DNA from: an uncultured bacterium
GTDB taxonomy: Bacteria; Planctomycetota; Phycisphaerae; Phycisphaerales; SM1A02
Direction of reading: 5' to 3'
Assembly (NCBI GenBank): GCA_903831295.1
Contig: CAIKXA010000051.1
Coordinates: 1-64,000, forward strand
Length of the DNA: 64,000 nucleotides
This document shows positions 1 to 64,000 of the stretch, one piece after another. The notes under the pieces are model-generated. The model saw only the letters and a list, made by a program, of their open reading frames with translations, was not told the origin of the DNA and did not search any database. The translations under genes and the position numbers were made by a program. Within the stretch, counting starts at the first letter, position 1, and every line of letters begins with the position of its first letter.

Positions 1-47
1 GAACGAGCGAAATCGTCGAACGACTCTTGCGAACAGTGAAGTGAAAG

Positions 48-122
48 TGACCCCAAGGGGATTCGAACCCCTGTTCCATCCGTGAGAGGGATATGTCCTA
101 AGCCGGGCTAGACGATGGGGCC
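48..122 (-). tRNA. tRNA-Glu (anticodon CTC)
   Basis: Read on the minus strand this is a complete cloverleaf. The 7-bp acceptor stem pairs GGCCCCA (122-116) with TGGGGTC (55-49), with one G-T pair and discriminator A at 48. The anticodon stem encloses the loop CTCTCAC, giving anticodon CTC for the GAG codon. The T arm carries GGTTCGAATCC. The sequence matches the bacterial tRNA-Glu pattern closely. No CCA is encoded at the 3' end, so CCA must be added by the nucleotidyltransferase found near 53 kb. Confidence 0.95.
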
Positions 123-354
123 AAACAAGCGCCAATACAAACAGATTCACGGATCAATTCAGTAGCGCAAAGAGTATAGCGAGCAAGTTCAGCGCCACAA
201 ATCGCTTGACAATGCGCTGAAATTGAGCGCGGGGCGCGCTTTCTGGCTGGCATATTAATTTGATTTCATTCATGCCTTGATGATTAGCGCGCGCTTGCCC
301 CAAGCTTGCCGCGCTCTTGCCGCCGCATAGACAAGATCGGATACCGTAATTGAT

Positions 355-1062
355 ATGTCCACCATCCTGATGTTGTGCGCCATGAATTTTGAAAGCGACA
401 TTGCGAGCAAGCGCTTGGGCAAGCGTTGCGTGATACGCACCATTGGAGTTGGCGAACATTGCGCGCACGCGCTGAAAGATTTGGCCAATGAATTTGGCGC
501 GGGAACACATGTAATTTTGTGCGGCCTCGCCGGCGGATTAAGCGCGCGCGCCAAGTTGGGTCAGGCGTATATCGCTTCGCACGTGACCGCGCCCAATGGC
601 AGCGTGATACCCGCGCCGTGGATGCCAAGCGGCGTGAACGCGCCCCTGCTTGCGTCAATGGGATCTGTGTCGGTTGCTACACCCATGAATTCCGCGGCAC
701 TGCCGCTTTTTTGCGCGGATGTTTTATTAGCCGACACGCATGTGAAAGAGCAAACAGCGCGGCAATTTTCCTGCGACATGGTGGACATGGAGTCCGCGCA
801 CTTTGCGCGCGTAGCGGCGCAAGCCGGTTGGAGATGGCTGATTGTTCGTGGCGTGAGCGACGATGTTCAAACGCAACTTCCGCCCGGCGTGTTCAACTTT
901 GTCAACGCCGCGGGCGCCCCGCGCCCTTTGGCCATCGCGCTGCATGTGGCCACGCATCCGTGGCAAATTCCATTGCTGCGGCACTTGGGGCAAAAATCCA
1001 CGTTGGCCATGAACAACGCGTGCGATATTGTTGAGCGCGCGTTGATGGAGTTGCCTTCTTGA
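355..1062 (+). CDS. Purine/uridine phosphorylase superfamily nucleosidase
   Basis: 235 residues of the PNP/UDP (nucleoside phosphorylase) fold. Family landmarks are visible: the N-terminal CAMNFE segment with E13 where MTA/SAH nucleosidases carry a catalytic glutamate, the GLAGGL loop (57-62), the VDMESA motif (143-148; E146 contacts the ribose in the family) and RGVSDD (165-170), which holds the base-binding aspartate. It should cleave or phosphorolyse an N-glycosidic bond. The exact substrate (methylthioadenosine/SAH, futalosine, or a hopanoid-type adenosyl intermediate) cannot be fixed from sequence alone. It overlaps nadD by 4 bases, so the two are probably translated together. No clear ribosome binding site precedes the ATG, so the start is less certain than the family call. 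Confidence 0.8.
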   Translation: MSTILMLCAMNFESDIASKRLGKRCVIRTIGVGEHCAHALKDLANEFGAGTHVILCGLAGGLSARAKLGQAYIASHVTAPNGSVIPAPWMPSGVNAPLLASMGSVSVATPMNSAALPLFCADVLLADTHVKEQTARQFSCDMVDMESAHFARVAAQAGWRWLIVRGVSDDVQTQLPPGVFNFVNAAGAPRPLAIALHVATHPWQIPLLRHLGQKSTLAMNNACDIVERALMELPS

Positions 1063-1679
1063 ACGCGCGCAAAGTGCTTGTGTTTGGCGGCTCATTTAAT
1101 CCGCCGCATCGGCGCCATGTTTCACTGGCCCAACAAGCCGCGGCGACCATTGGCGCCGATGAAATTCGCGTGATTCCCGCCAACACAAATCCGCAGCGGC
1201 AAGGGCAGCCCCCTGCTTCGGCGCGCCACCGCGAGGCCATGTTGCGCATCGCGTTTGGTGGCCAAGCGCGCGCGGTGATTGACACGCAAGAGATCGAGCG
1301 CGGCGGCGCGAGTTTCACGGTGGACACGCTGAAAAATCTGCGCGCGCAATTTCCACACGAGCAGTTTTTTCTGCTGCTTGGCGGCGATCAAGCGATGAAC
1401 TTTTATTCCTGGAAAGATCCGCAAGGAATTCTTGCCCTTGCCACGCCGGTGGTTGTGCCGCGCGCTCCACTGAGTGCGCCAGAACTTCTACGGCATATTG
1501 CGCAGCACCATGACAACGCCACCGCGGACTTGTGGCGCCCGTGGATTCTTCCGCTTGAAGCCGCGGCGGACTCAAGCACGCAACTACGCGACAACCTTGT
1601 GGCCGGCGCGGCTTTGGATGAGACGCTGATCGATCCGCAAGTGTTGGCGTACATCAAGCAACATTCGCTTTATCTCTAG
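1059..1679 (+). CDS. nadD: Nicotinate-nucleotide adenylyltransferase NadD
   Basis: 206 residues, the usual NadD length. The enzyme joins nicotinate mononucleotide and ATP to give deamido-NAD in cytoplasmic NAD synthesis. The nucleotidyltransferase fold is shown by GGSFNPPHRRH (10-20; family pattern GGSFDPxHxGH), the RGGASFTVDTL segment (81-91), LLGGD (106-110) and the C-terminal SSTQLR (172-177; family SSTxIR), which binds ATP phosphates. The usual HxGH reads HRRH here, a small deviation. The start is TTG, overlapping the TGA of the preceding nucleosidase gene (TTGA), which suggests translational coupling. Confidence 0.9.
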   Translation: MNARKVLVFGGSFNPPHRRHVSLAQQAAATIGADEIRVIPANTNPQRQGQPPASARHREAMLRIAFGGQARAVIDTQEIERGGASFTVDTLKNLRAQFPHEQFFLLLGGDQAMNFYSWKDPQGILALATPVVVPRAPLSAPELLRHIAQHHDNATADLWRPWILPLEAAADSSTQLRDNLVAGAALDETLIDPQVLAYIKQHSLYL

Positions 1680-1724
1680 GCAAACGGCGCGGCATGTGCG
1701 GCACGCGATGAAGCAAGCGCGGCA

Positions 1725-1784
1725 ACGCATATTGATATGCGTATCTCCGCATATATCACCGGATATATCACCCCTCATATCACC
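1725..1784. repeat. Palindrome plus three 12-bp imperfect tandem repeats
   Basis: Bases 1725-1742 form a perfect inverted repeat, ACGCATAT and ATATGCGT around TG. Directly after it lie three 12-base units, 1749-1760, 1761-1772 and 1773-1784, all ending in ATATCACC and differing mainly in their first four bases. The last unit covers the TGA stop of the minus-strand gene that ends at 1780. The block sits between convergent genes. There is no T-run, so it is not a classical terminator. Its function is unknown. Confidence 0.6.
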
Positions 1785-2754
1785 AAGGATCTTCTTCGAC
1801 CAAATGCACCTCGGATTTTCTACCCTTCATCGGCAGATGGTCCAAGGCTTCCGGCCGCTCATCAAAGGCCACGCGGTCAAGCGTGTAAAAACTTTGCAGC
1901 AACCAGCGATTCTCTATTTGCAAACGCTCGCGCGCTAACCGATCAACTTCCGCCGTGTTTTTAGCGGTCAGCCAAAATGTGATGTAACCGCCGGATGGAT
2001 GTTCATTGGTGTCGTCGCTGTTGAGATCAAGGCAGACGGCAATGGAGTGCCACAGCGTGCTGCCAAGTTCGCGCCCAGCCTCGTCCACATTGGTGTCTGG
2101 GTCCACATCAAGTTCAAGACCCCAACATTCGCGCACTTGCAAAAGAATTTCGTCAAGGTCCGGGCTTTGATCATCCTCGATCGCCAAGACATCGCGCACA
2201 TGCGACGGCGGAGATAACACTTCATCTAAAGAATCGGGCCAGGTCTCCTCCACTTCGCGCAGTGAATGGCGTCGCAACATGCGCTCCACCGTTTCCTTGT
2301 TGTCCACCGCGACATGAATCAATAAACCCTTCCACGAATCGAGGAACACCTCAACAAATGGCTCCTCCGAGTTTGCGCCCACGCCAATGCTGGCGTCCTC
2401 CATGATGACGGGCTCAAAGCCCTCCCAAATCTCAAGGAAGGACTCGAAAGAAATCGGCTCGCGGCCCATGAACACATCCACGCTGCGGTATGCGTCGCGG
2501 CTTCCAACCTCCATGATTGGCGTGACTTGTTCGGGCAGCAAACCCAACGCCTCGCGCACAAGTCCAACCATGCGGTCATGGCTGCTGACGATGTGAAAAG
2601 AAAATGTGTCGGGCTCACCCTCCTCGCCCTCGTGAAACTCAAGCGTGTAGCCCTGGGTTGGACTGGGCAAATTGATGGGCTGAATTCCAAGCGGAAGCGC
2701 GAAGCCATCAATGACGGCGCGCTCCAAATCATTTCGTATTTTATATTCGCGCAT
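1780..2754 (-). CDS. Conserved-looking acidic protein of unknown function
   Basis: 324 residues, rich in Asp and Glu, with no signal peptide and no membrane segment, so probably cytoplasmic. I recognise no catalytic motif or named domain. The sequence alternates predicted strands and helices and looks like a folded globular protein with at least two parts: residues 1-150, and a second acidic part from about 190 that contains LDEILLQVRECWGLELDVD. The start ATG has a possible GGAG 14 bases upstream. The gene is convergent with nadD and lies in the same direction as, but 120 bases beyond, the liv operon. No function is proposed. Confidence 0.7.
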   Translation of the reverse strand: MREYKIRNDLERAVIDGFALPLGIQPINLPSPTQGYTLEFHEGEEGEPDTFSFHIVSSHDRMVGLVREALGLLPEQVTPIMEVGSRDAYRSVDVFMGREPISFESFLEIWEGFEPVIMEDASIGVGANSEEPFVEVFLDSWKGLLIHVAVDNKETVERMLRRHSLREVEETWPDSLDEVLSPPSHVRDVLAIEDDQSPDLDEILLQVRECWGLELDVDPDTNVDEAGRELGSTLWHSIAVCLDLNSDDTNEHPSGGYITFWLTAKNTAEVDRLARERLQIENRWLLQSFYTLDRVAFDERPEALDHLPMKGRKSEVHLVEEDPW

Positions 2755-2875
2755 CGGACAGAAAATTCTCCAACGCAGATGGTAACTGCCCCATGCCTGC
2801 GGACAAAACAGCGTTTACAGCCGACAATTCATGCATTTGAAAGAGAGATTGTGGCGTGCGAATGAGCCGCCCAAG

Positions 2876-3604
2876 CTAGTCGCCCAAGTACGCCTCTTGC
2901 ACCCGTCGATCGTCAAGCAACTCGCGCCCCAGGCCCGACAAAGTGATCGATCCAGTCTCCATGACGTAGCCACGGTCGGCAAGGCGCAACGCCGCGCGCG
3001 CATTTTGTTCCACCAATAAAATCGTCATGCCTTCGTCGCGCAACTGTTTGATGGCTTCAAAAATTCGCACCACCAAGATTGGCGCGATGCCCATGCTTGG
3101 CTCATCCATCATCAACATGCGCGGCTCGCTCATAAGCGCGCGACCAATGGCCAACATTTGTTGCTCGCCACCAGACAGTGTTCCGCCCTGTTGACGATCG
3201 CGCTCCTTGAGAATTGGAAAGAGCGAGTACACGCGCTCCAAATCGCGGCTCATTGCCGATTGATCACGGCGAAGAAAGCCACCCATTTCTAAATTTTCTC
3301 GCACTGTGAGCCGAGGAAAAATCCGGCGACCTTCTGGGACCTGCGCCAAGCCCATGCCCACCACACGATCAGGCGGCGTGTTGGCCAAGTTGTGGCCCGC
3401 GAATTCAATCACGCCCGCGCGCAAGCGCTGGATGCGCGAAATGGTCATTAATGTCGTGCTTTTCCCCGCGCCATTCGCTCCGATCAGCGTGACAATTTCG
3501 CGCTCGCGAACTTCAAGCGAAACATCATGTAGAACATCCGATGGGCCATAGCCCGTACGCACGCCACGCACGCTTAAAAGAACTGGAGCGGTATGCGTGT
3601 TCAA
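2876..3604 (-). CDS. livF: Branched-chain amino acid type ABC transporter ATPase LivF
   Basis: Cytoplasmic ATPase subunit, 242 residues from the TTG at 3604. I prefer this to the longer frame because an AAGGAGGA ribosome site lies just upstream and TTGA overlaps the livG stop. Walker A is GANGAGKST (43-51), the signature LSGGEQ is at 143-148, Walker B is MLMMDEP (163-169), and the H-loop region reads ILLVEQN. PEGRRIFPRLTV is typical of LivF. It should pair with LivG to drive import of branched-chain amino acids or other compounds such as urea or short amides. It is the last gene of the operon livK-livH-livM-livG-livF. The specificity is set by LivK and is not certain. Confidence 0.93.
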   Translation of the reverse strand: MNTHTAPVLLSVRGVRTGYGPSDVLHDVSLEVREREIVTLIGANGAGKSTTLMTISRIQRLRAGVIEFAGHNLANTPPDRVVGMGLAQVPEGRRIFPRLTVRENLEMGGFLRRDQSAMSRDLERVYSLFPILKERDRQQGGTLSGGEQQMLAIGRALMSEPRMLMMDEPSMGIAPILVVRIFEAIKQLRDEGMTILLVEQNARAALRLADRGYVMETGSITLSGLGRELLDDRRVQEAYLGD

Positions 3605-4659
3605 CCCAATTCCTCCTTGCCCAAGTAGGCCTCGATGCACGCGGGGTCGTTGCGAATTTGTTCAGGTGTTCCCTGTGCGATTTGCTTGCCAAAGTTCAGC
3701 ACGCAAATGCGGTCGCTCACTCCCATCACAACGCGCATATGGTGCTCGATCAACAACACGGTCACGCCCGAGTCGCGAATGCGGCGGATGAGTTCCATCA
3801 GCGTTCCAGTTTCGGTTGGATTCATTCCCGCCGCGGGTTCATCCAACAATAAAATGCGCGGCTCGCCGGCAAGCGCGCGCGCGATTTCTAGGCGCCGCTG
3901 CAAACCGTACGGCAAATTTCGGGCGGCCTCGCCGGCTCGTGATTCCAATCCCACAAAGCGCAGCAACTCTTGCGCTTTCTGATGCGCCACAACGTTTTCC
4001 CTATAAAACCGCGGCAAACGCAGCATGTTTGCGAGAAAGCCGCAACGCAGTTTGGCGTGCATTCCAACCAAAACATTTTCAATCACGCTCAACTCGCCGA
4101 ACAAGCGAATGTTTTGAAATGTCCGACCCATGCCAGCGCGCGCGATCAAATCCGGAGTGCGCCGAGCACGTGACCAAAGCGTGACATATCCGCCAGCTCC
4201 CACCGCGAAACCAATCAGAGCGGGAAGCAACACGGCCCACAATCCCATGCTCCATAAACTTGTTCCAATAGAGCGCGCCGCTTGAGCGATTGGAAAAGGT
4301 TCGTCGTAGATGTAATTGGCCACGATCACATCTTTCCAAAGCGTGGTGGCGCGAATAGCCAACGTGACAAAGAACGCCAGGACAAATCCATTGAGCACCA
4401 TGCGCGCCAATATGGTTGCGCTCCAATCACGGCGAATTTCCTTGCCTTCAAAGCGAACGCGTCCTTGGGTTGCCTGGTGCACGCCAGTGATGGCGTTGAA
4501 TAATGTCGACTTGCCCGCTCCATTGGGACCGATCAACGCGAACACTTCCCCGCGCTTCACTTGAAATGAAACGCAATCGTTGGCGACAAGACCACCAAAG
4601 CGCATGGTTACGCCATCCACTTCCAAAATTGGATTTGTGATTGTGGACGCCACACTCAT
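3601..4659 (-). CDS. livG: ABC transporter ATPase LivG with a membrane-type insertion
   Basis: 352 residues from the ATG at 4659, which overlaps the livM stop (ATGA); LivG is normally about 255 residues. Walker A is GPNGAGKST (44-52), the Q-loop segment RTFQNIRLF is at 179-187, the signature region reads LPYGLQRR (249-256), and Walker B LLLDEP follows. Between the strand after Walker A (EGKEIRR, to about 77) and ARAGMGRTFQ (173 on) lies an extra stretch of about 90 residues. It holds two strongly hydrophobic segments (about 83-103 and 135-158) joined by a loop with charged residues. The ATPase core is otherwise intact and in frame, so this is an insertion within the gene and not a frameshift. 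The subunit may therefore be tethered to the membrane. Confidence 0.9.
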   Translation of the reverse strand: MSVASTITNPILEVDGVTMRFGGLVANDCVSFQVKRGEVFALIGPNGAGKSTLFNAITGVHQATQGRVRFEGKEIRRDWSATILARMVLNGFVLAFFVTLAIRATTLWKDVIVANYIYDEPFPIAQAARSIGTSLWSMGLWAVLLPALIGFAVGAGGYVTLWSRARRTPDLIARAGMGRTFQNIRLFGELSVIENVLVGMHAKLRCGFLANMLRLPRFYRENVVAHQKAQELLRFVGLESRAGEAARNLPYGLQRRLEIARALAGEPRILLLDEPAAGMNPTETGTLMELIRRIRDSGVTVLLIEHHMRVVMGVSDRICVLNFGKQIAQGTPEQIRNDPACIEAYLGKEELG

Positions 4660-5738
4660 GGCGCGGGCTCCACGGCGTTTTTCTTTTTGGCGTTCACAAT
4701 GGACAACTTCGCGGGCAGCAATCCATCCGGGCGAACCCGCATCATCACCACTAAAACCAAGCCAAATACAAGGTATTTCCAGTTGTTTGGGCTGCCAAAT
4801 ACGCTGCCCGAACTGACCCAACCAGCGCTCTGCATGGCGCTGGCAATCTTGGGCAGCGCGATGTTGGCAAGGCCAAGCATGGCGATAGCTCCAACCAACA
4901 CTCCGTTAATGGAACCCATTCCACCAACAATCACAATGCACAACGCCAAGATGCTCACTTGAAAATCGTAATTGCCCGGCTCGCCAGTGCTTGAATACAT
5001 GCTCACCCAAAGTCCGCCAGACACGGCGGCCAGCGCGGCGCCCGTTGCAAACGCGATCATCTTCACCGGCACTGGCGCAATGCCCATGCATCGAGCGGCG
5101 AGTTCATCTTCGCGCACCGCAAGCCATGAGCGACCCGTGCGACTGCGTTCTAAATTTCTACACACCACAACTGCCACCACCACGAATCCAAGAAACAACC
5201 AATACCACGGCAGCTCTTGTTCGCTTGTGAATTCAAGCATTCCAAAACCTGTCGCGGTCCACCATGGCACATGCGGTGACGGCAACGGATTGATGCCTTG
5301 CGTTCCTTTGGTGATGACATCTAAATTTTTCAACACGTCTTGGGTGATCTCTCCAAAGCCAAGCGTTACAATGGCCAAGTAGTCGCCACGCAAACCAAGC
5401 GTGGGCGCGCCAAGCAACACTCCTGCGAAGGCGCCAACAATTGCGGTGCAAAGCATCGCCCACCAAAAACCAAGTTGGAATGGATAAATATCGCAACTAC
5501 TAATGGCGAACGCATAGGCGCCAATTGCCATAAAAGCAGCCATTCCCAAGTGCAAAAGACCAGTAAACCCTGTGACAATATTCAGTCCAAGCGCCAGAAT
5601 TGCGAACACCATTACGCCGCGCATTGGGTCGACCATGTCCAAGTGCCAACGTTGATCCACCACTGGCAACAGGCACGCCAAGATCAGCAAAGCAACATCA
5701 ACGCGCAATAATTTTTTCCACATTGGCGCGGCACTCAT
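4656..5738 (-). CDS. livM: Branched-chain amino acid type ABC permease LivM
   Basis: 360 residues, strongly hydrophobic, about ten membrane segments. Family landmarks include ALGLNIVTGFTGLLHLG, then GAYAFAI, LRGDYLAIVTLGFGEI, and later AVREDELAARCMGI, which is the cytoplasmic loop that meets the ATPases, and GGMGSINGVLVGA. It forms the membrane channel together with LivH. The start may be the ATG at 5738 or the TTG one codon upstream; both overlap the livH stop. The gene end overlaps livG by 4 bases. Confidence 0.93.
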   Translation of the reverse strand: MSAAPMWKKLLRVDVALLILACLLPVVDQRWHLDMVDPMRGVMVFAILALGLNIVTGFTGLLHLGMAAFMAIGAYAFAISSCDIYPFQLGFWWAMLCTAIVGAFAGVLLGAPTLGLRGDYLAIVTLGFGEITQDVLKNLDVITKGTQGINPLPSPHVPWWTATGFGMLEFTSEQELPWYWLFLGFVVVAVVVCRNLERSRTGRSWLAVREDELAARCMGIAPVPVKMIAFATGAALAAVSGGLWVSMYSSTGEPGNYDFQVSILALCIVIVGGMGSINGVLVGAIAMLGLANIALPKIASAMQSAGWVSSGSVFGSPNNWKYLVFGLVLVVMMRVRPDGLLPAKLSIVNAKKKNAVEPAP

Positions 5739-6790
5739 CAAACTTTCTCCCGAAGCTTGGCGCCCAAAATTCCACTGGGCCGAAACACAAGTGTGAGAAT
5801 GAGAATTCCAAACACCACGGAGTTTGTCCAGCGCGCCTCAATGTAGCCGTCGCTGAGCGCGCGCACCAAGCCAATCACAATTCCACCAACCACCGCTCCA
5901 GGCAAACTTCCAATGCCACCAAGCACCGCAGCGGTGAACGCGTCCATACCGGTGCGATATCCCATCTGAAATGAAATCGTATTGTTGTAGAGCGCGTAGA
6001 TCACGCTGGCAAAACCACCAAGCGCGCCGCCAATAAGAAATGTTGAACCGATCACGCGGTTCACATCAATGCCCATCAGCGCCGCCGCTGTTGGATTCTG
6101 CGCCACTGCGCGCATGGCTTTGCCTAGGCGCGTGGATTTCACCAACCAAGTCAAGCCAATCATCAATGGCACCGTGACAATCACCACAAACAAGTCACGC
6201 CATGTGACGGTGATGGCGGATTTTGCTCCAAGTAAATTTTCATTGGAGATCAGGGAAGGAAAATCTTTCGGGGCCGCGGCTTGATTGCCACCACCAAAGA
6301 CCTCCATGGGTAAACCGCCCCAAAACAAGGCAATATTCACTAAAATGAACGAACACCCAATGGCGCTCACAAGCAGCGCAAGTTTGGGCTTGCCCCGCAA
6401 CGGTCGGTATGCCACGCGATCAATGGTCCAATTCAGCGCCCCGCAAAAAACCGCAGCGCTAATGAGCAGCGTGATCACCGCCGCCGTGCCGCCAAGACCA
6501 GCCCACGCCTCCATGCCAAGCGCACCCACCAATGTGAGAGCCAAGAACGATCCAAGCGTGCACAAATCTCCGTGCGCAAAATTGATCAGCTCAATAATTC
6601 CATACACCATGGTGTAGCCAATGGCGATCAGCGCGATGATCATTCCATTGGAGACGCCGGTGATGAGTTGCTGAGAAAGAACATCACCCCAACCCATTGC
6701 AACTGGAGCGACTGATTCACTGACAGCTGCTTGGGACACAATCATGGCGACAAGCGTTTCACAAATTGAACCGTGCGTTGCTGGATTCAC
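5738..6790 (-). CDS. livH: Branched-chain amino acid type ABC permease LivH
   Basis: 350 residues with about eight membrane segments. The motifs GYTMVYGIIELINFAHGD, the loop LGKAMRAVAQNPTAAALMGID (meeting the ATPases) and FTAAVLGGIGSLPGAVVGG are diagnostic for LivH. I keep the GTG start at 6790, 21 bases after livK; an internal ATG at 6745 is an alternative and neither has a perfect ribosome site. It partners LivM in the importer. The N-terminal 35 residues before the first membrane span are longer than usual for LivH. Confidence 0.92.
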   Translation of the reverse strand: MNPATHGSICETLVAMIVSQAAVSESVAPVAMGWGDVLSQQLITGVSNGMIIALIAIGYTMVYGIIELINFAHGDLCTLGSFLALTLVGALGMEAWAGLGGTAAVITLLISAAVFCGALNWTIDRVAYRPLRGKPKLALLVSAIGCSFILVNIALFWGGLPMEVFGGGNQAAAPKDFPSLISNENLLGAKSAITVTWRDLFVVIVTVPLMIGLTWLVKSTRLGKAMRAVAQNPTAAALMGIDVNRVIGSTFLIGGALGGFASVIYALYNNTISFQMGYRTGMDAFTAAVLGGIGSLPGAVVGGIVIGLVRALSDGYIEARWTNSVVFGILILTLVFRPSGILGAKLREKV

Positions 6791-6811
6791 TTTTGAAAGC
6801 GCCTCAAGATT

Positions 6812-8023
6812 TTACTTGCCAAGAACCTTGACAAATTTAAACTCGCCGTTCTCAACTGTGTTGCCGCTCATGGTGGTGTTGGTGGTGTCGCCGTTCTCGT
6901 CAAAACTCCAAATTCCAAGGGCGCCGTTGTAGTTTTTAGTCTCTGAAACAGCCTGCAAAATGCCCGCTCGATCCTTGGTCTTGGCCTTTGGAATTGCGTC
7001 AAGCAACACCTTGCACGCCTCGTAGCCGTACACGGCGTAACCTTCGGGCTCCTCGTTCTCTTTCAAATTATATTTTTTCTTATACGCCGCGCGGAATTCA
7101 GCGCCACGGCCCGTGAGTTTGTCCGCAGGCAATCCACCAAAGGTGATATACGCGCTGCCATTCACATTCTCCGCGCCAGCGGCTTCAATGAATGCTTTCT
7201 CAAAGCAACCATCGGGCACCATGAATTTTGGAGTTGCGTTTGCCGTGTGTAAATCTTTGGCAATTTGCCCAGCGCTATTTTGCGTGGTGCCACCGAAATA
7301 CACCATGTCAGGTGCGGCAGCCTTGATCTTGGTTGCAAGCGACTTAAAGTTGGAGGCCTTTGGATCAATTCCTTCGCGACCAAGCACTTCTATTCCAATT
7401 TCTTTGGCGTGATTCTCGAACACATTTGCAATTCCTTTGCCGTACAACTCGCGATCGTCAAGTATGTAGACCTTCTTCACGCCCATGTCTTTGGCCCATT
7501 CCGCCGCGACAAATCCCTGCAAATCATCCGCGGGCACAACGCGGAAAAAATTAATCTTGCCAGTTGGCCTGTAAATCTTTGGCTCATTGGCTTCGCCTTT
7601 TCCTGGCTTCGTCAGCCCTGGATATGTGGCCGCGGGACTAATCATGAGCAGACCCGCCTTGTTCAACACTGGCATGCTGATCTTGCTCGCTCCGGAATTA
7701 AAAGTTCCGATGTACGCAATCACACTCTCATCACGCGCCGCCTTATTAGCGTTCTGCGCCTCAACAGCGGGATCCCAATTGCCGCGCTGTGGACTGGCGT
7801 CATCCATGTCCTCGTACACAATGGTGTAGTCGCCAATTTTTCCATTAACCTCATCAATAGCCAATTGAATTCCATTGACCATGGTGGTGGTCTGTGCGTT
7901 GGCGCTACCTGTGCGTGGCAAACTTGAAATGATTTTCAAAACCTTCTCAGGCTTTTCGCCTTGAGCCAAAGCTGGCGTAACTGCGAATGCGAGAAGACAT
8001 ACTGCTGCGATATTTTTCAACAT
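6812..8023 (-). CDS. livK: Periplasmic substrate-binding protein LivK
   Basis: 403 residues from the ATG at 8023, which has AGGAA seven bases upstream. The first 21 residues form a signal peptide ending ALAQ, so the protein is exported to the periplasm. The body is a type I periplasmic binding fold: LPRTGSANAQ near the N-terminus, AVEAQNANKAARDESVIAYIG, GASKISMPVLNKAG and VYGYEACKVLLDAI are all typical of the leucine/isoleucine/valine or amide-binding group. It is the first gene of the five-gene operon and delivers substrate to LivHM. The substrate cannot be told from sequence. Confidence 0.92.
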   Translation of the reverse strand: MLKNIAAVCLLAFAVTPALAQGEKPEKVLKIISSLPRTGSANAQTTTMVNGIQLAIDEVNGKIGDYTIVYEDMDDASPQRGNWDPAVEAQNANKAARDESVIAYIGTFNSGASKISMPVLNKAGLLMISPAATYPGLTKPGKGEANEPKIYRPTGKINFFRVVPADDLQGFVAAEWAKDMGVKKVYILDDRELYGKGIANVFENHAKEIGIEVLGREGIDPKASNFKSLATKIKAAAPDMVYFGGTTQNSAGQIAKDLHTANATPKFMVPDGCFEKAFIEAAGAENVNGSAYITFGGLPADKLTGRGAEFRAAYKKKYNLKENEEPEGYAVYGYEACKVLLDAIPKAKTKDRAGILQAVSETKNYNGALGIWSFDENGDTTNTTMSGNTVENGEFKFVKVLGK

Positions 8024-8083
8024 GATTGGTTCCTGTTCAAGTGTGCGAACGACGTTTGATAATAGAGCCTCTGTGAATTTTCT

Positions 8084-8096
8084 GCGCAGCTTGCGC
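8084..8096. promoter_or_regulatory. Short inverted repeat upstream of livK
   Basis: GCGCA and TGCGC flank a 3-base spacer in the 111-base gap between lpxB and livK. It lies about 60 bases before the livK ATG, a position that would suit an operator or a promoter-proximal site. No repeat of it and no cognate regulator is seen nearby, so this is only a weak candidate. Confidence 0.2.
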
Positions 8097-8134
8097 CGAT
8101 TCAAATTCACGTTCCAAGCAGCGTCCGAATCATT

Positions 8135-9325
8135 TCACTTGTTGTCCATCGGACTGCGACCAGATACGAAAGCAATGATGGCTTCGGCCGCCTCAATGTC
8201 AGGTCTTTTTCCATGAAATGCGGGCAATAGAGCGCGTAAGGCGTTGGCGGTTTCACGCAGCCGAGATTGATCAACCAACAACTCCTCCACCGCCGCGCTG
8301 ATGGGTCCGGCGCGACCTAGGCATGGCACAAACTCAGGCACCACTCGCTTACCGGCCAAGATATTTGGCAGCAATCGATTTGGCATGGACAACATGATGT
8401 TGCCGCCAAGCACCGACAACAACCCTGTGCGATACATGCCCACCATTGGCTTGGCTTGGCGCAGCAAATCCAAACTCACAGTACCGCTGACGCACAACGC
8501 AATCTCGCTCCACGAAATTGCGGCGTCCAATTTTCCCGTCATCAACAACACGCCTGGCGGCAGCGTTGGCATGCGCTCACGAACCAAGCGCGCCAATGAA
8601 TCGTTGGCCGTCACCATGATCGCAATCGCTCGGCGATGATTGTGCTGAATATCGCTGAACACTTTCAACAGCAGCGGCAAGTTGCGTTTCACTTCGCTGC
8701 TACGGCTGCCAGGAAGCAAAAGCACTTTGGGTGAACCCTTGGGCAACTCCTTGGCTTGCGCCTCCATTTGCTCTTGATCCAAAATTCGATTGATCACCGG
8801 GTGTCCAATGAACTTCGCCGGCACGCGCCGCGAGCGAAACCACTCCTGCTCAAAAGGCAACAAACACAGCACCAAATCGGTGCATCTGCGCAACTTGTTC
8901 AAGCGCCACGGTCCCCACGCCCACAACTGCGGTGCCACCAAATGACACACGCGCACTCCGCGCGCCTTCATGAATTTGGCGATGGCAAAGTTTGCCGCTG
9001 GCGAATCCACCGGCACATGCACATTCACGCGCCGCGCAAGCGCCCACTGTCGAATTGCGGCCTGAGTTTTTTTCACCGAGGCAATTTTGGACAATGCCGA
9101 CAATCCCATGGAGCCATCGTCGGCGGTTCGCTCGATCATGGTGGCGCCGGCGCGCTCCATCTGCGGTCCACCCCATGCGACAATTTCTATTTCTGGCGCC
9201 ATGGTCTTCAACGCCGCGATCACTGGCGCGGCATGCGCGTCACCCGATGGCTCAAATGCGGTGAACAGCACTGTGGCTTTCGCGGAGGAATAATCTTTCG
9301 TATTTTTGACGGAGTCCACAACCAA
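8135..9325 (-). CDS. lpxB: Lipid-A-disaccharide synthase LpxB
   Basis: 396 residues. The enzyme condenses UDP-diacylglucosamine with lipid X to form the lipid A disaccharide at the inner membrane. Evidence includes FEPSGDAHAA (family GExSGDxxGA), VAPQLWAWGPWRLNKLRR and LLPFEQEWF (family PQxWAWxxxR and LPFE), GSRSSEVKRNLPLLL in the C-terminal UDP-sugar domain, and SGTVSLDLLRQAKPMV (family SGTxTLExxxxxxPMV). The presence of this gene argues for a lipopolysaccharide-bearing outer membrane. The start codon has only a weak ribosome site. It is divergent from aspS with 55 bases between. No other lpx gene is in the window. Confidence 0.92.
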   Translation of the reverse strand: MVVDSVKNTKDYSSAKATVLFTAFEPSGDAHAAPVIAALKTMAPEIEIVAWGGPQMERAGATMIERTADDGSMGLSALSKIASVKKTQAAIRQWALARRVNVHVPVDSPAANFAIAKFMKARGVRVCHLVAPQLWAWGPWRLNKLRRCTDLVLCLLPFEQEWFRSRRVPAKFIGHPVINRILDQEQMEAQAKELPKGSPKVLLLPGSRSSEVKRNLPLLLKVFSDIQHNHRRAIAIMVTANDSLARLVRERMPTLPPGVLLMTGKLDAAISWSEIALCVSGTVSLDLLRQAKPMVGMYRTGLLSVLGGNIMLSMPNRLLPNILAGKRVVPEFVPCLGRAGPISAAVEELLVDQSRLRETANALRALLPAFHGKRPDIEAAEAIIAFVSGRSPMDNK

Positions 9326-9380
9326 ACCATACCCGATTCGGCATCTCGAGTACCCTTCGCCTCCTTACACGGAACCCACA

Positions 9381-11183
9381 ATGCTTAAAAGAACACATAC
9401 CTGCGGAGAACCTCGCGCCACGCACGCTGGCAACACAGTCACACTTTGCGGATGGGTCAACACCTATCGAGATCAAGGCAAGGGACTTGTGTTTTTAGAT
9501 CTTCGCGACCGCGATGGCCTCTGCCAAGTGGTGTGTGATTTGGAAGACGCGCCGCCGCATGTTGTCGCTGCCGCGCGAAGTTTGCGCCGCGAGGATTGCA
9601 TCGCGGTCAAGGGATTGCTGCGCAAGCGCGCGGGTGATCCCAATCTGAAACTTGCAACTGGTGAAGTGGAACTTCTTGCCGCGGAGATTGAGGTATTCAA
9701 CAAGGCGATTGATTTGCCAATTCTTCCCGATGACCACGACGCGCCAAAGATCAACGAAGAAATTCGCTTGAAGTATCGCTACTTGGATTTGCGCCGTCCG
9801 TCCATGCAAAAGATTTTGCGCGAGCGTCACCGCGTGCTGCAATACACGCGCCAGTATTTTTCTAGCCAGCGTTTCACGGAAATTGAAACTCCACTGCTTA
9901 TTAAAAGCACGCCCGAAGGCGCGCGCGATTTTCTGGTGCCATCGCGCTTGCACCCTGGCGACTGGTACGCGCTTCCGCAAAGCCCTCAACTATTCAAGCA
10001 AATCTTGATGGTGGCTGGTTGCGAACGCTACTTTCAAATTTGCCGCTGCTTGCGCGACGAGGATCCACGCGCCGATCGCCAAGCGGAATTCAGCCAAATT
10101 GACCTTGAATTAAGCTTTGTCGACCGTAGCGATGTCATGGATGTCATGAGCGGTTTCGTGCAAGGCTTGTGGAAAGAAATGCTGGGTGTGGATGTTCCAA
10201 CCATCACGCGCATGACTTGGATCGACGCCATGAATCGATTTGGCAGCGACAAACCAGACACGCGCTTTGGTCTTGAACTTCACGACATCAGCGCGCTCGC
10301 CGCCAAGTGTGGCTTCAAAGTTTTTGACGAGGCATTGGCCAAGTCGCGGCTTGGAAAATCTGGCTGCGTGAAAGCCATTGTTGTTCCCGCTTCGCTTGGA
10401 CAACTCACTCGCAAGATGACTGACAGTTACGCCGAATTTGTGAAGGCCTTCAAGGCTGGCGGCGTGGCCGTGACAAAAATTTCCGCCACTGGAACTTTTG
10501 AAACCGGTATCGCGAAATTTGTGGAGCCTATTGCCGCGGAATTTAAAGCCGCGCTGAACGCGCAACCCGGCGACACCATTCTCATGGTGGCGGACCACTG
10601 GGAGATCGCCGTGAAAGCCGCTGGTGAATTGCGCCTGAAAGTGGCAGACGATCTCAAGGCCGTTCCCGCGGGCATGTGGAATTTCCTCTGGGTGATTGAT
10701 TTCCCGATGTTTGATTTTGACGAGGAAGGACAGCGATGGGTGGCCATGCATCATCCATTTACCAGCCCAAATCCTGATCAATTTGATCTTTTAGAGAGCG
10801 ATCCAGGCGCCTGCGTGAGCGCCGGCTACGACATGGTTCTCAATGGCAGCGAAATCGCCGGTGGTTCAATTCGTATCCACCGTACCGATGTGCAAGAGAA
10901 AGTTTTCAAACTCATCGGCCTCACGCAAGAAGACGCGGACCGCAAGTTTGGATTCTTGCTCAGCGCGCTTCGTCACGGAGCACCGCCCCACGGCGGCATG
11001 GCGTTTGGCCTTGACCGCCTAGTGATGCACTTGTGTGGCACCAACAACATTCGCGACGTGATCGCATTCCCAAAGACCCAGTCAGGCGGCGACTTGATGA
11101 TCGACGCGCCTGGTCCAGTGGACGACGAGCAACTGAAGGAGTTGCATGTGCGCCGCGCTGTCGCGCAAAAAGCGCCGGCATAA
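9381..11183 (+). CDS. aspS: Aspartyl-tRNA synthetase
   Basis: 600 residues from the ATG at 9381, beginning MLKRTHTCGEPR as bacterial AspRS do; the open frame reaches further upstream but that part has no family match. The OB-fold anticodon-binding domain (GWVNTYRDQGKGLVFLDLRD) is followed by the class II core with motif 2 FQICRCLRDED, the bacterial-type insertion domain in the middle, and motif 3 GMAFGLDRLVMHL near the C-terminus. It charges tRNA-Asp (or tRNA-Asp and tRNA-Asn in organisms lacking AsnRS; which applies cannot be seen here). A strong hairpin terminator follows 25 bases after the stop. Confidence 0.97.
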   Translation: MLKRTHTCGEPRATHAGNTVTLCGWVNTYRDQGKGLVFLDLRDRDGLCQVVCDLEDAPPHVVAAARSLRREDCIAVKGLLRKRAGDPNLKLATGEVELLAAEIEVFNKAIDLPILPDDHDAPKINEEIRLKYRYLDLRRPSMQKILRERHRVLQYTRQYFSSQRFTEIETPLLIKSTPEGARDFLVPSRLHPGDWYALPQSPQLFKQILMVAGCERYFQICRCLRDEDPRADRQAEFSQIDLELSFVDRSDVMDVMSGFVQGLWKEMLGVDVPTITRMTWIDAMNRFGSDKPDTRFGLELHDISALAAKCGFKVFDEALAKSRLGKSGCVKAIVVPASLGQLTRKMTDSYAEFVKAFKAGGVAVTKISATGTFETGIAKFVEPIAAEFKAALNAQPGDTILMVADHWEIAVKAAGELRLKVADDLKAVPAGMWNFLWVIDFPMFDFDEEGQRWVAMHHPFTSPNPDQFDLLESDPGACVSAGYDMVLNGSEIAGGSIRIHRTDVQEKVFKLIGLTQEDADRKFGFLLSALRHGAPPHGGMAFGLDRLVMHLCGTNNIRDVIAFPKTQSGGDLMIDAPGPVDDEQLKELHVRRAVAQKAPA

Positions 11184-11207
11184 TTTCGACATTCATATGC
11201 AAATTAA

Positions 11208-11246
11208 AAGACGCGCGGAAATTTCTCCGCGCGTCTTTTTTATTTT
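11208..11246. terminator. Bidirectional intrinsic terminator between aspS and trxB
   Basis: An 11-bp perfect stem, AAGACGCGCGG (11208-11218) and CCGCGCGTCTT (11227-11237), has an 8-base loop. On the plus strand a T-rich run follows. On the minus strand the complementary A-rich flank gives TTTTAATTT. It can stop both convergent genes. Confidence 0.9.
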
Positions 11247-11269
11247 ATCCAATCAACCGCATAATAAAA

Positions 11270-12250
11270 TCAGTGCACGCCTTGAGTCGCAAGCCAACGC
11301 TCGCAATCAAGCGCCGCCGCGCAACCCATGCCCGCGGCGGTGATGGCTTGTCGATAATTCGAGTCGGCGATATCGCCCGCCGCGAACACGCCTTCAATAT
11401 TTGTGCGGCTATCGCGGTTGTGTAATTTCACATAGCCCTTCTCGTCAAGCTCCACCGCGGTGCCTTGCAAGAACTTGGTGGCTGGCGAATGCCCAATGGC
11501 TAAAAACAAGCCTTTTACAGGCAAATTACGCCGTTCTTTCGTGCGCACATCCTCCAAAAGCAACGCCTCTATTTTTTCTTCGCCCAACACATCCGCCACC
11601 ACCGTGAACCAGTGCATGGTGACTTTGGGATTGCCCAACAACCTCGCTTGCATAGCCTTGCTTGCGCGCAGTGAATCGCGGCGAATGATCATGTGCACAT
11701 GGCTTGCAAACTTGAGCAAGTAACTCGCCTCCTCCATCGCGCTGTCGCCGCCGCCAACAACTGCGAGTGGCTGGTTGCGATACGCGGGTAAAGCACCGTC
11801 GCACACAGCGCACGCGCTTACACCACCACCGCTCATGGCAAGACGCAATTCATTTTTCAAGCCAATCCAATTCGCCGTGGCGCCGGTGGACAAGATCACG
11901 CTGTGCGCAAACACGGGAGGCCCTTCGCTGAGTTCCAACTTGAAAGGGCGTTTGGAAAAATCACACTTCACAACATCGGCTTCGGAAATCCGCGTGCCAA
12001 ATCGCTCCGCCTGCTCGCGAAACTTTTGCATCATTTCCGGTCCTTGAATTCCATCTGGAAAGCCTGGGTAATTCTCCACTTCGGTGGTCAGCATCAACTG
12101 GCCACCTGGCAACACGGGCGCAGGATCGCTGCGCGGCACGCCCACAACGCACAGTGGCGCCAAGTTGGCGCGCGCGGCGTATATGGCCGCGGTCCAACCC
12201 GCGGGACCACTTCCAATAATCACAACTTTTTCAACATTGGATTCGCTCAT
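11270..12250 (-). CDS. trxB: Thioredoxin reductase
   Basis: 326 residues, the normal length of the low-molecular-weight bacterial enzyme. It passes electrons from NADPH through FAD to thioredoxin. The FAD-binding site is IIGSGPAGWTAA (11-22), the redox-active CAVC is at 147-150 within SACAVCDGA, the NADPH site is VVGGGDSAMEEA, and the C-terminal FAD contact is GVFAAGDIAD. I prefer the second of two adjacent ATGs because TGGAG then lies five bases upstream. It is probably co-transcribed with the secreted protein gene 30 bases upstream. Confidence 0.95.
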   Translation of the reverse strand: MSESNVEKVVIIGSGPAGWTAAIYAARANLAPLCVVGVPRSDPAPVLPGGQLMLTTEVENYPGFPDGIQGPEMMQKFREQAERFGTRISEADVVKCDFSKRPFKLELSEGPPVFAHSVILSTGATANWIGLKNELRLAMSGGGVSACAVCDGALPAYRNQPLAVVGGGDSAMEEASYLLKFASHVHMIIRRDSLRASKAMQARLLGNPKVTMHWFTVVADVLGEEKIEALLLEDVRTKERRNLPVKGLFLAIGHSPATKFLQGTAVELDEKGYVKLHNRDSRTNIEGVFAAGDIADSNYRQAITAAGMGCAAALDCERWLATQGVH

Positions 12251-12280
12251 CATTGCTCCATTTCTAATTACAAACGTCTG

Positions 12281-13954
12281 TTATTTCAGCAATCCTGCTT
12301 GACGCGCCAAGAATCTTGGCGGCGGCCACAACACCAAATCACCCGTCGCATCGGCGGGATCATGTTGATCAAATCCGTCGTCCTCATGGTCGGGACCAAC
12401 CGACCACAACACCGCGTTGCTGACAGAAACCTGCCCCCATTGCGTTCCAAGTGCCTGCGATTTGTCGCCCAAATCTCGATAACTTAAATTTCCATAATCC
12501 TTGGCGAATGGATCAAAGTTCATCCTGCGAATGCCGTAAATTGGAAACGCCGAGGACAAATCCCGCGGCCACTGCTTGGCGCTATCTATATAGAAGCCGC
12601 AAATCGCCGCGGACATCGCGGTGCCATCGATCTCCGCGATCAAACGCAAGCGCTCATCGAACAACTGCTGCAAATTTTCCACAAACAGCGTCACCAACGC
12701 GTACTTGCTCTGGTTGAGTTTGGAAAATTGCGTGGGCACATCCAAAATCGGATCATAAAAACGCATTCGCCATCGTCGCCACCAGTCGTCATAAATCGCA
12801 ATCAACTTTTCTTGGCTGGCCTCCAAACTTCCGTGCACCTTTCCCAACTCGCGCCAACGCGCGGCGGCACCAAAGCGCGTCAAAGGCGAATTGATCGATT
12901 GAACCGCGCCAAATTGATCGGCGAAATATTGATCATCTGGCTGGCCCGATTCATTGAACGCCTTCTGCATGGACTCCGTCAAAATCACGCGGTCTCCCTC
13001 GGGCAATTCCAATCTCTTGAGCCGTTCGTTGTCGCCAGGCTTGATAAAGGGATAGCCTTTCATAGCAACGCGCTGCAATGTTGCCACTGGAAGGCTGTCA
13101 AGATTCGCGGCCATGAACACGCGGTTCGCCTCGAGCAAGCGCGACATCATTTTCATTCCAAACAATTTTTCAGCTTCCATGCGCTGCTCGCTCACTTGGC
13201 GCAACACGCGCAACATGGCAAGCGACAAATCAAATGCCGGGTCGAATTTTTTCTCGTCGGCGTCCAAATACATTGAAATCACCGTGAAAGCCGTCAATCC
13301 ACGAACCGCGTTGAGATACGCGAACGCCGCCTCGCCTGGCGCCGAACCAGGCCGCGCCCAGATCCCCTTGGCCTTCCACTTTGCATCAAGACCTTGCTCG
13401 ACATCACCATATGGAATGCCCAGCACAAAAGAATTTTGCGCTTTCAGAATCGCCTCGCGCAAAGCCGGATTCGCTTGCGCCCATTTCTTCCAATTATCAA
13501 ATCCCTCCATGCCCGGCCAAATATTTTCAGGAGTGGGCGCAATTTCCAAAGGCATTGGAGTTGCTGCAATCCAAGCGTTGAAAATAAAATTGGCGCTACG
13601 ATTTTTTTCGCTCACGCCCTTCCAAAACATATTCAGTTCAGCCAATGCGGCCACGCTTTTTCCTGGCGCCGCCGAAGTTGGTTTTGTTGCGGACGTGTCA
13701 TTTGTTTCAGCCGTCTGCTTGGCCGATGTCGCCGCAGGATCGTCTGTCTTGGCTGCAGGTTTGGCCATGGGGTTGGCCGCAGGTTGAGCGGCTGGTTTGG
13801 CGTCTGGCTTTGAACCGGGTTTGGCCGCAGGTTTAGCCGCAGGCTTGGTCACTGGTGATTTCGGCGGCGCGTTGGGCGCATCCGCCGGCGGTTCTTGGGC
13901 TAACACCAACGCATTCAATACAAGAACAATCAGAAGTGCGAATCGATTATGCAT
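12281..13954 (-). CDS. Secreted protein with a PAKP-rich linker, unknown function
   Basis: 557 residues. A signal peptide (about 1-19, ending VLA) is followed by a low-complexity Pro/Ala/Lys tract of PAAKPxxKP type (about 33-70) and a Thr/Ala-rich stretch, likely a flexible linker in the periplasm. The remainder (about 105-557) is a mainly helical domain with many Trp and aromatic residues that I do not recognise. The C-terminus reads AVLWSVGPDHEDDGFDQ and then TGDLVLWPP. That resembles the tail of type II secretion pseudopilins of the GspG type (SxGPD and DIxxW motifs), but there is no pilin N-terminus, so only the tail is similar. It lies 30 bases upstream of trxB on the same strand. Confidence 0.75.
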   Translation of the reverse strand: MHNRFALLIVLVLNALVLAQEPPADAPNAPPKSPVTKPAAKPAAKPGSKPDAKPAAQPAANPMAKPAAKTDDPAATSAKQTAETNDTSATKPTSAAPGKSVAALAELNMFWKGVSEKNRSANFIFNAWIAATPMPLEIAPTPENIWPGMEGFDNWKKWAQANPALREAILKAQNSFVLGIPYGDVEQGLDAKWKAKGIWARPGSAPGEAAFAYLNAVRGLTAFTVISMYLDADEKKFDPAFDLSLAMLRVLRQVSEQRMEAEKLFGMKMMSRLLEANRVFMAANLDSLPVATLQRVAMKGYPFIKPGDNERLKRLELPEGDRVILTESMQKAFNESGQPDDQYFADQFGAVQSINSPLTRFGAAARWRELGKVHGSLEASQEKLIAIYDDWWRRWRMRFYDPILDVPTQFSKLNQSKYALVTLFVENLQQLFDERLRLIAEIDGTAMSAAICGFYIDSAKQWPRDLSSAFPIYGIRRMNFDPFAKDYGNLSYRDLGDKSQALGTQWGQVSVSNAVLWSVGPDHEDDGFDQHDPADATGDLVLWPPPRFLARQAGLLK

Positions 13955-14056
13955 AGAGGCCTCTGTTTGGAAGAGCGGAAATCATAACCAACTGCTGACG
14001 ATCAAGCCGTTGGTCGCTAAACTCGCTTCGCTAGCCTTTCTCTTTGATATCCGCCC

Positions 14057-15403
14057 ATGAGCAAACCAAAGAATCATCCCCTGCCGTTGCCCGCCAAGTG
14101 CAACGTGTTCATCGCTGGCACCGGCGGGCGCGAGCATGCGTTGGCGTGGAAGCTGAAGCAAAGTCCGCGCATTGGAAAATTGTGGGTTGATCCCAAAGCC
14201 AATGTTGGACTGCGTCAACTGGGCGAAGTTTGTCCGCAAAGCCTTGATCCAAAAAATAAATTTCACTTCAAGCGATTTCTAGAAAAGGAATCCATCCATC
14301 TTGTGGTGGTCGGTCCAGAAACTTTGCTCGCCGCTGGTTTCGCGGATGAATACCACGACCCTCCAAATCGACTTGTGTTTGGCCCAACCAAGTCCGCATC
14401 AAAATTGGAATGGGACAAGGCTTGGTGCAAACAAGTGCTTCGTTCCGCTGGCGTTCCCATGGCGGAGGGTCGCTCATTCTCACAACTCGACGGAGCGCTG
14501 AACTACATCAACAGCCGTGAGGATCCACTTGTTGTGAAAGCCACTGGTTTATGCGCCGGCAAAGGCGTCACTGTGTGCGACAATAAAGCGCAAGCCATCG
14601 CCGCTGCCACCGCCGCGCTTGAAGCAAAAGTGTACGGCGACGCTGGCACCACCATCGTGATTGAAGAGCGCCTGCATGGCCAAGAAATCAGCGTGCTGGC
14701 GCTTGTGGATGGAAAAACAATTTGGATGCTTGACGCGTGCCAAGACCACAAGCAACTTGGCGATGGTGACATTGGTCCCAACACTGGCGGCATGGGCGCG
14801 TATTCACCAACACCACTGGCCACCAATGATGTGCTGCGCATGATCGAACGCGATGTCTTTGTGCCCACGCTTGACGCGTTGCGCCGCGAGGAGATTGAAT
14901 TTCGCGGCGTGCTCTTCGCGGGAATTATTTTAACTCACGGCGGACCCAAGGTGCTCGAATTTAATTGCCGCTTTGGCGATCCAGAAACACAATCGCTTAT
15001 GGCGCGTTGGCGCGGCGATCTTCTTGAGTCGCTGTGGCTCACCGCATCTGGCCAACTTGATCAAGCCAATATCTCATTTGATAGCGGCGCCAGTTGCTGT
15101 GTGGTGGTTTGCGCCGCGGGCTACCCAATCAAGCCGAAGATCGGCGACCCGATTTCTGGAATTGATGCGGCGCAAAGCCTTGGAGGCGCTCAGGAAAAAG
15201 TGATCTGCTTCCATGCCGGCACTGCTCCCGGAAATGCGGCCGTTCCCATCACTTCTGGCGGTCGAGTTATTGGCGTGACCGCGGTGGCGGCCGATGTTGC
15301 CCAAGCCAGCCGTTTGGCCACCCAAGCCGCGGCAAAAATACACTTTGAAGGCGCGTTTTTCCGCCACGACATTGGCGGCCGCGTTCTAAAATCAATCGTT
15401 TAG
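14057..15403 (+). CDS. purD: Phosphoribosylamine-glycine ligase PurD
   Basis: 448 residues. The ATP-grasp ligase joins phosphoribosylamine and glycine in purine synthesis. The N-domain carries GTGGREHALAWKL and VVGPETLLAAG; FGPTKSASKLEWDKAWCK leads into the ATP-grasp domain (VVKATGLCAGKGVTV, EERLHGQEISVLALVDG, DIGPNTGGMGAYSPTP), and EFNCRFGDPETQ holds the metal-binding Glu/Asn residues. The C-domain begins CCVVVCAAGYP. It is a complete enzyme of usual length standing alone in the window, with no other pur gene next to it. Confidence 0.96.
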   Translation: MSKPKNHPLPLPAKCNVFIAGTGGREHALAWKLKQSPRIGKLWVDPKANVGLRQLGEVCPQSLDPKNKFHFKRFLEKESIHLVVVGPETLLAAGFADEYHDPPNRLVFGPTKSASKLEWDKAWCKQVLRSAGVPMAEGRSFSQLDGALNYINSREDPLVVKATGLCAGKGVTVCDNKAQAIAAATAALEAKVYGDAGTTIVIEERLHGQEISVLALVDGKTIWMLDACQDHKQLGDGDIGPNTGGMGAYSPTPLATNDVLRMIERDVFVPTLDALRREEIEFRGVLFAGIILTHGGPKVLEFNCRFGDPETQSLMARWRGDLLESLWLTASGQLDQANISFDSGASCCVVVCAAGYPIKPKIGDPISGIDAAQSLGGAQEKVICFHAGTAPGNAAVPITSGGRVIGVTAVAADVAQASRLATQAAAKIHFEGAFFRHDIGGRVLKSIV

Positions 15404-15640
15404 TCCCCAAAATACAACCCAAAGCAACTCAAGGCAGACATGCTCGCGACCAGAGGTTTGGCGCAAGCTGCACTGATGTAAATCCATGAAAATTCAGCGG
15501 ATTTCGTTGAATTGATCTCTGTAAATCCTTGAGGATTCAGGAACTCTTGGATACTCTTGCACGGAATCACTTCACTACTCACTTTGGTGCGTTCGCATTG
15601 TTGCATGTTCGGTATTTACTTTCACGGAGACCCCTTCCAA

Positions 15641-18600
15641 ATGTTCCGCCTGACCAGTTCATTCGCCCTCTTTGTTCTTGTCATCACTTGCACTCTTGCC
15701 ACCCAACAAGCCTCCGGCGTGGGAGCAGTGATTGCCTCCAACACAACTAAAAAAATCTCGGCTCCAGTAGCCACTCCCACTTCCGCGCCAGGTGCGGATC
15801 TCATCACGCCAGGCACCAAGCAACTCAGCAAGATTGCAACCAGTGGCGGCGCGGCCAATCAAAGCAACACCAGTAAAGCGCTTGCTGAAACCACCGCAAC
15901 GTTGAAGCCCCGCGTGCTTGCCAACAAACTTAAAACCACTGGACCTGATTCAATGGACGCGGTGCTTTCGGCTGGCGGAGCAAACCGCGGAATTCGCTCG
16001 GGTCGAATTGTTGTGAAGTTTCTTGATCAACTCAAAGTGCGCTGCATCTCTGGTCCTGGCGGCAAAACAATCGCCGCCACCAACAATACAAACTCAGAAA
16101 CCACTCAAGCGTTTGCATCAACAAAAACAGGCAAAAAAACAACTGAAATTGATATCGCAACTCAACTTCCCACAAGCCCCATTGCATCAGCATTGGCGTT
16201 GATTGATCGCTTTGGTGGCACGGTTGCGCCAGCGATCAATAAAACAAATTCTGAACTTGCCGCCCTAGAAGAAAAAGCCGCCGCTCGCTCAAAGAACGCG
16301 CAGCCGGATTTGGCTGGATATATCTTTATCACTATCGCGCCTACAGCACTAACAGCTGCGGCGGAAGCTTTCAACGATTTGGATTGCGTGGAATTTGCCC
16401 AAGTGGATTACATGCCAATTCCGGCTCAAAGTGGCTGCCCAGATAGAGATTTAAGTTTGCAAAATGGTAATGGCGCGGAAGGTATTGATATTGGCATTAA
16501 CTGCCAAACAATCACCGATTCAAATGGCTCAACTATTGCGTGCAACCCACCAGGACCAATCTTTGTACAAAATTTCGTAGGGCCTACCGTTGCGTTTAGT
16601 TTAACTGGTGGAGCGGGTGCGATCACTTGCAGCCGTCCTTCTAGGTGGGCTGGATACAACCCTTCCATAACAACTGGCACAGGTCCCAATGCCTGCGTGG
16701 ATTACACGCCAACTCTTTCAGCCGCTACATGGGATTGCACGGGCTTGCCTGGTTGCAATTTAGGTGGTGGAGTAAATGGGCAATGTGTAAATCCTCCAAC
16801 TGGATACACCTCCACTATCACATGTCAATACGGTTGCCGCGATACCGCTTGCGCGGAATACCTTGGAACTATTGGCTTTATTAATTGCGATGGTAGTGAC
16901 GCAACACTGGTCAGTGGATGGGATTCAACCTGCGCAACATTGGCAAATATTTATTGCCCTCAATTAAACCTCGCCACCCCGTACAACGGCGGAACAGTTG
17001 GACCAGGCATGCCTCAAGTGGATTTAGCTAGTCAAGCCTGTTTTTTAGTTGATTATCTGAATGGCCCCAACGCTTCTGAGTTCGCCTTTGATGACTCTGT
17101 GGCATACGACTCATGCTTTTCATTGCGCGGACCTGGCACTCGGGGGTTTAATGGCATTCAGGGTATTTTAAAGTACACCGATATTGGTAATGGTGACGGA
17201 ATTCGCCCATGGGGTTTCACATGGAACGGCGCTCCAGGGACTGCCCCTACTTTCCCATTTGCGTTTTTAAATCAAGCTCTGGTTCCTACTGGTGATTTTA
17301 GCACTCTTCCCCCGGGATTTGATTGCTCCGCCATACCTTCTTCCATAGCTCAGTTTCAAGTTGGCGGCACCATGCTTGTGGCTGTTCCAACCGATGCGGC
17401 AAACGCGGGATTGGCCGAATTTGACAATGCCTTTAAATCTTTCCCCTACAACTATTCACATGATTGCAGCACCGTGTCCAGTTCTATTCCAGGCTGCTAC
17501 ATCACACCATGTTGTGTTTATGTTTGCGTGAATGATCCATCATGCTGCTCTTACGCTTGGGATGCTTCTTGTGTTGCCACCGCCAACGGCAACGCCACGC
17601 TTTGCCAGTCTGGCAAAGTCGCATTTGCGGGATCGCCACCTACGATTCCAGACTTCAACGCCCAACCAGACGGTTTATTTAGAGCAAGAAATCTAGCCTT
17701 GTTTGGAACGGCCTTGCCAAATGTTGCGAGTACAGGTGAATACATCACAAGAATGGCTGGACTTGTTGCAGCGGATACTAATCCTGCCGCAAGCGTTCCT
17801 CCTGGACTCGTTTTGCTTTCTGAAATTCCAGCACAAAGCACTCCAATAGTACCAACCCCAACACTGCCACTTGGACTGAACCAAACTTATGGATTTATTA
17901 ACTCGGGATATTCAGGTGGCGGCATTGATGTTGCCGGTATGATCGAATTTGCTGGCGGAATTGGTGTTGCCCCAAGCAGCGTCCTTGGTGATCGCACAGT
18001 TGTTGGCGTGATCGACAACTCCGCCATTGTGGACCACGTGGATCTTGTGGGCCAAGTCACGGTTGAAGCTGGACAACTTGTGGTGATTCCTCCACCAGGA
18101 ACATCTGCATTTATTAATCCCGATCACGGAACAGCGGTGCTAGGCGTTCTGGTTGCAAGTGATGATGGCTTTGGAATCACTGGCTTATTGCCCCAAGCTC
18201 AAGCCATTTTCTTTCCTGCCGTAACCAAAGCTCAAGGCGGTCGACTCTCTACGGCATTAGTTTCTGCCGCAGAAACTCTCAATGACGGTGATGTTCTATG
18301 CGTTCCTTTGGAATATGGCGCCGGCTTCACGTTGGCAAGCAACACATTCACCAACCAACTCTTTAGCGTGGCTGATTCTCTTGGAATCACAACAGTAATT
18401 CCAGCAGGAAATGGTGGCTTTGAAATTTCGGTTGAAAGCACCAGCGCAATTATTGTTGGCGCCGCATGGCCTGGAACTCAAACACCAGTGCCCTTTGGCT
18501 CCACCATGACCAAAGCAAATCTAAATGCGCTTGTGCCTCTTACGAGCAATCCTTACCCAGGCAACAGTTATTGCCGTTGGCGTAGCAGCAACTGGTCATC

Positions 18601-19639
18601 CACCATTGGTCAAGGTGGAGTTGATGTGTCTGGTTGGGGCACTGGAATATGCACCTTGGGTGTTGGAAGCCTATTTACCGATGGCGCGACGCGAACCAAG
18701 ACCTATCAAGTGAACTTTGGCGAAACAAGCGGCGCTTGTGCGATGATTGCTGGTTTGGTTGGAGCCATGAACGGCTTTGCAGAAGCACTTTTTGGCGCTT
18801 CGATTGGAACCCCTGCCCTACGAAATATTTTAAACAATAACGCCACGGATCCACAAGGCAACACAACCGGCGGCTACATCGGAACAGTCACCATTCAATG
18901 TGGATTTCCGCCCGGAGCCGATCTTCCATCCACACTCGTGGACACTCCACAGGTTGTTTCTAATGGCGACACCAGCCAACCAGGTGAAGGAACCAATCAT
19001 AATGTTGGCGGTTTCCCGAAGGCCAAGGAGTGCTTAAGTTTCGTTCTTGCAAACCAATCCTTTCCAGCAGGAACACCATTTGATGTTCAGGTGATCACTG
19101 GAAGCGACCAAATTGGAAACAAGTTTTCTGTTGGAACACTCAACAACAAATTCTTGCAGGTTCAGTCCCAACAAAAAGGTCGCGGTTCGCGTGGTTCTGG
19201 CTATGGTCCTTCGCTTCCATATATTTCGTCAGGCTTGGCCACTGACATTCAGGTTCGATCAGTGCTGCAAGTTCCATCCAATGATTTGGTCAACGACGTG
19301 CTCTTGCAGGGCTACGGTTACGTGACAGGATCATCCAGCACGGCTGATATTGGCAACGCAATCGGCATCTTGTACGCCTACAACCAAAGCAACAACCGTT
19401 GGATCTATATCAACTATGGCTTCATGACAGGCACTGTGCCGATTCAGGGCAGCCCAAATGTATCTGGACTGCTATCCGCGACTGGCTTCAATCCTCAGGA
19501 CTTTATTGTGATCCAAGGCAGTGAACGAGTTGTCTATTCACGCTTCTTAACCTTTGGATTTGGCGCAGTGGGAACATATAGGGCGTTCTGGGATCAAATC
19601 TTTGTTCAGCTGAATCCACCAATTGATACAGGTGGTTAA
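15641..19639 (+). CDS. Large secreted subtilisin-family (S8) protein with cysteine-rich insert
   Basis: 1332 residues from the ATG at 15641 (GGAGA 12 bases upstream); the first 26 residues form a signal peptide. Residues about 100-250 include RSGRIVVKF, reminiscent of a protease propeptide. A cysteine-rich middle part (about 260-650) holds two related motifs: a CC...CC...WD..C pattern (nt 17509-17590) and a shorter one (nt 16828-16955). Such motifs are known to recur in planctomycete secreted proteins. The catalytic domain follows at about 780-1060: Asp792 in GVIDNS, His829 in DHGTAVLGV, the oxyanion Asn924 in PAGNGG and Ser1030 in GETSGACAMIAG. All four key residues are present, though GTSMA has become ETSGA. 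A beta-rich tail of about 290 residues ends the protein. It is likely exported or surface-bound; the target is unknown. Confidence 0.85.
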   Translation: MFRLTSSFALFVLVITCTLATQQASGVGAVIASNTTKKISAPVATPTSAPGADLITPGTKQLSKIATSGGAANQSNTSKALAETTATLKPRVLANKLKTTGPDSMDAVLSAGGANRGIRSGRIVVKFLDQLKVRCISGPGGKTIAATNNTNSETTQAFASTKTGKKTTEIDIATQLPTSPIASALALIDRFGGTVAPAINKTNSELAALEEKAAARSKNAQPDLAGYIFITIAPTALTAAAEAFNDLDCVEFAQVDYMPIPAQSGCPDRDLSLQNGNGAEGIDIGINCQTITDSNGSTIACNPPGPIFVQNFVGPTVAFSLTGGAGAITCSRPSRWAGYNPSITTGTGPNACVDYTPTLSAATWDCTGLPGCNLGGGVNGQCVNPPTGYTSTITCQYGCRDTACAEYLGTIGFINCDGSDATLVSGWDSTCATLANIYCPQLNLATPYNGGTVGPGMPQVDLASQACFLVDYLNGPNASEFAFDDSVAYDSCFSLRGPGTRGFNGIQGILKYTDIGNGDGIRPWGFTWNGAPGTAPTFPFAFLNQALVPTGDFSTLPPGFDCSAIPSSIAQFQVGGTMLVAVPTDAANAGLAEFDNAFKSFPYNYSHDCSTVSSSIPGCYITPCCVYVCVNDPSCCSYAWDASCVATANGNATLCQSGKVAFAGSPPTIPDFNAQPDGLFRARNLALFGTALPNVASTGEYITRMAGLVAADTNPAASVPPGLVLLSEIPAQSTPIVPTPTLPLGLNQTYGFINSGYSGGGIDVAGMIEFAGGIGVAPSSVLGDRTVVGVIDNSAIVDHVDLVGQVTVEAGQLVVIPPPGTSAFINPDHGTAVLGVLVASDDGFGITGLLPQAQAIFFPAVTKAQGGRLSTALVSAAETLNDGDVLCVPLEYGAGFTLASNTFTNQLFSVADSLGITTVIPAGNGGFEISVESTSAIIVGAAWPGTQTPVPFGSTMTKANLNALVPLTSNPYPGNSYCRWRSSNWSSTIGQGGVDVSGWGTGICTLGVGSLFTDGATRTKTYQVNFGETSGACAMIAGLVGAMNGFAEALFGASIGTPALRNILNNNATDPQGNTTGGYIGTVTIQCGFPPGADLPSTLVDTPQVVSNGDTSQPGEGTNHNVGGFPKAKECLSFVLANQSFPAGTPFDVQVITGSDQIGNKFSVGTLNNKFLQVQSQQKGRGSRGSGYGPSLPYISSGLATDIQVRSVLQVPSNDLVNDVLLQGYGYVTGSSSTADIGNAIGILYAYNQSNNRWIYINYGFMTGTVPIQGSPNVSGLLSATGFNPQDFIVIQGSERVVYSRFLTFGFGAVGTYRAFWDQIFVQLNPPIDTGG

Positions 19640-19677
19640 CAATCTATTCTTGAATTGATTTTGATAAATCAATTTAT

Positions 19678-19719
19678 AAAAGCCTAGCCGCGGTCATTCT
19701 CCGCGGCTAGGCTTTTTTT
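19678..19719 (+). terminator. Strong intrinsic terminator after the S8 protease gene
   Basis: A perfect 13-bp stem, AGCCTAGCCGCGG (19681-19693) and CCGCGGCTAGGCT (19701-19713), with loop TCATTCT and followed by a T-run. The flanking A-run extends pairing with the T-run. The GTG start of the next gene begins directly at its end. Confidence 0.95.
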
Positions 19720-20286
19720 GTGATCACCGATCCAAAACCCAACTTGTCCACCCCGCCCGAGCAAGCCGTTGTGGATGGCCGCAAAAACTTCATTGAACTT
19801 TGGGGCGACATGGGCGCGCGTTGGGGCGTTCCGCGCAGCATGACGGAGTTGCACGCGTTGCTGTTTATTACTGGAAAGCCAATGAACACGGACGAAATCA
19901 TGGCGGAACTTTCCATCAGCCGCGGCAATGTCAGCATGACATTGCGCACACTGCTTGATTGGGGAATTATTGTTCGCTCGCAGCAAAGCGAAAACCGCAA
20001 GGATTATTACAAGGCGGAGCAGGATGTCTGGAAACTTTTTTCCACAGTGGCCCGGGCGCGCAAACGCCGCGAATTAACGCCGCTTACCGAGCGATTAAAG
20101 TCTCTCGCAGCGGATGTGAAAGGCTGCGAGTCCACCGCAGCCGTCGAGCAGTGCCAACGCCTTCAAGCCATGCTGGACTTCATCGTAAAATTCGACGGAG
20201 TGTCGGAGCGTTTCTTATTGATGGGCGGCACAAGCATCAATATGATTTCCACACTGCTGGGCACAGGCAAGTCAGAAATTTCCTGA
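19720..20286 (+). CDS. GbsR/MarR-type winged-helix transcriptional regulator
   Basis: 188 residues. The segment FIELWGDMGARWGVPRSM (about 24-41) and the winged helix that follows (LLFITGKPMNTDEIMAELSISRGNVSMTLRTLLDWGII, seen in shorter pieces) match the GbsR branch of MarR-like regulators, which in Bacillus represses choline/betaine genes. The C-terminal half is helical and probably dimerises. The first in-frame start is the GTG at 19720, directly abutting the T-run of the preceding terminator. The mRNA may therefore be leaderless, or translation may start at the GTG near 19756. The regulated genes are not apparent; no osmolyte gene is nearby. Confidence 0.8.
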   Translation: MITDPKPNLSTPPEQAVVDGRKNFIELWGDMGARWGVPRSMTELHALLFITGKPMNTDEIMAELSISRGNVSMTLRTLLDWGIIVRSQQSENRKDYYKAEQDVWKLFSTVARARKRRELTPLTERLKSLAADVKGCESTAAVEQCQRLQAMLDFIVKFDGVSERFLLMGGTSINMISTLLGTGKSEIS

Positions 20287-20381
20287 GCAACCGTGACGCT
20301 AATGTGGAGCGAAGATATTTTCGAGCGTGCTAGAAAACTGAAATCCACTTTCAGCGCCATACGCACACGCAAACTCTGGTT

Positions 20382-20407
20382 CTCTTTCCAAATTGAATTG
20401 GAAAGAG
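20382..20407. other. Perfect 10-bp hairpin between regulator gene and tRNA-Ser
   Basis: CTCTTTCCAA (20382-20391) and TTGGAAAGAG (20398-20407) form a perfect stem with a 6-base loop. On the minus strand the order is tRNA-Ser, TTTTTTT, then this hairpin. On the plus strand it follows the regulator gene but without a T-run. It may mark the tRNA 3' trailer or weakly terminate the plus-strand transcript; it is not a classical terminator in either direction. Confidence 0.5.
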
Positions 20408-20415
20408 TAAAAAAA

Positions 20416-20505
20416 GGACAGAGCGGGATTCGAACCCGCGGTACAAGAATTACCCTGTACACCGGTTTAGCAAACCAGCGCCTTCAGCCACTCGGCCATC
20501 TGTCC
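20416..20505 (-). tRNA. tRNA-Ser (anticodon GCT)
   Basis: A class II tRNA on the minus strand. The acceptor stem GGACAGA/TCTGTCC is perfect. The D arm has GCCGAGTGGCTGAAGGC, the anticodon loop is TTGCTAA (GCT, reading AGC/AGT), the long variable arm has a GTACA/TGTAC stem, and the T arm is GCGGG TTCGAAT CCCGC. CCA is not encoded. The discriminator base is T, whereas G is usual for bacterial tRNA-Ser. It is followed at once by a T-run. Confidence 0.95.
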
Positions 20506-20709
20506 AAGGTACAACATCAGTGAATAAGCAGTGTAGCGAGGTTGCGCCGTTGCGCCTCTGAATTCGTCCAGTAAATCCATGTGCATGAGTTCATATGGCG
20601 GGTTGTGGTTCTAAATACGAGCAGATTTATGGCTATCCAAATACCCTGTCCTTCAAACCCACGTTAGAGTTATGGCAAAACCTATGCGCTTCATACAGCG
20701 CTCTCAATC

Positions 20710-21780
20710 ATGATTCTTGCCAACCTTCCACACGTCTTTCCATTGTCCAGCTATTCAGGCTTCATGACGCTGTTCTTTGTTGGTGTCGCGGCGTTGCTGG
20801 CGCTTGACTTGGGTGTGTTTCACCGTTCAACCAAGGTGATTCCCTGGAGATCCGCCCTTGCGAGCGTGATCGGCTGGACCGCGTTGGCGCTGGCGTTCAA
20901 TTTATTTTTCTGGTGGCTTTGCAAAGATTGGCTCAACGCGGATCCCAGCGTATTGACGGGCAGCGAGTTTGTAAAAAAAGACGGCACGGTTACGCCAAAT
21001 AGCGCCGCCACGCAAATCGGTCTGCAATGGCTGGCCAGTTACATCATTGAACTTTCCCTCAGCATTGACAACTTGTTTGTGTTTGTGATCATCTTCAAAC
21101 ATTTCGCCATTCCCGCGGGGCTGCAATACAGGGTGCTTTTTTGGGGAATCATTGGCGCGGTCATATTGCGAATTGCTTTCATCACGGCTGGAATTGAATT
21201 GATCCACCGATTTGAATGGCTGGCCGGAATTTTGGGCGCGTTCTTAATCAGCACTGGCGGTAAGTTGATTTGGAATTCATCGCAAGAGGACCACACCGAT
21301 CCTTCACACAGCATTGGCTATAAAATTTTGCGCAAACTCATGCCGCTTACAAATCAATTTAACGGCACGCATTTTTTCAGCCGCATCGATCATCGTTGGG
21401 TGGCCACGCCAATGTTCGCGGCGTTGGTGGTTGTCGAAATGACGGATGTTATTTTTGCCGTGGACAGCGTGCCCGCAGTGTTGGCCATCACCAAGGAACC
21501 AATCGTTGCCATCACGTCCAATATCGCTGCCATTCTTGGTTTGCGGGCCATGTATTTTCTGCTGGCCAATGTGATTGACCGCTTCTATTTGCTCAAGCCG
21601 GCGCTGGGAATCGTGCTTGCATTTGTGGGTGTAAAGATGGTCTATGGATGGTGGTTTGCCGCGCCACTGCTTCCAATTCATTGGAGTTTGATTATTGTAT
21701 TTGCGGTGATTTCATCGGGAATGTTTGGCAGTTTGCTGTTTCCGCGCCCCCCAAAAACCACGCCCGTTGATTCCCACTAG
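20710..21780 (+). CDS. TerC/Alx-family integral membrane protein
   Basis: 356 residues with about nine membrane segments. Diagnostic acidic residues lie in membrane helices: LLALDLGVFHR near the start, ELSLSIDNLFVFVIIF, and VEMTDVIFAVDSVPAVLAI. The family members Alx and TerC are tied to manganese export, metal loading of exoenzymes or tellurite resistance. I looked upstream for a yybP-ykoY manganese riboswitch, which often precedes this family, and did not find its conserved core. The C-terminus is normal. The gene is probably transcribed alone or with sucC, which starts 40 bases later. Confidence 0.92.
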   Translation: MILANLPHVFPLSSYSGFMTLFFVGVAALLALDLGVFHRSTKVIPWRSALASVIGWTALALAFNLFFWWLCKDWLNADPSVLTGSEFVKKDGTVTPNSAATQIGLQWLASYIIELSLSIDNLFVFVIIFKHFAIPAGLQYRVLFWGIIGAVILRIAFITAGIELIHRFEWLAGILGAFLISTGGKLIWNSSQEDHTDPSHSIGYKILRKLMPLTNQFNGTHFFSRIDHRWVATPMFAALVVVEMTDVIFAVDSVPAVLAITKEPIVAITSNIAAILGLRAMYFLLANVIDRFYLLKPALGIVLAFVGVKMVYGWWFAAPLLPIHWSLIIVFAVISSGMFGSLLFPRPPKTTPVDSH

Positions 21781-21819
21781 TTCCCAATTGTTCCCAGCGC
21801 AGTTGGTTACACTCGCCCA

Positions 21820-23016
21820 ATGCGAGTTCATGAATTTCAAGCCAGAGAAATGCTGGCCAATGCGGGCGTTCAAGTTCCAAGCGGCGGAGTTGCGGTCACG
21901 GTAGATGAGGCCGTTGCGGCAGCCACGGAAATATTTTCATCTGGCAATTCCATCGCGGTGGTGAAGGCGCAAGTGCACGCTGGCGGCCGCGGCAAGGCTG
22001 GCTTTGTGAAAGTTTGCAAGAACATTGAGGAGGTCAGAACCGCGGCCACTTTCATGTTGAGCAATCGCATGACGAGCCCGCAGACTCCGCCAGAAGGCCT
22101 GGAAGTTCGCCGCCTGCTTGTGGCCGCGGGAGTTGATATTCAAAAAGAATTTTATGTGGCGGTGCTCACCGACCGCGCCACTCGCCGCAACATGTTGATC
22201 GCCAGCGCCGAGGGTGGCGTGGAAATTGAACATGTGGCGGAAACCCGCCCCGAAGCAATTTTGAAACAGCCGCTTGATTCGCAATTGGGATTGCATCCAT
22301 ACATGGCGCGAAAGATGGCGTTTGAGCTTGGTTTCAAAGGCAAAGCCATCGCGCAAGCCACGGACGCGCTGTTGAAATTGGCCAAGGTGTTCGTGGAAAA
22401 AGACGCCACCATGGCGGAGATCAATCCACTAGTGCTTACCATGCCCGACGCAAAAAATACCGACGGGCGTGTGATGGCGATTGACGCCAAATTTACTTTT
22501 GATGACAACGCGCTCTTTCGCCACCCCACTGTCGCCGCTCTGTTTGACGCGCAAGAGGAAAACCCAGCCGAGATCAAAGCCAATGAATTTGGCTTGAGCT
22601 ATGTGGCGCTTGATGGTTCGATTGGATGCCTAGTGAACGGCGCGGGACTGGCCATGAGCACCATGGACATCATCAAGTTGCACGGCGGCGAACCCGCGAA
22701 CTTTTTAGATGTTGGCGGCAGCGCCTCCGAGGAGGCCGTGACAGAGGCTTTTCGAATTATTATTTCCGATTCACGCGTGAAGGGAATCTTGGTGAATATC
22801 TTTGGTGGCATAATGCAGTGCGACCGCATTGCGCGAGCCATCATTTCCGCGGCAAAAACCGTTGGTTTTCAAGTGCCGCTGGTGGTGCGCTTGGAAGGAA
22901 CAAATGTGGTGGAAGCACGCAAGTTGCTGGAGGCTGCCAAAAGAGAAATTCCAATGATGCAGACCGCAAGCGATCTTACGGATGCGGCCATGAAAATTAT
23001 CGCGGCCACAAAGTGA
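21820..23016 (+). CDS. sucC: Succinyl-CoA synthetase beta subunit
   Basis: 398 residues, as expected for SucC. It contributes the nucleotide-binding ATP-grasp domain (VVKAQVHAGGRGKAGFVKV at about 47-65) and the ligase domain of the TCA-cycle enzyme, with C-terminal landmarks LVNIFGGIMQCDRIARAI and VPLVVRLEGTNVVEARKLL. The start MRVHEFQAREML is typical (family MNIHEYQAKxLL). The partner alpha subunit gene sucD, normally adjacent, is not in the window; a HAD phosphatase follows instead. No ribosome binding site is evident. Confidence 0.95.
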   Translation: MRVHEFQAREMLANAGVQVPSGGVAVTVDEAVAAATEIFSSGNSIAVVKAQVHAGGRGKAGFVKVCKNIEEVRTAATFMLSNRMTSPQTPPEGLEVRRLLVAAGVDIQKEFYVAVLTDRATRRNMLIASAEGGVEIEHVAETRPEAILKQPLDSQLGLHPYMARKMAFELGFKGKAIAQATDALLKLAKVFVEKDATMAEINPLVLTMPDAKNTDGRVMAIDAKFTFDDNALFRHPTVAALFDAQEENPAEIKANEFGLSYVALDGSIGCLVNGAGLAMSTMDIIKLHGGEPANFLDVGGSASEEAVTEAFRIIISDSRVKGILVNIFGGIMQCDRIARAIISAAKTVGFQVPLVVRLEGTNVVEARKLLEAAKREIPMMQTASDLTDAAMKIIAATK

Positions 23017-23064
23017 TTTTCCCAAACACACTTTCACACCGTCGCAATCTTTCGGAGACAACCC

Positions 23065-23757
23065 ATGCTTGTGCTATTTGATATTGATGGAACCCTGCTG
23101 CAAAGCCAGCACGCCGGCATGCACGCCATGGTGGACGCGTTTGAAGAGTTGCATATTGGCAAAACATTTTCCTTTGACGGCATTGATATTGCGGGTCGCT
23201 TGGACACTTTAATTTGGCACGACATGGTGCGCCGCCACGAGGTCTCCGATGACGCTGATTCACACGAGGTGTTTCGCGAAACCTACCGGCGCCATTTGTC
23301 CAAGCGATTACAAGAGAACAACACCGTGAAAGCCTTTCATGGCGTGGCTGAATTGGTGGATCGCCTGGTACAAGAGCCCAATGTTGAACTTGGCTTGCTG
23401 ACAGGGAATTATCCCGCCACGGGTCGACTGAAAGTTGAATTTGCCGGCTTGAGCCACGATCATTTTACTGTGAACGCCTTCGCGGGCGAGGGCGCCACGC
23501 GGCGCGATCTTCCGCCCATCGCCTTGCGTCGTTACCGTGAAAAGCACGGGCGAGATATTGAGCGTGAACGCGTGGTCATTATTGGCGACACTCCGCATGA
23601 TGTGGATTGCGCCCACCACAATGGCTGTTTGTGCTTGGCGGTGGCCACCGGTCAATTTACAGCGGCGCAACTACGAGAATGCAAGGCCGATCATGTGGTC
23701 GAATCGCTTTCACCCGTGGAGCCCATTGTGCGCTGGTTGCTGCAACACCGCCGCTAA
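23065..23757 (+). CDS. HAD-family phosphatase, phosphoglycolate phosphatase-like
   Basis: 230 residues, a cytoplasmic hydrolase of HAD subfamily I. Motif I is LFDIDGTLL with nucleophile Asp6 and acid Asp8. Residues about 15-85 form a helical cap. Motif II lies in GLLTGNYP, and motif IV is IIGDTPHDVDCA with the metal-binding aspartates. A ribosome site CGGAGA lies ten bases before the ATG. The probable substrates are small phosphate esters such as 2-phosphoglycolate, but the cap gives no firm specificity. It lies between sucC and an unknown gene on the same strand. Confidence 0.85.
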   Translation: MLVLFDIDGTLLQSQHAGMHAMVDAFEELHIGKTFSFDGIDIAGRLDTLIWHDMVRRHEVSDDADSHEVFRETYRRHLSKRLQENNTVKAFHGVAELVDRLVQEPNVELGLLTGNYPATGRLKVEFAGLSHDHFTVNAFAGEGATRRDLPPIALRRYREKHGRDIERERVVIIGDTPHDVDCAHHNGCLCLAVATGQFTAAQLRECKADHVVESLSPVEPIVRWLLQHRR

Positions 23758-23781
23758 GGCTTTCGTACACTGCTGCCATTC

Positions 23782-24528
23782 ATGACGGATTCATTTCACA
23801 ATGTGTGCCGCGACTTCTATGTCAACCAAAAGTTGACCATGAAAATGGATTTGCCATGGGGTCGCGAAGCGGTGCTTGAACTGTTTGATCGATTGCGTGT
23901 GGGCATGCCTTCGCTGCAAGAATTAAAGCGCCAAGACCACGAGATTTCGTTGGAGAGCGCGGAAGACGATCAACGAAACTATGCGTGGGTTGCGCTTCGA
24001 CAAACCAGCCTGCGAAGTGGTTCGGTGAATCCCACCGATCTCAGCGAGGCCTATCGACTGCATCGGCTTGTGCTTGAGACGGCGCCTTGGTTTCTATCAA
24101 TTCGCCCGCTGGATATAGATCATTTGGAAATGGTCTTTGGCTTTGACTTTGAAGCCGAGGGCAACCGCGACGCGATTATTTTTGACGCCCTGCTTGCGGA
24201 TAGTCCGCTTGGTGGATTGATTGAACGAGACCGTGACGTTCCCGCGGATGTGCAACCATTCATTGGGCTTTCACTTGACCAAGAGGAAGGCGTGCAGGCG
24301 TTTGTGGAAATCAAGAGCCGCACCAAAAGCGCCGACATGACACCGCTGCGATTTCCCAGCGAGCCCATCAGCGTGTTCTTGACCGTGCGTCGCACCGCGC
24401 CCATTGCCAAACTTGAGGATTTGCCAGCCGCAATGGCCGCGTTGGCGGGCCACGCTGAACGCTTGGCGGAGGAGCGTGTGATTCCAAGCGTGCTTGTTCC
24501 TATTCGCAACGCCATCTTAAGCCGCTAG
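23782..24528 (+). CDS. Soluble protein of unknown function
   Basis: 248 residues, no signal peptide and no membrane segment. The sequence is well balanced, with long predicted helices and the segments LPWGREAVLELFDRLR (about 24-39) and FVEIKSRTKSADMTPLRFP. I do not recognise a family. It starts 24 bases after the HAD phosphatase gene and is probably in the same operon. A bidirectional hairpin follows. No function is proposed. Confidence 0.7.
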   Translation: MTDSFHNVCRDFYVNQKLTMKMDLPWGREAVLELFDRLRVGMPSLQELKRQDHEISLESAEDDQRNYAWVALRQTSLRSGSVNPTDLSEAYRLHRLVLETAPWFLSIRPLDIDHLEMVFGFDFEAEGNRDAIIFDALLADSPLGGLIERDRDVPADVQPFIGLSLDQEEGVQAFVEIKSRTKSADMTPLRFPSEPISVFLTVRRTAPIAKLEDLPAAMAALAGHAERLAEERVIPSVLVPIRNAILSR

Positions 24529-24564
24529 GAATTTGCAGCTCGGTTTTTACAACTAGATATTTCT

Positions 24565-24594
24565 AAAAATAAAAAACGCGCCTTACGACGCGTT
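24565..24594 (-). terminator. Intrinsic terminator shared by convergent genes
   Basis: The stem AACGCG (24575-24580) and CGCGTT (24589-24594) has an 8-base loop. On the minus strand it is followed by TTTTATTTTT, a good terminator for the basic protein gene ending at 24619. On the plus strand a T-rich run, GATTTATTTTT, also follows, so it may work both ways. Confidence 0.8.
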
Positions 24595-24618
24595 GATTTA
24601 TTTTTCGCGGAGTGAAAA

Positions 24619-24948
24619 TTACTTCGATGTTTGCTCAAGATATTTTTGCACGCTGCGAATGTCTGGCGCCAATTGATTGGTGTAGGAGATGGTGAATGAA
24701 ACTCCTGGCTTCAACACCACCACGCGGCTTGCGGTCTTGCGACTGATCCATGTGCGACCACCACGCTGATTGTGTTTGTTGTCTGTCTTCGCGCGTCGCT
24801 TGGCGAGCAAGTCCAACGCTTTCTGCACACGAGTTTCCATGCGCATAAGGCGGAAGATGGTCTTGCGCACGCTTTCGGCGGCGGGCATCTTGATGACCTT
24901 GTAAGTGACTTTTGTTCCGGGTTTAATTGAAGCTGTTGCAGTGGCCAT
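24619..24948 (-). CDS. Small highly basic protein of unknown function
   Basis: 109 residues from the ATG at 24948, chosen over a longer frame because AGGAG lies just upstream. About a quarter of the residues are Lys or Arg, concentrated in the centre (LLAKRRAKTDNKHNQRGGR). It has no signal peptide. The charge, size and private terminator recall ribosome-associated, nucleoid or RNA-binding proteins, but no known family motif is seen. The C-terminal half (VVVLKPGVSFTISYTN) looks like beta strands. It stands alone between convergent and co-directional neighbours. Confidence 0.8.
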   Translation of the reverse strand: MATATASIKPGTKVTYKVIKMPAAESVRKTIFRLMRMETRVQKALDLLAKRRAKTDNKHNQRGGRTWISRKTASRVVVLKPGVSFTISYTNQLAPDIRSVQKYLEQTSK

Positions 24949-25024
24949 GAAATCTCCTAATGCCGCAGAATGCGGCGAGCCACAAAATGTAGCCAAAATG
25001 TTCACTTTCGCCAAGTGGTGCCAA

Positions 25025-25921
25025 TCACTGAGAAAGAGAAGCCTCCGCCTGCTTCCACAGCTTCAGAAGCGCTTGGGTGCCATGGGCCCCATGGCCTAAT
25101 TCGTCTAAACGGCTATAAAGACGCTGAGAAAGGGCCAATCCAGGCAATTTCAGCCCCAATTCCTGGCAAGTTTCCATGGCAATTTTCAGGTCTTTGGCCA
25201 AATATGCCAACGAAAAACCGCTGTCCCAATCGTCCCGCAACATGCGCGGAACCAGATTTGCAAGGGTCCACGAACTGGCCGCGCCCCCGCCAACACTCTC
25301 CAACATTTTCCACGAGTCAAGTCCGGTTTCCTGGCTCAAGATCAGGGCCTCCGCGGCGGCGACCATGTTTGCGCCCACCAACAATTGATTCACCACTTTG
25401 CAAAGTTGTCCGCTACCGACATCGCCATGATGCACAATTGTTTTTCCCATGCGCTCAAAGCATGCCATCACTTCTGAAAGCGCCCAAACTTCCCCGCCAA
25501 CCATGATGGACAAACTCGCGTTGCGCGCGCCCAAGTCGCCTCCGGAAACTGGCGCATCAAGAAATCCAATTCCTTGGGCCTTTGCAATCTTTGCAATCTT
25601 ACGATCAAGCGTTGGTGAACTTGTAGCCATGTTCACAATCACACGCGGTGAATTTTTTGCTTTCAGGATTCCTTGCGCGCCAAGAAATACATCATCCACC
25701 TCTGCCGGCATTCCCACCATCGAAAAAACAAATTCACAATTCTCGGCGGCTTCTTGACTTGAATCCGCCCACTTCGCCCCGCGCGCCAACAGTGGTTCGG
25801 CGCGTGATCGTGTCCGGGTGTGAATGGTCAGCGGATAGCCAGCGTCAAGAAGGTGCCCCGCCATGGAGGCACCCATAATTCCCAACCCAATCCAAGCAAT
25901 CGGCGCGTGTATAGCTGTCAT
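25025..25921 (-). CDS. 3-hydroxyisobutyrate/tartronate-semialdehyde-type dehydrogenase
   Basis: 298 residues, the usual length of the beta-hydroxyacid dehydrogenase family (HIBADH, GarR/GlxR). The NAD(P)-binding motif is IGLGIMGASMAGHL (11-24). The substrate-binding motif is FLDAPVSGGDLGARNASL. The catalytic lysine lies in GSGQLCKVVNQLLVGAN, and the C-terminal GFSLAYLAKDLKIAME is also typical. It reduces or oxidises a small beta-hydroxy acid. Which one cannot be told, and no pathway neighbour helps. Confidence 0.9.
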   Translation of the reverse strand: MTAIHAPIAWIGLGIMGASMAGHLLDAGYPLTIHTRTRSRAEPLLARGAKWADSSQEAAENCEFVFSMVGMPAEVDDVFLGAQGILKAKNSPRVIVNMATSSPTLDRKIAKIAKAQGIGFLDAPVSGGDLGARNASLSIMVGGEVWALSEVMACFERMGKTIVHHGDVGSGQLCKVVNQLLVGANMVAAAEALILSQETGLDSWKMLESVGGGAASSWTLANLVPRMLRDDWDSGFSLAYLAKDLKIAMETCQELGLKLPGLALSQRLYSRLDELGHGAHGTQALLKLWKQAEASLSQ

Positions 25922-26095
25922 AACCCTTGAATGTAACTGTGGAAAGGAAACGACACACGCAAGGCAAATTCATTGCATAGGGAGGATATGCAAACCACAA
26001 ACTCTCTAATAATTGTCACAATGAACCAAACGCATTCTGCGAACCAATTCAAGAAGCCACCGTAACTCGACACAATCAAAACGGAGAAAATAATC

Positions 26096-27097
26096 GTGAC
26101 TCAAACCAACAATGTCGACATTCAAGAAATCGAACGCCAAGTAGTCGTTGCTGCCAAACCATTTCAAGCGCTGATCGCGGAAATGCAAAGAGTAATCGTA
26201 GGCCAGCACGACCTGCTTGAGGGATTGGTCATTGGCCTGCTTGGCAATGGACATATTTTAATCGAAGGCGTTCCTGGTCTTGCAAAAACCACAGCGGTCA
26301 GCACTTTGGCCAAAGCAATTCAAACGGATTTTCAGCGCATTCAATTCACTCCTGATTTGCTGCCCGCGGATCTGATTGGAACTTTAATTTACCGCGCCAA
26401 CACCGGTGACTTTGTGGTGAAGAAAGGACCCATCTTCTCCAACATTATTTTGGCGGACGAAATCAATCGCGCGCCGGCAAAAGTGCAAAGCGCCCTGCTC
26501 GAGGCCATGCAAGAACGACAAGTCACGATTGGCAGTGAAACATTTCCCATGGCCGATCCATTCTTGGTTTTGGCAACACAAAATCCCATCGAGCAAGAAG
26601 GAACCTACAGCTTGCCCGAGGCGCAGGTGGATCGTTTTATGCTGAAATTAGTGGTGAAATACCCCAGTCCCAAGGAGGAGCGCCAAATTTTGGACCGCAT
26701 GGCGCGCACCACCACTGCGACACAAATTCGACCCGTTCTCAAACCAGAGGACATAGCCAACGCGCGCGTGATTGTCGACAATATTTTCATTGATGAGCGC
26801 ATCAAGGATTACATTGTGAATTTGGTGGTGGCCACGCGCGATCCAGGCAGCGTGAAAATTCCAGCCAAGGATCTGATTCAATATGGAGCCAGTCCGCGCG
26901 CCACAATTGCGTTGACGATCGCAAGCCGCGCCAAGGCGTTCCTGGATGGTCGTGGCTACGTCACGCCGCAGGATGTGAAGGATGTGGCATTGGATGTGTT
27001 GCGCCACCGCATTGGATTGAGCTACGAGGCCGAGGCGCTTGAAAAAACAAGCGATGACATTGTGAAATTGCTTTTGGAACATGTTCCCGTTCCGTAA
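26096..27097 (+). CDS. MoxR-type AAA+ ATPase
   Basis: 333 residues starting at GTG with ACGGAGA upstream. Walker A is GVPGLAKTT, Walker B is IILADEINRA, and sensor 1 is LATQNPIEQEGTYSLPEAQVDRF in parts. MoxR ATPases are chaperone-like and act with von Willebrand A (VWA) proteins encoded beside them. It opens an eight-gene set of DUF58, DUF4381-like, BatA, BatB, BatC, BatD and BatE genes, a gene order known from aerotolerance and envelope-stress loci. It is cytoplasmic. The 174-base region upstream probably carries the operon promoter, but no convincing consensus is visible. Confidence 0.95.
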   Translation: MTQTNNVDIQEIERQVVVAAKPFQALIAEMQRVIVGQHDLLEGLVIGLLGNGHILIEGVPGLAKTTAVSTLAKAIQTDFQRIQFTPDLLPADLIGTLIYRANTGDFVVKKGPIFSNIILADEINRAPAKVQSALLEAMQERQVTIGSETFPMADPFLVLATQNPIEQEGTYSLPEAQVDRFMLKLVVKYPSPKEERQILDRMARTTTATQIRPVLKPEDIANARVIVDNIFIDERIKDYIVNLVVATRDPGSVKIPAKDLIQYGASPRATIALTIASRAKAFLDGRGYVTPQDVKDVALDVLRHRIGLSYEAEALEKTSDDIVKLLLEHVPVP

Positions 27098-27126
27098 TGC
27101 GCCCCCGCGTGCAATGGTGAAACAAC

Positions 27127-28008
27127 ATGAACGCAACCGAACTCATTCGTAAAGTTCGTCGAATCCAGATTCGAACCAGCCGTATCAGCAGCGAGGTTCT
27201 TTCGGGCAATTACCACTCCGCATTCCGCGGCCGTGGAATTGAATTTGAGGAGGTGCGTCCCTACATTGTTGGCGACGACATTCGCTCGATTGATTGGAAT
27301 GTCAGCGCGCGCGTAGGAAGCCCGCACATTAAAATTTTCAAGGAGGAGCGCGAACTCACCGTGATGTTGGCGGTTGATCTTTCCGCGAGCCAAAACTTTG
27401 GAACACAAGGCACGCTTAAACGCGAAATGGTGGCTGAAATAGCGGCCACTTTGGCGTTTAGCGCCATCCGCAATGGCGACAAAGTTGGCATGTTGGCGTT
27501 CACCGATCGCATTGAACGATTTGTTCCGCCACGCAAAGGAACTCGACACGTACTGCGAATTGTGCGTGAGTTACTAGCGCTTGAGGCGAAGGGCAAGGGC
27601 ACGCGCATTGCCGCCGCGATCGACGAAGTTCTAGGCATTGTGCGCAAACGCAGCGTGCTGTTTGTGATCAGCGATTTTCAAGACGTTGGATGGGAGCGCT
27701 CCATGGCCATCGCCAGGCGCCGACATGATTGCATTCCCGTGGTCATATCCGATCGCTGTGAACAGAGCTTGCCCAATGTGGGATTGATCGAGGTAGAAGA
27801 TCCAGAAACCGGCGAGCGCTTCATGATGGATACGGCTGATCGTGGCGTGCGCGCGCGCTTTGCCAATATCGCCGCGGATGAACGCCTGCAACTACAACAA
27901 ACTTTTATGCGTCTCAAAATGGATCCAGTTGAAGTGGAAACTGGAAGCGACTTTGTGAAGCCGCTCACGGAAGTTTTTCGCCGCCGCGAATCGCGGAGGG
28001 CCAGATGA
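27127..28008 (+). CDS. DUF58 / VWA-like domain protein
   Basis: 293 residues. The DUF58 signature appears near residues 37-60: FRGRGIEFEEVRPYIVGDD, then IRSIDWNVSAR. A VWA-like fold follows with LAVDLSASQNFG, in which the MIDAS-type aspartate and serines are present. It probably sits on the inner face of the membrane or in the cytoplasm and links MoxR to the BatAB proteins. It overlaps the next gene by 4 bases (ATGA). Confidence 0.92.
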   Translation: MNATELIRKVRRIQIRTSRISSEVLSGNYHSAFRGRGIEFEEVRPYIVGDDIRSIDWNVSARVGSPHIKIFKEERELTVMLAVDLSASQNFGTQGTLKREMVAEIAATLAFSAIRNGDKVGMLAFTDRIERFVPPRKGTRHVLRIVRELLALEAKGKGTRIAAAIDEVLGIVRKRSVLFVISDFQDVGWERSMAIARRRHDCIPVVISDRCEQSLPNVGLIEVEDPETGERFMMDTADRGVRARFANIAADERLQLQQTFMRLKMDPVEVETGSDFVKPLTEVFRRRESRRAR

Positions 28009-28907
28009 AATTGAATCATGCCGCAATTGTGATTGCGCTGTCAAGCTCGCTGGTGATGTGCCATCAGGAAAAATTAGGTAATGCGCACAAAGAGGCAGAC
28101 AATCCTACATCACTCAACAATGAACCAACTTTTTCAGAACAAGATAAAGATTTTGTTGGACCTCCGTCTTCTTTAAAAAATCCAGAACAAGATAAAGATT
28201 TTGTTGGACCTCCGTCTTCTTTAAAAAATCCAGAACAAGATAAAGATTTTGTTGGACCTCCGTCTTCTTTAAAAAATCCAGAACAAATCACACCCGTTCT
28301 TGTTGAAAATAGTCCACCTAAGACAAGCACGGAGCAATCCCGTTCGGAAAGTACGTATGATCACGAAAACTCGCGCGGCCTGAAAGGCCCGGTTGAAGTG
28401 CCCCTGGAAACACAATGGGCGTGGATCATTGGCTTGTGCGTGTTGGTGGCGGTGTTTGCCGCTGGCATATATCGATGGTGGTTTCACAAACCAAGCGGTC
28501 CTGTTTATATCGAGGCGCCGCATGAGCGCGCGCTGCGCGAATTAAATGAACTTGCCCTGCGTGAATTGCCGCACAAGGGATTGATATTGGATTTCTATGT
28601 GCTGCTTTCGGACACGGTGCGCCATTATGTTGAGGACCGCTTCGGTATTTGCGCGCCGGAGCAGACCACCAAAGAATTTTTAAACGCGGCCCGACACCAT
28701 CCACAAATTATTGATGATCATCAACGCTTGCTGGCGTCATTTCTGCGCGCCGCGGATATGGTGAAATACGCGGCGCAACGACCTGGTCCACATGAATGTG
28801 AAAACGGCCTGGACGCGGCGCGTGGGTTTGTGCGCGAGTCTGCTCCAACAACGGCCCATGATGCGAACGCGACACAATCACAAGTCGCGCACAAGGCAAA
28901 AAAATGA
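28005..28907 (+). CDS. DUF4381-like membrane protein with triplicated 16-residue repeat
   Basis: 300 residues. A hydrophobic N-terminus (about 5-20, ending MCHQ, a poor lipobox) leads into a hydrophilic region that contains three exact copies of a 16-residue unit beginning EQDKDFVGPP. One membrane segment (about 137-158) follows, then a helical cytoplasmic domain (about 170-275) with LRELNELALRELPHKG and DTVRHYVEDRFGICAPEQTT. That is the arrangement and position of DUF4381 proteins between DUF58 and VWA genes, so I assign it by context plus architecture. The repeat DNA is much richer in A+T than its surroundings. Overlaps at both ends indicate translational coupling. Confidence 0.8.
   Translation: MKLNHAAIVIALSSSLVMCHQEKLGNAHKEADNPTSLNNEPTFSEQDKDFVGPPSSLKNPEQDKDFVGPPSSLKNPEQDKDFVGPPSSLKNPEQITPVLVENSPPKTSTEQSRSESTYDHENSRGLKGPVEVPLETQWAWIIGLCVLVAVFAAGIYRWWFHKPSGPVYIEAPHERALRELNELALRELPHKGLILDFYVLLSDTVRHYVEDRFGICAPEQTTKEFLNAARHHPQIIDDHQRLLASFLRAADMVKYAAQRPGPHECENGLDAARGFVRESAPTTAHDANATQSQVAHKAKK
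28137..28280 (+). repeat. Three identical 48-bp tandem units within the DUF4381-like gene
   Basis: Units at 28137-28184, 28185-28232 and 28233-28280 appear identical base for base and each encodes 16 residues, so the frame is kept. The low G+C content and the exact identity of synonymous positions suggest recent duplication. The copy number is likely to vary between strains. Confidence 0.95.
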
Positions 28908-29992
28908 ACCACTTTGAGTTCAGCGAAGTTTGGATGCTGCTGCTTTTACCGCTGGTTTTCGCAACTTTCTGGCGTTTGTGGCGTAGGCGCACCCAACCCG
29001 CGATGACCTATAGCGTGGTGCGCCGCGCCAAAATTGCGGGCGCTGGCACCGCTGCGAAATTACGTTGGTTGCCCTATGCGCTTCGCGCGGCGGCTTTGAC
29101 GCTGTTGATTGTGTGCATTGCAAGACCTGTACGTATCAATGAACAATATTCCACGCTGACCGACGGGGTGGCTATTGAACTGGTTGTTGATCGATCAAGT
29201 TCAATGTTGGCCATGGACTTCACCCGCAATGGTCGACCTGCGGATCGTTTAACTGCGTTGAAAGATGTGGTAGATCGGTTCGTGGATGGCGGCGCCAATT
29301 TACCCGGCCGCAAAGATGACCTTGTTGGTTTGGTCACATTCGCGCGCTTCGCCGACAGCGTAAGTCCTCTCACAATGGATCACGAATGGTTGCTCGAGGG
29401 ACTCAAAGATATAGAGCCCGCTGATCCAGCGATTGGCGATGATGGAACAGCGATTGGAGACGCCGTGTCGTTGGGTGCGGAAAAATTGCGCGATGTGACG
29501 GATGGAAAACGCACTGGCGCGAACCGCATCAAAAGCAAAGTGCTGGTGCTATTGACGGACGGCGAAAATAACGCCGGAGATATTGATCCCATGACTGCGG
29601 CGGAACTCTGCAAATCATTGGGAATTCGCTTGTACGCGATTGGCATGGGCACGCGCGGCACCGCTTTAATGCCTGTGCGCACCCCGTTTGGCACGCAAAT
29701 GGTGAAGCAACCCGTGAACATTGACGAGGAATTGCTGACCAAAATGGCGACCGCAACGGGCGGACAATATTTCCGCGCGACAGACACCAAGAGTTTGGAA
29801 AACATTTACGGACGCATTGACGAATTGGAAAAAACAGTGACTGAACAGAAGCGAACCATTCTCGCTAAAGATTTAGCCGTGGAAGGTTTCCGTCTGGGCG
29901 GAATCGCGTGGCCTTCATTGCTCACGTTGGTATTCGTTTTGCTCGCCATGGAACTTCTTTTGTCGCACACCAAATTAAGGACGCTTCCATGA
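28904..29992 (+). CDS. BatA-like von Willebrand factor A membrane protein
   Basis: 362 residues. Two N-terminal membrane segments (about 9-24 and 58-73) are followed by a VWA domain exposed to the periplasm with the metal-ion site DRSSSM (Asp96, Ser98, Ser100), and later LLTDGENNAGD. A final membrane segment lies at about 333-354. This matches BatA/aerotolerance proteins. It should act with BatB and the MoxR ATPase. It overlaps the preceding gene by 4 bases. Confidence 0.92.
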   Translation: MNHFEFSEVWMLLLLPLVFATFWRLWRRRTQPAMTYSVVRRAKIAGAGTAAKLRWLPYALRAAALTLLIVCIARPVRINEQYSTLTDGVAIELVVDRSSSMLAMDFTRNGRPADRLTALKDVVDRFVDGGANLPGRKDDLVGLVTFARFADSVSPLTMDHEWLLEGLKDIEPADPAIGDDGTAIGDAVSLGAEKLRDVTDGKRTGANRIKSKVLVLLTDGENNAGDIDPMTAAELCKSLGIRLYAIGMGTRGTALMPVRTPFGTQMVKQPVNIDEELLTKMATATGGQYFRATDTKSLENIYGRIDELEKTVTEQKRTILAKDLAVEGFRLGGIAWPSLLTLVFVLLAMELLLSHTKLRTLP

Positions 29993-30002
29993 GGTTCAAT
30001 TC

Positions 30003-31037
30003 ATGAACAGTGGATCCTTCATCTTTGCGCAGCCCTGGGCCATGGCCTGGCTATGGCTTGTTGCACTCATTGTGATTGTGGCAATTGCTGGGTTACGAAA
30101 GCGACGAGCGTTGTTGGCTCGCATCGCAGATTGGTCTTTGCTGCAGCAACTGATTCCAAATCTAAACCTAGCGCGTGGCTGGTTCCGCATGTTGCTTTGT
30201 GCAATGGCCATGATCGCGCTTACGTTGGCGATGATGGATCCACGTTGGGGAATGCAAGTGGAGCAGGTTCAACAACGCGGACTTGATGTGGCGTTTGTGA
30301 TTGATGTCAGTAGAAGCATGCTGGCCAACGACGCGACTCCAAGCCGGCTTGAACGCGCCAAACAATTCGCAATTGACGCCAGCGAAGCGCTCGGTGGCGA
30401 CCGTGTTGCGTTGATTGATTTTGCGGGCGTGCCCGCGCTTCGAGTTCCTTTAACCTTGAATTACGCCGCGTTTAGACAAGCTGTCACTGAACTGGAACCC
30501 AAGGGCGCCGCGCGCGGAGGCACATTGCTCGGCGACGCGATCCGATTTGCCGCGAACAAATTTCCGGTGGAAGCAAAAAGCGCCAAGGCGATTATCGTGT
30601 TGAGCGACGGCGAAGATTCGGAATCAAGCATGCCCACCGAAGCCGCCCGCCTAGCGTTCGCGGAACATGGCGTGCGGGTTTTCACCGTTGGTATTGGCGA
30701 CTCCAAAGATGGGGCGCGAGTGCCTGGCACAACCACTCCATGGATGATGGACGACGGACAAGAAAAGTGGTCCAAGATGCAAGATGTTATTTTGCGTGAG
30801 GTCGCGGTTGCTGGTGGTGGCGCGTTCATACCCGCCGGCACCGCCCAACTTGACATGGCGCAGGTGTACACCGACAGCATCGGAAATCTGGAGCGCGCGG
30901 AACAAGAAGAATCAGTGATTCGAAGGCAAACTCCGCGCTTCCAGTGGTTTGCCGCGGCGGCGCTTTTGATTTTGCTCAGTGAAAGTTTGATTTGCGACAC
31001 CCGTGGAAATAGCAAAGTGAAAGGCGAGCAATCATGA
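30003..31037 (+). CDS. BatB-like von Willebrand factor A membrane protein
   Basis: 344 residues, a paralogue of the preceding protein. N-terminal membrane segments lie at about 13-30 and 62-78. The VWA metal site is DVSRSM (Asp101, Ser103, Ser105), followed by IVLSDGEDSESSMPTEA and a C-terminal membrane segment near 312-328. It starts 10 bases after batA and overlaps batC by 4 bases. In other bacteria BatA and BatB form large VWA complexes, so a similar complex is likely here. Confidence 0.92.
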   Translation: MNSGSFIFAQPWAMAWLWLVALIVIVAIAGLRKRRALLARIADWSLLQQLIPNLNLARGWFRMLLCAMAMIALTLAMMDPRWGMQVEQVQQRGLDVAFVIDVSRSMLANDATPSRLERAKQFAIDASEALGGDRVALIDFAGVPALRVPLTLNYAAFRQAVTELEPKGAARGGTLLGDAIRFAANKFPVEAKSAKAIIVLSDGEDSESSMPTEAARLAFAEHGVRVFTVGIGDSKDGARVPGTTTPWMMDDGQEKWSKMQDVILREVAVAGGGAFIPAGTAQLDMAQVYTDSIGNLERAEQEESVIRRQTPRFQWFAAAALLILLSESLICDTRGNSKVKGEQS

Positions 31038-32230
31038 TGTTTGAAGCCACACGCGCGCCCGCTTACATTGCCACGCTTTTGGCAAGCAGTTTTACTTTTG
31101 CGGCGGCGATGCCAATGTCACAACAAGTAAGTTCGCCACCGGCGAGCACCGCCCCCACGTTGCGCATGCCCAAGGAACTTGCCCTTCCTGCGAATTCGAC
31201 CACATCGCAACCCGTAGGCGCAACGCAACCAACCCTAGGTGAATTAGATTCGTCGTTTGACAGCGCCGCATATCGCCGCGCGGTGAAAAGTGGCTCGAAT
31301 GCAATGCGAAACGAGGACTGGGCCAACGCCGCGATTGAATTTCAAGAAGCCCTGAAGTTCAATCCGCAATCCAAGGAAGTTGCTTACAACCTGGGGATTG
31401 CAATGTTTCGCCAAGGCGAGTTCGCCGCGGCTGAAAAACTTTTCAAGGAATCAGGGGAAACTGATTCCGCGGATCTCGCCGCAAAATCAATGTTCAATGA
31501 AGGCAACGCGATTTACACCAATGTGGTGAATCAGCTTTCAGCATCAGCGCAACCTCCTCAAACTGGATCGATTGTCGCTGGTATTAGTCAGGCGACTCAG
31601 CCTGAATTGAGCGAAGCAATTGCTCAATTGGAAAAAGCCTTCACCCATTTCAAGGACGCGTTGGCGGCCAATCCTAAAGACGATGACAGCGCCGTGAACG
31701 CGGAGACCGTATTTCAATTGATCAAATTATTGAAAGAGGAACAAAAGAAACAAGATCAGAAACAAGATCAAAAGCAAGATCAAAAGCAAGATCAGAAGCA
31801 AGATCAGAAGCAAGATCAGAAGCAAGATCAGAAGCAAGATCAAAAGCAAGATCAAAAGCAAGATCAGAAGCAAGATCAGAAGCAAGATCAGAAGCAAGAT
31901 CAGAAGCAAGATCAGAAGCAAGATCAAAATAAATCTGAACAACAGAAAAAAGAAGAGCAACAAGATCAAGCAAAGCAGGATCAAGACAAGAAAGACCAAG
32001 AAAAGAAAGACCAAGAAAAGAAAGATCAAGAGAAACCAGAAGAAAAGCCCCAGGAAAATACCAAAGAGCAACCAAGTCAACCCGTTGAGAAGGGTGGCGA
32101 ACAAAAAATGGACAAACAGGAAACCGCGCGTCTATTACAAATGGTTCGTGACAAGGAAAAACAACGCAACGCCGACCAAAAGGCTAAAGTCACTAAAATT
32201 CAGTCCGCCCCCGTCGGCAAAGATTGGTAA
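31034..32230 (+). CDS. BatC-like TPR protein with long KQDQ repeat
   Basis: 398 residues. A signal peptide or anchor (about 1-27) is followed by a Pro/Thr-rich linker and TPR helices (about 82-170; for example WANAAIEFQEALKFNPQSKE and AYNLGIAMFRQGEFAAAEKL). From about residue 239 a low-complexity Gln/Lys/Asp region begins, with 15 uninterrupted KQDQ units and then KKDQE-type units. It ends with RLLQMVRDKEKQRN. BatC proteins elsewhere also carry TPRs and a charged tail near the end. Here the tail is greatly enlarged, probably a flexible arm or a coiled structure in the periplasm. Confidence 0.88.
   Translation: MMFEATRAPAYIATLLASSFTFAAAMPMSQQVSSPPASTAPTLRMPKELALPANSTTSQPVGATQPTLGELDSSFDSAAYRRAVKSGSNAMRNEDWANAAIEFQEALKFNPQSKEVAYNLGIAMFRQGEFAAAEKLFKESGETDSADLAAKSMFNEGNAIYTNVVNQLSASAQPPQTGSIVAGISQATQPELSEAIAQLEKAFTHFKDALAANPKDDDSAVNAETVFQLIKLLKEEQKKQDQKQDQKQDQKQDQKQDQKQDQKQDQKQDQKQDQKQDQKQDQKQDQKQDQKQDQKQDQNKSEQQKKEEQQDQAKQDQDKKDQEKKDQEKKDQEKPEEKPQENTKEQPSQPVEKGGEQKMDKQETARLLQMVRDKEKQRNADQKAKVTKIQSAPVGKDW
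31748..31927 (+). repeat. 15 tandem 12-bp units coding for KQDQ
   Basis: 180 bases made of the unit AARCAAGATCAR in frame, with only synonymous AAA/AAG and CAA/CAG variation. Such arrays mutate by slippage in steps of 12 bases without breaking the frame. The long leucine-rich open frames on the opposite strand are products of this repeat and not genes. Confidence 0.97.
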
Positions 32231-32239
32231 TCGTTCACA

Positions 32240-34081
32240 ATGTTTCGAATCATTCATCATTACATTCTTGCTTGCGTCGCCTGTCTAGTTTTGTGCGAGG
32301 TTGCTTTCGCCCAAGCCGTTGAATTTAAACTGCAGCAACGTGAAGGCTGGGTGGGCTCACCAATCACAATGCAAGTGGTGTCGGTGAATTCCTCGGGTGA
32401 TCCACAACCACCGGAAATTGCGGCAAGCCCGGACTTTGCCAGCGCGATCGTGGGCGCGCCACAACGAATGGACATGCGCCAAAATATCAACGGAGTTTCT
32501 TCGCGGCGCATGACCACCACCTGGACAGTGCAGATGACCCCCAACCGTGCTGGTGTATTGACACTGCCGCAAGTTAAAATCAACGCCGATGGGCGAACCT
32601 ATCTCAGTCCCGCGCAAACTGTGCCCATATCCGCCTCGGATAGTGGCGACGTGCTCGCCGTTTCGGTAAGAAGCAATCCAACAACTTTGTTCGCTGGCCA
32701 AGCCGCCGATGTGATTTTGGAAATCGCCGTGCGACCCTACGCCAATCGTGAACATGATGTCTCATTGAGCGAGCGGCAAATGTGGGAATTGATTGACAAG
32801 CCAACAAGTTCGTGGGGCGTGTTTGAACCACGAATGCGCGAACTGGTTCAAAGCAATCAACGTCCGGCTGGCCGCGAAGAAATTCGCGACGGGGCGAGAT
32901 GGTGCGTGTATGAAATCACCGCCAATACAAACGCATCAAGAAGCGGCGCCCTTGATGTGGGGGATGTGCGAATTGATTTGAAATATCCAACAGGCATTTC
33001 CGTCAACCGCGACTTTTTTGGAGCTTCGGAACTTTCCCTTAGCGGCATACGCAAAGTGTCTGTCACTCCCGCAACTTCAAATCTCATTGTGAAAGCCTTG
33101 CCGGAGGCCGGACGTCCCGCTTCATTCCGCGGAGCCGTTGGACAATTTTCCATTCAAGCCAGCGCAAAACCAACCAAAGCCGCGGTGGGCGATCCAATGA
33201 CCCTGACGCTTTCAATCCAAAGCCTGAGCGACAACAAAGAGGAATTGCGTTCGCTTCAACCACCTCCACTTGAAAGTCCCGCGCTCGCAAAAGGTTTCCG
33301 CATGCCTTCGGATCCGCTTGCGGGAACCGTGGACGGATCAACAAAAACATTCACTCAAACTGTGCGCGCCCTATCGGCGGACGTGACGGAAATTCCACCA
33401 ATCGAGTTCTCCTATTTCGATCCTTCCACTTTGAAATATGTCACCACTTTCACCAAGCCGATTGCGATCAGTGTGAGTCCCGCCGAACGAATTTCGGCAA
33501 CGGCTTTGGAGGGCGTGAGCTCCGCTAAAAAAGACGCGCCCGCGGCAAATCTAACCGACGTGAATGGTGGACTCGTTGCCAACACCGCCCCTGGCGCGGA
33601 TCTTCTCAGCGATCAACGCCTGAATGTAGGTTGGTCAACATGCGCTCTTGTGGCCATACCCCCAGCGCTCGCGTTCTTATTGCTGTTGGTTCGTAAAAGA
33701 AACAACTCCACTCAGAGCAACAAAATTTTAACTCGCTCCCGCGGCGCCGCAAAAATCGCGCGGCGTGAATTATTCGCGGCGCAAGATGCCGCCACCATCG
33801 CGCAAATTATCCAACGCTTTGTAGAAGCTCGCACCGCGCGCCCTGTTGGAACGGTCACCCGCAGCGACGCGACAACATTCGCGCGGATCGCCGGCGCCAC
33901 GGAGCCATGCCTGCAAACGCTTGACGCAATTTTGGCGCTCGGCGAGCGCGCGGCATTCGCGCCACGACACGGCGAAAATGCGCAAGAATTGCGGGAGAAA
34001 GCCGTAAACCTGCTGGGCGAACTTGATTCACTTGCATGGCAACGCAAGACCGAGTCATTTCTAGGAGACCTCCAGCCATGA
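32240..34081 (+). CDS. BatD-like membrane-anchored protein
   Basis: 613 residues. A signal peptide (about 1-25, ending VAFAQA) is followed by a large beta-rich periplasmic region (about 26-460) with the repeated immunoglobulin-like pattern expected of BatD, including WVGSPITMQVVSVN and later AVGDPMTLTLSIQS. One membrane segment follows (about 470-487, ending LLLLVRKR), then a helical cytoplasmic tail of about 120 residues. It probably serves as the periplasmic scaffold of the Bat complex. It overlaps batE by 4 bases. Confidence 0.85.
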   Translation: MFRIIHHYILACVACLVLCEVAFAQAVEFKLQQREGWVGSPITMQVVSVNSSGDPQPPEIAASPDFASAIVGAPQRMDMRQNINGVSSRRMTTTWTVQMTPNRAGVLTLPQVKINADGRTYLSPAQTVPISASDSGDVLAVSVRSNPTTLFAGQAADVILEIAVRPYANREHDVSLSERQMWELIDKPTSSWGVFEPRMRELVQSNQRPAGREEIRDGARWCVYEITANTNASRSGALDVGDVRIDLKYPTGISVNRDFFGASELSLSGIRKVSVTPATSNLIVKALPEAGRPASFRGAVGQFSIQASAKPTKAAVGDPMTLTLSIQSLSDNKEELRSLQPPPLESPALAKGFRMPSDPLAGTVDGSTKTFTQTVRALSADVTEIPPIEFSYFDPSTLKYVTTFTKPIAISVSPAERISATALEGVSSAKKDAPAANLTDVNGGLVANTAPGADLLSDQRLNVGWSTCALVAIPPALAFLLLLVRKRNNSTQSNKILTRSRGAAKIARRELFAAQDAATIAQIIQRFVEARTARPVGTVTRSDATTFARIAGATEPCLQTLDAILALGERAAFAPRHGENAQELREKAVNLLGELDSLAWQRKTESFLGDLQP

Positions 34082-34911
34082 CATCATTTTTTGGTGCGAT
34101 TCAAATTGCAGTGATCGCCGCGTGCGCCGCGCTTTCACAAAGTGCGTTGTGTGCGGATGACGTTGGCCTGAATGAATTGAACGCCGCGCAATCCGCCTAC
34201 GACCACGGCATTGAAGTTGCGCGAACAGATCCCGAGGCCGCGCAAAAATATTTTATTGAGTCCGCCAATGGATTTGAAAAAGTCGTGAATGGCGGCGTGA
34301 CCAATGGCCAACTTTTTTACAACCTTGGAAATGCCCAGGTGCAGTCCAAACAAATCGGCAGCGGTATTGGCTCCTACCTGCAAGCACGGCGCATCATGCC
34401 TGGCGACTCCCAGTTGCAATCCAATTTGGAGCACGCGCGAAGTTTGGTGAAGGACAGATTTAATTCAGGCGGCGGAATGTTGATGGAGGATGTTTCCGCG
34501 TGGTGGCATGTCGTTTCCTTCAAAGGGCGCCTCACGCTTGCTGAAATACTTTGGACGGCCGCATGGACAATCGCGGCGTTTCTGCTGTATCGCCCCGCCA
34601 CACAAGGACACAGTCTCGCGCGGTTGCTTGCGCGGCGCGCGGCATGGGGATGCGCGATCATTGGCGTGATTCTTGGCGCAACTGTGGCCACGGATGTCCT
34701 TGCGGCAAATCTCTGGCCCCAAGGCGTCACCATTCGCGATGGCGTGATTGTTCGCAAGGGAAATGGCGAAGGATTTGAGCCCCAATTTGCCGAGCCACTT
34801 TCTCAAGGCGTTGAATTCAGCGTGTTGGAGAAACGCCCTGGTTGGCTGCGTATTCAGCTTGGCAATGAGAAAACTGGTTGGATTGCGGCCAATCAAGCCA
34901 CCACGGCGTGA
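34078..34911 (+). CDS. BatE-like TPR and SH3-type membrane protein
   Basis: 277 residues from the ATG at 34078, which has AGGAGA upstream and overlaps the batD stop (ATGA). It has a signal peptide (about 1-22), TPR-type helices (QLFYNLGNAQVQSKQIGSGIGSY), two membrane segments (about 151-170 and 188-208) and a C-terminal bacterial SH3 domain (PLSQGVEFSVLEKRPGWLRI, ending TGWIAANQA). TPR plus SH3 is the known BatE layout. It closes the operon, and tRNA-Ser follows 75 bases later. Confidence 0.88.
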   Translation: MTSFFGAIQIAVIAACAALSQSALCADDVGLNELNAAQSAYDHGIEVARTDPEAAQKYFIESANGFEKVVNGGVTNGQLFYNLGNAQVQSKQIGSGIGSYLQARRIMPGDSQLQSNLEHARSLVKDRFNSGGGMLMEDVSAWWHVVSFKGRLTLAEILWTAAWTIAAFLLYRPATQGHSLARLLARRAAWGCAIIGVILGATVATDVLAANLWPQGVTIRDGVIVRKGNGEGFEPQFAEPLSQGVEFSVLEKRPGWLRIQLGNEKTGWIAANQATTA

Positions 34912-34986
34912 ATGATTCACGATTTCAATACATTGGATCGTTGACCAGATTCGCTTCAAGCGTCATACTTGCGTCCCCATCAAGCC

Positions 34987-35073
34987 GGAGAGGTGCCTGA
35001 GCGGTTGAAGGGACCCGTCTCGAAAACGGATAGTGGGCTTGCCTACTCGTGGGTTCGAATCCCACCCTCTCCG
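34987..35073 (+). tRNA. tRNA-Ser (anticodon CGA)
   Basis: Class II tRNA. The acceptor stem GGAGAGG/CCTCTCC is perfect and has the usual G discriminator. The anticodon loop is CTCGAAA, giving CGA for the TCG codon. A long variable arm follows, then the T arm GTGGG TTCGAAT CCCAC. CCA is not encoded. Confidence 0.96.
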
Positions 35074-35141
35074 CTTTCTTCGCGCTGGACAGATCATGTG
35101 AATCCAAGCGATCTTGTATTGGCGCGCCGCGGCGCACTATG

Positions 35142-35183
35142 TTCTAAAAATAAAACCGCCTGACCTTTGAGGGTCAGGCGGTT
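35142..35183 (-). terminator. Intrinsic terminator of rpoZ
   Basis: Read on the minus strand, a 12-bp stem AACCGCCTGACC/GGTCAGGCGGTT with a 6-base loop is followed by TTATTTTT. It lies 24 bases after the rpoZ stop. Confidence 0.92.
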
Positions 35184-35206
35184 GCATAATTCAAATTGAA
35201 GTGAAA

Positions 35207-35440
35207 TTACTTTCGCTTGTTCGCCGTAGGCTTGGGCAAATTACTCTTCTCCCAATCAATCGTGATCTTGTCTTCCATGATCTCGGCCACAACAACTTCC
35301 AAGTCGCTGCGATTATTTCTTTCCACAAGCGGACGCGCGCCTTCGATAATTTCTTTGAGACGCTTTTGAATCAGCGAGGTCAATTTAAAACGACCACCAA
35401 ACTTTTCCACAATCTCATCGCTTAAAAGGGCTTCAATCAT
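35207..35440 (-). CDS. rpoZ: RNA polymerase omega subunit-like protein
   Basis: 77 residues from the ATG at 35440, chosen because TTGGAGA lies upstream and because the omega similarity begins there. The core IVEKFGGRFKLTSLIQKRLKEI (read in parts) and the following GARPLVE match the omega pattern in which a helix contacts the beta-prime subunit. The motif order, size and acidic tail fit. It would help assemble RNA polymerase. It is divergent from the chloride transporter gene and carries its own terminator. Confidence 0.8.
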   Translation of the reverse strand: MIEALLSDEIVEKFGGRFKLTSLIQKRLKEIIEGARPLVERNNRSDLEVVVAEIMEDKITIDWEKSNLPKPTANKRK

Positions 35441-35619
35441 GTTCGGATCTCCAATATGGTTCGAAGAATTCGCCACTTTGGCGAGCCGAATAGTGTAACA
35501 AAGTTTCGCCTTCTGGTCGACCACCTTCAATTGCGCCAATCTAGGTCATTGCCGTCTTTGGCTGAAACATTGCAAGAACGCGCCAAGCGCCCCACTTGGG
35601 CAGTTACCCTGCAAGGCGC

Positions 35620-37440
35620 ATGCTTTCAAGCACATTGGCAAACCGACTTCGCATACGCCTTGGCCTTGACCGGGAATGGTGGTTGGTTCTTGTCGCTGGA
35701 GGCCTTGGCGTTGTCATGGGAACCGCGGCGATTGGATTCATACTTCCCATCCGCTGGTTGGAGCGCTTGCCGGAATTTTTAGGCGAGGAATTTGTGGGTC
35801 TCAGCCAAGTTCTTATATTGTTGGCGCCTTGCGTGGGCGCGCTGTTGACTGCATTTGTCTTCTGGATATTTCCCACCAACTTTCGCGGTCACGGAGTGAC
35901 GCGCGTGATGCTGGCGGTGAATCGCGAGCAATCCAATTTGCCTATTCGACTTGGCATTCGACATTGGCTGGCAAGCACTTGCACGATTGGTTCAGGTGGA
36001 AGCGCTGGACCTGAAGGACCAATAGTGACTATTGGCGCGACGGTGGGCAGCAATATTTCCCGCTGGCTTAAAGGAGATGGCGCCAGCGCTGCAACATTGC
36101 TTGGATGTGGTTCCGCCGCGGGATTGGCCGCGGTATTCAACGCGCCGTTGGCCGCGATTTTTTTCACCATGGAAGTGATCTTGCGCGATTTCTCGCTGCG
36201 CACATTCACGCCCATTGTGATTGCCAGCGTGGTGAGCGCCGCGACAGCCCAAATGTGGCTGGGCAGTTCAGAGCCCTTGTTTGGAGTGGGCATGGATTTC
36301 TTCCAAGACAAGTCGGAAACTTTCACGATTGGGCAAACATTGTTTTATGTGGTGTTTGGATTGTTGACCGCGCTCATCGCGGTCGCATTCATACGATTGC
36401 TGCCGCTGAGTGAAAAGCTTTTCGCGCGCCTTCCAGTGCCCAAATTATTTCTGCCACTCACGGGGGCGATTCTGCTTGGCGGTCTTGGCGCGGCGTGGAT
36501 TAGCTTGAATAAAACAGGTTCTGGCTATCCACCGTTTTTCGGCGCGGGGTACGCGCCCACGCGTGAATTATTAAATCGAACGCTTTATGAACCAGCGTTG
36601 CGCGGCGCGAACGCAGACATGCTGTGGATCGCGGGTGGGATTTGCGTTGCGCTTCTGTTGAAAATGATCGCCACATGTCTCACGCTTGGCTCTGGAGGAG
36701 CAGGTGGATTGTTCGCACCAAGTTTACTTCTTGGTGCGATGTCTGGAGGCGCATTTGGCATGTTTTTGCACGCCGTTGGCTTCACAAGCGCGCCGCCACC
36801 CACGCATCTGGCGCTGGTTGGCATGGCGGCCATGCTTGCATCAACCACGCATGCCCCACTCACCGGAGTGCTGCTGGTGTACGAACTCACGCGTAGTTAC
36901 AGCATCATGTTGCCGCTGATGTTGACCGCGGTCATAGCGGCTTTGGCCAGCCGCGTGCTCTACCGCGACAGCATTTATACGGCGGAACTTGCGTCGTTGG
37001 GAATTCGCCTGGGTGGTATGAGCGACTTAACGGTGCTACGGCGTTTGCACGTGTCCAATCTTCCACTTGACACGGCAATCACCGTGTCGGCGGACGACGA
37101 GTTGTCTAAGATCATTGGCATCAGCGCCGAGCATGGAGTGGATGACTTTGTGGTGCTTCACCAAGATGGCTCCTATCGCGGCATGGTGACATCAAATGAT
37201 TTGCGTCAGGCACTGATCAATCGACAAGTGATCGCGCTGCTGACCGTGGACGAAGTGACGCGCGATGATTTGCCCGTGGTCTATCCGGATGAAACGATGG
37301 ATGTGGCGCTTGACCGATTCAGCCGCCATGATGTTGAGCGTCTCGTCGTTCTTTCGCGCGACGTTCCAGCGCAGGTGATGGGGCTTATTTCGCGCGCCTC
37401 GCTGATGAATCGCTACCAACGCGAATTGGAGGCATCATAA
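35620..37440 (+). CDS. ClC-family chloride channel/transporter with CBS domains
   Basis: 606 residues from the ATG at 35620 (AAGG just upstream). About eleven membrane helices form residues 20-460. Filter motifs are GHGVTR (90-95; the usual Ser-containing GSGIP is altered), GSGGSAGPEGPIV (124-136) with gating Glu132, and GGAGGLFAPSLLLGA. Residue 186 is Val in FFTMEVIL, where proton-coupled exchangers such as E. coli ClC-ec1 have the internal glutamate. Two CBS domains follow (about 480-600), including ADDELSKIIGISAEHGVDD, and usually bind nucleotides. It ends 2 bases before rnpA. Confidence 0.92.
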   Translation: MLSSTLANRLRIRLGLDREWWLVLVAGGLGVVMGTAAIGFILPIRWLERLPEFLGEEFVGLSQVLILLAPCVGALLTAFVFWIFPTNFRGHGVTRVMLAVNREQSNLPIRLGIRHWLASTCTIGSGGSAGPEGPIVTIGATVGSNISRWLKGDGASAATLLGCGSAAGLAAVFNAPLAAIFFTMEVILRDFSLRTFTPIVIASVVSAATAQMWLGSSEPLFGVGMDFFQDKSETFTIGQTLFYVVFGLLTALIAVAFIRLLPLSEKLFARLPVPKLFLPLTGAILLGGLGAAWISLNKTGSGYPPFFGAGYAPTRELLNRTLYEPALRGANADMLWIAGGICVALLLKMIATCLTLGSGGAGGLFAPSLLLGAMSGGAFGMFLHAVGFTSAPPPTHLALVGMAAMLASTTHAPLTGVLLVYELTRSYSIMLPLMLTAVIAALASRVLYRDSIYTAELASLGIRLGGMSDLTVLRRLHVSNLPLDTAITVSADDELSKIIGISAEHGVDDFVVLHQDGSYRGMVTSNDLRQALINRQVIALLTVDEVTRDDLPVVYPDETMDVALDRFSRHDVERLVVLSRDVPAQVMGLISRASLMNRYQRELEAS

Positions 37441-37442
37441 AA

Positions 37443-37844
37443 ATGAAGAATTCCCTGCGATTTCCAGCCAAAATGCGCTTGCGGCTCGACCGCGATTTTC
37501 GCCGCGTCTATGCGGGGAAACAGCGGGTGGATTTGGGATTTCTCACAATCTACGCGCTACGCAATTCGCTTTCCCACACCCGCATTGGCGTGAGCTTGCC
37601 GCGCAAAGTGGGAACGGCCGTGCGGCGCAACCGCATCAAGCGTTTGTTGCGCGAAGGTTTTCGACTGTGGCAGAAACAGTTGCCGACGTGTCTTGATGTG
37701 GTGATTGTGGTTCGACCGCATGAGCCGAAACAGTTGAAGGAGTATCAAGATGCGCTGATGGACGCTCTGCGCAAACTGGAGAATCGCTGCAAGCAGTTGG
37801 CACCGGATCAAATCCAGAACCACCCCAAGGATGACAACGAATAA
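37443..37844 (+). CDS. rnpA: Ribonuclease P protein component
   Basis: 133 residues. RnpA assists the catalytic RNA in trimming tRNA 5' leaders. The core includes [36 protein letters not shown] (the RNR motif) and [14 protein letters not shown] within the end of the preceding gene serves as ribosome site, so it is probably translated from the ClC transcript. rpmH, which normally precedes rnpA, is absent. The 3' half overlaps yidD on the other strand. Confidence 0.95.
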
Positions 37845-38034
37845 CTCGCCGCGTGGTCAACCACAATCCGCGCAACGCGCCGTGGGTTTGCAACGCCTCC
37901 ATTGAATAGCAAGAACACGAAGGCTCAAAGCGGCATCGACCGCCAAGCACTGGCGAAAGAATTATTTGATATCCACGAACCAATCCCATGAAGCAACGCG
38001 CGGGGAAGGAAGTTCGCGCGTTGATCTTGTTCAT
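37636..38034 (-). CDS. yidD: YidD membrane protein insertion efficiency factor, extended
   Basis: 132 residues from the ATG at 38034, overlapping the preceding stop (ATGA). Residues 13-79 are a clear YidD domain: [19 protein letters not shown], then [16 protein letters not shown] with the conserved cysteines, and [13 protein letters not shown]. YidD normally ends about there, at 70-80 residues. Here about 53 low-complexity residues (Ser/Thr/Ala/Pro/His) follow, encoded antisense to rnpA. In most bacteria yidD lies downstream of rnpA on the same strand; here it is inverted and converges on it. YidD assists YidC/Sec membrane insertion. Confidence 0.88.
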
Positions 38035-38699
38035 TTTTCGCTTTGAACAGGATTGCGCACGCGACCCACGCCTGGAATTTCCACTTCCACAACATCGCCA
38101 TCTTGAAGGAAAACAGGGGGATTTCTTGCCGCGCCCACTCCCGCGGGCGAACCAGTAAGAATGATGGTGCCGGCCAACAACGTGGTTCCATCGCTCAACG
38201 CGCAAATAATTTTCTCGACCGAGTGGAACATGCCGGATGTGGACGCGTCCTGCATCACCACGCCATTCACGCGGGTAATAATTCGTAAATCTTGGGGATT
38301 CGCCACACGGTCGGCGCGTGTGGGTTGAGACAACGGACAAAACGTATCGAAACTCTTTCCACGGCAAAATTGTCCACCCGAACCCTGCTTCTGCCACCAG
38401 CGCGCGCTGACATCATTGGCGGCGCGGTAGGCGCGAACCATCGCAAGCGCGTCTTGCTGGCGGACATTCCTGCACGTTGTTCCAATTTCAATCGCCAACT
38501 CCCCTTCCCAATCCACTTGCGGTCCTGGCCGCTGGCAGATTGTTGGAATGACAATGGCTTGGCCATCCGTGATCACGCTCGCTGGATTTTTCATGAAGAT
38601 GATTGGATTGGGATCCACCACTCCACCCATTTCCTTGGCGTGCTCCGAGTAGTTGCGGCCAATGGCGAAGATGGCGGGCGGCATGTTGGAATTACTCAT
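38031..38699 (-). CDS. Fumarylacetoacetate hydrolase family protein
   Basis: 222 residues, the size of the short FAH/acylpyruvase (FAHD1-like) members. Landmarks are [16 protein letters not shown] (11-26), [26 protein letters not shown] with metal-binding glutamates, [25 protein letters not shown] and LTGSPAGVG. It probably hydrolyses or decarboxylates a small 2,4-diketo acid such as an acylpyruvate or oxaloacetate. It lies in an overlapping row between the 651-residue protein gene and yidD, sharing 4-base overlaps with both, which suggests one transcript though no functional link is obvious. Confidence 0.9.
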
Positions 38700-40651
38700 T
38701 TTCGCTGGGTTTCCGACCTGTTTTGCTTGTCCAAACTTTCCTGCCTCAAGCGCGCAGCCTCGGCCTGCAAGGCTCGGTACGACTGCATTTCTGGAGGCTC
38801 CGGCAACGCCACGGCGAGTTGCATCACTTGGCTCAACGGGCTCTCCTTCAACTCGGACTCAATTTGGTCCTTGACCGAGTCGTACACCATCCGCCGTTGT
38901 TCTTCCGTGGCGCGGTTGTACATGGACAAGCGATCAAGCAATGGCTGATTGGTGTCGCGAATCAATGCGATCAATACATCCTCCACGCTCCTTCGAATAT
39001 CGCCAACAAGATCCGCCATTCGCTTTTCGCCAAACTTGTTCACAAAATCGGTGTAACGGTTGCCTTGGAAATAATCCGTCAGATCCTTGGCGAACTTCAA
39101 ACTTTCATCCAGTATTTTTTTCCGCCCCAACAACAGACCCTCGCGAAATCCACGCTGCAACACCGCGTACACGTCGGTGCGCGCCACATCTGGAACCATC
39201 TCATATTCCCCGTATGTGGCGTCGCGCACAAAATCCTCTAGGGACTTTTGATATTTCTCGCTGGGAATCAATCCGCCTCGGCCGTACAACTGATCCAAAT
39301 GATCGAGGATTTCCTGGGCTCCAGCGTAATCACCAACGCGAAAAAGTTGCCGAATAGCCTGCGACATGAAGTTCTCATGGAAGTCGCAGAACGTGTCGCT
39401 TCCGGCGCCGCGCGCTTGGTAATGTTTTTGATACAGCTGTAAAAAATATTTCTCGATCGACTTGATCCACCGGTTGTCCTGCAGACGTGTTGGATTGTCA
39501 TTTGAAAATGGATCGATCGCCACCAAGCCGGAGTGATTCATTGCCTGCATCGCTTGAATGGTCATGCGATCGTTGTTCATCACCTTGTACGCATCATCGG
39601 GAGCGCCGTATCGTAATTCGCCTTGCTCGGCGCCAATGCGACTCCAGTAAAACGAATGCGCTTGCGGATGTCGCCAATCCAGCGGGCCAAAATCGCGCGT
39701 GTAATCCGCCATCTTGGTTGGGTTCATGTTGTAGTCGTCAAGCAGCACCCGCTTGCGCACAAATAGCAACAGCGCTTTCAAAGCGGCTTGCTGATCTGGC
39801 TTGGATAGCACTTGATCAAACGCCACAAAAATAGGATCGTTGGCTTTGAATTTTGTTTCCAAGTTTAAAATTTTTGCATAGGGAGATGTCTTCACCGCCA
39901 ACCACTTGCCTACGTTGATTAGAAATTCCTTGTCCAATTTGAAACGGAACTGCTTATCAAAAGGCGCAAATTCCGCGGTTAATTGATCAACCAGCACGGT
40001 CACTCCGGGCGTCTGCGCTTCAAGTTCTTGAAGTGTGTCGGGCGCGTCGGCGATGGCCCTGATCCATTTCTCACGCTCCACTTGGTCGTAGGGCGGAGTT
40101 CCCAGAACATATTGCCACTCCTTGGCGAACTCGCGCTTGTAATGCAAATGCGCGTCGTCGGATACGCCGTCAATTTTATGCGCGAACCAAAAGGCAAGTT
40201 CCTTGTTTAGGCCAAGATCATTGGGGTTGTAGCGCAGTCCCTTATTGCGGACCAAGTCAATACCCGCGTTCACCCAAGCCCAACGCTCATCGGGAGTATT
40301 GGTGAGAACCGAAATGTTGTAGGCCATGTTGTGCCCGTGAAATCCCCAAACTTCCGCGAAGCGTGGTTGCAACTTGGTGATCAAATCCGCGTCGGCCATT
40401 GCCTCGTAAAAAAGGCCTTGCTCTTTTTGCGCTTGCAATTTAATCCATAGATAATCCGCAAGCACTCCACGCAGCGCGCCAATCGCCGTGCCAAGTGCGA
40501 CAATCGGAGGCGCGCCTTCTATGGGGTCCGCGGTATAGCGCAGACCTTCTTTGTTCGCCTGTTCAAGCAACTTGGGAACCGCAAAGCCGCTCATTGTGGC
40601 TCCCACAATAAAGATCACCGCGCATGCAAGTTGAATAAGTCGATCACGCAT
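38696..40651 (-). CDS. Large membrane-anchored helical protein of unknown function
   Basis: 651 residues. An N-terminal hydrophobic segment (about 7-28) is an uncleaved anchor or signal; the rest is hydrophilic, helical and rich in aromatic and charged residues, probably in the periplasm. The region around residues 75-150 (KLQAQKEQGLFYEAMADADL, WGFHGHNMAYNISV, DERWAWVNAGIDL) resembles TPR-type helical pairs. The C-terminal about 130 residues are strongly charged and may form a coiled coil, ending RLRQESLDKQNR. I do not recognise the family. Tight linkage, 3 bases after an ABC-2 permease gene, suggests a role with that exporter and the SPFH proteins. Confidence 0.8.
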   Translation of the reverse strand: MRDRLIQLACAVIFIVGATMSGFAVPKLLEQANKEGLRYTADPIEGAPPIVALGTAIGALRGVLADYLWIKLQAQKEQGLFYEAMADADLITKLQPRFAEVWGFHGHNMAYNISVLTNTPDERWAWVNAGIDLVRNKGLRYNPNDLGLNKELAFWFAHKIDGVSDDAHLHYKREFAKEWQYVLGTPPYDQVEREKWIRAIADAPDTLQELEAQTPGVTVLVDQLTAEFAPFDKQFRFKLDKEFLINVGKWLAVKTSPYAKILNLETKFKANDPIFVAFDQVLSKPDQQAALKALLLFVRKRVLLDDYNMNPTKMADYTRDFGPLDWRHPQAHSFYWSRIGAEQGELRYGAPDDAYKVMNNDRMTIQAMQAMNHSGLVAIDPFSNDNPTRLQDNRWIKSIEKYFLQLYQKHYQARGAGSDTFCDFHENFMSQAIRQLFRVGDYAGAQEILDHLDQLYGRGGLIPSEKYQKSLEDFVRDATYGEYEMVPDVARTDVYAVLQRGFREGLLLGRKKILDESLKFAKDLTDYFQGNRYTDFVNKFGEKRMADLVGDIRRSVEDVLIALIRDTNQPLLDRLSMYNRATEEQRRMVYDSVKDQIESELKESPLSQVMQLAVALPEPPEMQSYRALQAEAARLRQESLDKQNRSETQRK

Positions 40652-40654
40652 GGG

Positions 40655-42697
40655 TTAACCTTGACCGCTATAAACGGCTAATTCCTTGCGACGGAACGCC
40701 AACCAGCCAATCACAAGCGTGGTTCCGGTCCACGCAAAACCAATCACCGCCACAGCTTGCAACATTCGGTCCCAACTCACATTGCGCCCTTTGACTAGGA
40801 GATCATTGGCGCTAATTTGACCAAACGGCCGAAGCGCGAATTCCACCACTCCGGCGATGGCTCGAACAATAAATTGAACCATGCTTTCAATCGAACCGGC
40901 ATCTGCCGCCGAAGTCCAGTACATCAGGCTTTGCGCCAAGAATGGAGCCAAGCTTCCCGCAAGAAAAATTGAGAATGAAAGCAGGCATGCAATTGAAAAA
41001 CTCAGCGTGGTGGCGGAACAAACGGCCAGCATGGCGAGGAAAGAAAGTTTGATCAAGTTCACCATCATGCCGCGCAAATAGTTGGCTTCAAATCCACCCA
41101 CTCGATAGAGCACTTCAAGGCTGTCCTCATCCCAGTTGAATGTGTTTTCGCCAGGAAAAAATTGCCCCGCCTTGGAATCAAATTTGAGATTGCGCACTTG
41201 AACCGTTAAATTGCCGGCGTTGTCGATCAAATTGGAAGACACCGCAAGAATGTGTCCTTGCGCGGGAACAAACATTCTGTCCACCCATGTTTGATCCGAG
41301 AATTCAAAAATAATTGGAAATGACGAATGTGAATCGCTGCCGCCGGCGTGCAAAAAGTATCGCAATGACAAGGTTCCGCCCAACTGTTTTGCCTGTGATA
41401 AGCCGCGAAATACGAAGGTTTTGCTCTCTCCTGGAGCCACTCGCCTCTGCGCCGACTGAAACTCCGCTTGACGTTGCGTGGCGATTTCACGTCGGACATC
41501 TTCAAGCCTGCGGCGCCCGCTATCTAGATCCGCTTTCAATACCGCGTCGGATGCGATCAAGGAATCAACCGCCTCCTCCACTTTGTCGCGACTCAAGCGC
41601 GTGTATTCGGGCCGCGCCACATCGCGCGCCACAAGCACTTCGTCGCGCACGGCGATTCGATCAAACTCATCCAAAGATGGACGAGTGCGCATCCATTGCA
41701 CAAAGATGAATATTCCAACTCCGCACACAAGGAACAAGACGGCGTTCAGTCCAACAAGTCCCACCCACTTGCCTATCAAATATTGAAAGCGATCCAAAGG
41801 CTTTGTCATCAATTGCCAAATTTGTCGATCCCGAATTTCAAACGCCACGGTGGCGCACCCTAATGTCAGCGTCATGCACGCGGCGCAGACATACGCGATG
41901 TCCAAGGCGCGCGACATGAATGTTTGTATTTGATAACGCAACGGACTCGAGCCATCAATGAACAGCGGTAAAAGCGGCAACGCGATCAGAACCACCGCGA
42001 TAAACGAAACGCTGATACGCAAGCGAATAGATTCACGAACCAGAGTTTGAGCCACGGCGCACCAGCCTGCACGCCCGTTCAAAAGCGCAATGAGCAGCCG
42101 AATCAATAGGGCGAATGACATGATGAGCGCCGTGATTCCGGTGGTGACAAACGCCACTGAAAAGTATCCGCGACTCATGGCTGGCACCACGATTGCCGCC
42201 GCGAAGAACATCAAGCCTAGGCAAGGAAGGAATACATCCAGCCACAGGGCTAAATACAGTGAGCCGAGAAGTATGCCGCCAATAAAGAGCGGTGACGTGG
42301 GTCGTTCCACCACGAACACCGGCGACCACGTTGGAAAATACGGCGCTAGCAAAATATCGGAAACTAAAGTTGGGTCAAGAACTTTTCCTTGGCGATCAAA
42401 CAAGTCGGCTCCGATGGAGCGAAGCCGACTGCTTTCAAATTTCCCCTCAACCAATGTGACCACTTCGCCGCGTTCCAGCAACGCGACGCTGATCGGATCG
42501 CGGTCCACTAAATTTGCCTGCCGAACTATGGATTCAATCGCATTGCGTTGGGATTGCAATCGCATGCTTGCCCAAAAAAATGGCGAGATCACTCCCGCCA
42601 TCACAAGAGTGCAAGCTACGGCTGCGATTATTTTCACACGCAACTTTTCAAAGCTGCGATTCCACCGCAACCAACGCTCCCGCGGCGAATGTGTCAA
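40655..42697 (-). CDS. ABC-2 type permease with large extracytoplasmic domain
   Basis: 680 residues. A first membrane helix (about 22-46) is followed by a soluble stretch of about 75 residues. A group of helices (about 135-330) follows, including ILLGSLYLALWLDVFLP, and IRDRQIWQLMTKPLDRFQYL, a cytoplasmic loop typical of ABC-2 permeases. Residues about 345-535 form a hydrophilic domain with a helical segment and then beta-rich sequence. Four or so helices complete the protein. The ATG overlaps the ATPase gene that ends at 42694. Together they form an exporter of unknown cargo. Confidence 0.88.
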   Translation of the reverse strand: MTHSPRERWLRWNRSFEKLRVKIIAAVACTLVMAGVISPFFWASMRLQSQRNAIESIVRQANLVDRDPISVALLERGEVVTLVEGKFESSRLRSIGADLFDRQGKVLDPTLVSDILLAPYFPTWSPVFVVERPTSPLFIGGILLGSLYLALWLDVFLPCLGLMFFAAAIVVPAMSRGYFSVAFVTTGITALIMSFALLIRLLIALLNGRAGWCAVAQTLVRESIRLRISVSFIAVVLIALPLLPLFIDGSSPLRYQIQTFMSRALDIAYVCAACMTLTLGCATVAFEIRDRQIWQLMTKPLDRFQYLIGKWVGLVGLNAVLFLVCGVGIFIFVQWMRTRPSLDEFDRIAVRDEVLVARDVARPEYTRLSRDKVEEAVDSLIASDAVLKADLDSGRRRLEDVRREIATQRQAEFQSAQRRVAPGESKTFVFRGLSQAKQLGGTLSLRYFLHAGGSDSHSSFPIIFEFSDQTWVDRMFVPAQGHILAVSSNLIDNAGNLTVQVRNLKFDSKAGQFFPGENTFNWDEDSLEVLYRVGGFEANYLRGMMVNLIKLSFLAMLAVCSATTLSFSIACLLSFSIFLAGSLAPFLAQSLMYWTSAADAGSIESMVQFIVRAIAGVVEFALRPFGQISANDLLVKGRNVSWDRMLQAVAVIGFAWTGTTLVIGWLAFRRKELAVYSGQG

Positions 42698-43887
42698 GGG
42701 GATTTGCCCCCGCCCGCATTTTGATCGTTGCCCAGCAGTCCATCAAGAACATTGCGGTCAACATTGCTGACCGGTTTTGATGGGGTTTCACTCTTAGGCT
42801 TCTCCACAACGCGGTCGATCGGTTTGGACAAATCTCCAAGGATATTCGCGGATATTTCAGCCTCATCGGTTTTCTTGGCCGGAACAATCTTCGCGGGAGC
42901 GGGCTTGGGAGCGCTGGCAAGTTGCTGCACTAAATCCACTCCATCCGTTTCATCGGCCGCCAGGAAGGCTGCGGTCTTTCCACCATGCAATGCGCCACTG
43001 TTGGCCAATTGCTCCGCCCTTGCTTGCGCAACAATATTCATGAAGAGATCCTCAAGTTTCTGTCGCGGCGCATGCGTGCTTTCAATTCCAACTCCCTCGG
43101 TCTCTTGCAATAAGCGTTCAACTTTGACGATCGTTTCAGGTCGAAGCCGCTGCGTTTGAATAACGGTGTAGTCCGTATCTTCCAGCAGTTCATTGCCAGT
43201 TCCACTGGCGCGGATTTTTCCGCCATAGAGAACCGCCATGCGATCGCAAACATCCTCGACATCCGCAAGAAGATGGCTGGAAAGCAAAATTGTTTTTCCG
43301 CGGCGCCCAAGCTCCAACAATAAATCTTTCACTTGCCGAGTACCAATTGGATCAAGTCCGCTTGTGGGCTCATCCAAAATAAGAAAATCTGGATCATTCA
43401 CCAAGGCTTGCGCAAGCCCGAGTCGGCGCGCCATTCCCTTGGAAAATTCTCCCACACGACGGCGACCAACTTGGTTCAAGCCCACCATCTCCAGCAATTC
43501 TTCACAGCGCCTGCGGCGGATGCGCCTTTCCAAACCGAACAATTTCCCGTAATAATCAAGCGTTTCCATGGGGTTGAGGAAACGGTAGAGATAGCTTTCC
43601 TCTGGCAAGTAGCCAATGCGGGATTTAATTTTCACATCATCGGGAGCGTGACCAAGCACTGTTAATCGTCCCCGCGTGGGGCGAAGAAGCCCAAGGATCA
43701 TCTTGATCGTGGTGCTTTTTCCGCTGCCGTTTGGTCCCAGCAACCCAAAAATTTCATGTTGGCGAATTTCAAAATCAATTCCGTCCACCGCCACGGCACG
43801 GGCACGCATCCAAAAATCAGAAAAAACTTTTGTGAGTCCAACCGCTGAAACGGCAAGATCCGTGGTTTGCTTGGACGTTCTTGACAT
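42694..43887 (-). CDS. ABC-2 type ATPase with long C-terminal tail
   Basis: 397 residues. Walker A is GPNGSGKST (51-59), the signature is EFSKGMARRLGLAQAL, Walker B is FLILDEPTSGLDP and the switch histidine lies in LLSSHLLADVEDV. The ATPase proper ends near residue 290. About 105 further residues are Ala/Pro/Lys-rich (for example PKPAPAKIVPAKK) and look unstructured. The start is the ATG at 43887 or the GTG just before it; both overlap the stop of the SPFH gene. The set of ATPase, permease and helical protein is read in that order. Confidence 0.92.
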   Translation of the reverse strand: MSRTSKQTTDLAVSAVGLTKVFSDFWMRARAVAVDGIDFEIRQHEIFGLLGPNGSGKSTTIKMILGLLRPTRGRLTVLGHAPDDVKIKSRIGYLPEESYLYRFLNPMETLDYYGKLFGLERRIRRRRCEELLEMVGLNQVGRRRVGEFSKGMARRLGLAQALVNDPDFLILDEPTSGLDPIGTRQVKDLLLELGRRGKTILLSSHLLADVEDVCDRMAVLYGGKIRASGTGNELLEDTDYTVIQTQRLRPETIVKVERLLQETEGVGIESTHAPRQKLEDLFMNIVAQARAEQLANSGALHGGKTAAFLAADETDGVDLVQQLASAPKPAPAKIVPAKKTDEAEISANILGDLSKPIDRVVEKPKSETPSKPVSNVDRNVLDGLLGNDQNAGGGKSP

Positions 43888-45320
43888 CACTTATTCTCCC
43901 GGCCAAATCCTTGCGCACCTTTATCGTCAAGCCTTCGCCCAGCCTTGTCCAAAACCGTTTGCCGCACTCCAAGAGACCATGTGGGACGCAGCGCTTCAAT
44001 CGCGGCGGCGGCCCGCTTACGTTTGGCAACGTCGGCGTTGCGCCGAAGCTGCATGACTTCTGGACTTGAGGCGATGCTGATTTGGCTTTGACCAACTCCT
44101 GGCGGCATAGAGAACACTTCAACTTCTGCCTGAGTGAGCACGCTGCGCAAACTGTCCAACCAAAGTTGACGCGCAAGTTGCTGAGGATTTTGCTCCCACG
44201 TGTCACGCAATCCCTCTATGCGACGCACCTCTTTGCCCAGATTGGCAGCGATGGCGCTTTGATAACTTTTGGCTCGATTTACGATGGAACTTGCGGTTCC
44301 GCCAATATCTTTCATTTCAAGACGCAGTCCAATTTCACGCAACAATTGATCGGCGCGGGCGAGCTCGCCAGCGGATAGCGCAACCTCGTAGCCATCGATC
44401 ATGGTTAAAATTTGCTCGTAATTTGGACCGGCGGCCTCCAAAAGTTGCGCGGTGGCTTCTTGACGCGCGCGATCAACAATCGTCTTGGCGTCTTCTTTAC
44501 CAGTTTGCACGCGACGCAAAACATTTCGCACAACAAACGGAGCGCTGCGCTCTGGCATGGTTACTTTTTGCAGACGAATTCCGCTGGACATTCCATCCAG
44601 AATGCGTTGCGCCTCCAACTGCACCATCGCCGCGGGTTGTTCTCGTTGATCGACAAGTTCAGTCAACGGCATTCTTGCGATCGCCGTGGTGACCCCGCAT
44701 GACAACGCGATGCGAACAATCGCATCACCTTTTTCCAGATCGACGGCCTGTAAAAAACGAACCGGATCTTCCACAACATATTCCGCCACCAATTGGATGT
44801 GCGCCAAATCTCCATCGCCGGTGATCACCGTTCCATCAAATCCCGGCTTCAGCGGCGCGGTGGGATCGGCGCCATCGATCATTTGTTCAATGGTGGTGTT
44901 CTTGGCCGACATGCGCGGCCAAAATTCTGAGCGCAGTTCCACAACGCGCTTGGTCTCGAAAACGCTGATATCTCCCACTGGATATGGCCAAAATGGATTC
45001 AAACCAGGACTGAGCGCCTCTTGGCCAGGCTCTCCAGAAATACGCCCAAAAATGGTTCGAACACCGCTCATTCCTTCTTGCACTGTTTGAAAGCCACTGA
45101 ACAAAAAGGTGATCAACAAACCAACAATCGCTACTTGCAGAAGTCGATACGAAAGCCGAAGCGCTTCGCCAAGACTTTGATTGGCGGGATCCATGGCTTG
45201 GCGCATTGCCACCTCGGCGGCAACCGTGGCGGCCACTTCAAATTGCGCGCTCGCTCCACGGCGCGGCAACTCTGCTTCAATGTCGCCTTCAGGCGGAAGT
45301 TGATTGTCGTCAGCCGCCAT
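43887..45320 (-). CDS. SPFH/band 7 protein, HflK-like
   Basis: 477 residues. A cytoplasmic N-terminus is followed by one membrane segment (about 59-77) and then a band 7 (SPFH) domain beginning TVQEGMSGVRTIFGRI, with LSPGLNPFWPYPVGDI, LVAEYVVEDPVRFL and a long Ala/Glu/Arg-rich helix (VDRARQEATAQLLEAAG). HflK is the closest known type; with HflC it forms a membrane cage around the protease FtsH in E. coli. It is the third of three consecutive SPFH genes. No ftsH is in the window. The stop overlaps the ABC ATPase start. Confidence 0.88.
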   Translation of the reverse strand: MAADDNQLPPEGDIEAELPRRGASAQFEVAATVAAEVAMRQAMDPANQSLGEALRLSYRLLQVAIVGLLITFLFSGFQTVQEGMSGVRTIFGRISGEPGQEALSPGLNPFWPYPVGDISVFETKRVVELRSEFWPRMSAKNTTIEQMIDGADPTAPLKPGFDGTVITGDGDLAHIQLVAEYVVEDPVRFLQAVDLEKGDAIVRIALSCGVTTAIARMPLTELVDQREQPAAMVQLEAQRILDGMSSGIRLQKVTMPERSAPFVVRNVLRRVQTGKEDAKTIVDRARQEATAQLLEAAGPNYEQILTMIDGYEVALSAGELARADQLLREIGLRLEMKDIGGTASSIVNRAKSYQSAIAANLGKEVRRIEGLRDTWEQNPQQLARQLWLDSLRSVLTQAEVEVFSMPPGVGQSQISIASSPEVMQLRRNADVAKRKRAAAAIEALRPTWSLGVRQTVLDKAGRRLDDKGAQGFGRENK

Positions 45321-46268
45321 TTATTTATTCGCTCCTTGGCCCGATTGACCCCAAGAAGATTTCTGAGCTGGTTGCGGAATTCCTTTGGCGTCCACAGGCG
45401 AATCAAGATCCATCATGTGAAACGGCGCCTTGTTCATGTCGGTCACAAAGGTGGTGCTGCCCGAAAGACTTGCGCGAAGCGTGTCAAGCCACGCTAAGAA
45501 AATGGCAAGGTCTGCCTCTTTTTTCATCTGCTCGTAATAACGAGTGGCCTCCGTGTTTCCAACCGCTTCGATTTCTGCGGCCCACTGCTCGGCAAAATTA
45601 CGGATGGTGTCCGCCTGACTGGCTGCCATGCTTTTAATTGCGTCCGCCTCGGCTTGACCGCGGCTTTCCTCTAGGTTGGCCAATGTTTCTTGGACAGCGC
45701 TCATGCGCTTCACCACGGCGATCGTGGTTTTAGGTGGCAAAACAACTTGGCTTAAACCCACTGTGACAGGCTCCACTCCAACCATTGGATTGCGCTTGAT
45801 ATCAGCCAAAAGCGATGTTTCCGCGTCGGGCAACCGGCTCTTTGAACCAATCAAATCGGTGAAAGAAAACTGTCCCACCGAGCCTCGAATGCTGGCGTTC
45901 AGGCGGGTCTCTAACTCCTTGCTTGCGGCGTCAAGATTTCCGTAGCCGTTGTAAAAAGCCAAGGGCGCGTCGCCAACTGAATTTACGCGCCACAACAGAA
46001 ATGCCTTGACCACCACTTGCTGGCCATCTTTTGTCAAAACGGTTTCCATGTTGCTTTCAGAAAGTTGAAGCCGCGTGTCCAACTTTGCAACTTGATCAAT
46101 GAAGAACGGCGCCTTGAAGTGCAAGCCAGCCTCGCGAACAATGCCCGCTGGTTTTCCAAAGCGCGTTGCCACAGCCACCTCGTGATAATTCACGGTGTAC
46201 GTGGTGTTGAACAAAGTCAGAACCAACAAGATGAACGCGCCAGCGGCAATGGGAAGAGTCTTTGACAT
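45321..46268 (-). CDS. SPFH/band 7 protein, HflC-like
   Basis: 315 residues. One N-terminal membrane segment (about 5-22) precedes YTVNYHEVAVATRFGKP, REAGLHFKAPFFIDQVAKLDTRL, DGQQVVVKAFLLWRV, and the long helix RGQAEADAIKSMAASQADTI that is typical of HflC, including AIFLAWLDTLRASLSGSTTFV near the end. It should form a hetero-oligomer with the neighbouring HflK-like proteins. It ends directly before the next SPFH gene with no intergenic gap. Confidence 0.92.
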   Translation of the reverse strand: MSKTLPIAAGAFILLVLTLFNTTYTVNYHEVAVATRFGKPAGIVREAGLHFKAPFFIDQVAKLDTRLQLSESNMETVLTKDGQQVVVKAFLLWRVNSVGDAPLAFYNGYGNLDAASKELETRLNASIRGSVGQFSFTDLIGSKSRLPDAETSLLADIKRNPMVGVEPVTVGLSQVVLPPKTTIAVVKRMSAVQETLANLEESRGQAEADAIKSMAASQADTIRNFAEQWAAEIEAVGNTEATRYYEQMKKEADLAIFLAWLDTLRASLSGSTTFVTDMNKAPFHMMDLDSPVDAKGIPQPAQKSSWGQSGQGANK

Positions 46269-46284
46269 GGTTTAAGTTCCTACG

Positions 46285-48444
46285 TTACTGATCCGATTTT
46301 TTTTCCACATAATCAGCCAAGTTGAATCCAACTTCTGGCTGTTGCATTTGAATATCCACACGAATGCGATTGGGATCGATGCCCAAAACATATTTTTGAC
46401 GGACATTGGAAAGACTTTGCGACAAGACCTCCATGAGCTTGCGCTGCATGAATAATTCTGGCGCCATGTGATACGCGCCCGCCTGCCCAAGCACTTCACT
46501 TGCGGTCTTTCGCGCCTCCAAATGCAATTCCCAGCGGCGCGCGCGGGATCGCTTGATCTGCGTGGCAATCTGGCCGCGCGTGGACACCAATATATTTTCA
46601 ACAGCCAAGCGCGCGGCCACTGTCTCCGGCGCCGCTTCACCCTTTGCTCGTTGCGTCACCCGCCACAATTCAATCGCGTCCACGGCTTGCGCGGCCAATC
46701 TGGCGTCACCAAGCAACGCGGCCATGGTGGTGTTCACAATTCGCTGCGCTTCTTCTTTTACTTTGCGCGCGTTCTGCGTGTCCATAGAAAGTTCCTCGTA
46801 CATCGCCGCCGATTCACCTGGCGGTCGCAACGCTGGAATTTGCACGCTAACCACTTCCACGCCAGTTCCCTCTTTATCAAACGTGCCTTGAATGCGCTCG
46901 CGCAACGCGGTGGCCAACGCCGCACCACTGGGACTGAGAACTTCATCAAGCGGACGAGTGGAAAGATATTGACACACATCCCGCCGCGACATTTCGCGCA
47001 AAATAACTTCGCGCATTTCGTAACCCACTCGGCGTACCTTGGCGTCGCTGGCAAAATTCAGCCAAGACAAAAGTCCATCGGGTTTAATCCGCCAAATCAA
47101 AACCAAGTCGGCGTCCACAAGCGCAAAACGATCGCTGATTCCGCGGGCGGCCGCGTCGGCGTTCACATCCGCGCTATTTGCGGGAGACATTGGATCTAAA
47201 ACCAACGCGGCTTCGCTACCGGTTCCAAGATCCCGCTGCACTTCCACAGCAAGTTTGGGGGCCGCCACCAAATAGGCCGCGCGCTGATTTTCCGTATCGG
47301 GGGAGTCGCCCCATAAATTCACCCTGCCAATTTTCATGTTGCTGGTTTGCAAAGGCAAGGCGTGAACTTGGGCTATATCAACTACTTCTGCGGTTTCAAA
47401 TGGCCAAGGCAATTTCCACATGAGTTCGCCTTGATGCACGCGACCCGCGATGGATCCGCCACGAAGCCGAACCGCTTGCTCGCCAGGACCCACAACAACA
47501 ATGCAACTCAGCGCAAGAAGCGCCACAAGACCAATCGCCACAAGCGCCCCGCTGCTTCGAAGCAAAAGTTTGTAGCCCCAACTTGAAGTGATGTCGAATC
47601 CAAACTGATAGTTGACGGCCTCATTGATGCCGCGAACTAAATTATCCGGAGCGGCGAGCAATCCCAGAACGCGGCTGTCAAATGCGGGACGCGGAATTTC
47701 ATTGGCCCGTCGCGGGCGATACAAATTCAAAGTCCAGTTCAGGAAAATTTCCACAGCTAGAGCAACTTGGAATCCGGCGATACCCAGCGCCATCCATTCG
47801 ATCACGATCGGCCGCTGAAATACGTGAAAAACAATTCCAACCGCAGTGGCGAGCATCACCAACGCGCTGCTGACCATGAATCCAGCGCCGCCACGTAAAT
47901 TCTGCCACGCAAATTGCTTTGACATTCCCGCGACAAATCGCGCGAAAATAAACGCAACAAGCGCCAATCCAATGCACACCGCAAGTTGCCAACCCAATGA
48001 AGATCCAACCGCAAACGCCACTCCATCTGGTCCGGGATCTTGCATATCGCGCAACCGCGACCAATTCCACATGCCCAATCCAAACAACAACAACGCCACC
48101 GACAAACTCACCAAAGGCATCAACCAACGATGCATTTGGCCAAGTCGACGCGCCGAGGCTTCTTGATCCAAAGCCGAAGTTTGAAAAATTGTTTCGCCAC
48201 GTGACTGAGCAAGCTCCTCGCGTTCGAGTGATTCAAGCCGCTCCAGTCGATGTTGATGAAACACCACGGCCAACGCCGCCCACACTGGCAGTCCGCACAG
48301 CACAGCGGTGGACGCCACGACCAATGTGGTGTCTCCCGCAAGCCGTCCGAAAACCAAAAGCACAATGCCTGTCAAGCATTGCAATGCAAAGCCAAGAACC
48401 GAAACACGGCTGGCTTGTTGATAAGAAAAATGATCTATTCTCAT
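46285..48444 (-). CDS. Large polytopic SPFH protein with seven membrane helices
   Basis: 719 residues. Six hydrophobic helices fill the N-terminal part (about 14-33, 41-61, 107-125, 147-170, 189-208 and 214-236). A seventh (299-319) leads straight into an HflK-type SPFH domain (VVVGPGEQAVRLRGG from about 317, then GELMWKLPWPFE and VDADLVLIWRIKPDGLLSW). A long helix follows (about 560-660, for example ARKVKEEAQRIVNTTMAALLGDARLA). Usual HflK has a single membrane helix and about 400 residues, so the polytopic N-terminus is an added domain of unknown role. It is the first gene of the three-SPFH set. Confidence 0.85.
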   Translation of the reverse strand: MRIDHFSYQQASRVSVLGFALQCLTGIVLLVFGRLAGDTTLVVASTAVLCGLPVWAALAVVFHQHRLERLESLEREELAQSRGETIFQTSALDQEASARRLGQMHRWLMPLVSLSVALLLFGLGMWNWSRLRDMQDPGPDGVAFAVGSSLGWQLAVCIGLALVAFIFARFVAGMSKQFAWQNLRGGAGFMVSSALVMLATAVGIVFHVFQRPIVIEWMALGIAGFQVALAVEIFLNWTLNLYRPRRANEIPRPAFDSRVLGLLAAPDNLVRGINEAVNYQFGFDITSSWGYKLLLRSSGALVAIGLVALLALSCIVVVGPGEQAVRLRGGSIAGRVHQGELMWKLPWPFETAEVVDIAQVHALPLQTSNMKIGRVNLWGDSPDTENQRAAYLVAAPKLAVEVQRDLGTGSEAALVLDPMSPANSADVNADAAARGISDRFALVDADLVLIWRIKPDGLLSWLNFASDAKVRRVGYEMREVILREMSRRDVCQYLSTRPLDEVLSPSGAALATALRERIQGTFDKEGTGVEVVSVQIPALRPPGESAAMYEELSMDTQNARKVKEEAQRIVNTTMAALLGDARLAAQAVDAIELWRVTQRAKGEAAPETVAARLAVENILVSTRGQIATQIKRSRARRWELHLEARKTASEVLGQAGAYHMAPELFMQRKLMEVLSQSLSNVRQKYVLGIDPNRIRVDIQMQQPEVGFNLADYVEKKSDQ

Positions 48445-48579
48445 GGTGGCGATTGGGGTTTGGAAATAGTATCGCAGACTGGCTTTGTGGGGGAGTAATT
48501 TACGCCCACGTCGTAAACTGTGTTCAGTCTTGCGCTAGTCTTGACGAACAATTTCTTGGACTCTTTCGAAAGACCTTCA

Positions 48580-49617
48580 ATGGCTTGGATTGAAAAACTA
48601 CTCGCGCTCACGCGAAACACACTGCTGGAATGCATCCGCCAACCCGTCACATTTGTGGCGTCGATCATTGGATTTTTGCTGATATTCCTCTCGATTCCAT
48701 TCAGCGGCTTCACCATGGAGGACGATCAGCGGATGTTCATTGATATTGGACTATCGACTATTTTTATGTGCGGGGTCATCCTGTCGGCCTTTCTTGCAAC
48801 CGGCGTGGTGAGTAGAGAAATTGAAAATCGAACCGTGCTGACTGTGGTGAGCAAACCAGTGCCGCGTCCCTTATTTGTGGTTGGCAAATTCTTGGGAGTC
48901 GCCTGTGTTTTAATGTTGGTCACACTATGGTTGGGATTGATTTTCATGTTGACCGAGTTGCATGGAACCATGCCCACCGCCGCCACTCCTTACAACCAAC
49001 CGGTTCTCACATTTGGTTTGACCGCCATAGTTTTGATGTTCGCGGCTGGAGTGTGGTGCAATTTTTTATATGAGTGGAATTTTGGATCAACCGTGATCGC
49101 CGTTGGCTTGCCGTTATTGCTAGCCGCGTACTGCGTGTGTTTGATCTTCAAGCCAGACTGGGCCACGGCGGATATCAGAACCACATTCAAACCAAATCTT
49201 TGGAAAGCCATTGGCATGCTGATGATGGCTGAACTTATTCTTGGGGCAATTGCTGTCGCGGTGAGCACTCGGCTTGGCCAAGTGCTCACGTTGGCAACTG
49301 TATTGGCGACATTCTTTGTGGGCTTGCTCAGCGATTGGCTGTTCGCCCGCAAATTGCAGCAGTTGTCAGACCTGATGTCCAAACTGCCTGCTGCCGATCA
49401 ATCGTGGCATGATTCCATGCATTTGGAGTGGGGTTTTTACAAGGTGCTTCAATCGATATTTCCAAACTTTCAATTGTTTTGGCTCACAGACGCGTTGACT
49501 CAGAAAAAAACAATTGGAATTGATTACATCGCCTCCGCCGTTCCTTACGGATGTGTGTTGATTGTGATGGCGTTGGCGCTTGGAACATTCTTGTTTCAGC
49601 GCCGCGAAGTGGGTTGA
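48580..49617 (+). CDS. ABC-2 type permease
   Basis: 345 residues from the ATG at 48580 (start chosen because AWIEKLLALTRNTLLE looks like the usual cytoplasmic N-terminus; the upstream extension has no such pattern and no clear ribosome site exists for either). About six membrane segments are visible, with the loop VVSREIENRTVLTVVSKPVPRPLFVVGKFLG (read in parts), a hallmark of ABC-2 permeases. There is no ATPase beside it on this strand. It is divergent from the SPFH cluster and may use the ATPase encoded there or one elsewhere. Confidence 0.85.
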   Translation: MAWIEKLLALTRNTLLECIRQPVTFVASIIGFLLIFLSIPFSGFTMEDDQRMFIDIGLSTIFMCGVILSAFLATGVVSREIENRTVLTVVSKPVPRPLFVVGKFLGVACVLMLVTLWLGLIFMLTELHGTMPTAATPYNQPVLTFGLTAIVLMFAAGVWCNFLYEWNFGSTVIAVGLPLLLAAYCVCLIFKPDWATADIRTTFKPNLWKAIGMLMMAELILGAIAVAVSTRLGQVLTLATVLATFFVGLLSDWLFARKLQQLSDLMSKLPAADQSWHDSMHLEWGFYKVLQSIFPNFQLFWLTDALTQKKTIGIDYIASAVPYGCVLIVMALALGTFLFQRREVG

Positions 49618-49710
49618 AAGTTGAGGCTGAAAGTTTGGCCATAAAATTTAGCCATGCTTGCAATCTCACGAAATTTTCACATCAATCCGCTGAACTTAAA
49701 ATGACTTTGA

Positions 49711-50277
49711 TCAATGTGGCCATGCGGCGACTTCTGCCTTGCGCTTTGCGCTTAACAAAATAACTCCAATGACAATCGGTGGAAGTATGCCCATGAGCCC
49801 GCCGCACCCTGCTGAAGCGAACCAAATTCCCTTGATCATTTCGGGCGTGAATTGCGGCGCGGGCTGATTTTGTTTTTCCAATTCCGCAAGCATGTTACGT
49901 TTCATCAAGGCCTGCATCTCATCGCGTTTGGTGATTTGGATGGCGAGGCCACCCACATTCAATAGAAACGTAAGAACCACCCACCACATTGCCAACGCGT
50001 ATCCGCGGCGCATTCTCTTGCGCAGAAACCAACCACTCAGCGCGCCAATAATTGTGACAACGGTCCCCGCAATCTGCATCACCCGCCAGGCGGCAACCAT
50101 CCAGTCAGGCAACCCTTGATAAGTCTCAAGCGCCAAAGATTTATTCATGAAGCCCCAGATTGCAAGGATGACACCCAACACGCCCCAAATCAGCATAATC
50201 CAACCAAGAATGCTTGGCCACTTTGCGGGCGCTTGTGGCAAAAATGGATCTTCAACTTCGGTGAATATTTGTGACAT
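49711..50277 (-). CDS. Small four-helix membrane protein of unknown function
   Basis: 188 residues with four hydrophobic segments (about 22-44, 59-86, 93-115 and 150-178) and a cytoplasmic loop between helices 3 and 4 that is rich in Met, Lys and Glu (KRDEMQALMKRNMLAELEK). No family is recognised. It is followed by no clear terminator and lies convergent with the ABC-2 permease gene, 93 bases apart. The two exported ClpP-like genes lie on the same strand upstream of it. Confidence 0.75.
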   Translation of the reverse strand: MSQIFTEVEDPFLPQAPAKWPSILGWIMLIWGVLGVILAIWGFMNKSLALETYQGLPDWMVAAWRVMQIAGTVVTIIGALSGWFLRKRMRRGYALAMWWVVLTFLLNVGGLAIQITKRDEMQALMKRNMLAELEKQNQPAPQFTPEMIKGIWFASAGCGGLMGILPPIVIGVILLSAKRKAEVAAWPH

Positions 50278-50343
50278 GAAAATAGAATAACAACGGACAC
50301 CTCATTCGCGCCGTGATCTTGAGAAGCGTTTCGTTGAGTTTTT

Positions 50344-51531
50344 TCAGTTTTTCTTTTTCAACGCGGCCAACTGCTGGTCGTAATCCTTCTTCAACCGCTC
50401 AAAGGCTTGGCGAACAATTGGAGCTTTCACTTTTGCTTTTTGAAAGCCAACAAAAAGATCTTCATATTGCTGCGCTTCTGGAGGAATCATCGGACCGCCA
50501 CCCTCGTAGCCCATAGCCACGGGCTCGCATTTTTCCCAAATCCGCAACATTTCATCAAGCAATTTTTTTCGGGCTTGAATTTGAGCAATTTGTCCTTGGC
50601 TTGAGCCTTTGATTTCCCATTCGGTCATGAGTTTGGAGGACGCTTTTTTAGAGTCAGTGACTGTCTTCTCCCAGGCATCTCCAACTTTCTTGCCGTTGGG
50701 ATTGACCACATATGAATTTGGCTTCAACTGCATGATGTTGAAAAGTTCCGCCTCCGTGTCGGCGGTCCCTTGTGAGAAACCGCAAGCAAGCGCCACGTCC
50801 TCGGTGAATGTCAGGTTGTCTTTGTCATCGCTCAACATCACTTCGCCGCTGTCGTTGTCAAAGAACGTAACCTTGCCGGACTTGGGGTCCTTGGTGTAAC
50901 TCACAACAAGCGGTGAATACACCATGCAACGACCCACTTGACGATTGCGACCGGCATCGGCGGAGACATCTCCAACACGCTCAATCCAAGCCTCCAATTC
51001 CTTGCCTTGCGCGCTCTTGTCGCCCGAGAACATGGTGATGGAACCAAGCGATCCCGTCTTCATGAAATAAATTTCGCGGCAGTGCATGGCGGTGAAAGCC
51101 GCGCCGGAAATCGCCTCCTCGATCCAAGCCACCACTCGATGCTTGTCGCGCATGCGGCTTAATGTGATGCCGATTTCATCGCCCTCCGTCACCAATCCGC
51201 CACCTGAGTTGATTCGGATCACGATGATTTGGCCGGGACCAAATTTGTCGGCCTCCTTCTCTATTTTTTCCATTTCTTGATGGCGCAAGCCAACACCCAC
51301 CATTCCGCTTAGAGGCAATATGAATACTTGTCGGCGCGAGTCTTTTTCGACCGCGCCTGGTTTGGTTGAGTCGGTCTTGGAATTTGCGGCGGCATCAGTC
51401 GCTGGCTTTGAGGCCGGAGTGGCGGGCGCCTTGCTGGGATCTGAACCAGCGGGAGTTGCGGGGTTGGCTTGAGCCAAAGCAATGTTTGACAGAACTGTTA
51501 CCGCGAACAATGTTGTGACAAAATATTTCAT
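50344..51531 (-). CDS. Exported ClpP/NfeD-type serine protease-like protein
   Basis: 395 residues. A signal peptide (about 1-20, ending IALA) is followed by an Ala/Pro/Thr-rich linker (21-60) and a ClpP/crotonase-fold domain. The oxyanion strand is IRINSGGGL (105-113) and the nucleophile region is EEAISGAAFTAMHC, with Ser142 where NfeD/ClpP-class membrane proteases have theirs. IYFMKTGSLGSITMF fits the strand that carries the base residue. The C-terminal about 130 residues form a charged helical domain ending in KKK. It may cut membrane or periplasmic proteins. It directly follows a paralogue at 51560-52678. Confidence 0.82.
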   Translation of the reverse strand: MKYFVTTLFAVTVLSNIALAQANPATPAGSDPSKAPATPASKPATDAAANSKTDSTKPGAVEKDSRRQVFILPLSGMVGVGLRHQEMEKIEKEADKFGPGQIIVIRINSGGGLVTEGDEIGITLSRMRDKHRVVAWIEEAISGAAFTAMHCREIYFMKTGSLGSITMFSGDKSAQGKELEAWIERVGDVSADAGRNRQVGRCMVYSPLVVSYTKDPKSGKVTFFDNDSGEVMLSDDKDNLTFTEDVALACGFSQGTADTEAELFNIMQLKPNSYVVNPNGKKVGDAWEKTVTDSKKASSKLMTEWEIKGSSQGQIAQIQARKKLLDEMLRIWEKCEPVAMGYEGGGPMIPPEAQQYEDLFVGFQKAKVKAPIVRQAFERLKKDYDQQLAALKKKN

Positions 51532-51559
51532 GATTCATTTCCTTCAAACTGTGTGTCAA

Positions 51560-52678
51560 TTACCTGCCGCCCAAACCACCACCGCCGCCAGAACCTGATT
51601 TACTTTTTTCCTTCAATTCAAGCAGCAACTTTTCCACGGCATCCAGGCTTACACCTCGCTCTGTTTTCCAACGGAATTCCACGGCGGGATATTTTTTCAT
51701 CGCATCGCGGACCCGTTCGAGGGCTTGCTTGGCGGAGTTCATTTTTTTAGGATCCGAGGAATATTTCTCGTATTCACCGAATGATTCCAATGATTTTGCG
51801 AACGCCTTGCGCCAATCAATGATGTAGTCGCCAACAATTTTGGTTCCATCCTTGTTGTTTTTGCACAACGAATCATCCCATTCGCGGTATCCAAGCAGGA
51901 ACATGAGATCCTCTACGCTGTCGGCGATGCCGTCGCACAAACCCAAATCCTCAGCGGTCTTGGCATCAAAATTAGCGACCACGAGTTCATCGCCGTCCAC
52001 CAAAAATGTTCCTTTGGTGTCATCGCGCCACATAAGATTGCGGCCGCTCCAAGAAACACTGAGCGTCTTTTCTGGACGCATCATGGCGAGCCCGAGTTCG
52101 GGCGGATAGCCGCCGCGACGCAAGAAACCATTGGCAATACCGGTCACGGCGGCGAGAAATTTGCGCACCACTTCGGGATCTGGATGCCTTGCAAGCTCCA
52201 TCACGCGCGACATGCCCCACAAACGCGCGTTGCTTGTCATATACAGATCTGGCCACGCCATCGCGATCACCGTGCTGAATCCAACCGAATCTTTCACCCA
52301 CATCACTTGCGGGATGTCGGCCAAGTCCAACTTCAACAAGTCGACCATTTTTCTGGCGTCTTCAAAATCAATACGGCCTTTCTCGGATCGATCATCATTT
52401 CCCAAATAAGTTTTTCCAGTTTTTCCGTCGGCGCTCTCCATTTGAAAAATAATCAGGTCAGGTTTTTTTTCCTTGACATCCTTGGCGACTTTTTCATAAA
52501 TGCTCAGACGAATGTCGCTGCCGATTTGTCCATTTCCATCAAGCCCCATGGGAATCACGTAGATTTTTGGAGCCTTGGATGGATCCTTCTGATTCATTTG
52601 CAAAGGCGATAGCGAGTCGGCGGCGAAAGCCAACGTTGCCATCAACAGCATTCCAACAAGAAGAGCGGTGCGTTTCAT
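51560..52678 (-). CDS. Exported ClpP-fold protein with degenerate active site
   Basis: 372 residues. It has a signal peptide (1-20) and then a domain that aligns in order with the neighbouring protease-like protein: KIYVIPMGLDGNGQIGSDI, LIIFQMESADG in place of the INSGGG strand, and VKDSVGFSTVIAMAWPDLYM in place of the Ser142 segment, where Gly133 stands at the nucleophile position. The C-terminal half is helical and the tail is Gly/Ser-rich. It may be a non-catalytic partner of the neighbour, or it may use a different residue. They are read in the order this gene, then the active-looking one, 28 bases apart. Confidence 0.7.
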   Translation of the reverse strand: MKRTALLVGMLLMATLAFAADSLSPLQMNQKDPSKAPKIYVIPMGLDGNGQIGSDIRLSIYEKVAKDVKEKKPDLIIFQMESADGKTGKTYLGNDDRSEKGRIDFEDARKMVDLLKLDLADIPQVMWVKDSVGFSTVIAMAWPDLYMTSNARLWGMSRVMELARHPDPEVVRKFLAAVTGIANGFLRRGGYPPELGLAMMRPEKTLSVSWSGRNLMWRDDTKGTFLVDGDELVVANFDAKTAEDLGLCDGIADSVEDLMFLLGYREWDDSLCKNNKDGTKIVGDYIIDWRKAFAKSLESFGEYEKYSSDPKKMNSAKQALERVRDAMKKYPAVEFRWKTERGVSLDAVEKLLLELKEKSKSGSGGGGGLGGR

Positions 52679-52696
52679 GGTCTTTGAGTATACGGA

Positions 52697-53971
52697 TCAA
52701 GTGCGGGAAAGTTGCCTTGCCAAATCAGTCGCAGCCTTCTTGGATTCAATCGATCCTTCCAGTTGGGCGTCGTATACGGCGTCCAGGATCACGCGAAATT
52801 CGGGACCAGCGCGTAAACCCATGGCGAGCAAGTCGTCGCCGCACAACAACGGAGTTGGGGCAATTCCCTCTATTTCAAGTTGCGCATAGTCGCCCAGAAT
52901 GCGTTGCACCAATTCAGGCGCATCCGTGGCGTGAACGCGCAGCGCCGCGTGGAATGACGGGTTCGCCGCCGTTCTTTTTCTTTGGGCCTTTGAAAAGGCG
53001 GGCCATTCGGGCACGCGCGTCAACAAAAACAATGTGCTTGTAAGCGTATCGCGTTCCTTGTTGGAAAGAACCAGCGCGCTGGTCCATTGAGAAACGCGTT
53101 CTTGCCAAGGCAGCGTGGACTCCCGGTCAAGAAGCCATGCGCTCAGAAATGTGGCCAGCAGTTGCGTGGAAATCTCATGCGCATTGTGCGCAAGAATTGG
53201 CGAAGGCAACGATACTTGCTGAAGCGCGCGTACTCGTCGCAGCAAAGTTGGCGGCGCAATTTCAAGCAACGCGCTTGACGCGAGTCCCAAAGATTCGATC
53301 AGTTCAATGGCTTTCACGCGGCTTGCATGCGCGATCATGCGGCGCAATTCTTGCCCCACGCGTTCGCGGCTCACGCCACGAAGTTCATTGGCATGCGCGC
53401 GGATGGCGGCCATGGTTTTAGGTTCGATGGTCAATTCAAAGCGCGCCGCAAAACGCACCGCTCGCAGCAAGCGCAACCGATCCTCGCTCAGACGCGCGTC
53501 TGGATCATTGATGGCGCGCAATGTTTTAGTCTCAAGATCTTGCTTGCCGCGCACGTGATCAATCAGTTTTCCCGTGGCGGGATCCATGAAGATTCCATTG
53601 ATGGTGAAATCGCGCCGATTGGCGTCGGTGATTTCATCGCCCATTTGAATGTCCTGGGGGCGACGGCCATCAACATAGCGGCCGTCGGCGCGGAAACTGG
53701 CCACTTCAACAACGCGCCCTTTGTGATGCACAAGAATCACGCCAAAACTTTCACCCACGCCGCGCGCCTTGGGAAATATGGCGCGGATTTGCTCGGTGGT
53801 GGCACTGGTGGCAATGTCGTAATCGGTGGGCGAAAGATTGAGCAATTCATCGCGCACACAACCACCCGCGAAATACGCGGTGAATCCGGCCGCGGAAAAT
53901 TTTGCGGCGATTTCCGCGGCGGCGTCCCGCGCGCTGGTGCTTGAACCACTGAAATGATTCGCGTCAGCCAT
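52697..53971 (-). CDS. cca: CCA tRNA nucleotidyltransferase
   Basis: 424 residues from the ATG at 53971, which overlaps the plsC stop by 8 bases; a longer frame reaches into plsC but has no family match. The head domain is FAGGCVRDELLNLSPTDYDIAT, with the G-G and D-x-D catalytic residues, then FRADGRYVDGRRP, RRDFTINGIFMDP and EDRLRLLRAVRFAARF, all diagnostic for class II enzymes. The C-terminal half is the helical body. It adds CCA to tRNA 3' ends, which is needed here because none of the three tRNA genes encodes it. It could also act as a poly(A) polymerase, a related activity not separable by sequence. Confidence 0.93.
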   Translation of the reverse strand: MADANHFSGSSTSARDAAAEIAAKFSAAGFTAYFAGGCVRDELLNLSPTDYDIATSATTEQIRAIFPKARGVGESFGVILVHHKGRVVEVASFRADGRYVDGRRPQDIQMGDEITDANRRDFTINGIFMDPATGKLIDHVRGKQDLETKTLRAINDPDARLSEDRLRLLRAVRFAARFELTIEPKTMAAIRAHANELRGVSRERVGQELRRMIAHASRVKAIELIESLGLASSALLEIAPPTLLRRVRALQQVSLPSPILAHNAHEISTQLLATFLSAWLLDRESTLPWQERVSQWTSALVLSNKERDTLTSTLFLLTRVPEWPAFSKAQRKRTAANPSFHAALRVHATDAPELVQRILGDYAQLEIEGIAPTPLLCGDDLLAMGLRAGPEFRVILDAVYDAQLEGSIESKKAATDLARQLSRT

Positions 53972-54764
53972 GAGCGTTGCTGGAAGAAATGTTCTGCGGG
54001 CTTGGAGGGCGATGATGCGTTGCGCTGTCTGGCACATTGGCCTGCGTTGGCAAAAGCAATTGATCGCCTGGACCAACAGCGGGAAATCTTCCTTGTGTTG
54101 AGCGCCGAATGGATTCGCGGCGATTCATGCGCAAGCGATCAACCGCTAGGCGCAACCGTTCAATACCGCCATCAGGATCGTTGATCAAAACTTCTGGATC
54201 GATCGGCTCGCCCGCTTCCACTTCAAGCCGCCCCGCGAAACGCGGCAACTTTTGCGAACTGGGCCAGATATCAAATCCACCTTCGAGCCCGATTGGAACC
54301 ACTGGAACTTTGGCGCGGCGAATCAACAGCGCAACGCCACGTTGGAATGGCGCAATGGCGCCGTCGTCGCAGCGGCCACCCTCTGGATAAATCAACAAGC
54401 AGCGCCCCTGCGCCAGAACTTGCAACGCGGCCTTGATTGCCGCGGAGTCGGATTTTTCTTTCAACGCAATCGCGTTGAAGGAACTGATCAACGCGCCAAA
54501 CCATTTGTTGTTGAACAGCGTGCTGCGCGCGATGTAGGCGGTCTGACGGTCATAGGCCACGGCCGCGTGCGGAATTGGATCAAGAAATGATTGATGATTT
54601 CCCACCAACAACACGCCGCCCGTGCGCGGAATATTGTGGGCGCCAACCACTTTCATTCCATAAAAGATCCTGGCCAATATTCCACAAAACAGCGCGATGA
54701 AATCCCACCACATGGCTTGGATAAATTTTCGGCCCGGCGCGCGCCGAGAAAAATCGTGGAACAT
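53964..54764 (-). CDS. plsC: 1-acyl-glycerol-3-phosphate acyltransferase PlsC
   Basis: 266 residues from the ATG at 54764, which overlaps the cmk stop (TAATG). It acylates lysophosphatidic acid at the inner membrane. Visible are the catalytic NHQSFLD (56-62, HX4D box), FNAIALKEKSDSAAIKAAL, YPEGGRCDDG (EGTRS-type box) and PVVPIGLEGG. One or two hydrophobic segments near residues 22-37 would attach it to the membrane. The C-terminal 50 residues are longer than usual and basic or low in complexity. Confidence 0.9.
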   Translation of the reverse strand: MFHDFSRRAPGRKFIQAMWWDFIALFCGILARIFYGMKVVGAHNIPRTGGVLLVGNHQSFLDPIPHAAVAYDRQTAYIARSTLFNNKWFGALISSFNAIALKEKSDSAAIKAALQVLAQGRCLLIYPEGGRCDDGAIAPFQRGVALLIRRAKVPVVPIGLEGGFDIWPSSQKLPRFAGRLEVEAGEPIDPEVLINDPDGGIERLRLAVDRLRMNRRESIRRSTQGRFPAVGPGDQLLLPTQANVPDSATHHRPPSPQNISSSNAHG

Positions 54765-55489
54765 TAGCGATACACCGACGCGGTTGTTGCGATTGGCAGC
54801 CAAGGACCAAGCCGCTCCCTGGCGAGAATTTCTAACGTGTTCACCACCGCCTCAAGATCAAGATTGCTCGTGTCCACGCGTGTCGCGCCATCTGGAATGC
54901 GAAGTGGACCAACTGCGCGCGTTGAATCCACATGATCGCGATGCTGGATCGCGCGAAGAATGCTGGCCTCATCGGCGACATGTCCGGCGGCGCGCAATTG
55001 AGCCACGCGTCGCTGCGCGCGCACGCGTGGATCGGCTTCAAGATAAATGCGAAGCGGCGCGTCAGGAAACACCACCGATCCTTGATCACGTCCCTCCGTG
55101 ACAAGACGCGGATGAGCGTTGGCGATTTCCCTTTGACGGCGCACCATTTCACGGCGCACATCGGAGCATGCGGACACTGGCGACACGGCTTCGGTGACTT
55201 CCGCTGATCGAATGAATGGAGTGACATCACGGCGACCAAGAAGAAGTTTAGGTGGACTTGATTTCCAATCGAACACCAAAGTTGTGGCGGCAAGCGCGGC
55301 GGCGATCGACTCCCCATCGTCTATGGGAATTGAATTTTCAATCGCCAACAATGCGGCGGCGCGGTACATGGCGCCCGTGTCCAAAAATTCCAAACCCAAC
55401 CGCACAGCCAACATGTGCGCCACGGAACTTTTACCCGTGCCCGCGGGGCCATCAATGGTGATGATCAATGGATGCGAGGGGGAATTCAT
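54764..55489 (-). CDS. cmk: Cytidylate kinase
   Basis: 241 residues. It phosphorylates CMP and dCMP with ATP. The P-loop GPAGTGKSS (14-22), GLEFLDTGAMYRAAA (32-46), EGRDQGSVVFPDAPLRIYL and VDTSNLDLEAVV are all family landmarks. It overlaps the TIM-barrel gene by 4 bases upstream and plsC by 1 downstream, so it is the second gene of a tightly packed operon. The adjacency of cmk and plsC is common in other bacteria. Confidence 0.95.
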   Translation of the reverse strand: MNSPSHPLIITIDGPAGTGKSSVAHMLAVRLGLEFLDTGAMYRAAALLAIENSIPIDDGESIAAALAATTLVFDWKSSPPKLLLGRRDVTPFIRSAEVTEAVSPVSACSDVRREMVRRQREIANAHPRLVTEGRDQGSVVFPDAPLRIYLEADPRVRAQRRVAQLRAAGHVADEASILRAIQHRDHVDSTRAVGPLRIPDGATRVDTSNLDLEAVVNTLEILARERLGPWLPIATTASVYR

Positions 55490-56286
55490 GCGGGTTCCGC
55501 GGCCTCCATCGCCGCCGACAACATGTCGCGCGCCATGCTGAGCGGTTTGATTGGATCACCCTTTCCTAAAAAATCCAGCGAGAGGGAATTCACGTAGCCA
55601 ACCGACCGCAATATTTCAACGCACTCGTCCAAACTCCAATCAGCGTGCTCGCCCGCGTCGGAAAAACCCTTCACGCTTGCCGTGATCGATTGCGCGTAAG
55701 GCGCGAGCTTGCGCAGTTCTTGGCTTACGCCACCATGCGCCGCGGCGTGGTGAAACGAAGGCATGCTGCCAATGCGGAAGCCTCCAACTTTCTTCACCAG
55801 ATCGATCAACGCTTTGCCGTCGGATAAAAGTCCGGGCACGCTTTGCAGCAACAAAGTCGTCTCAAACTTGTCCATTTCAACCATGGCTAATTTTAGCGTT
55901 TTCGCCACCGCATCCACGCGCTCTTGCGTTGTGACATCGGCGAGGTTGATGGCGACACTGGAGCAACCAAGACGGTTGGCCGCGCTGGCCAATCGACGAA
56001 TGCGCTCAATCACAGCGACGTGATTGCCGGGGCTCCATAAATCCAAAGCGGGAGTTTCGATTAAAACCAGAAATGGACAATGCCCCTTGTCTGAAAGATC
56101 ACGAAGCAGTTCAAAATCTTTTGGCGTGCGCCCAATCAATAAATCAGTGGGAATATTCAGACCGCGCAGCCCCATTTCCTCGTTGACAAAGGTTGGAAGC
56201 TCAAAAATATCCAACGGCTTTTTCGCCCGCTTCATTAAAGGCCGGAGCGCGCCGACCGAAAGCGTTAAAACCATTTGAGCTAACAT
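55486..56286 (-). CDS. TIM-barrel protein of the sugar-phosphate isomerase/endonuclease IV type
   Basis: 266 residues. The sequence follows an AP-endonuclease-2/xylose-isomerase-like TIM barrel: ELPTFVN, LVLIETPALDL, SVAINLADVTT, LLLQSVPGLL and a C-terminal GYVNSLSLDFLGKGDP (the metal-binding residues of the family fall in such strands, but I cannot place all of them). It is cytoplasmic. GGGAG lies ten bases before the ATG. The start of the operon with cmk, plsC and cca gives no functional clue. The substrate is unknown. Confidence 0.75.
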   Translation of the reverse strand: MLAQMVLTLSVGALRPLMKRAKKPLDIFELPTFVNEEMGLRGLNIPTDLLIGRTPKDFELLRDLSDKGHCPFLVLIETPALDLWSPGNHVAVIERIRRLASAANRLGCSSVAINLADVTTQERVDAVAKTLKLAMVEMDKFETTLLLQSVPGLLSDGKALIDLVKKVGGFRIGSMPSFHHAAAHGGVSQELRKLAPYAQSITASVKGFSDAGEHADWSLDECVEILRSVGYVNSLSLDFLGKGDPIKPLSMARDMLSAAMEAAEPA

Positions 56287-56364
56287 CTGCGGGTCTCCCT
56301 ATTGATTCAAAGAGGATAGCAAGCCTCGGGGACACTATGATCCCCCACCCCAATGGAGAACACA

Positions 56365-56748
56365 ATGAAGAGTCCAGAACAAAGTCGTATTTCCCAGAGC
56401 CATGAATGGTTTATCAATCACGCGGGGGATGTCACCATGGGCATCACCCAATTCGCCGCCAATGAATTGACCGACGTCACCTATGTACAGACCAAGCCAG
56501 TTGGAACCGTGATCGCCATTGGCGATGTGGTTGGCGAAGTGGAGAGCGTGAAGACCACCAGCGAAATTTATTGCGCCGTGGCTGGAACGATCACCGCGGT
56601 GAATGACGCCGCCGTGAAGGATCCATCTTTGCTCAACAGTGATCCATTCGGCAAAGGCTGGTTGGTGAAACTGAAAGTGAGCGATGTTTCCCCGCTTTCT
56701 AAATTGATGGACGCGGCGACCTATGACTCCAAGCATGTCGTCCACTGA
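56365..56748 (+). CDS. gcvH: Glycine cleavage system H protein
   Basis: 127 residues from the ATG at 56365, chosen because GGAG lies six bases upstream. It shuttles the aminomethyl group on a lipoyl arm; the lipoylated Lys63 lies in VESVKTTSEIY. SHEWF, GITQFAANELTDVTYVQ and GWLVKLKVSD complete the family pattern. No gcvP or gcvT gene is in the window, so H is encoded apart from the rest. The 3' end overlaps the next gene by up to 26 bases. Confidence 0.95.
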   Translation: MKSPEQSRISQSHEWFINHAGDVTMGITQFAANELTDVTYVQTKPVGTVIAIGDVVGEVESVKTTSEIYCAVAGTITAVNDAAVKDPSLLNSDPFGKGWLVKLKVSDVSPLSKLMDAATYDSKHVVH

Positions 56749-57505
56749 TCCAAATATCAGCGCGTGCCGAATTCGACTTCGGGGAGTTCGCAAAAGTTAT
56801 GCCATGGGCTCACGCCGCGTGGATGCTCTGCGCGGAATCGATCTTGAACTTCTCGGTCCGGGCTTTCATGCGATCATGGGTCCATCGGGAAGTGGCAAGA
56901 GCACGCTGCTGCATTTGCTTGCGGGACTAGACGCGGCGGATTCTGGAGAACTTGAAGTGGGCCAGTCGCGGCTTGATGGACTCTCTGAAAGTGAATTGAC
57001 AATGCATCGACGCCGCCGAAGTGGCGTGGTTTTTCAGGGATTTAACCTGCTGCCCACGTTCACCGCTTTGGAAAATGTCACGCTTCCATCCACGCTTGAT
57101 GGCATTTCGCACGCCACGGTTGCGCCGCGCGCGCAGGAATTGTTGCGCGAGTTGGGCTTGGGCGATCGAATGGATCACCGGCCGGATTCGCTTTCTGGTG
57201 GCGAGCAACAACGCGTGGCAATCGCGCGCGCGCTGCTGAATGAACCGCCAGTTCTTTTGGCGGATGAGCCAACTGGAAATCTTGATAGCGACACCAGCGA
57301 TCGCTTGTGGCGGTTGCTTGCGGGTCTTGCGGCGCGGCGAAATATGTTGGTGGTGATGGTCACGCACGAGCCCGCCGCGGCGGCGCATTGCGAACGAGTT
57401 CATGTTCTTCGAGATGGCCTATTGGCCGGGAGCTTTGATGTTCAAGGGATGGATGCTTCCCAGTTGGCGCTTCGCGCGGCGGACATTGTTCGCTCGCCCA
57501 GGTAG
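56723..57505 (+). CDS. LolD/MacB-type ABC transporter ATPase
   Basis: 260 residues. Walker A is GPSGSGKST, the Q-loop is VVFQGFNLLPTFTALENV, the signature is LSGGEQQRVAIARAL and Walker B is VLLADEPTGNLDSDT, all of the LolD/MacB/FtsE branch. Two starts are possible (56723 or 56735), both inside gcvH. It should energise the FtsX-type permease that overlaps its 3' end, forming a lipoprotein release or efflux mechanotransmission complex. The pair has no MacA-like partner next to it. Confidence 0.93.
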   Translation: MTPSMSSTDPNISACRIRLRGVRKSYAMGSRRVDALRGIDLELLGPGFHAIMGPSGSGKSTLLHLLAGLDAADSGELEVGQSRLDGLSESELTMHRRRRSGVVFQGFNLLPTFTALENVTLPSTLDGISHATVAPRAQELLRELGLGDRMDHRPDSLSGGEQQRVAIARALLNEPPVLLADEPTGNLDSDTSDRLWRLLAGLAARRNMLVVMVTHEPAAAAHCERVHVLRDGLLAGSFDVQGMDASQLALRAADIVRSPR

Positions 57506-60044
57506 AAGCGCGCTGCTGTTTGTGGCGATCGCAATGGCAAGCACGCTGGTGACAGCGGTTGGAAGCGGCATGCACTCGGTGCAAAATAATGTGCGGGGAA
57601 AGTTGACCAGTTTGCTTGGCGAAGTTGACGCGCGATTGGTGCAACAATCAGCGGCGCCGTTTTCCGCGGGCATTATGGATCAAATCAAATCTTGGCCGCA
57701 GGTTGAGGCTGTTTCCGCCAGACGTTTGGGCTCGCTCACGCTGAGTCGCGCCGATGGAGCGCTTGATTCAGCTGGAAAATTGCGGCGCACCACGGCGCAA
57801 GCCCGCGGCATCGATCCCGTTTCAGATCCACGCTTTGATCCAATGCCAATGCAACTGGGTCAAAGACCAAGCGCTCCCAATCACATCGCGCTTGATCCAG
57901 TGACTGCGAAAGATTTGAACGCGCAAATTGGAGACGCGCTTTTGGTGCTGCGTCTTGGCGAACCCGTGCGACTGACCGTTTGCGGAATCGTGCAACGACC
58001 AATGCTTGGCGCACTGCAAAAACCAGCTGTGGTGTTGTATCGATCCACGTTGAATAGTGCGATGGGCCGCGAGGACGAAGCTACGCAGATTGCGATCTTG
58101 CTCGCACCGGCAACGGATGTTGGCGCGTGGTGCAAAGCCCATGCGCAAGATGTCGAACCTGACATGCTGCTCGAGCCCGCGGAGATGGCGACATCGGGTA
58201 TGGACAAACAGGTCGTGGCGGGGCAACTTGGATTCACGCTGGCCACGGTGATCGCGTTTCTGGCGTGCTCATTTATTGTTGGCGTTGGCATGACCACGGC
58301 GGTGGCGGAATTGGAACGCGAATTGGCGACCATGCGATGCTTGGGCGCGTCGCGTGGGCAACTGTTCGCGGGCCAATGTGTTGCCGGCGTGGTGCTCAGC
58401 GCAACCGCTGGAATAGTGGGAATTCCCCTAGGTTTTGCGGGGGCTTGGCTGGTGACGTGGTGGTTCCGCGACAGTTTGCCCGAAGGATTTTCGCCATCAT
58501 GGCTGGGTGCCGGACTGGCGCTTGGCGGCTCGGTTATGTCCGGATTTCTTGGCGCTTTAAACCCCGCGCGGATCGCGTCGCGCACGTCTCCGCTGGAAGC
58601 ATTGCGACGTAGAGCGACGCCTGTGCGGCGCGCTGGCATTTGGATTTGTCTTGTAGTTGGAATTGCCTGCGCCAGTTTTGAAGTGCTCGTGCTCACTCTG
58701 CCAACAGATACGCAACAAAAATTTTGGCTGCACGCCCTGGTTGGATTACCCATCATTCACATCGGTTGGTTTTTATTGTGCGTGCCCATCATGCAACTTG
58801 TTGGCGCGGCGCTTTCCGGAGTGTTGACACGAATGCTTTCACTCGCTCCAGGTCTGTTGCGCGGCGGAGTGTCGCGCGCGCCATATCGGCTGGGGCTCAC
58901 CGCAGGCGCGCTGATGATGGGCATGAGCATTCTGGTGAGCTCATGGAGCAATGGCGAAAGTGTGCTGAACGAAATTCGTTCCAAGGTGAAATTTGGAGAC
59001 GCGTTCGCGTTTCGCGTCAGCGGTTTGAGTCCGCGCGATCAAGAGGTGCTTCGAAAACTTCCCGGCGTGCGCAACGCGGCGGCGGTTGGATATTTGCCGC
59101 TGAAAACAGATTCAAAGATGGCCTTGGGCGTGCAATCCATAGCGCCGCCCAACGTGATTTGTGTTGGATTTGAGCCAGATTCATTCCTAAAAATGAATCG
59201 CCTGGATTGGATTCGCGGCTCCCCTGACACGGCCCTGCCGCTTTTAAAAAGTGGCGAAGGCGTTTTAGTGGCGGAGCAATTTCTAACGGCGCGGGGAATT
59301 GATGTGGGCGACTCCATTGATCTGATCGGCCCTAAAAATCGCGTGACCATGAAAGTGGTTGGAGTTGTTTCAAGCGCGGGCTTGGACATGGCAACGCAAG
59401 TGTTTGGAATTCGCAGCGTCTATATGGAGCACGCCATGAGTTGCGTGTTCATGGACTTGTCGGCAGTGGCGAAAAATTTTGGAGTGCGCGACGCGGTGAT
59501 CATGCAAATGGATTTGGGTCCGATCGGCAGCTCCGCGCAGGATGAAGATCTGGCCGCGGCCGTTGCCAACGCCGTTCCTGGCGCGATGTTTGCAAGCGGC
59601 CGTGGCATTCGTACGCAAGTGGATGAGGTTGGCAAGGTGATCCTGGGCATGGGCGGCGCGGTTGCGTTCGCGGCGTTGTTGCTTGGATGCTTTGGAGTGG
59701 GCAATGTGATTGCGGCGCAAGTGTCTGGGCGCGGATATGAGTTTGGGGTTTTGCGCGCCACTGGCGCCAGTCGAAACTCCATCGCGGGCTTGGTGCTTGC
59801 GGAAGCCGCGATGCTGGCGGTAACAGCGATCTTGGGAGGAACCGCTCTGGGATTTGAACTGGCGTGGGCGGGATGTGTCTTGTATCGCGACTTGATCGGC
59901 CTCAATTTGTCGCTGATTTTCCCTGTGATTCCATGGATGATTGGCGGCGCTACGTTGCTTGTATTCACGCTTTTGGCCGCGTTACCCGCCGTGGCAAGGC
60001 TGCTGAAAAAATCTCCGCGCGAACTTCTCACCACAAACTCGTGA
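57438..60044 (+). CDS. FtsX/MacB-type ABC permease with two FtsX domains
   Basis: 868 residues from the ATG at 57438 (GGGAG five bases upstream); it overlaps the ATPase gene by 68 bases. The N-terminal LPSWRFARRTLFARPGRSALL matches LolC/MacB-type permeases. One membrane helix is followed by a periplasmic domain (about 50-260), then three helices (about 270-400), a middle group of helices (about 415-530), a second periplasmic domain (about 535-740), and three C-terminal helices. This duplicated layout is found in LolC/E-like and other two-domain FtsX permeases that work alone with one ATPase. The substrate is unknown. Confidence 0.9.
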   Translation: MFKGWMLPSWRFARRTLFARPGRSALLFVAIAMASTLVTAVGSGMHSVQNNVRGKLTSLLGEVDARLVQQSAAPFSAGIMDQIKSWPQVEAVSARRLGSLTLSRADGALDSAGKLRRTTAQARGIDPVSDPRFDPMPMQLGQRPSAPNHIALDPVTAKDLNAQIGDALLVLRLGEPVRLTVCGIVQRPMLGALQKPAVVLYRSTLNSAMGREDEATQIAILLAPATDVGAWCKAHAQDVEPDMLLEPAEMATSGMDKQVVAGQLGFTLATVIAFLACSFIVGVGMTTAVAELERELATMRCLGASRGQLFAGQCVAGVVLSATAGIVGIPLGFAGAWLVTWWFRDSLPEGFSPSWLGAGLALGGSVMSGFLGALNPARIASRTSPLEALRRRATPVRRAGIWICLVVGIACASFEVLVLTLPTDTQQKFWLHALVGLPIIHIGWFLLCVPIMQLVGAALSGVLTRMLSLAPGLLRGGVSRAPYRLGLTAGALMMGMSILVSSWSNGESVLNEIRSKVKFGDAFAFRVSGLSPRDQEVLRKLPGVRNAAAVGYLPLKTDSKMALGVQSIAPPNVICVGFEPDSFLKMNRLDWIRGSPDTALPLLKSGEGVLVAEQFLTARGIDVGDSIDLIGPKNRVTMKVVGVVSSAGLDMATQVFGIRSVYMEHAMSCVFMDLSAVAKNFGVRDAVIMQMDLGPIGSSAQDEDLAAAVANAVPGAMFASGRGIRTQVDEVGKVILGMGGAVAFAALLLGCFGVGNVIAAQVSGRGYEFGVLRATGASRNSIAGLVLAEAAMLAVTAILGGTALGFELAWAGCVLYRDLIGLNLSLIFPVIPWMIGGATLLVFTLLAALPAVARLLKKSPRELLTTNS

Positions 60045-60087
60045 TCCTCAATTCGCATGCAATCGCGCCACTTCCTACAGTGCGTGG

Positions 60088-62187
60088 GTGAGCGATCGTG
60101 AATTCAAACTGAAGGCTCCATTTGCACCCACTGGCGATCAGCCCGAGGCGATCGAATCGCTTGTTCAAGGTCTGAGGGAAGGTCGTCCATGGCAAACACT
60201 TCTTGGCGCCACGGGTACTGGAAAAACTTTCACCGTTGCGAATGTCATCGAGCGAGTGCGCAAGCCCACGCTTGTGATCAGCCACAATAAAACGTTGGCC
60301 GCGCAACTGTATGAGGAGTTGCGCGAATTATTTCCCGACAACTCCGTGAATTATTTCGTGAGCTTCTATGACTACTACCAACCAGAGGCGTACATTCCTC
60401 AGCGCGACATCTACATTGAAAAGGACGCGTCGCGCAACGATGATCTTGATCGCTTGCGCTTGGCCACAACCAGCGCCCTGCTTTCGCGCCAAGATGTGAT
60501 CGTGGTGGCCAGCGTGAGTTGCTTGTATGGATTGGGAAGTCCCGCCGAATACATGAACCGAATGCTTGCGGTTCGCCGCGGCGAAAAGCTGGATCGGCGC
60601 GCCTTTTTCCTGGGTTTAACCACCATGCAGTACATGCGCAACGAGGTGGCGCCGGAGCGTGGAACCTTCCGTGTGCGCGGCGATTTGATCGAGGTGTATC
60701 CCGCCTATGAGCAACATGCGATTCGCATTGGAATGTTTGGCGACGAGGTTGAGCGCATTGAAATTGTGGATCCGGTGAGCGGCGAAATTTTGGCGGAGGA
60801 AGTTGCCGCGTTTATATTTCCAGCCAAGCATTACATGATGCCTGAGGATCAAATACAAAAAGCCATGGGCGAAATGCGCAAGGATCTCACCGCGCGCGTT
60901 CTTGAATTGCGCTCCGCTGGAAAACTGGTCGAGGCACAGCGCCTGCAAGGCCGCGTGCAATACGACTTGGAGATGATCCAAGAAACTGGATTTTGCAGCG
61001 GCATTGAAAATTACAGCCGCTACTTCGATGGCCGCGCCGCGGGTGAGCGCGCCTATTGCTTGTTGGATTACTTTCGCAGCATTCCTGGGCGCGAAAAGAA
61101 TGATTGGCTGTGCGTGATCGACGAGTCGCACGTCACTGTTTCCCAGATGCGCGGCATGTACTTTGGAGATCGCAAACGCAAGGAAACCCTGGTGGAACAT
61201 GGATTTCGGCTGCCCGCGGCGCTGGACAACCGCCCGCTCACATTTCCAGAATTTGAATCATTGGTGCCGCAAACTATTTTAGTGAGCGCCACCCCAAGCC
61301 CATGGGAATTGGAGCGTTGCGGCGGCGTGGTCACCGAGCAAGTGATCCGCCCCACCGGTCTTGTTGATCCACCAATCACCATCTTGCCCGCGCTCACCCA
61401 AGTGGCGGATTTGATCGAGCGCGCCCGCGAACGCGCCGCGCGCGGCGAGCGCACGCTGGTCACCGCGCTTACAAAAAGATTATGTGAAGATTTGTGCACG
61501 CACTTGGACAAGCAAGGCCTTCGCGTGCGCTACTTGCACAGCGAAATTGAAACGCTTGATCGATTGGAATTGCTGCGGGAACTTCGCGAAGGCGTGTACG
61601 ACGTTCTGATCGGCGTGAACTTGCTGCGCGAGGGACTGGATCTTCCAGAGGTGAGTTTGGTTTGCATTTTAGACGCCGATCGCCAGGGCTTTCTGCGCAG
61701 CACTTCCAGTTTGATTCAGACCATGGGCCGCGCCGCGCGCAACGCAAACTCGCAGGCCATTTTGTACGCCGATAAAGTCACCAAGGAAATGCAGGCGGCT
61801 ATTGATGAAGTTTCGCGGCGCCGAGAAAAGCAAATCGCCCACAACACCGCAAACAACATCACGCCCGAAACCATTCACAAGGCGATTCGCCGTGGAATTG
61901 AGCAGGAGTTGGCGGCTTCCCGCAGTGTGCGCGCCGCCGCCGGCCGTAAAGATGAAAAGGAAATGGACCGAGATGAAATGTTGGAAGCCATGCATGCGGA
62001 CATGTTGAATGCCGCGGAGGAAATGGAATTTGAGACCGCGGCGAAGTTGCGGGATCGCATCAATCGATTGAAGGCAGCGCCACTGGTGGAGGGAATGGTT
62101 TTGCCCGAAGAGGAACCCGCGCAAAAGCGCTCCACCAACGCGGGCATGCCTGGCACGCGCGCCAGTGGAAAACGTATTCGACCCTGA
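60088..62187 (+). CDS. uvrB: Excinuclease ABC subunit UvrB
   Basis: 699 residues starting at GTG. UvrB is the damage-verifying helicase of nucleotide excision repair. Walker A is GATGTGKT (40-47). The beta-hairpin region follows in FVSFYDYYQPEAYIP and EKDASRNDDLDRLRL. DEXX-type motif LCVIDESHV, VGVNLLREGLDLPEV and QTMGRAARN mark the helicase domains. A C-terminal UVR domain (EMEFETAAKLRDRINRLK) for UvrC/UvrA contact is present. uvrA starts 565 bases downstream. Confidence 0.97.
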   Translation: MSDREFKLKAPFAPTGDQPEAIESLVQGLREGRPWQTLLGATGTGKTFTVANVIERVRKPTLVISHNKTLAAQLYEELRELFPDNSVNYFVSFYDYYQPEAYIPQRDIYIEKDASRNDDLDRLRLATTSALLSRQDVIVVASVSCLYGLGSPAEYMNRMLAVRRGEKLDRRAFFLGLTTMQYMRNEVAPERGTFRVRGDLIEVYPAYEQHAIRIGMFGDEVERIEIVDPVSGEILAEEVAAFIFPAKHYMMPEDQIQKAMGEMRKDLTARVLELRSAGKLVEAQRLQGRVQYDLEMIQETGFCSGIENYSRYFDGRAAGERAYCLLDYFRSIPGREKNDWLCVIDESHVTVSQMRGMYFGDRKRKETLVEHGFRLPAALDNRPLTFPEFESLVPQTILVSATPSPWELERCGGVVTEQVIRPTGLVDPPITILPALTQVADLIERARERAARGERTLVTALTKRLCEDLCTHLDKQGLRVRYLHSEIETLDRLELLRELREGVYDVLIGVNLLREGLDLPEVSLVCILDADRQGFLRSTSSLIQTMGRAARNANSQAILYADKVTKEMQAAIDEVSRRREKQIAHNTANNITPETIHKAIRRGIEQELAASRSVRAAAGRKDEKEMDRDEMLEAMHADMLNAAEEMEFETAAKLRDRINRLKAAPLVEGMVLPEEEPAQKRSTNAGMPGTRASGKRIRP

Positions 62188-62211
62188 CCGCGAAATTTCG
62201 CCTGCGCAACG

Positions 62212-62246
62212 CGACAAAAACAAATCAGCCCCGCTTTTGCGAGGCT
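62212..62246 (-). terminator. Minus-strand intrinsic terminator downstream of the small ORF
   Basis: On the minus strand AGCCTCGC AAAA GCGGGGCT (62246-62227, one G-T pair) is followed by GATTTGTTTTTG. On the plus strand the same stem has a C-A mismatch and a weaker T-run, so it serves the minus-strand ORF better than uvrB. Confidence 0.7.
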
Positions 62247-62322
62247 GTTTCCATGGGGTTCATTTTTAATTCAAGCCGTTGATCAATGACGCAATTTCAA
62301 CCAACATATTTCCAAGCAAGAA

Positions 62323-62511
62323 TCAATCCTTGCTGATCATGCTGTCCGCGACCATTGAACGCCCAAGACGGGTTCGCCGACACGCATCACGCAACGCCGC
62401 CAATTCCGTGGCGTCTGGAGTTTCATCCACCTCAGGGCGACGAACAACTTCAAAGTCATCTTTGGAGATGCTCGGCTTGGCAATGGATGGGGTCGCGTTT
62501 CGATTTTCCAT
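62323..62511 (-). CDS. Possible small protein of 62 residues between uvrB and uvrA
   Basis: The ORF starts at an ATG with TAAGG seven bases upstream and is followed by a terminator on the same strand (62212-62246), which supports expression. The sequence is hydrophilic and charged: SISKDDFEVVRRPEVDETPD in the first half, and a helix AALRDACRRTRLGR in the second. No family is recognised. It is opposite in direction to the uvr genes. The evidence is indirect, and it may be a chance ORF. Confidence 0.55.
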   Translation of the reverse strand: MENRNATPSIAKPSISKDDFEVVRRPEVDETPDATELAALRDACRRTRLGRSMVADSMISKD

Positions 62512-62751
62512 ATCCGTACCTTAGGCAGACAAGTGACTTTTTGGTATATCGGCTGAAACTACAAGTTACGCCGCAAGAAATTCCTATCCACTCCTACCAT
62601 GCCTCTATCTACACATATTTCCACCACAAAGACCGAAAGAAACATACGTTATCGTAAATTTAGCAAATTGCAGAGCGCCTTGGCATCTTTATTGATCCTA
62701 TAAGTAACCCCCCAGACTGAGTCGCATGCCTAAATTCATAATGGAACTTGA
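62512..62751. other. A+T-rich intergenic region upstream of uvrA
   Basis: About 240 bases with clearly lower G+C than the surroundings, between the small minus-strand ORF and uvrA. A TATAAG hexamer (62699-62704) could be a -10 element for uvrA, but no matching -35 is placed correctly. I saw no clear inverted-repeat SOS box. It probably contains promoters for both divergent genes. Confidence 0.35.
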
Positions 62752-64000
62752 ATGAGCGAACCCAAACGCGAAATCCAAATTGTAAATGCATGCGAGCACA
62801 ATTTGAAATCGCTCTCGCTGTCCATTCCTCGTGATCAACTTGTGGTGTTCACGGGCGTGTCTGGCAGCGGCAAAAGTAGTTTGGCGTTTGACACCATCTT
62901 TGCGGAGGGTCAACGCAAATACATGGAGAGTCTCTCCGCGTATGCGCGGCAATTTCTAAACCAAATGCAGAAACCGAATGTGGAACGGATTGATGGTCTT
63001 CCGCCCACGATCGCTATCCAACAACGCGGTGGCGGACACACGCCCCGCAGCACGGTGGCCACCACCACGGAAATCTACGACGCGATGCGTTTGCTATGGG
63101 CGCGTTGCGGCACGCCAACATGTTGGCACCGCGACGGCGACGGAAAAATTTGCGGCCGGGAAATCACCGCCATGAGCGCCACGCAAATCACGGACTCCAT
63201 TCTTGATGCATTTGCCGGCAAACGCGTCATGTTGGCGGCCACCGTGATTCGCGCGCGCAAAGGATTTCATAAAGATGTGCTTGAAGCTTTGCAGAAACAA
63301 GGCTTGGTGCGCGCGCGTGTGGATGGAAAATTGATCGACATCCGCGAGGCGCTTAAAGCTGGCGGCGAAAATCCACTTGCCATTGGCCGCTACGAATTGC
63401 ACACCATTGAAGCGATCTTGGATCGCATTGTTCCCGCTCAAAGTGATCGACAACGATTGGCTGAAAGCGTGGAGACCGTGTTGAAACTTGGCGCCGGAAG
63501 CGCCCTTGCCTTGGTGGAGGACGGCGCGAATTGGAAAGAGCATCGATTTAGCGAGAAGTTGGCGTGCCCAGAACATCCCGAGTGCTCGCTTGCAGAACTT
63601 GAGCCAAGATTATTTTCATTCAACTCGCCGCAAGGCGCGTGCGCGGCGTGCAGTGGGCTTGGTCAAATTCAGGAATTTGACGCCGAACTTGTGGTGGCCA
63701 ATCCCGACGCTGGAGTTGCCGATGGCGCCATTGAACCTTGGCGGCGCAATGGTCGTCGCATGAACATTTATTACGGCAGAATTCTGCGGGCTTTCTGCAC
63801 ATTTTTCAAGATTGAACGCGAGCTGCCCTATTCCAAATTGCCGCCACGAATTCGCCGCTATCTCATGGATGGAATTCCCGAGGAAGACGCCGAAAAACTT
63901 GGCGTGAAGTTTGAGGGCGTGTTGCCAAACTTGCGCCGCCGCTATCTGGAATCCGAAAGTGAATTTGTGAAGGAGCGGCTGGTTCATTACATGCGCGGAG
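62752..64000 (+). CDS. uvrA: Excinuclease ABC subunit UvrA (5' part, truncated by window end)
   Basis: About 416 residues of the roughly 950 expected are inside the window. UvrA loads UvrB on damaged DNA. The first ATPase domain has LKSLSLSIPRDQLVVFTGVS and Walker A TGVSGSGKSSLAFDT (about 34-48), followed by YMESLSAYARQFLNQM and the insertion domains. A zinc module is seen in ACPEHPECSLAELEPRLFSF, then NSPQGACAACSGLGQ. The first cysteine pair is spaced C-x5-C instead of the common C-x2-C. The start ATG is preceded by GGAAC at a suitable distance. Confidence 0.95.
   Translation, partial: MSEPKREIQIVNACEHNLKSLSLSIPRDQLVVFTGVSGSGKSSLAFDTIFAEGQRKYMESLSAYARQFLNQMQKPNVERIDGLPPTIAIQQRGGGHTPRSTVATTTEIYDAMRLLWARCGTPTCWHRDGDGKICGREITAMSATQITDSILDAFAGKRVMLAATVIRARKGFHKDVLEALQKQGLVRARVDGKLIDIREALKAGGENPLAIGRYELHTIEAILDRIVPAQSDRQRLAESVETVLKLGAGSALALVEDGANWKEHRFSEKLACPEHPECSLAELEPRLFSFNSPQGACAACSGLGQIQEFDAELVVANPDAGVADGAIEPWRRNGRRMNIYYGRILRAFCTFFKIERELPYSKLPPRIRRYLMDGIPEEDAEKLGVKFEGVLPNLRRRYLESESEFVKERLVHYMRG

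Follow-up and report, generated by a model that had tools for sequence, protein, structure and literature searches.

A tandem pair of exported NfeD1b-type paralogs in Phycisphaerales that may divide a Ser-Lys protease dyad between two genes

Introduction

In ClpP, the Ser-His-Asp triad lies within one subunit, and ClpR is a ClpP-fold paralog without the nucleophile. SppA (protease IV; family S49; PDB 3bf0 and 3rst) has a Ser-Lys dyad; in the Escherichia coli enzyme, the Lys is in the N-terminal half and the Ser in the C-terminal half, and so in different domains, and in Bacillus subtilis SppA the Ser and Lys are contributed by neighbouring protomers. The formation of the SppA dyad in trans is said to have been described by Kim in 2008 and by Nam in 2012.

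A further relative is 1510-N, the protease domain of the Pyrococcus horikoshii STOPP/NfeD1b protein (PDB 2deo, 3bpp, 3viv, and 6m4b), which uses Ser97 and Lys138. PMC10153343 describes PH1510 as carrying, besides this domain, five membrane-spanning regions and an OB (NfeD) domain at the C terminus; the same text treats the 1510-N dimer as the unit that functions and has its two Ser97-Lys138 dyads face each other. As reported in PMC3795559, the S97A and K138A variants are each inactive, and each dimer accommodates a single peptide, which lies along the pseudo-two-fold axis; the residue 138 positions of the two subunits are very close together. How Lys138 approaches Ser97 is treated in that account as unsettled: lysine-lysine repulsion is proposed, and a structure for the second step is missing (PMC3795559). 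The usual operon partners of NfeD1b are given as SPFH proteins (PMC2636767).

Here, we describe two adjacent genes (A and B) of an uncultured planctomycete whose products belong to this group. An initial annotation had read them as an active and an inactive ClpP-like protein that might form a mixed oligomer. We found no description of the pair in the open-licence PMC literature, which is weak evidence of novelty.

Results

The window, that is, the whole 64,000-nucleotide stretch of DNA that was analysed, comes from a freshwater planctomycete whose close relatives include a Phycisphaerales MAG from Lake Baikal. The two exported ORFs that had been annotated are both present, head to tail on the minus strand with 28 bp between them; B is upstream and A is the second gene of the unit, and the protein previously called the first is therefore the product of the second gene. 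Their features are as follows.

51560 to 52678, minus strand: gene B, encoding an exported 372-aa protein of the ClpP/1510-N fold, the subunit that bears the Lys and lacks the nucleophile (from the ORF, the hhalign alignment to A, the fold match, and the Lys column)
52622 to 52678, minus strand: putative signal peptide of B (translation, by eye)
52424 to 52438, minus strand: ESADG of B (residues 81 to 85), at the place of the lost oxyanion GG loop (ORF and alignment)
52280 to 52282, minus strand: codon for Gly133 of B, in the nucleophile column (G in 66/78, S in 3/78)
52160 to 52162, minus strand: codon for Lys173 of B, which aligns with Lys138 of 1510-N (invariant, 78/78; 79/79 with locus L104 counted)
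50344 to 51531, minus strand: gene A, encoding an exported 395-aa protein with an NfeD1b_N domain, the subunit that bears the Ser (ORF, Pfam, and alignment)
51472 to 51531, minus strand: putative signal peptide of A (translation, by eye)
51196 to 51207, minus strand: SGGG of A (residues 109 to 112), oxyanion loop (GG in 76/76)
51106 to 51108, minus strand: codon of A Ser142, nucleophile (Ser in 76/76; 77/78 with locus L107 counted)
51001 to 51003, minus strand: codon for Lys177 of A, which occupies the base position (a Lys in no more than 4/76 A rows)

By eye, both N termini resemble signal peptides, as had been proposed, and the motif differences first seen by eye fall in the same alignment columns: N108, SGGG, and Ser142 of A are matched by E81, SADG, and Gly133 of B.

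Upstream of B is a gene (52697 to 54076) whose product resembles a CCA tRNA-nucleotidyltransferase by eye; related genes lie ahead of B at 38 of at most 76 loci. On the other side are two SPFH (Band 7) genes (45321 to 48444), one encoding a 719-aa protein whose N-terminal part, judged by eye, is long and hydrophobic, and these are separated from the A-B pair by an ABC-2 permease gene of opposite orientation; the SPFH pair lies downstream in 11 of at most 76 loci. We found the neighbouring genes uninformative about mechanism.

Gene A is readily classified. It matches Pfam NfeD1b_N over residues 68 to 236 (E 4e-15; 56.3 bits against a cutoff of 40), as do all 76 A sequences of our alignment (E of 0.01 or less). 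The same domain is matched by 41 of the 78 B sequences; the B of the window is not among these and gave no Pfam or NCBIfam match at an E value of 1 or less. Neither protein has a Pfam match to a C-terminal NfeD (OB) domain or to Peptidase_S49 at this threshold. As single sequences, A and B are only marginally similar by BLASTP (best E, 0.032), a single-sequence search with B found no relative in the PDB, and a PDB search with the B profile brought up nothing but helical proteins of different types (best E, 0.0034), so a fold search was needed. When the 76 A rows were compared with the 78 B rows by hhalign, the two profiles aligned over 275 columns with a probability of 100 and an E value of 1.9e-48. 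At the level of profiles, the homology of A and B is thus certain, and it is through this profile homology to A that B is assigned to the NfeD1b/1510-N type. The predicted structure of B alone (pLDDT 92.9, pTM 0.90) has the four 1510-N entries as its best PDB matches (6m4b: Z 17.2 over 179 residues, rmsd 2.6), with ClpP and SppA next in rank; 1510-N is also the best match (Z 21.6) of the A half of the joined model described below. The common fold that had been suspected is therefore borne out by both the profile comparison and the predicted structures.

Of 201 genomes sampled from the order, 128 gave a match to B and 170 a match to A, the weakest of these matches probably being other paralogs. 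In the family of the window, B was found in 64 and A in 61 of 67 genomes (read from tables), and where both were present they lay side by side on one contig in 58 of 61 genomes, so the two genes do occur together in relatives. The three nonadjacent cases comprise one genome in which each gene is at a contig end (G087), one in which they are on different contigs (G008), and one in which they are apart (G147). In G147, other genes stand beside B, and A is far away; in a further genome, G181, B is present and no A was found. In the genus concerned (loci L087 and L099), where A is unlinked (G147, locus L100) or not found (G181), B has a Ser at the nucleophile column together with the Lys and lacks the GG loop. 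We fetched 80 stretches, mostly because they matched both proteins; B is upstream of A on the same strand in 76/76 of the fetched loci that hold both (with a 4-bp overlap in five), a figure biased by that choice, and 58/61 is the fairer measure of linkage.

Together with the window, the fetched stretches gave 81 sources; 78 of them contributed a row to the A set and 79 to the B set. The A profile left out L107, which is A-like with no Ser, and the near-copy L104, and the B profile left out L104. To these, the joint alignment adds 24 rows of relatives outside the pair, which come from 20 loci (8 of the 24 from four tandem loci). In a maximum-likelihood tree built from 80 of its 178 rows (four outside rows, from L162 and L163, were left out), A, B, and the outside relatives form three groups with support of 99/96, 100/99, and 100/98. 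The same family blocks recur within A and within B, and they are joined to one another at different points in the two groups (the tree is unrooted). Such a pattern fits a single old tandem duplication followed by vertical inheritance, with opposite residues having been lost in the two copies. In close pairs, dN/dS is 0.08 to 0.12 for A and 0.12 to 0.15 for B (for B, the comparison with L064 was saturated and yielded no estimate), values that indicate strong purifying selection on both genes. The idea that B is a decaying gene was considered and is contradicted by its dN/dS of 0.12 to 0.15. The pairing of A with B is real, and it is old.

The joint alignment reveals how the catalytic residues are distributed. 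At the nucleophile column, Ser is found in 76/76 A rows, 3/78 B rows, and 23/24 outside rows; B has at this position (133) G in 66 rows, A in 7, S in 3, Q in 1, and V in 1. The Gly pair of the oxyanion loop is kept in all A (76/76) and outside (24/24) rows and is not conserved in B. At the general-base column, the picture is the reverse: Lys is present in all 78 B rows and in 19/24 outside rows, and in only 4/76 A rows, where R (18), E (16), A (10), L (6), Q (5), and others occur instead. Lys173 is the sole invariant column of the B alignment. Most outside relatives carry Ser and Lys together (19/24 rows), and four of the five outside rows without the base Lys are second copies of a different tandem pair. 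Counted per locus, A has the Ser and lacks the base Lys in 71 of 75 pairs, and B has the Lys in 75/75 and no Ser in 74/75. The four exceptions, in which A also has Lys177, are the window and L061, L062, and L063, and B Lys173 is kept in the same four. A Ser-Lys dyad within one chain is therefore absent from most A-B pairs, and the window's own A has both Ser142 and Lys177.

Two alignments anchor the register of the base column at A position 177: B Lys173 is placed there by hhalign, and the Lys numbered 124 in the 1510-N chain is placed there by HMMER. If the 1510-N chain starts with Met followed by residue 16, this Lys corresponds to residue 138, and with that numbering Ser97 falls on A Ser142. 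Any Lys within four columns of the base site was found in 28/76 A rows, and a shifted Lys may thus be available in part of the A sequences, though none is conserved; no His or Lys column of the A alignment is conserved in at least 85% of rows, and the lack of such a His column also speaks against a ClpP-type triad.

The check suggested earlier, whether the Ser loss in B is conserved in relatives, comes out positive in these counts (G in 66/78), and no shifted but intact dyad appeared in B, 75/78 rows having no Ser at the nucleophile column. The simple division into an active and an inactive protein is not supported, for the invariant Lys of B (78/78) occupies the base position that A has mostly given up (4/76). 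Since this Lys is invariant in B and absent from most A, we regard B as half an active site rather than an empty one.

Several single cases depart from the common pattern. The Lys177 of the window's A (51001 to 51003; 4/76 rows) is possibly a regain of the full dyad in A. L107 (5871 to 7274; G019) encodes an A-like single protein without the catalytic Ser. In L108 (5724 to 6758; G003), a third, A-like copy beside the pair has Gly for Ser and no base Lys (by eye), a double loss. In another family of the same class, L161 to L164 hold a different NfeD1b-like tandem pair, whose first copy has Ser and Lys in 4/4 and whose second copy has Asp at the Lys position in 4/4 and keeps the Ser in 3/4.

At 30 loci, B, the gap, and A can be read in one frame if stops are read as Gly. 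For AlphaFold2, we combined these read-through chains with single A and B rows in an alignment of 122 rows, from which four A rows misplaced by MAFFT (L101, L103, L105, and L106) had been dropped beforehand. The joined B-A model has a pLDDT of 88.1 and a pTM of 0.85, with low confidence at positions 340 to 350 and 356 to 406 (the linker) and 60 to 63. A pTM this high despite a loose linker would point to a defined B-A interface. On the strength of this model, a mixed A-B oligomer, as originally suggested, is likely; the ClpP/ClpR model of catalytic and dead subunits that came with the suggestion fits poorly with a Lys at the base position of B. Compared with E. coli SppA, the two halves of the model align in order over 346 to 364 residues (Z 14.1, rmsd 7.1), and Foldseek gave TM scores of 0.35 to 0.37 on the SppA target (3bf0), so that the whole does not superpose; with such an rmsd and TM, the parts are related and the halves are not placed exactly as in SppA.

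The A-B pair is not the only protein of its kind in the genome, since a full-length NfeD1b, in which both the Ser and the Lys motif can be recognised by eye, is encoded on contig C75 next to a second NfeD match; PF01957 is matched on this contig only. No Pfam match to S49/SppA was found in the window's genome, the assembly of which is 84% complete, and S49 was matched in 14/67 sampled genomes of the family (counted by hand) versus 130/134 sampled from the order's other families. A role of the pair as a replacement for SppA was entertained and, in its simple form, rejected: families f2 to f4 have the pair and S49 together.

Discussion

Our observations establish that the Ser and Lys of an NfeD1b-type dyad are partitioned between two linked genes of shared fold, both of them held by selection. 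With the nucleophile kept in A and the helper Lys in B, the halves are complementary, and the two proteins probably work as a pair. We think it reasonably probable that they constitute a heteromeric periplasmic Ser-Lys protease whose dyad is divided between B and A. A and B would then be diverged copies of one exported protease domain of the NfeD1b/1510-N type, assembling as heterodimers or as rings of heterodimers. At each B-A contact there would be one composite site, with Ser142 of A activated across the interface by Lys173 of B, and a single peptide would be cut per heterodimer. In most species, neither protein would presumably be active alone. By analogy with SppA and 1510-N, the substrates might be hydrophobic peptides left after secretion or the hydrophobic tails of membrane proteins, although this is a guess. 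Complex formation, catalysis across the interface, and the peptide nature of the substrates are what we infer from the residue pattern and the joined model. The stricter form, an obligate two-gene protease in which duplication split the dyad and left B with only the base and A with only the nucleophile, is one toward which we lean just slightly. Several points count against a divided dyad: the A proteins of the window and its three close relatives could hold a whole dyad by virtue of Lys177; 28/76 A rows have a Lys of some kind near the site; the halves of the joined model are not placed exactly as in SppA; A and B are far apart in G147, and G181 has B without a detected A; and the wording of PMC10153343, in which the 1510-N dyads face each other, fits a dyad inside each subunit.

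One alternative is that A is the sole protease and uses another base (a shifted Lys or something unusual), with B as a regulatory or scaffolding pseudoenzyme of the ClpP/ClpR sort. The absence of Ser and GG from B, and the Lys within four columns of the site in 28/76 A sequences, are what this reading would lead one to expect; nevertheless, we hold it to be unlikely, given that A has no column in which a His or Lys reaches 85% conservation and that an invariant Lys at the base position (78/78) would be needless in a mere scaffold. It is similarly improbable, we believe, that in the lineage of the window A is a complete Ser-Lys protease (Ser142 and Lys177) to which B is an accessory. Lys177 does align with 1510-N Lys138, and because it is present in the window, L061, L062, and L063, A alone may work there; set against this, it occurs in only 4/76 A rows, and B Lys173 has been retained in the same four loci. 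That the pair is not proteolytic at all and instead serves, on a dead ClpP-like scaffold, as a peptide binder or chaperone seems unlikely as well: although no single chain holds the full dyad in 71/75 locus pairs and neither protein has a known activity, conservation is highest at the Ser and GG of A and the Lys of B, a pattern for which there is no easy explanation other than catalysis.

If the preferred reading of one dyad shared by A and B is correct, this would be a natural catalytic dyad split between two genes and conserved over several bacterial families, and a "dead" paralog may on occasion carry half an active site. Conservation of the arrangement over several families of one order would further imply that the NfeD1b/1510-N dyad works across the dimer interface, and the partition between A and B leads us to predict that the Lys of 1510-N serves the Ser of the other subunit.

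How does the pair compare with the systems described so far? ClpP/ClpR and the mixed ClpP1P2 rings likewise combine paralogous ClpP-fold subunits, one of them (ClpR) without the nucleophile; in the A-B pair, however, the candidate base is a Lys, and it is located in the other subunit. SppA has a related fold (A half against 3rst, Z 15.1; B, Z 14.2), its Lys part precedes its Ser part just as B precedes A, and the way the residues are divided between B and A would suit a dyad made between domains or protomers, but the halves of A-B are separate genes and have no S49 Pfam match. With 1510-N, the pair shares the best fold match of both subunits (Z 21.6 for the A half and 17.2 for B) and the registers of both Ser and Lys; unlike A and B, which divide these residues between exported paralogs, each subunit of the 1510-N homodimer carries both of them, and full-length NfeD1b has the NfeD domain for which A and B gave no Pfam match. 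On these grounds, 1510-N and SppA are closer parallels to the A-B pair than is ClpP/ClpR.
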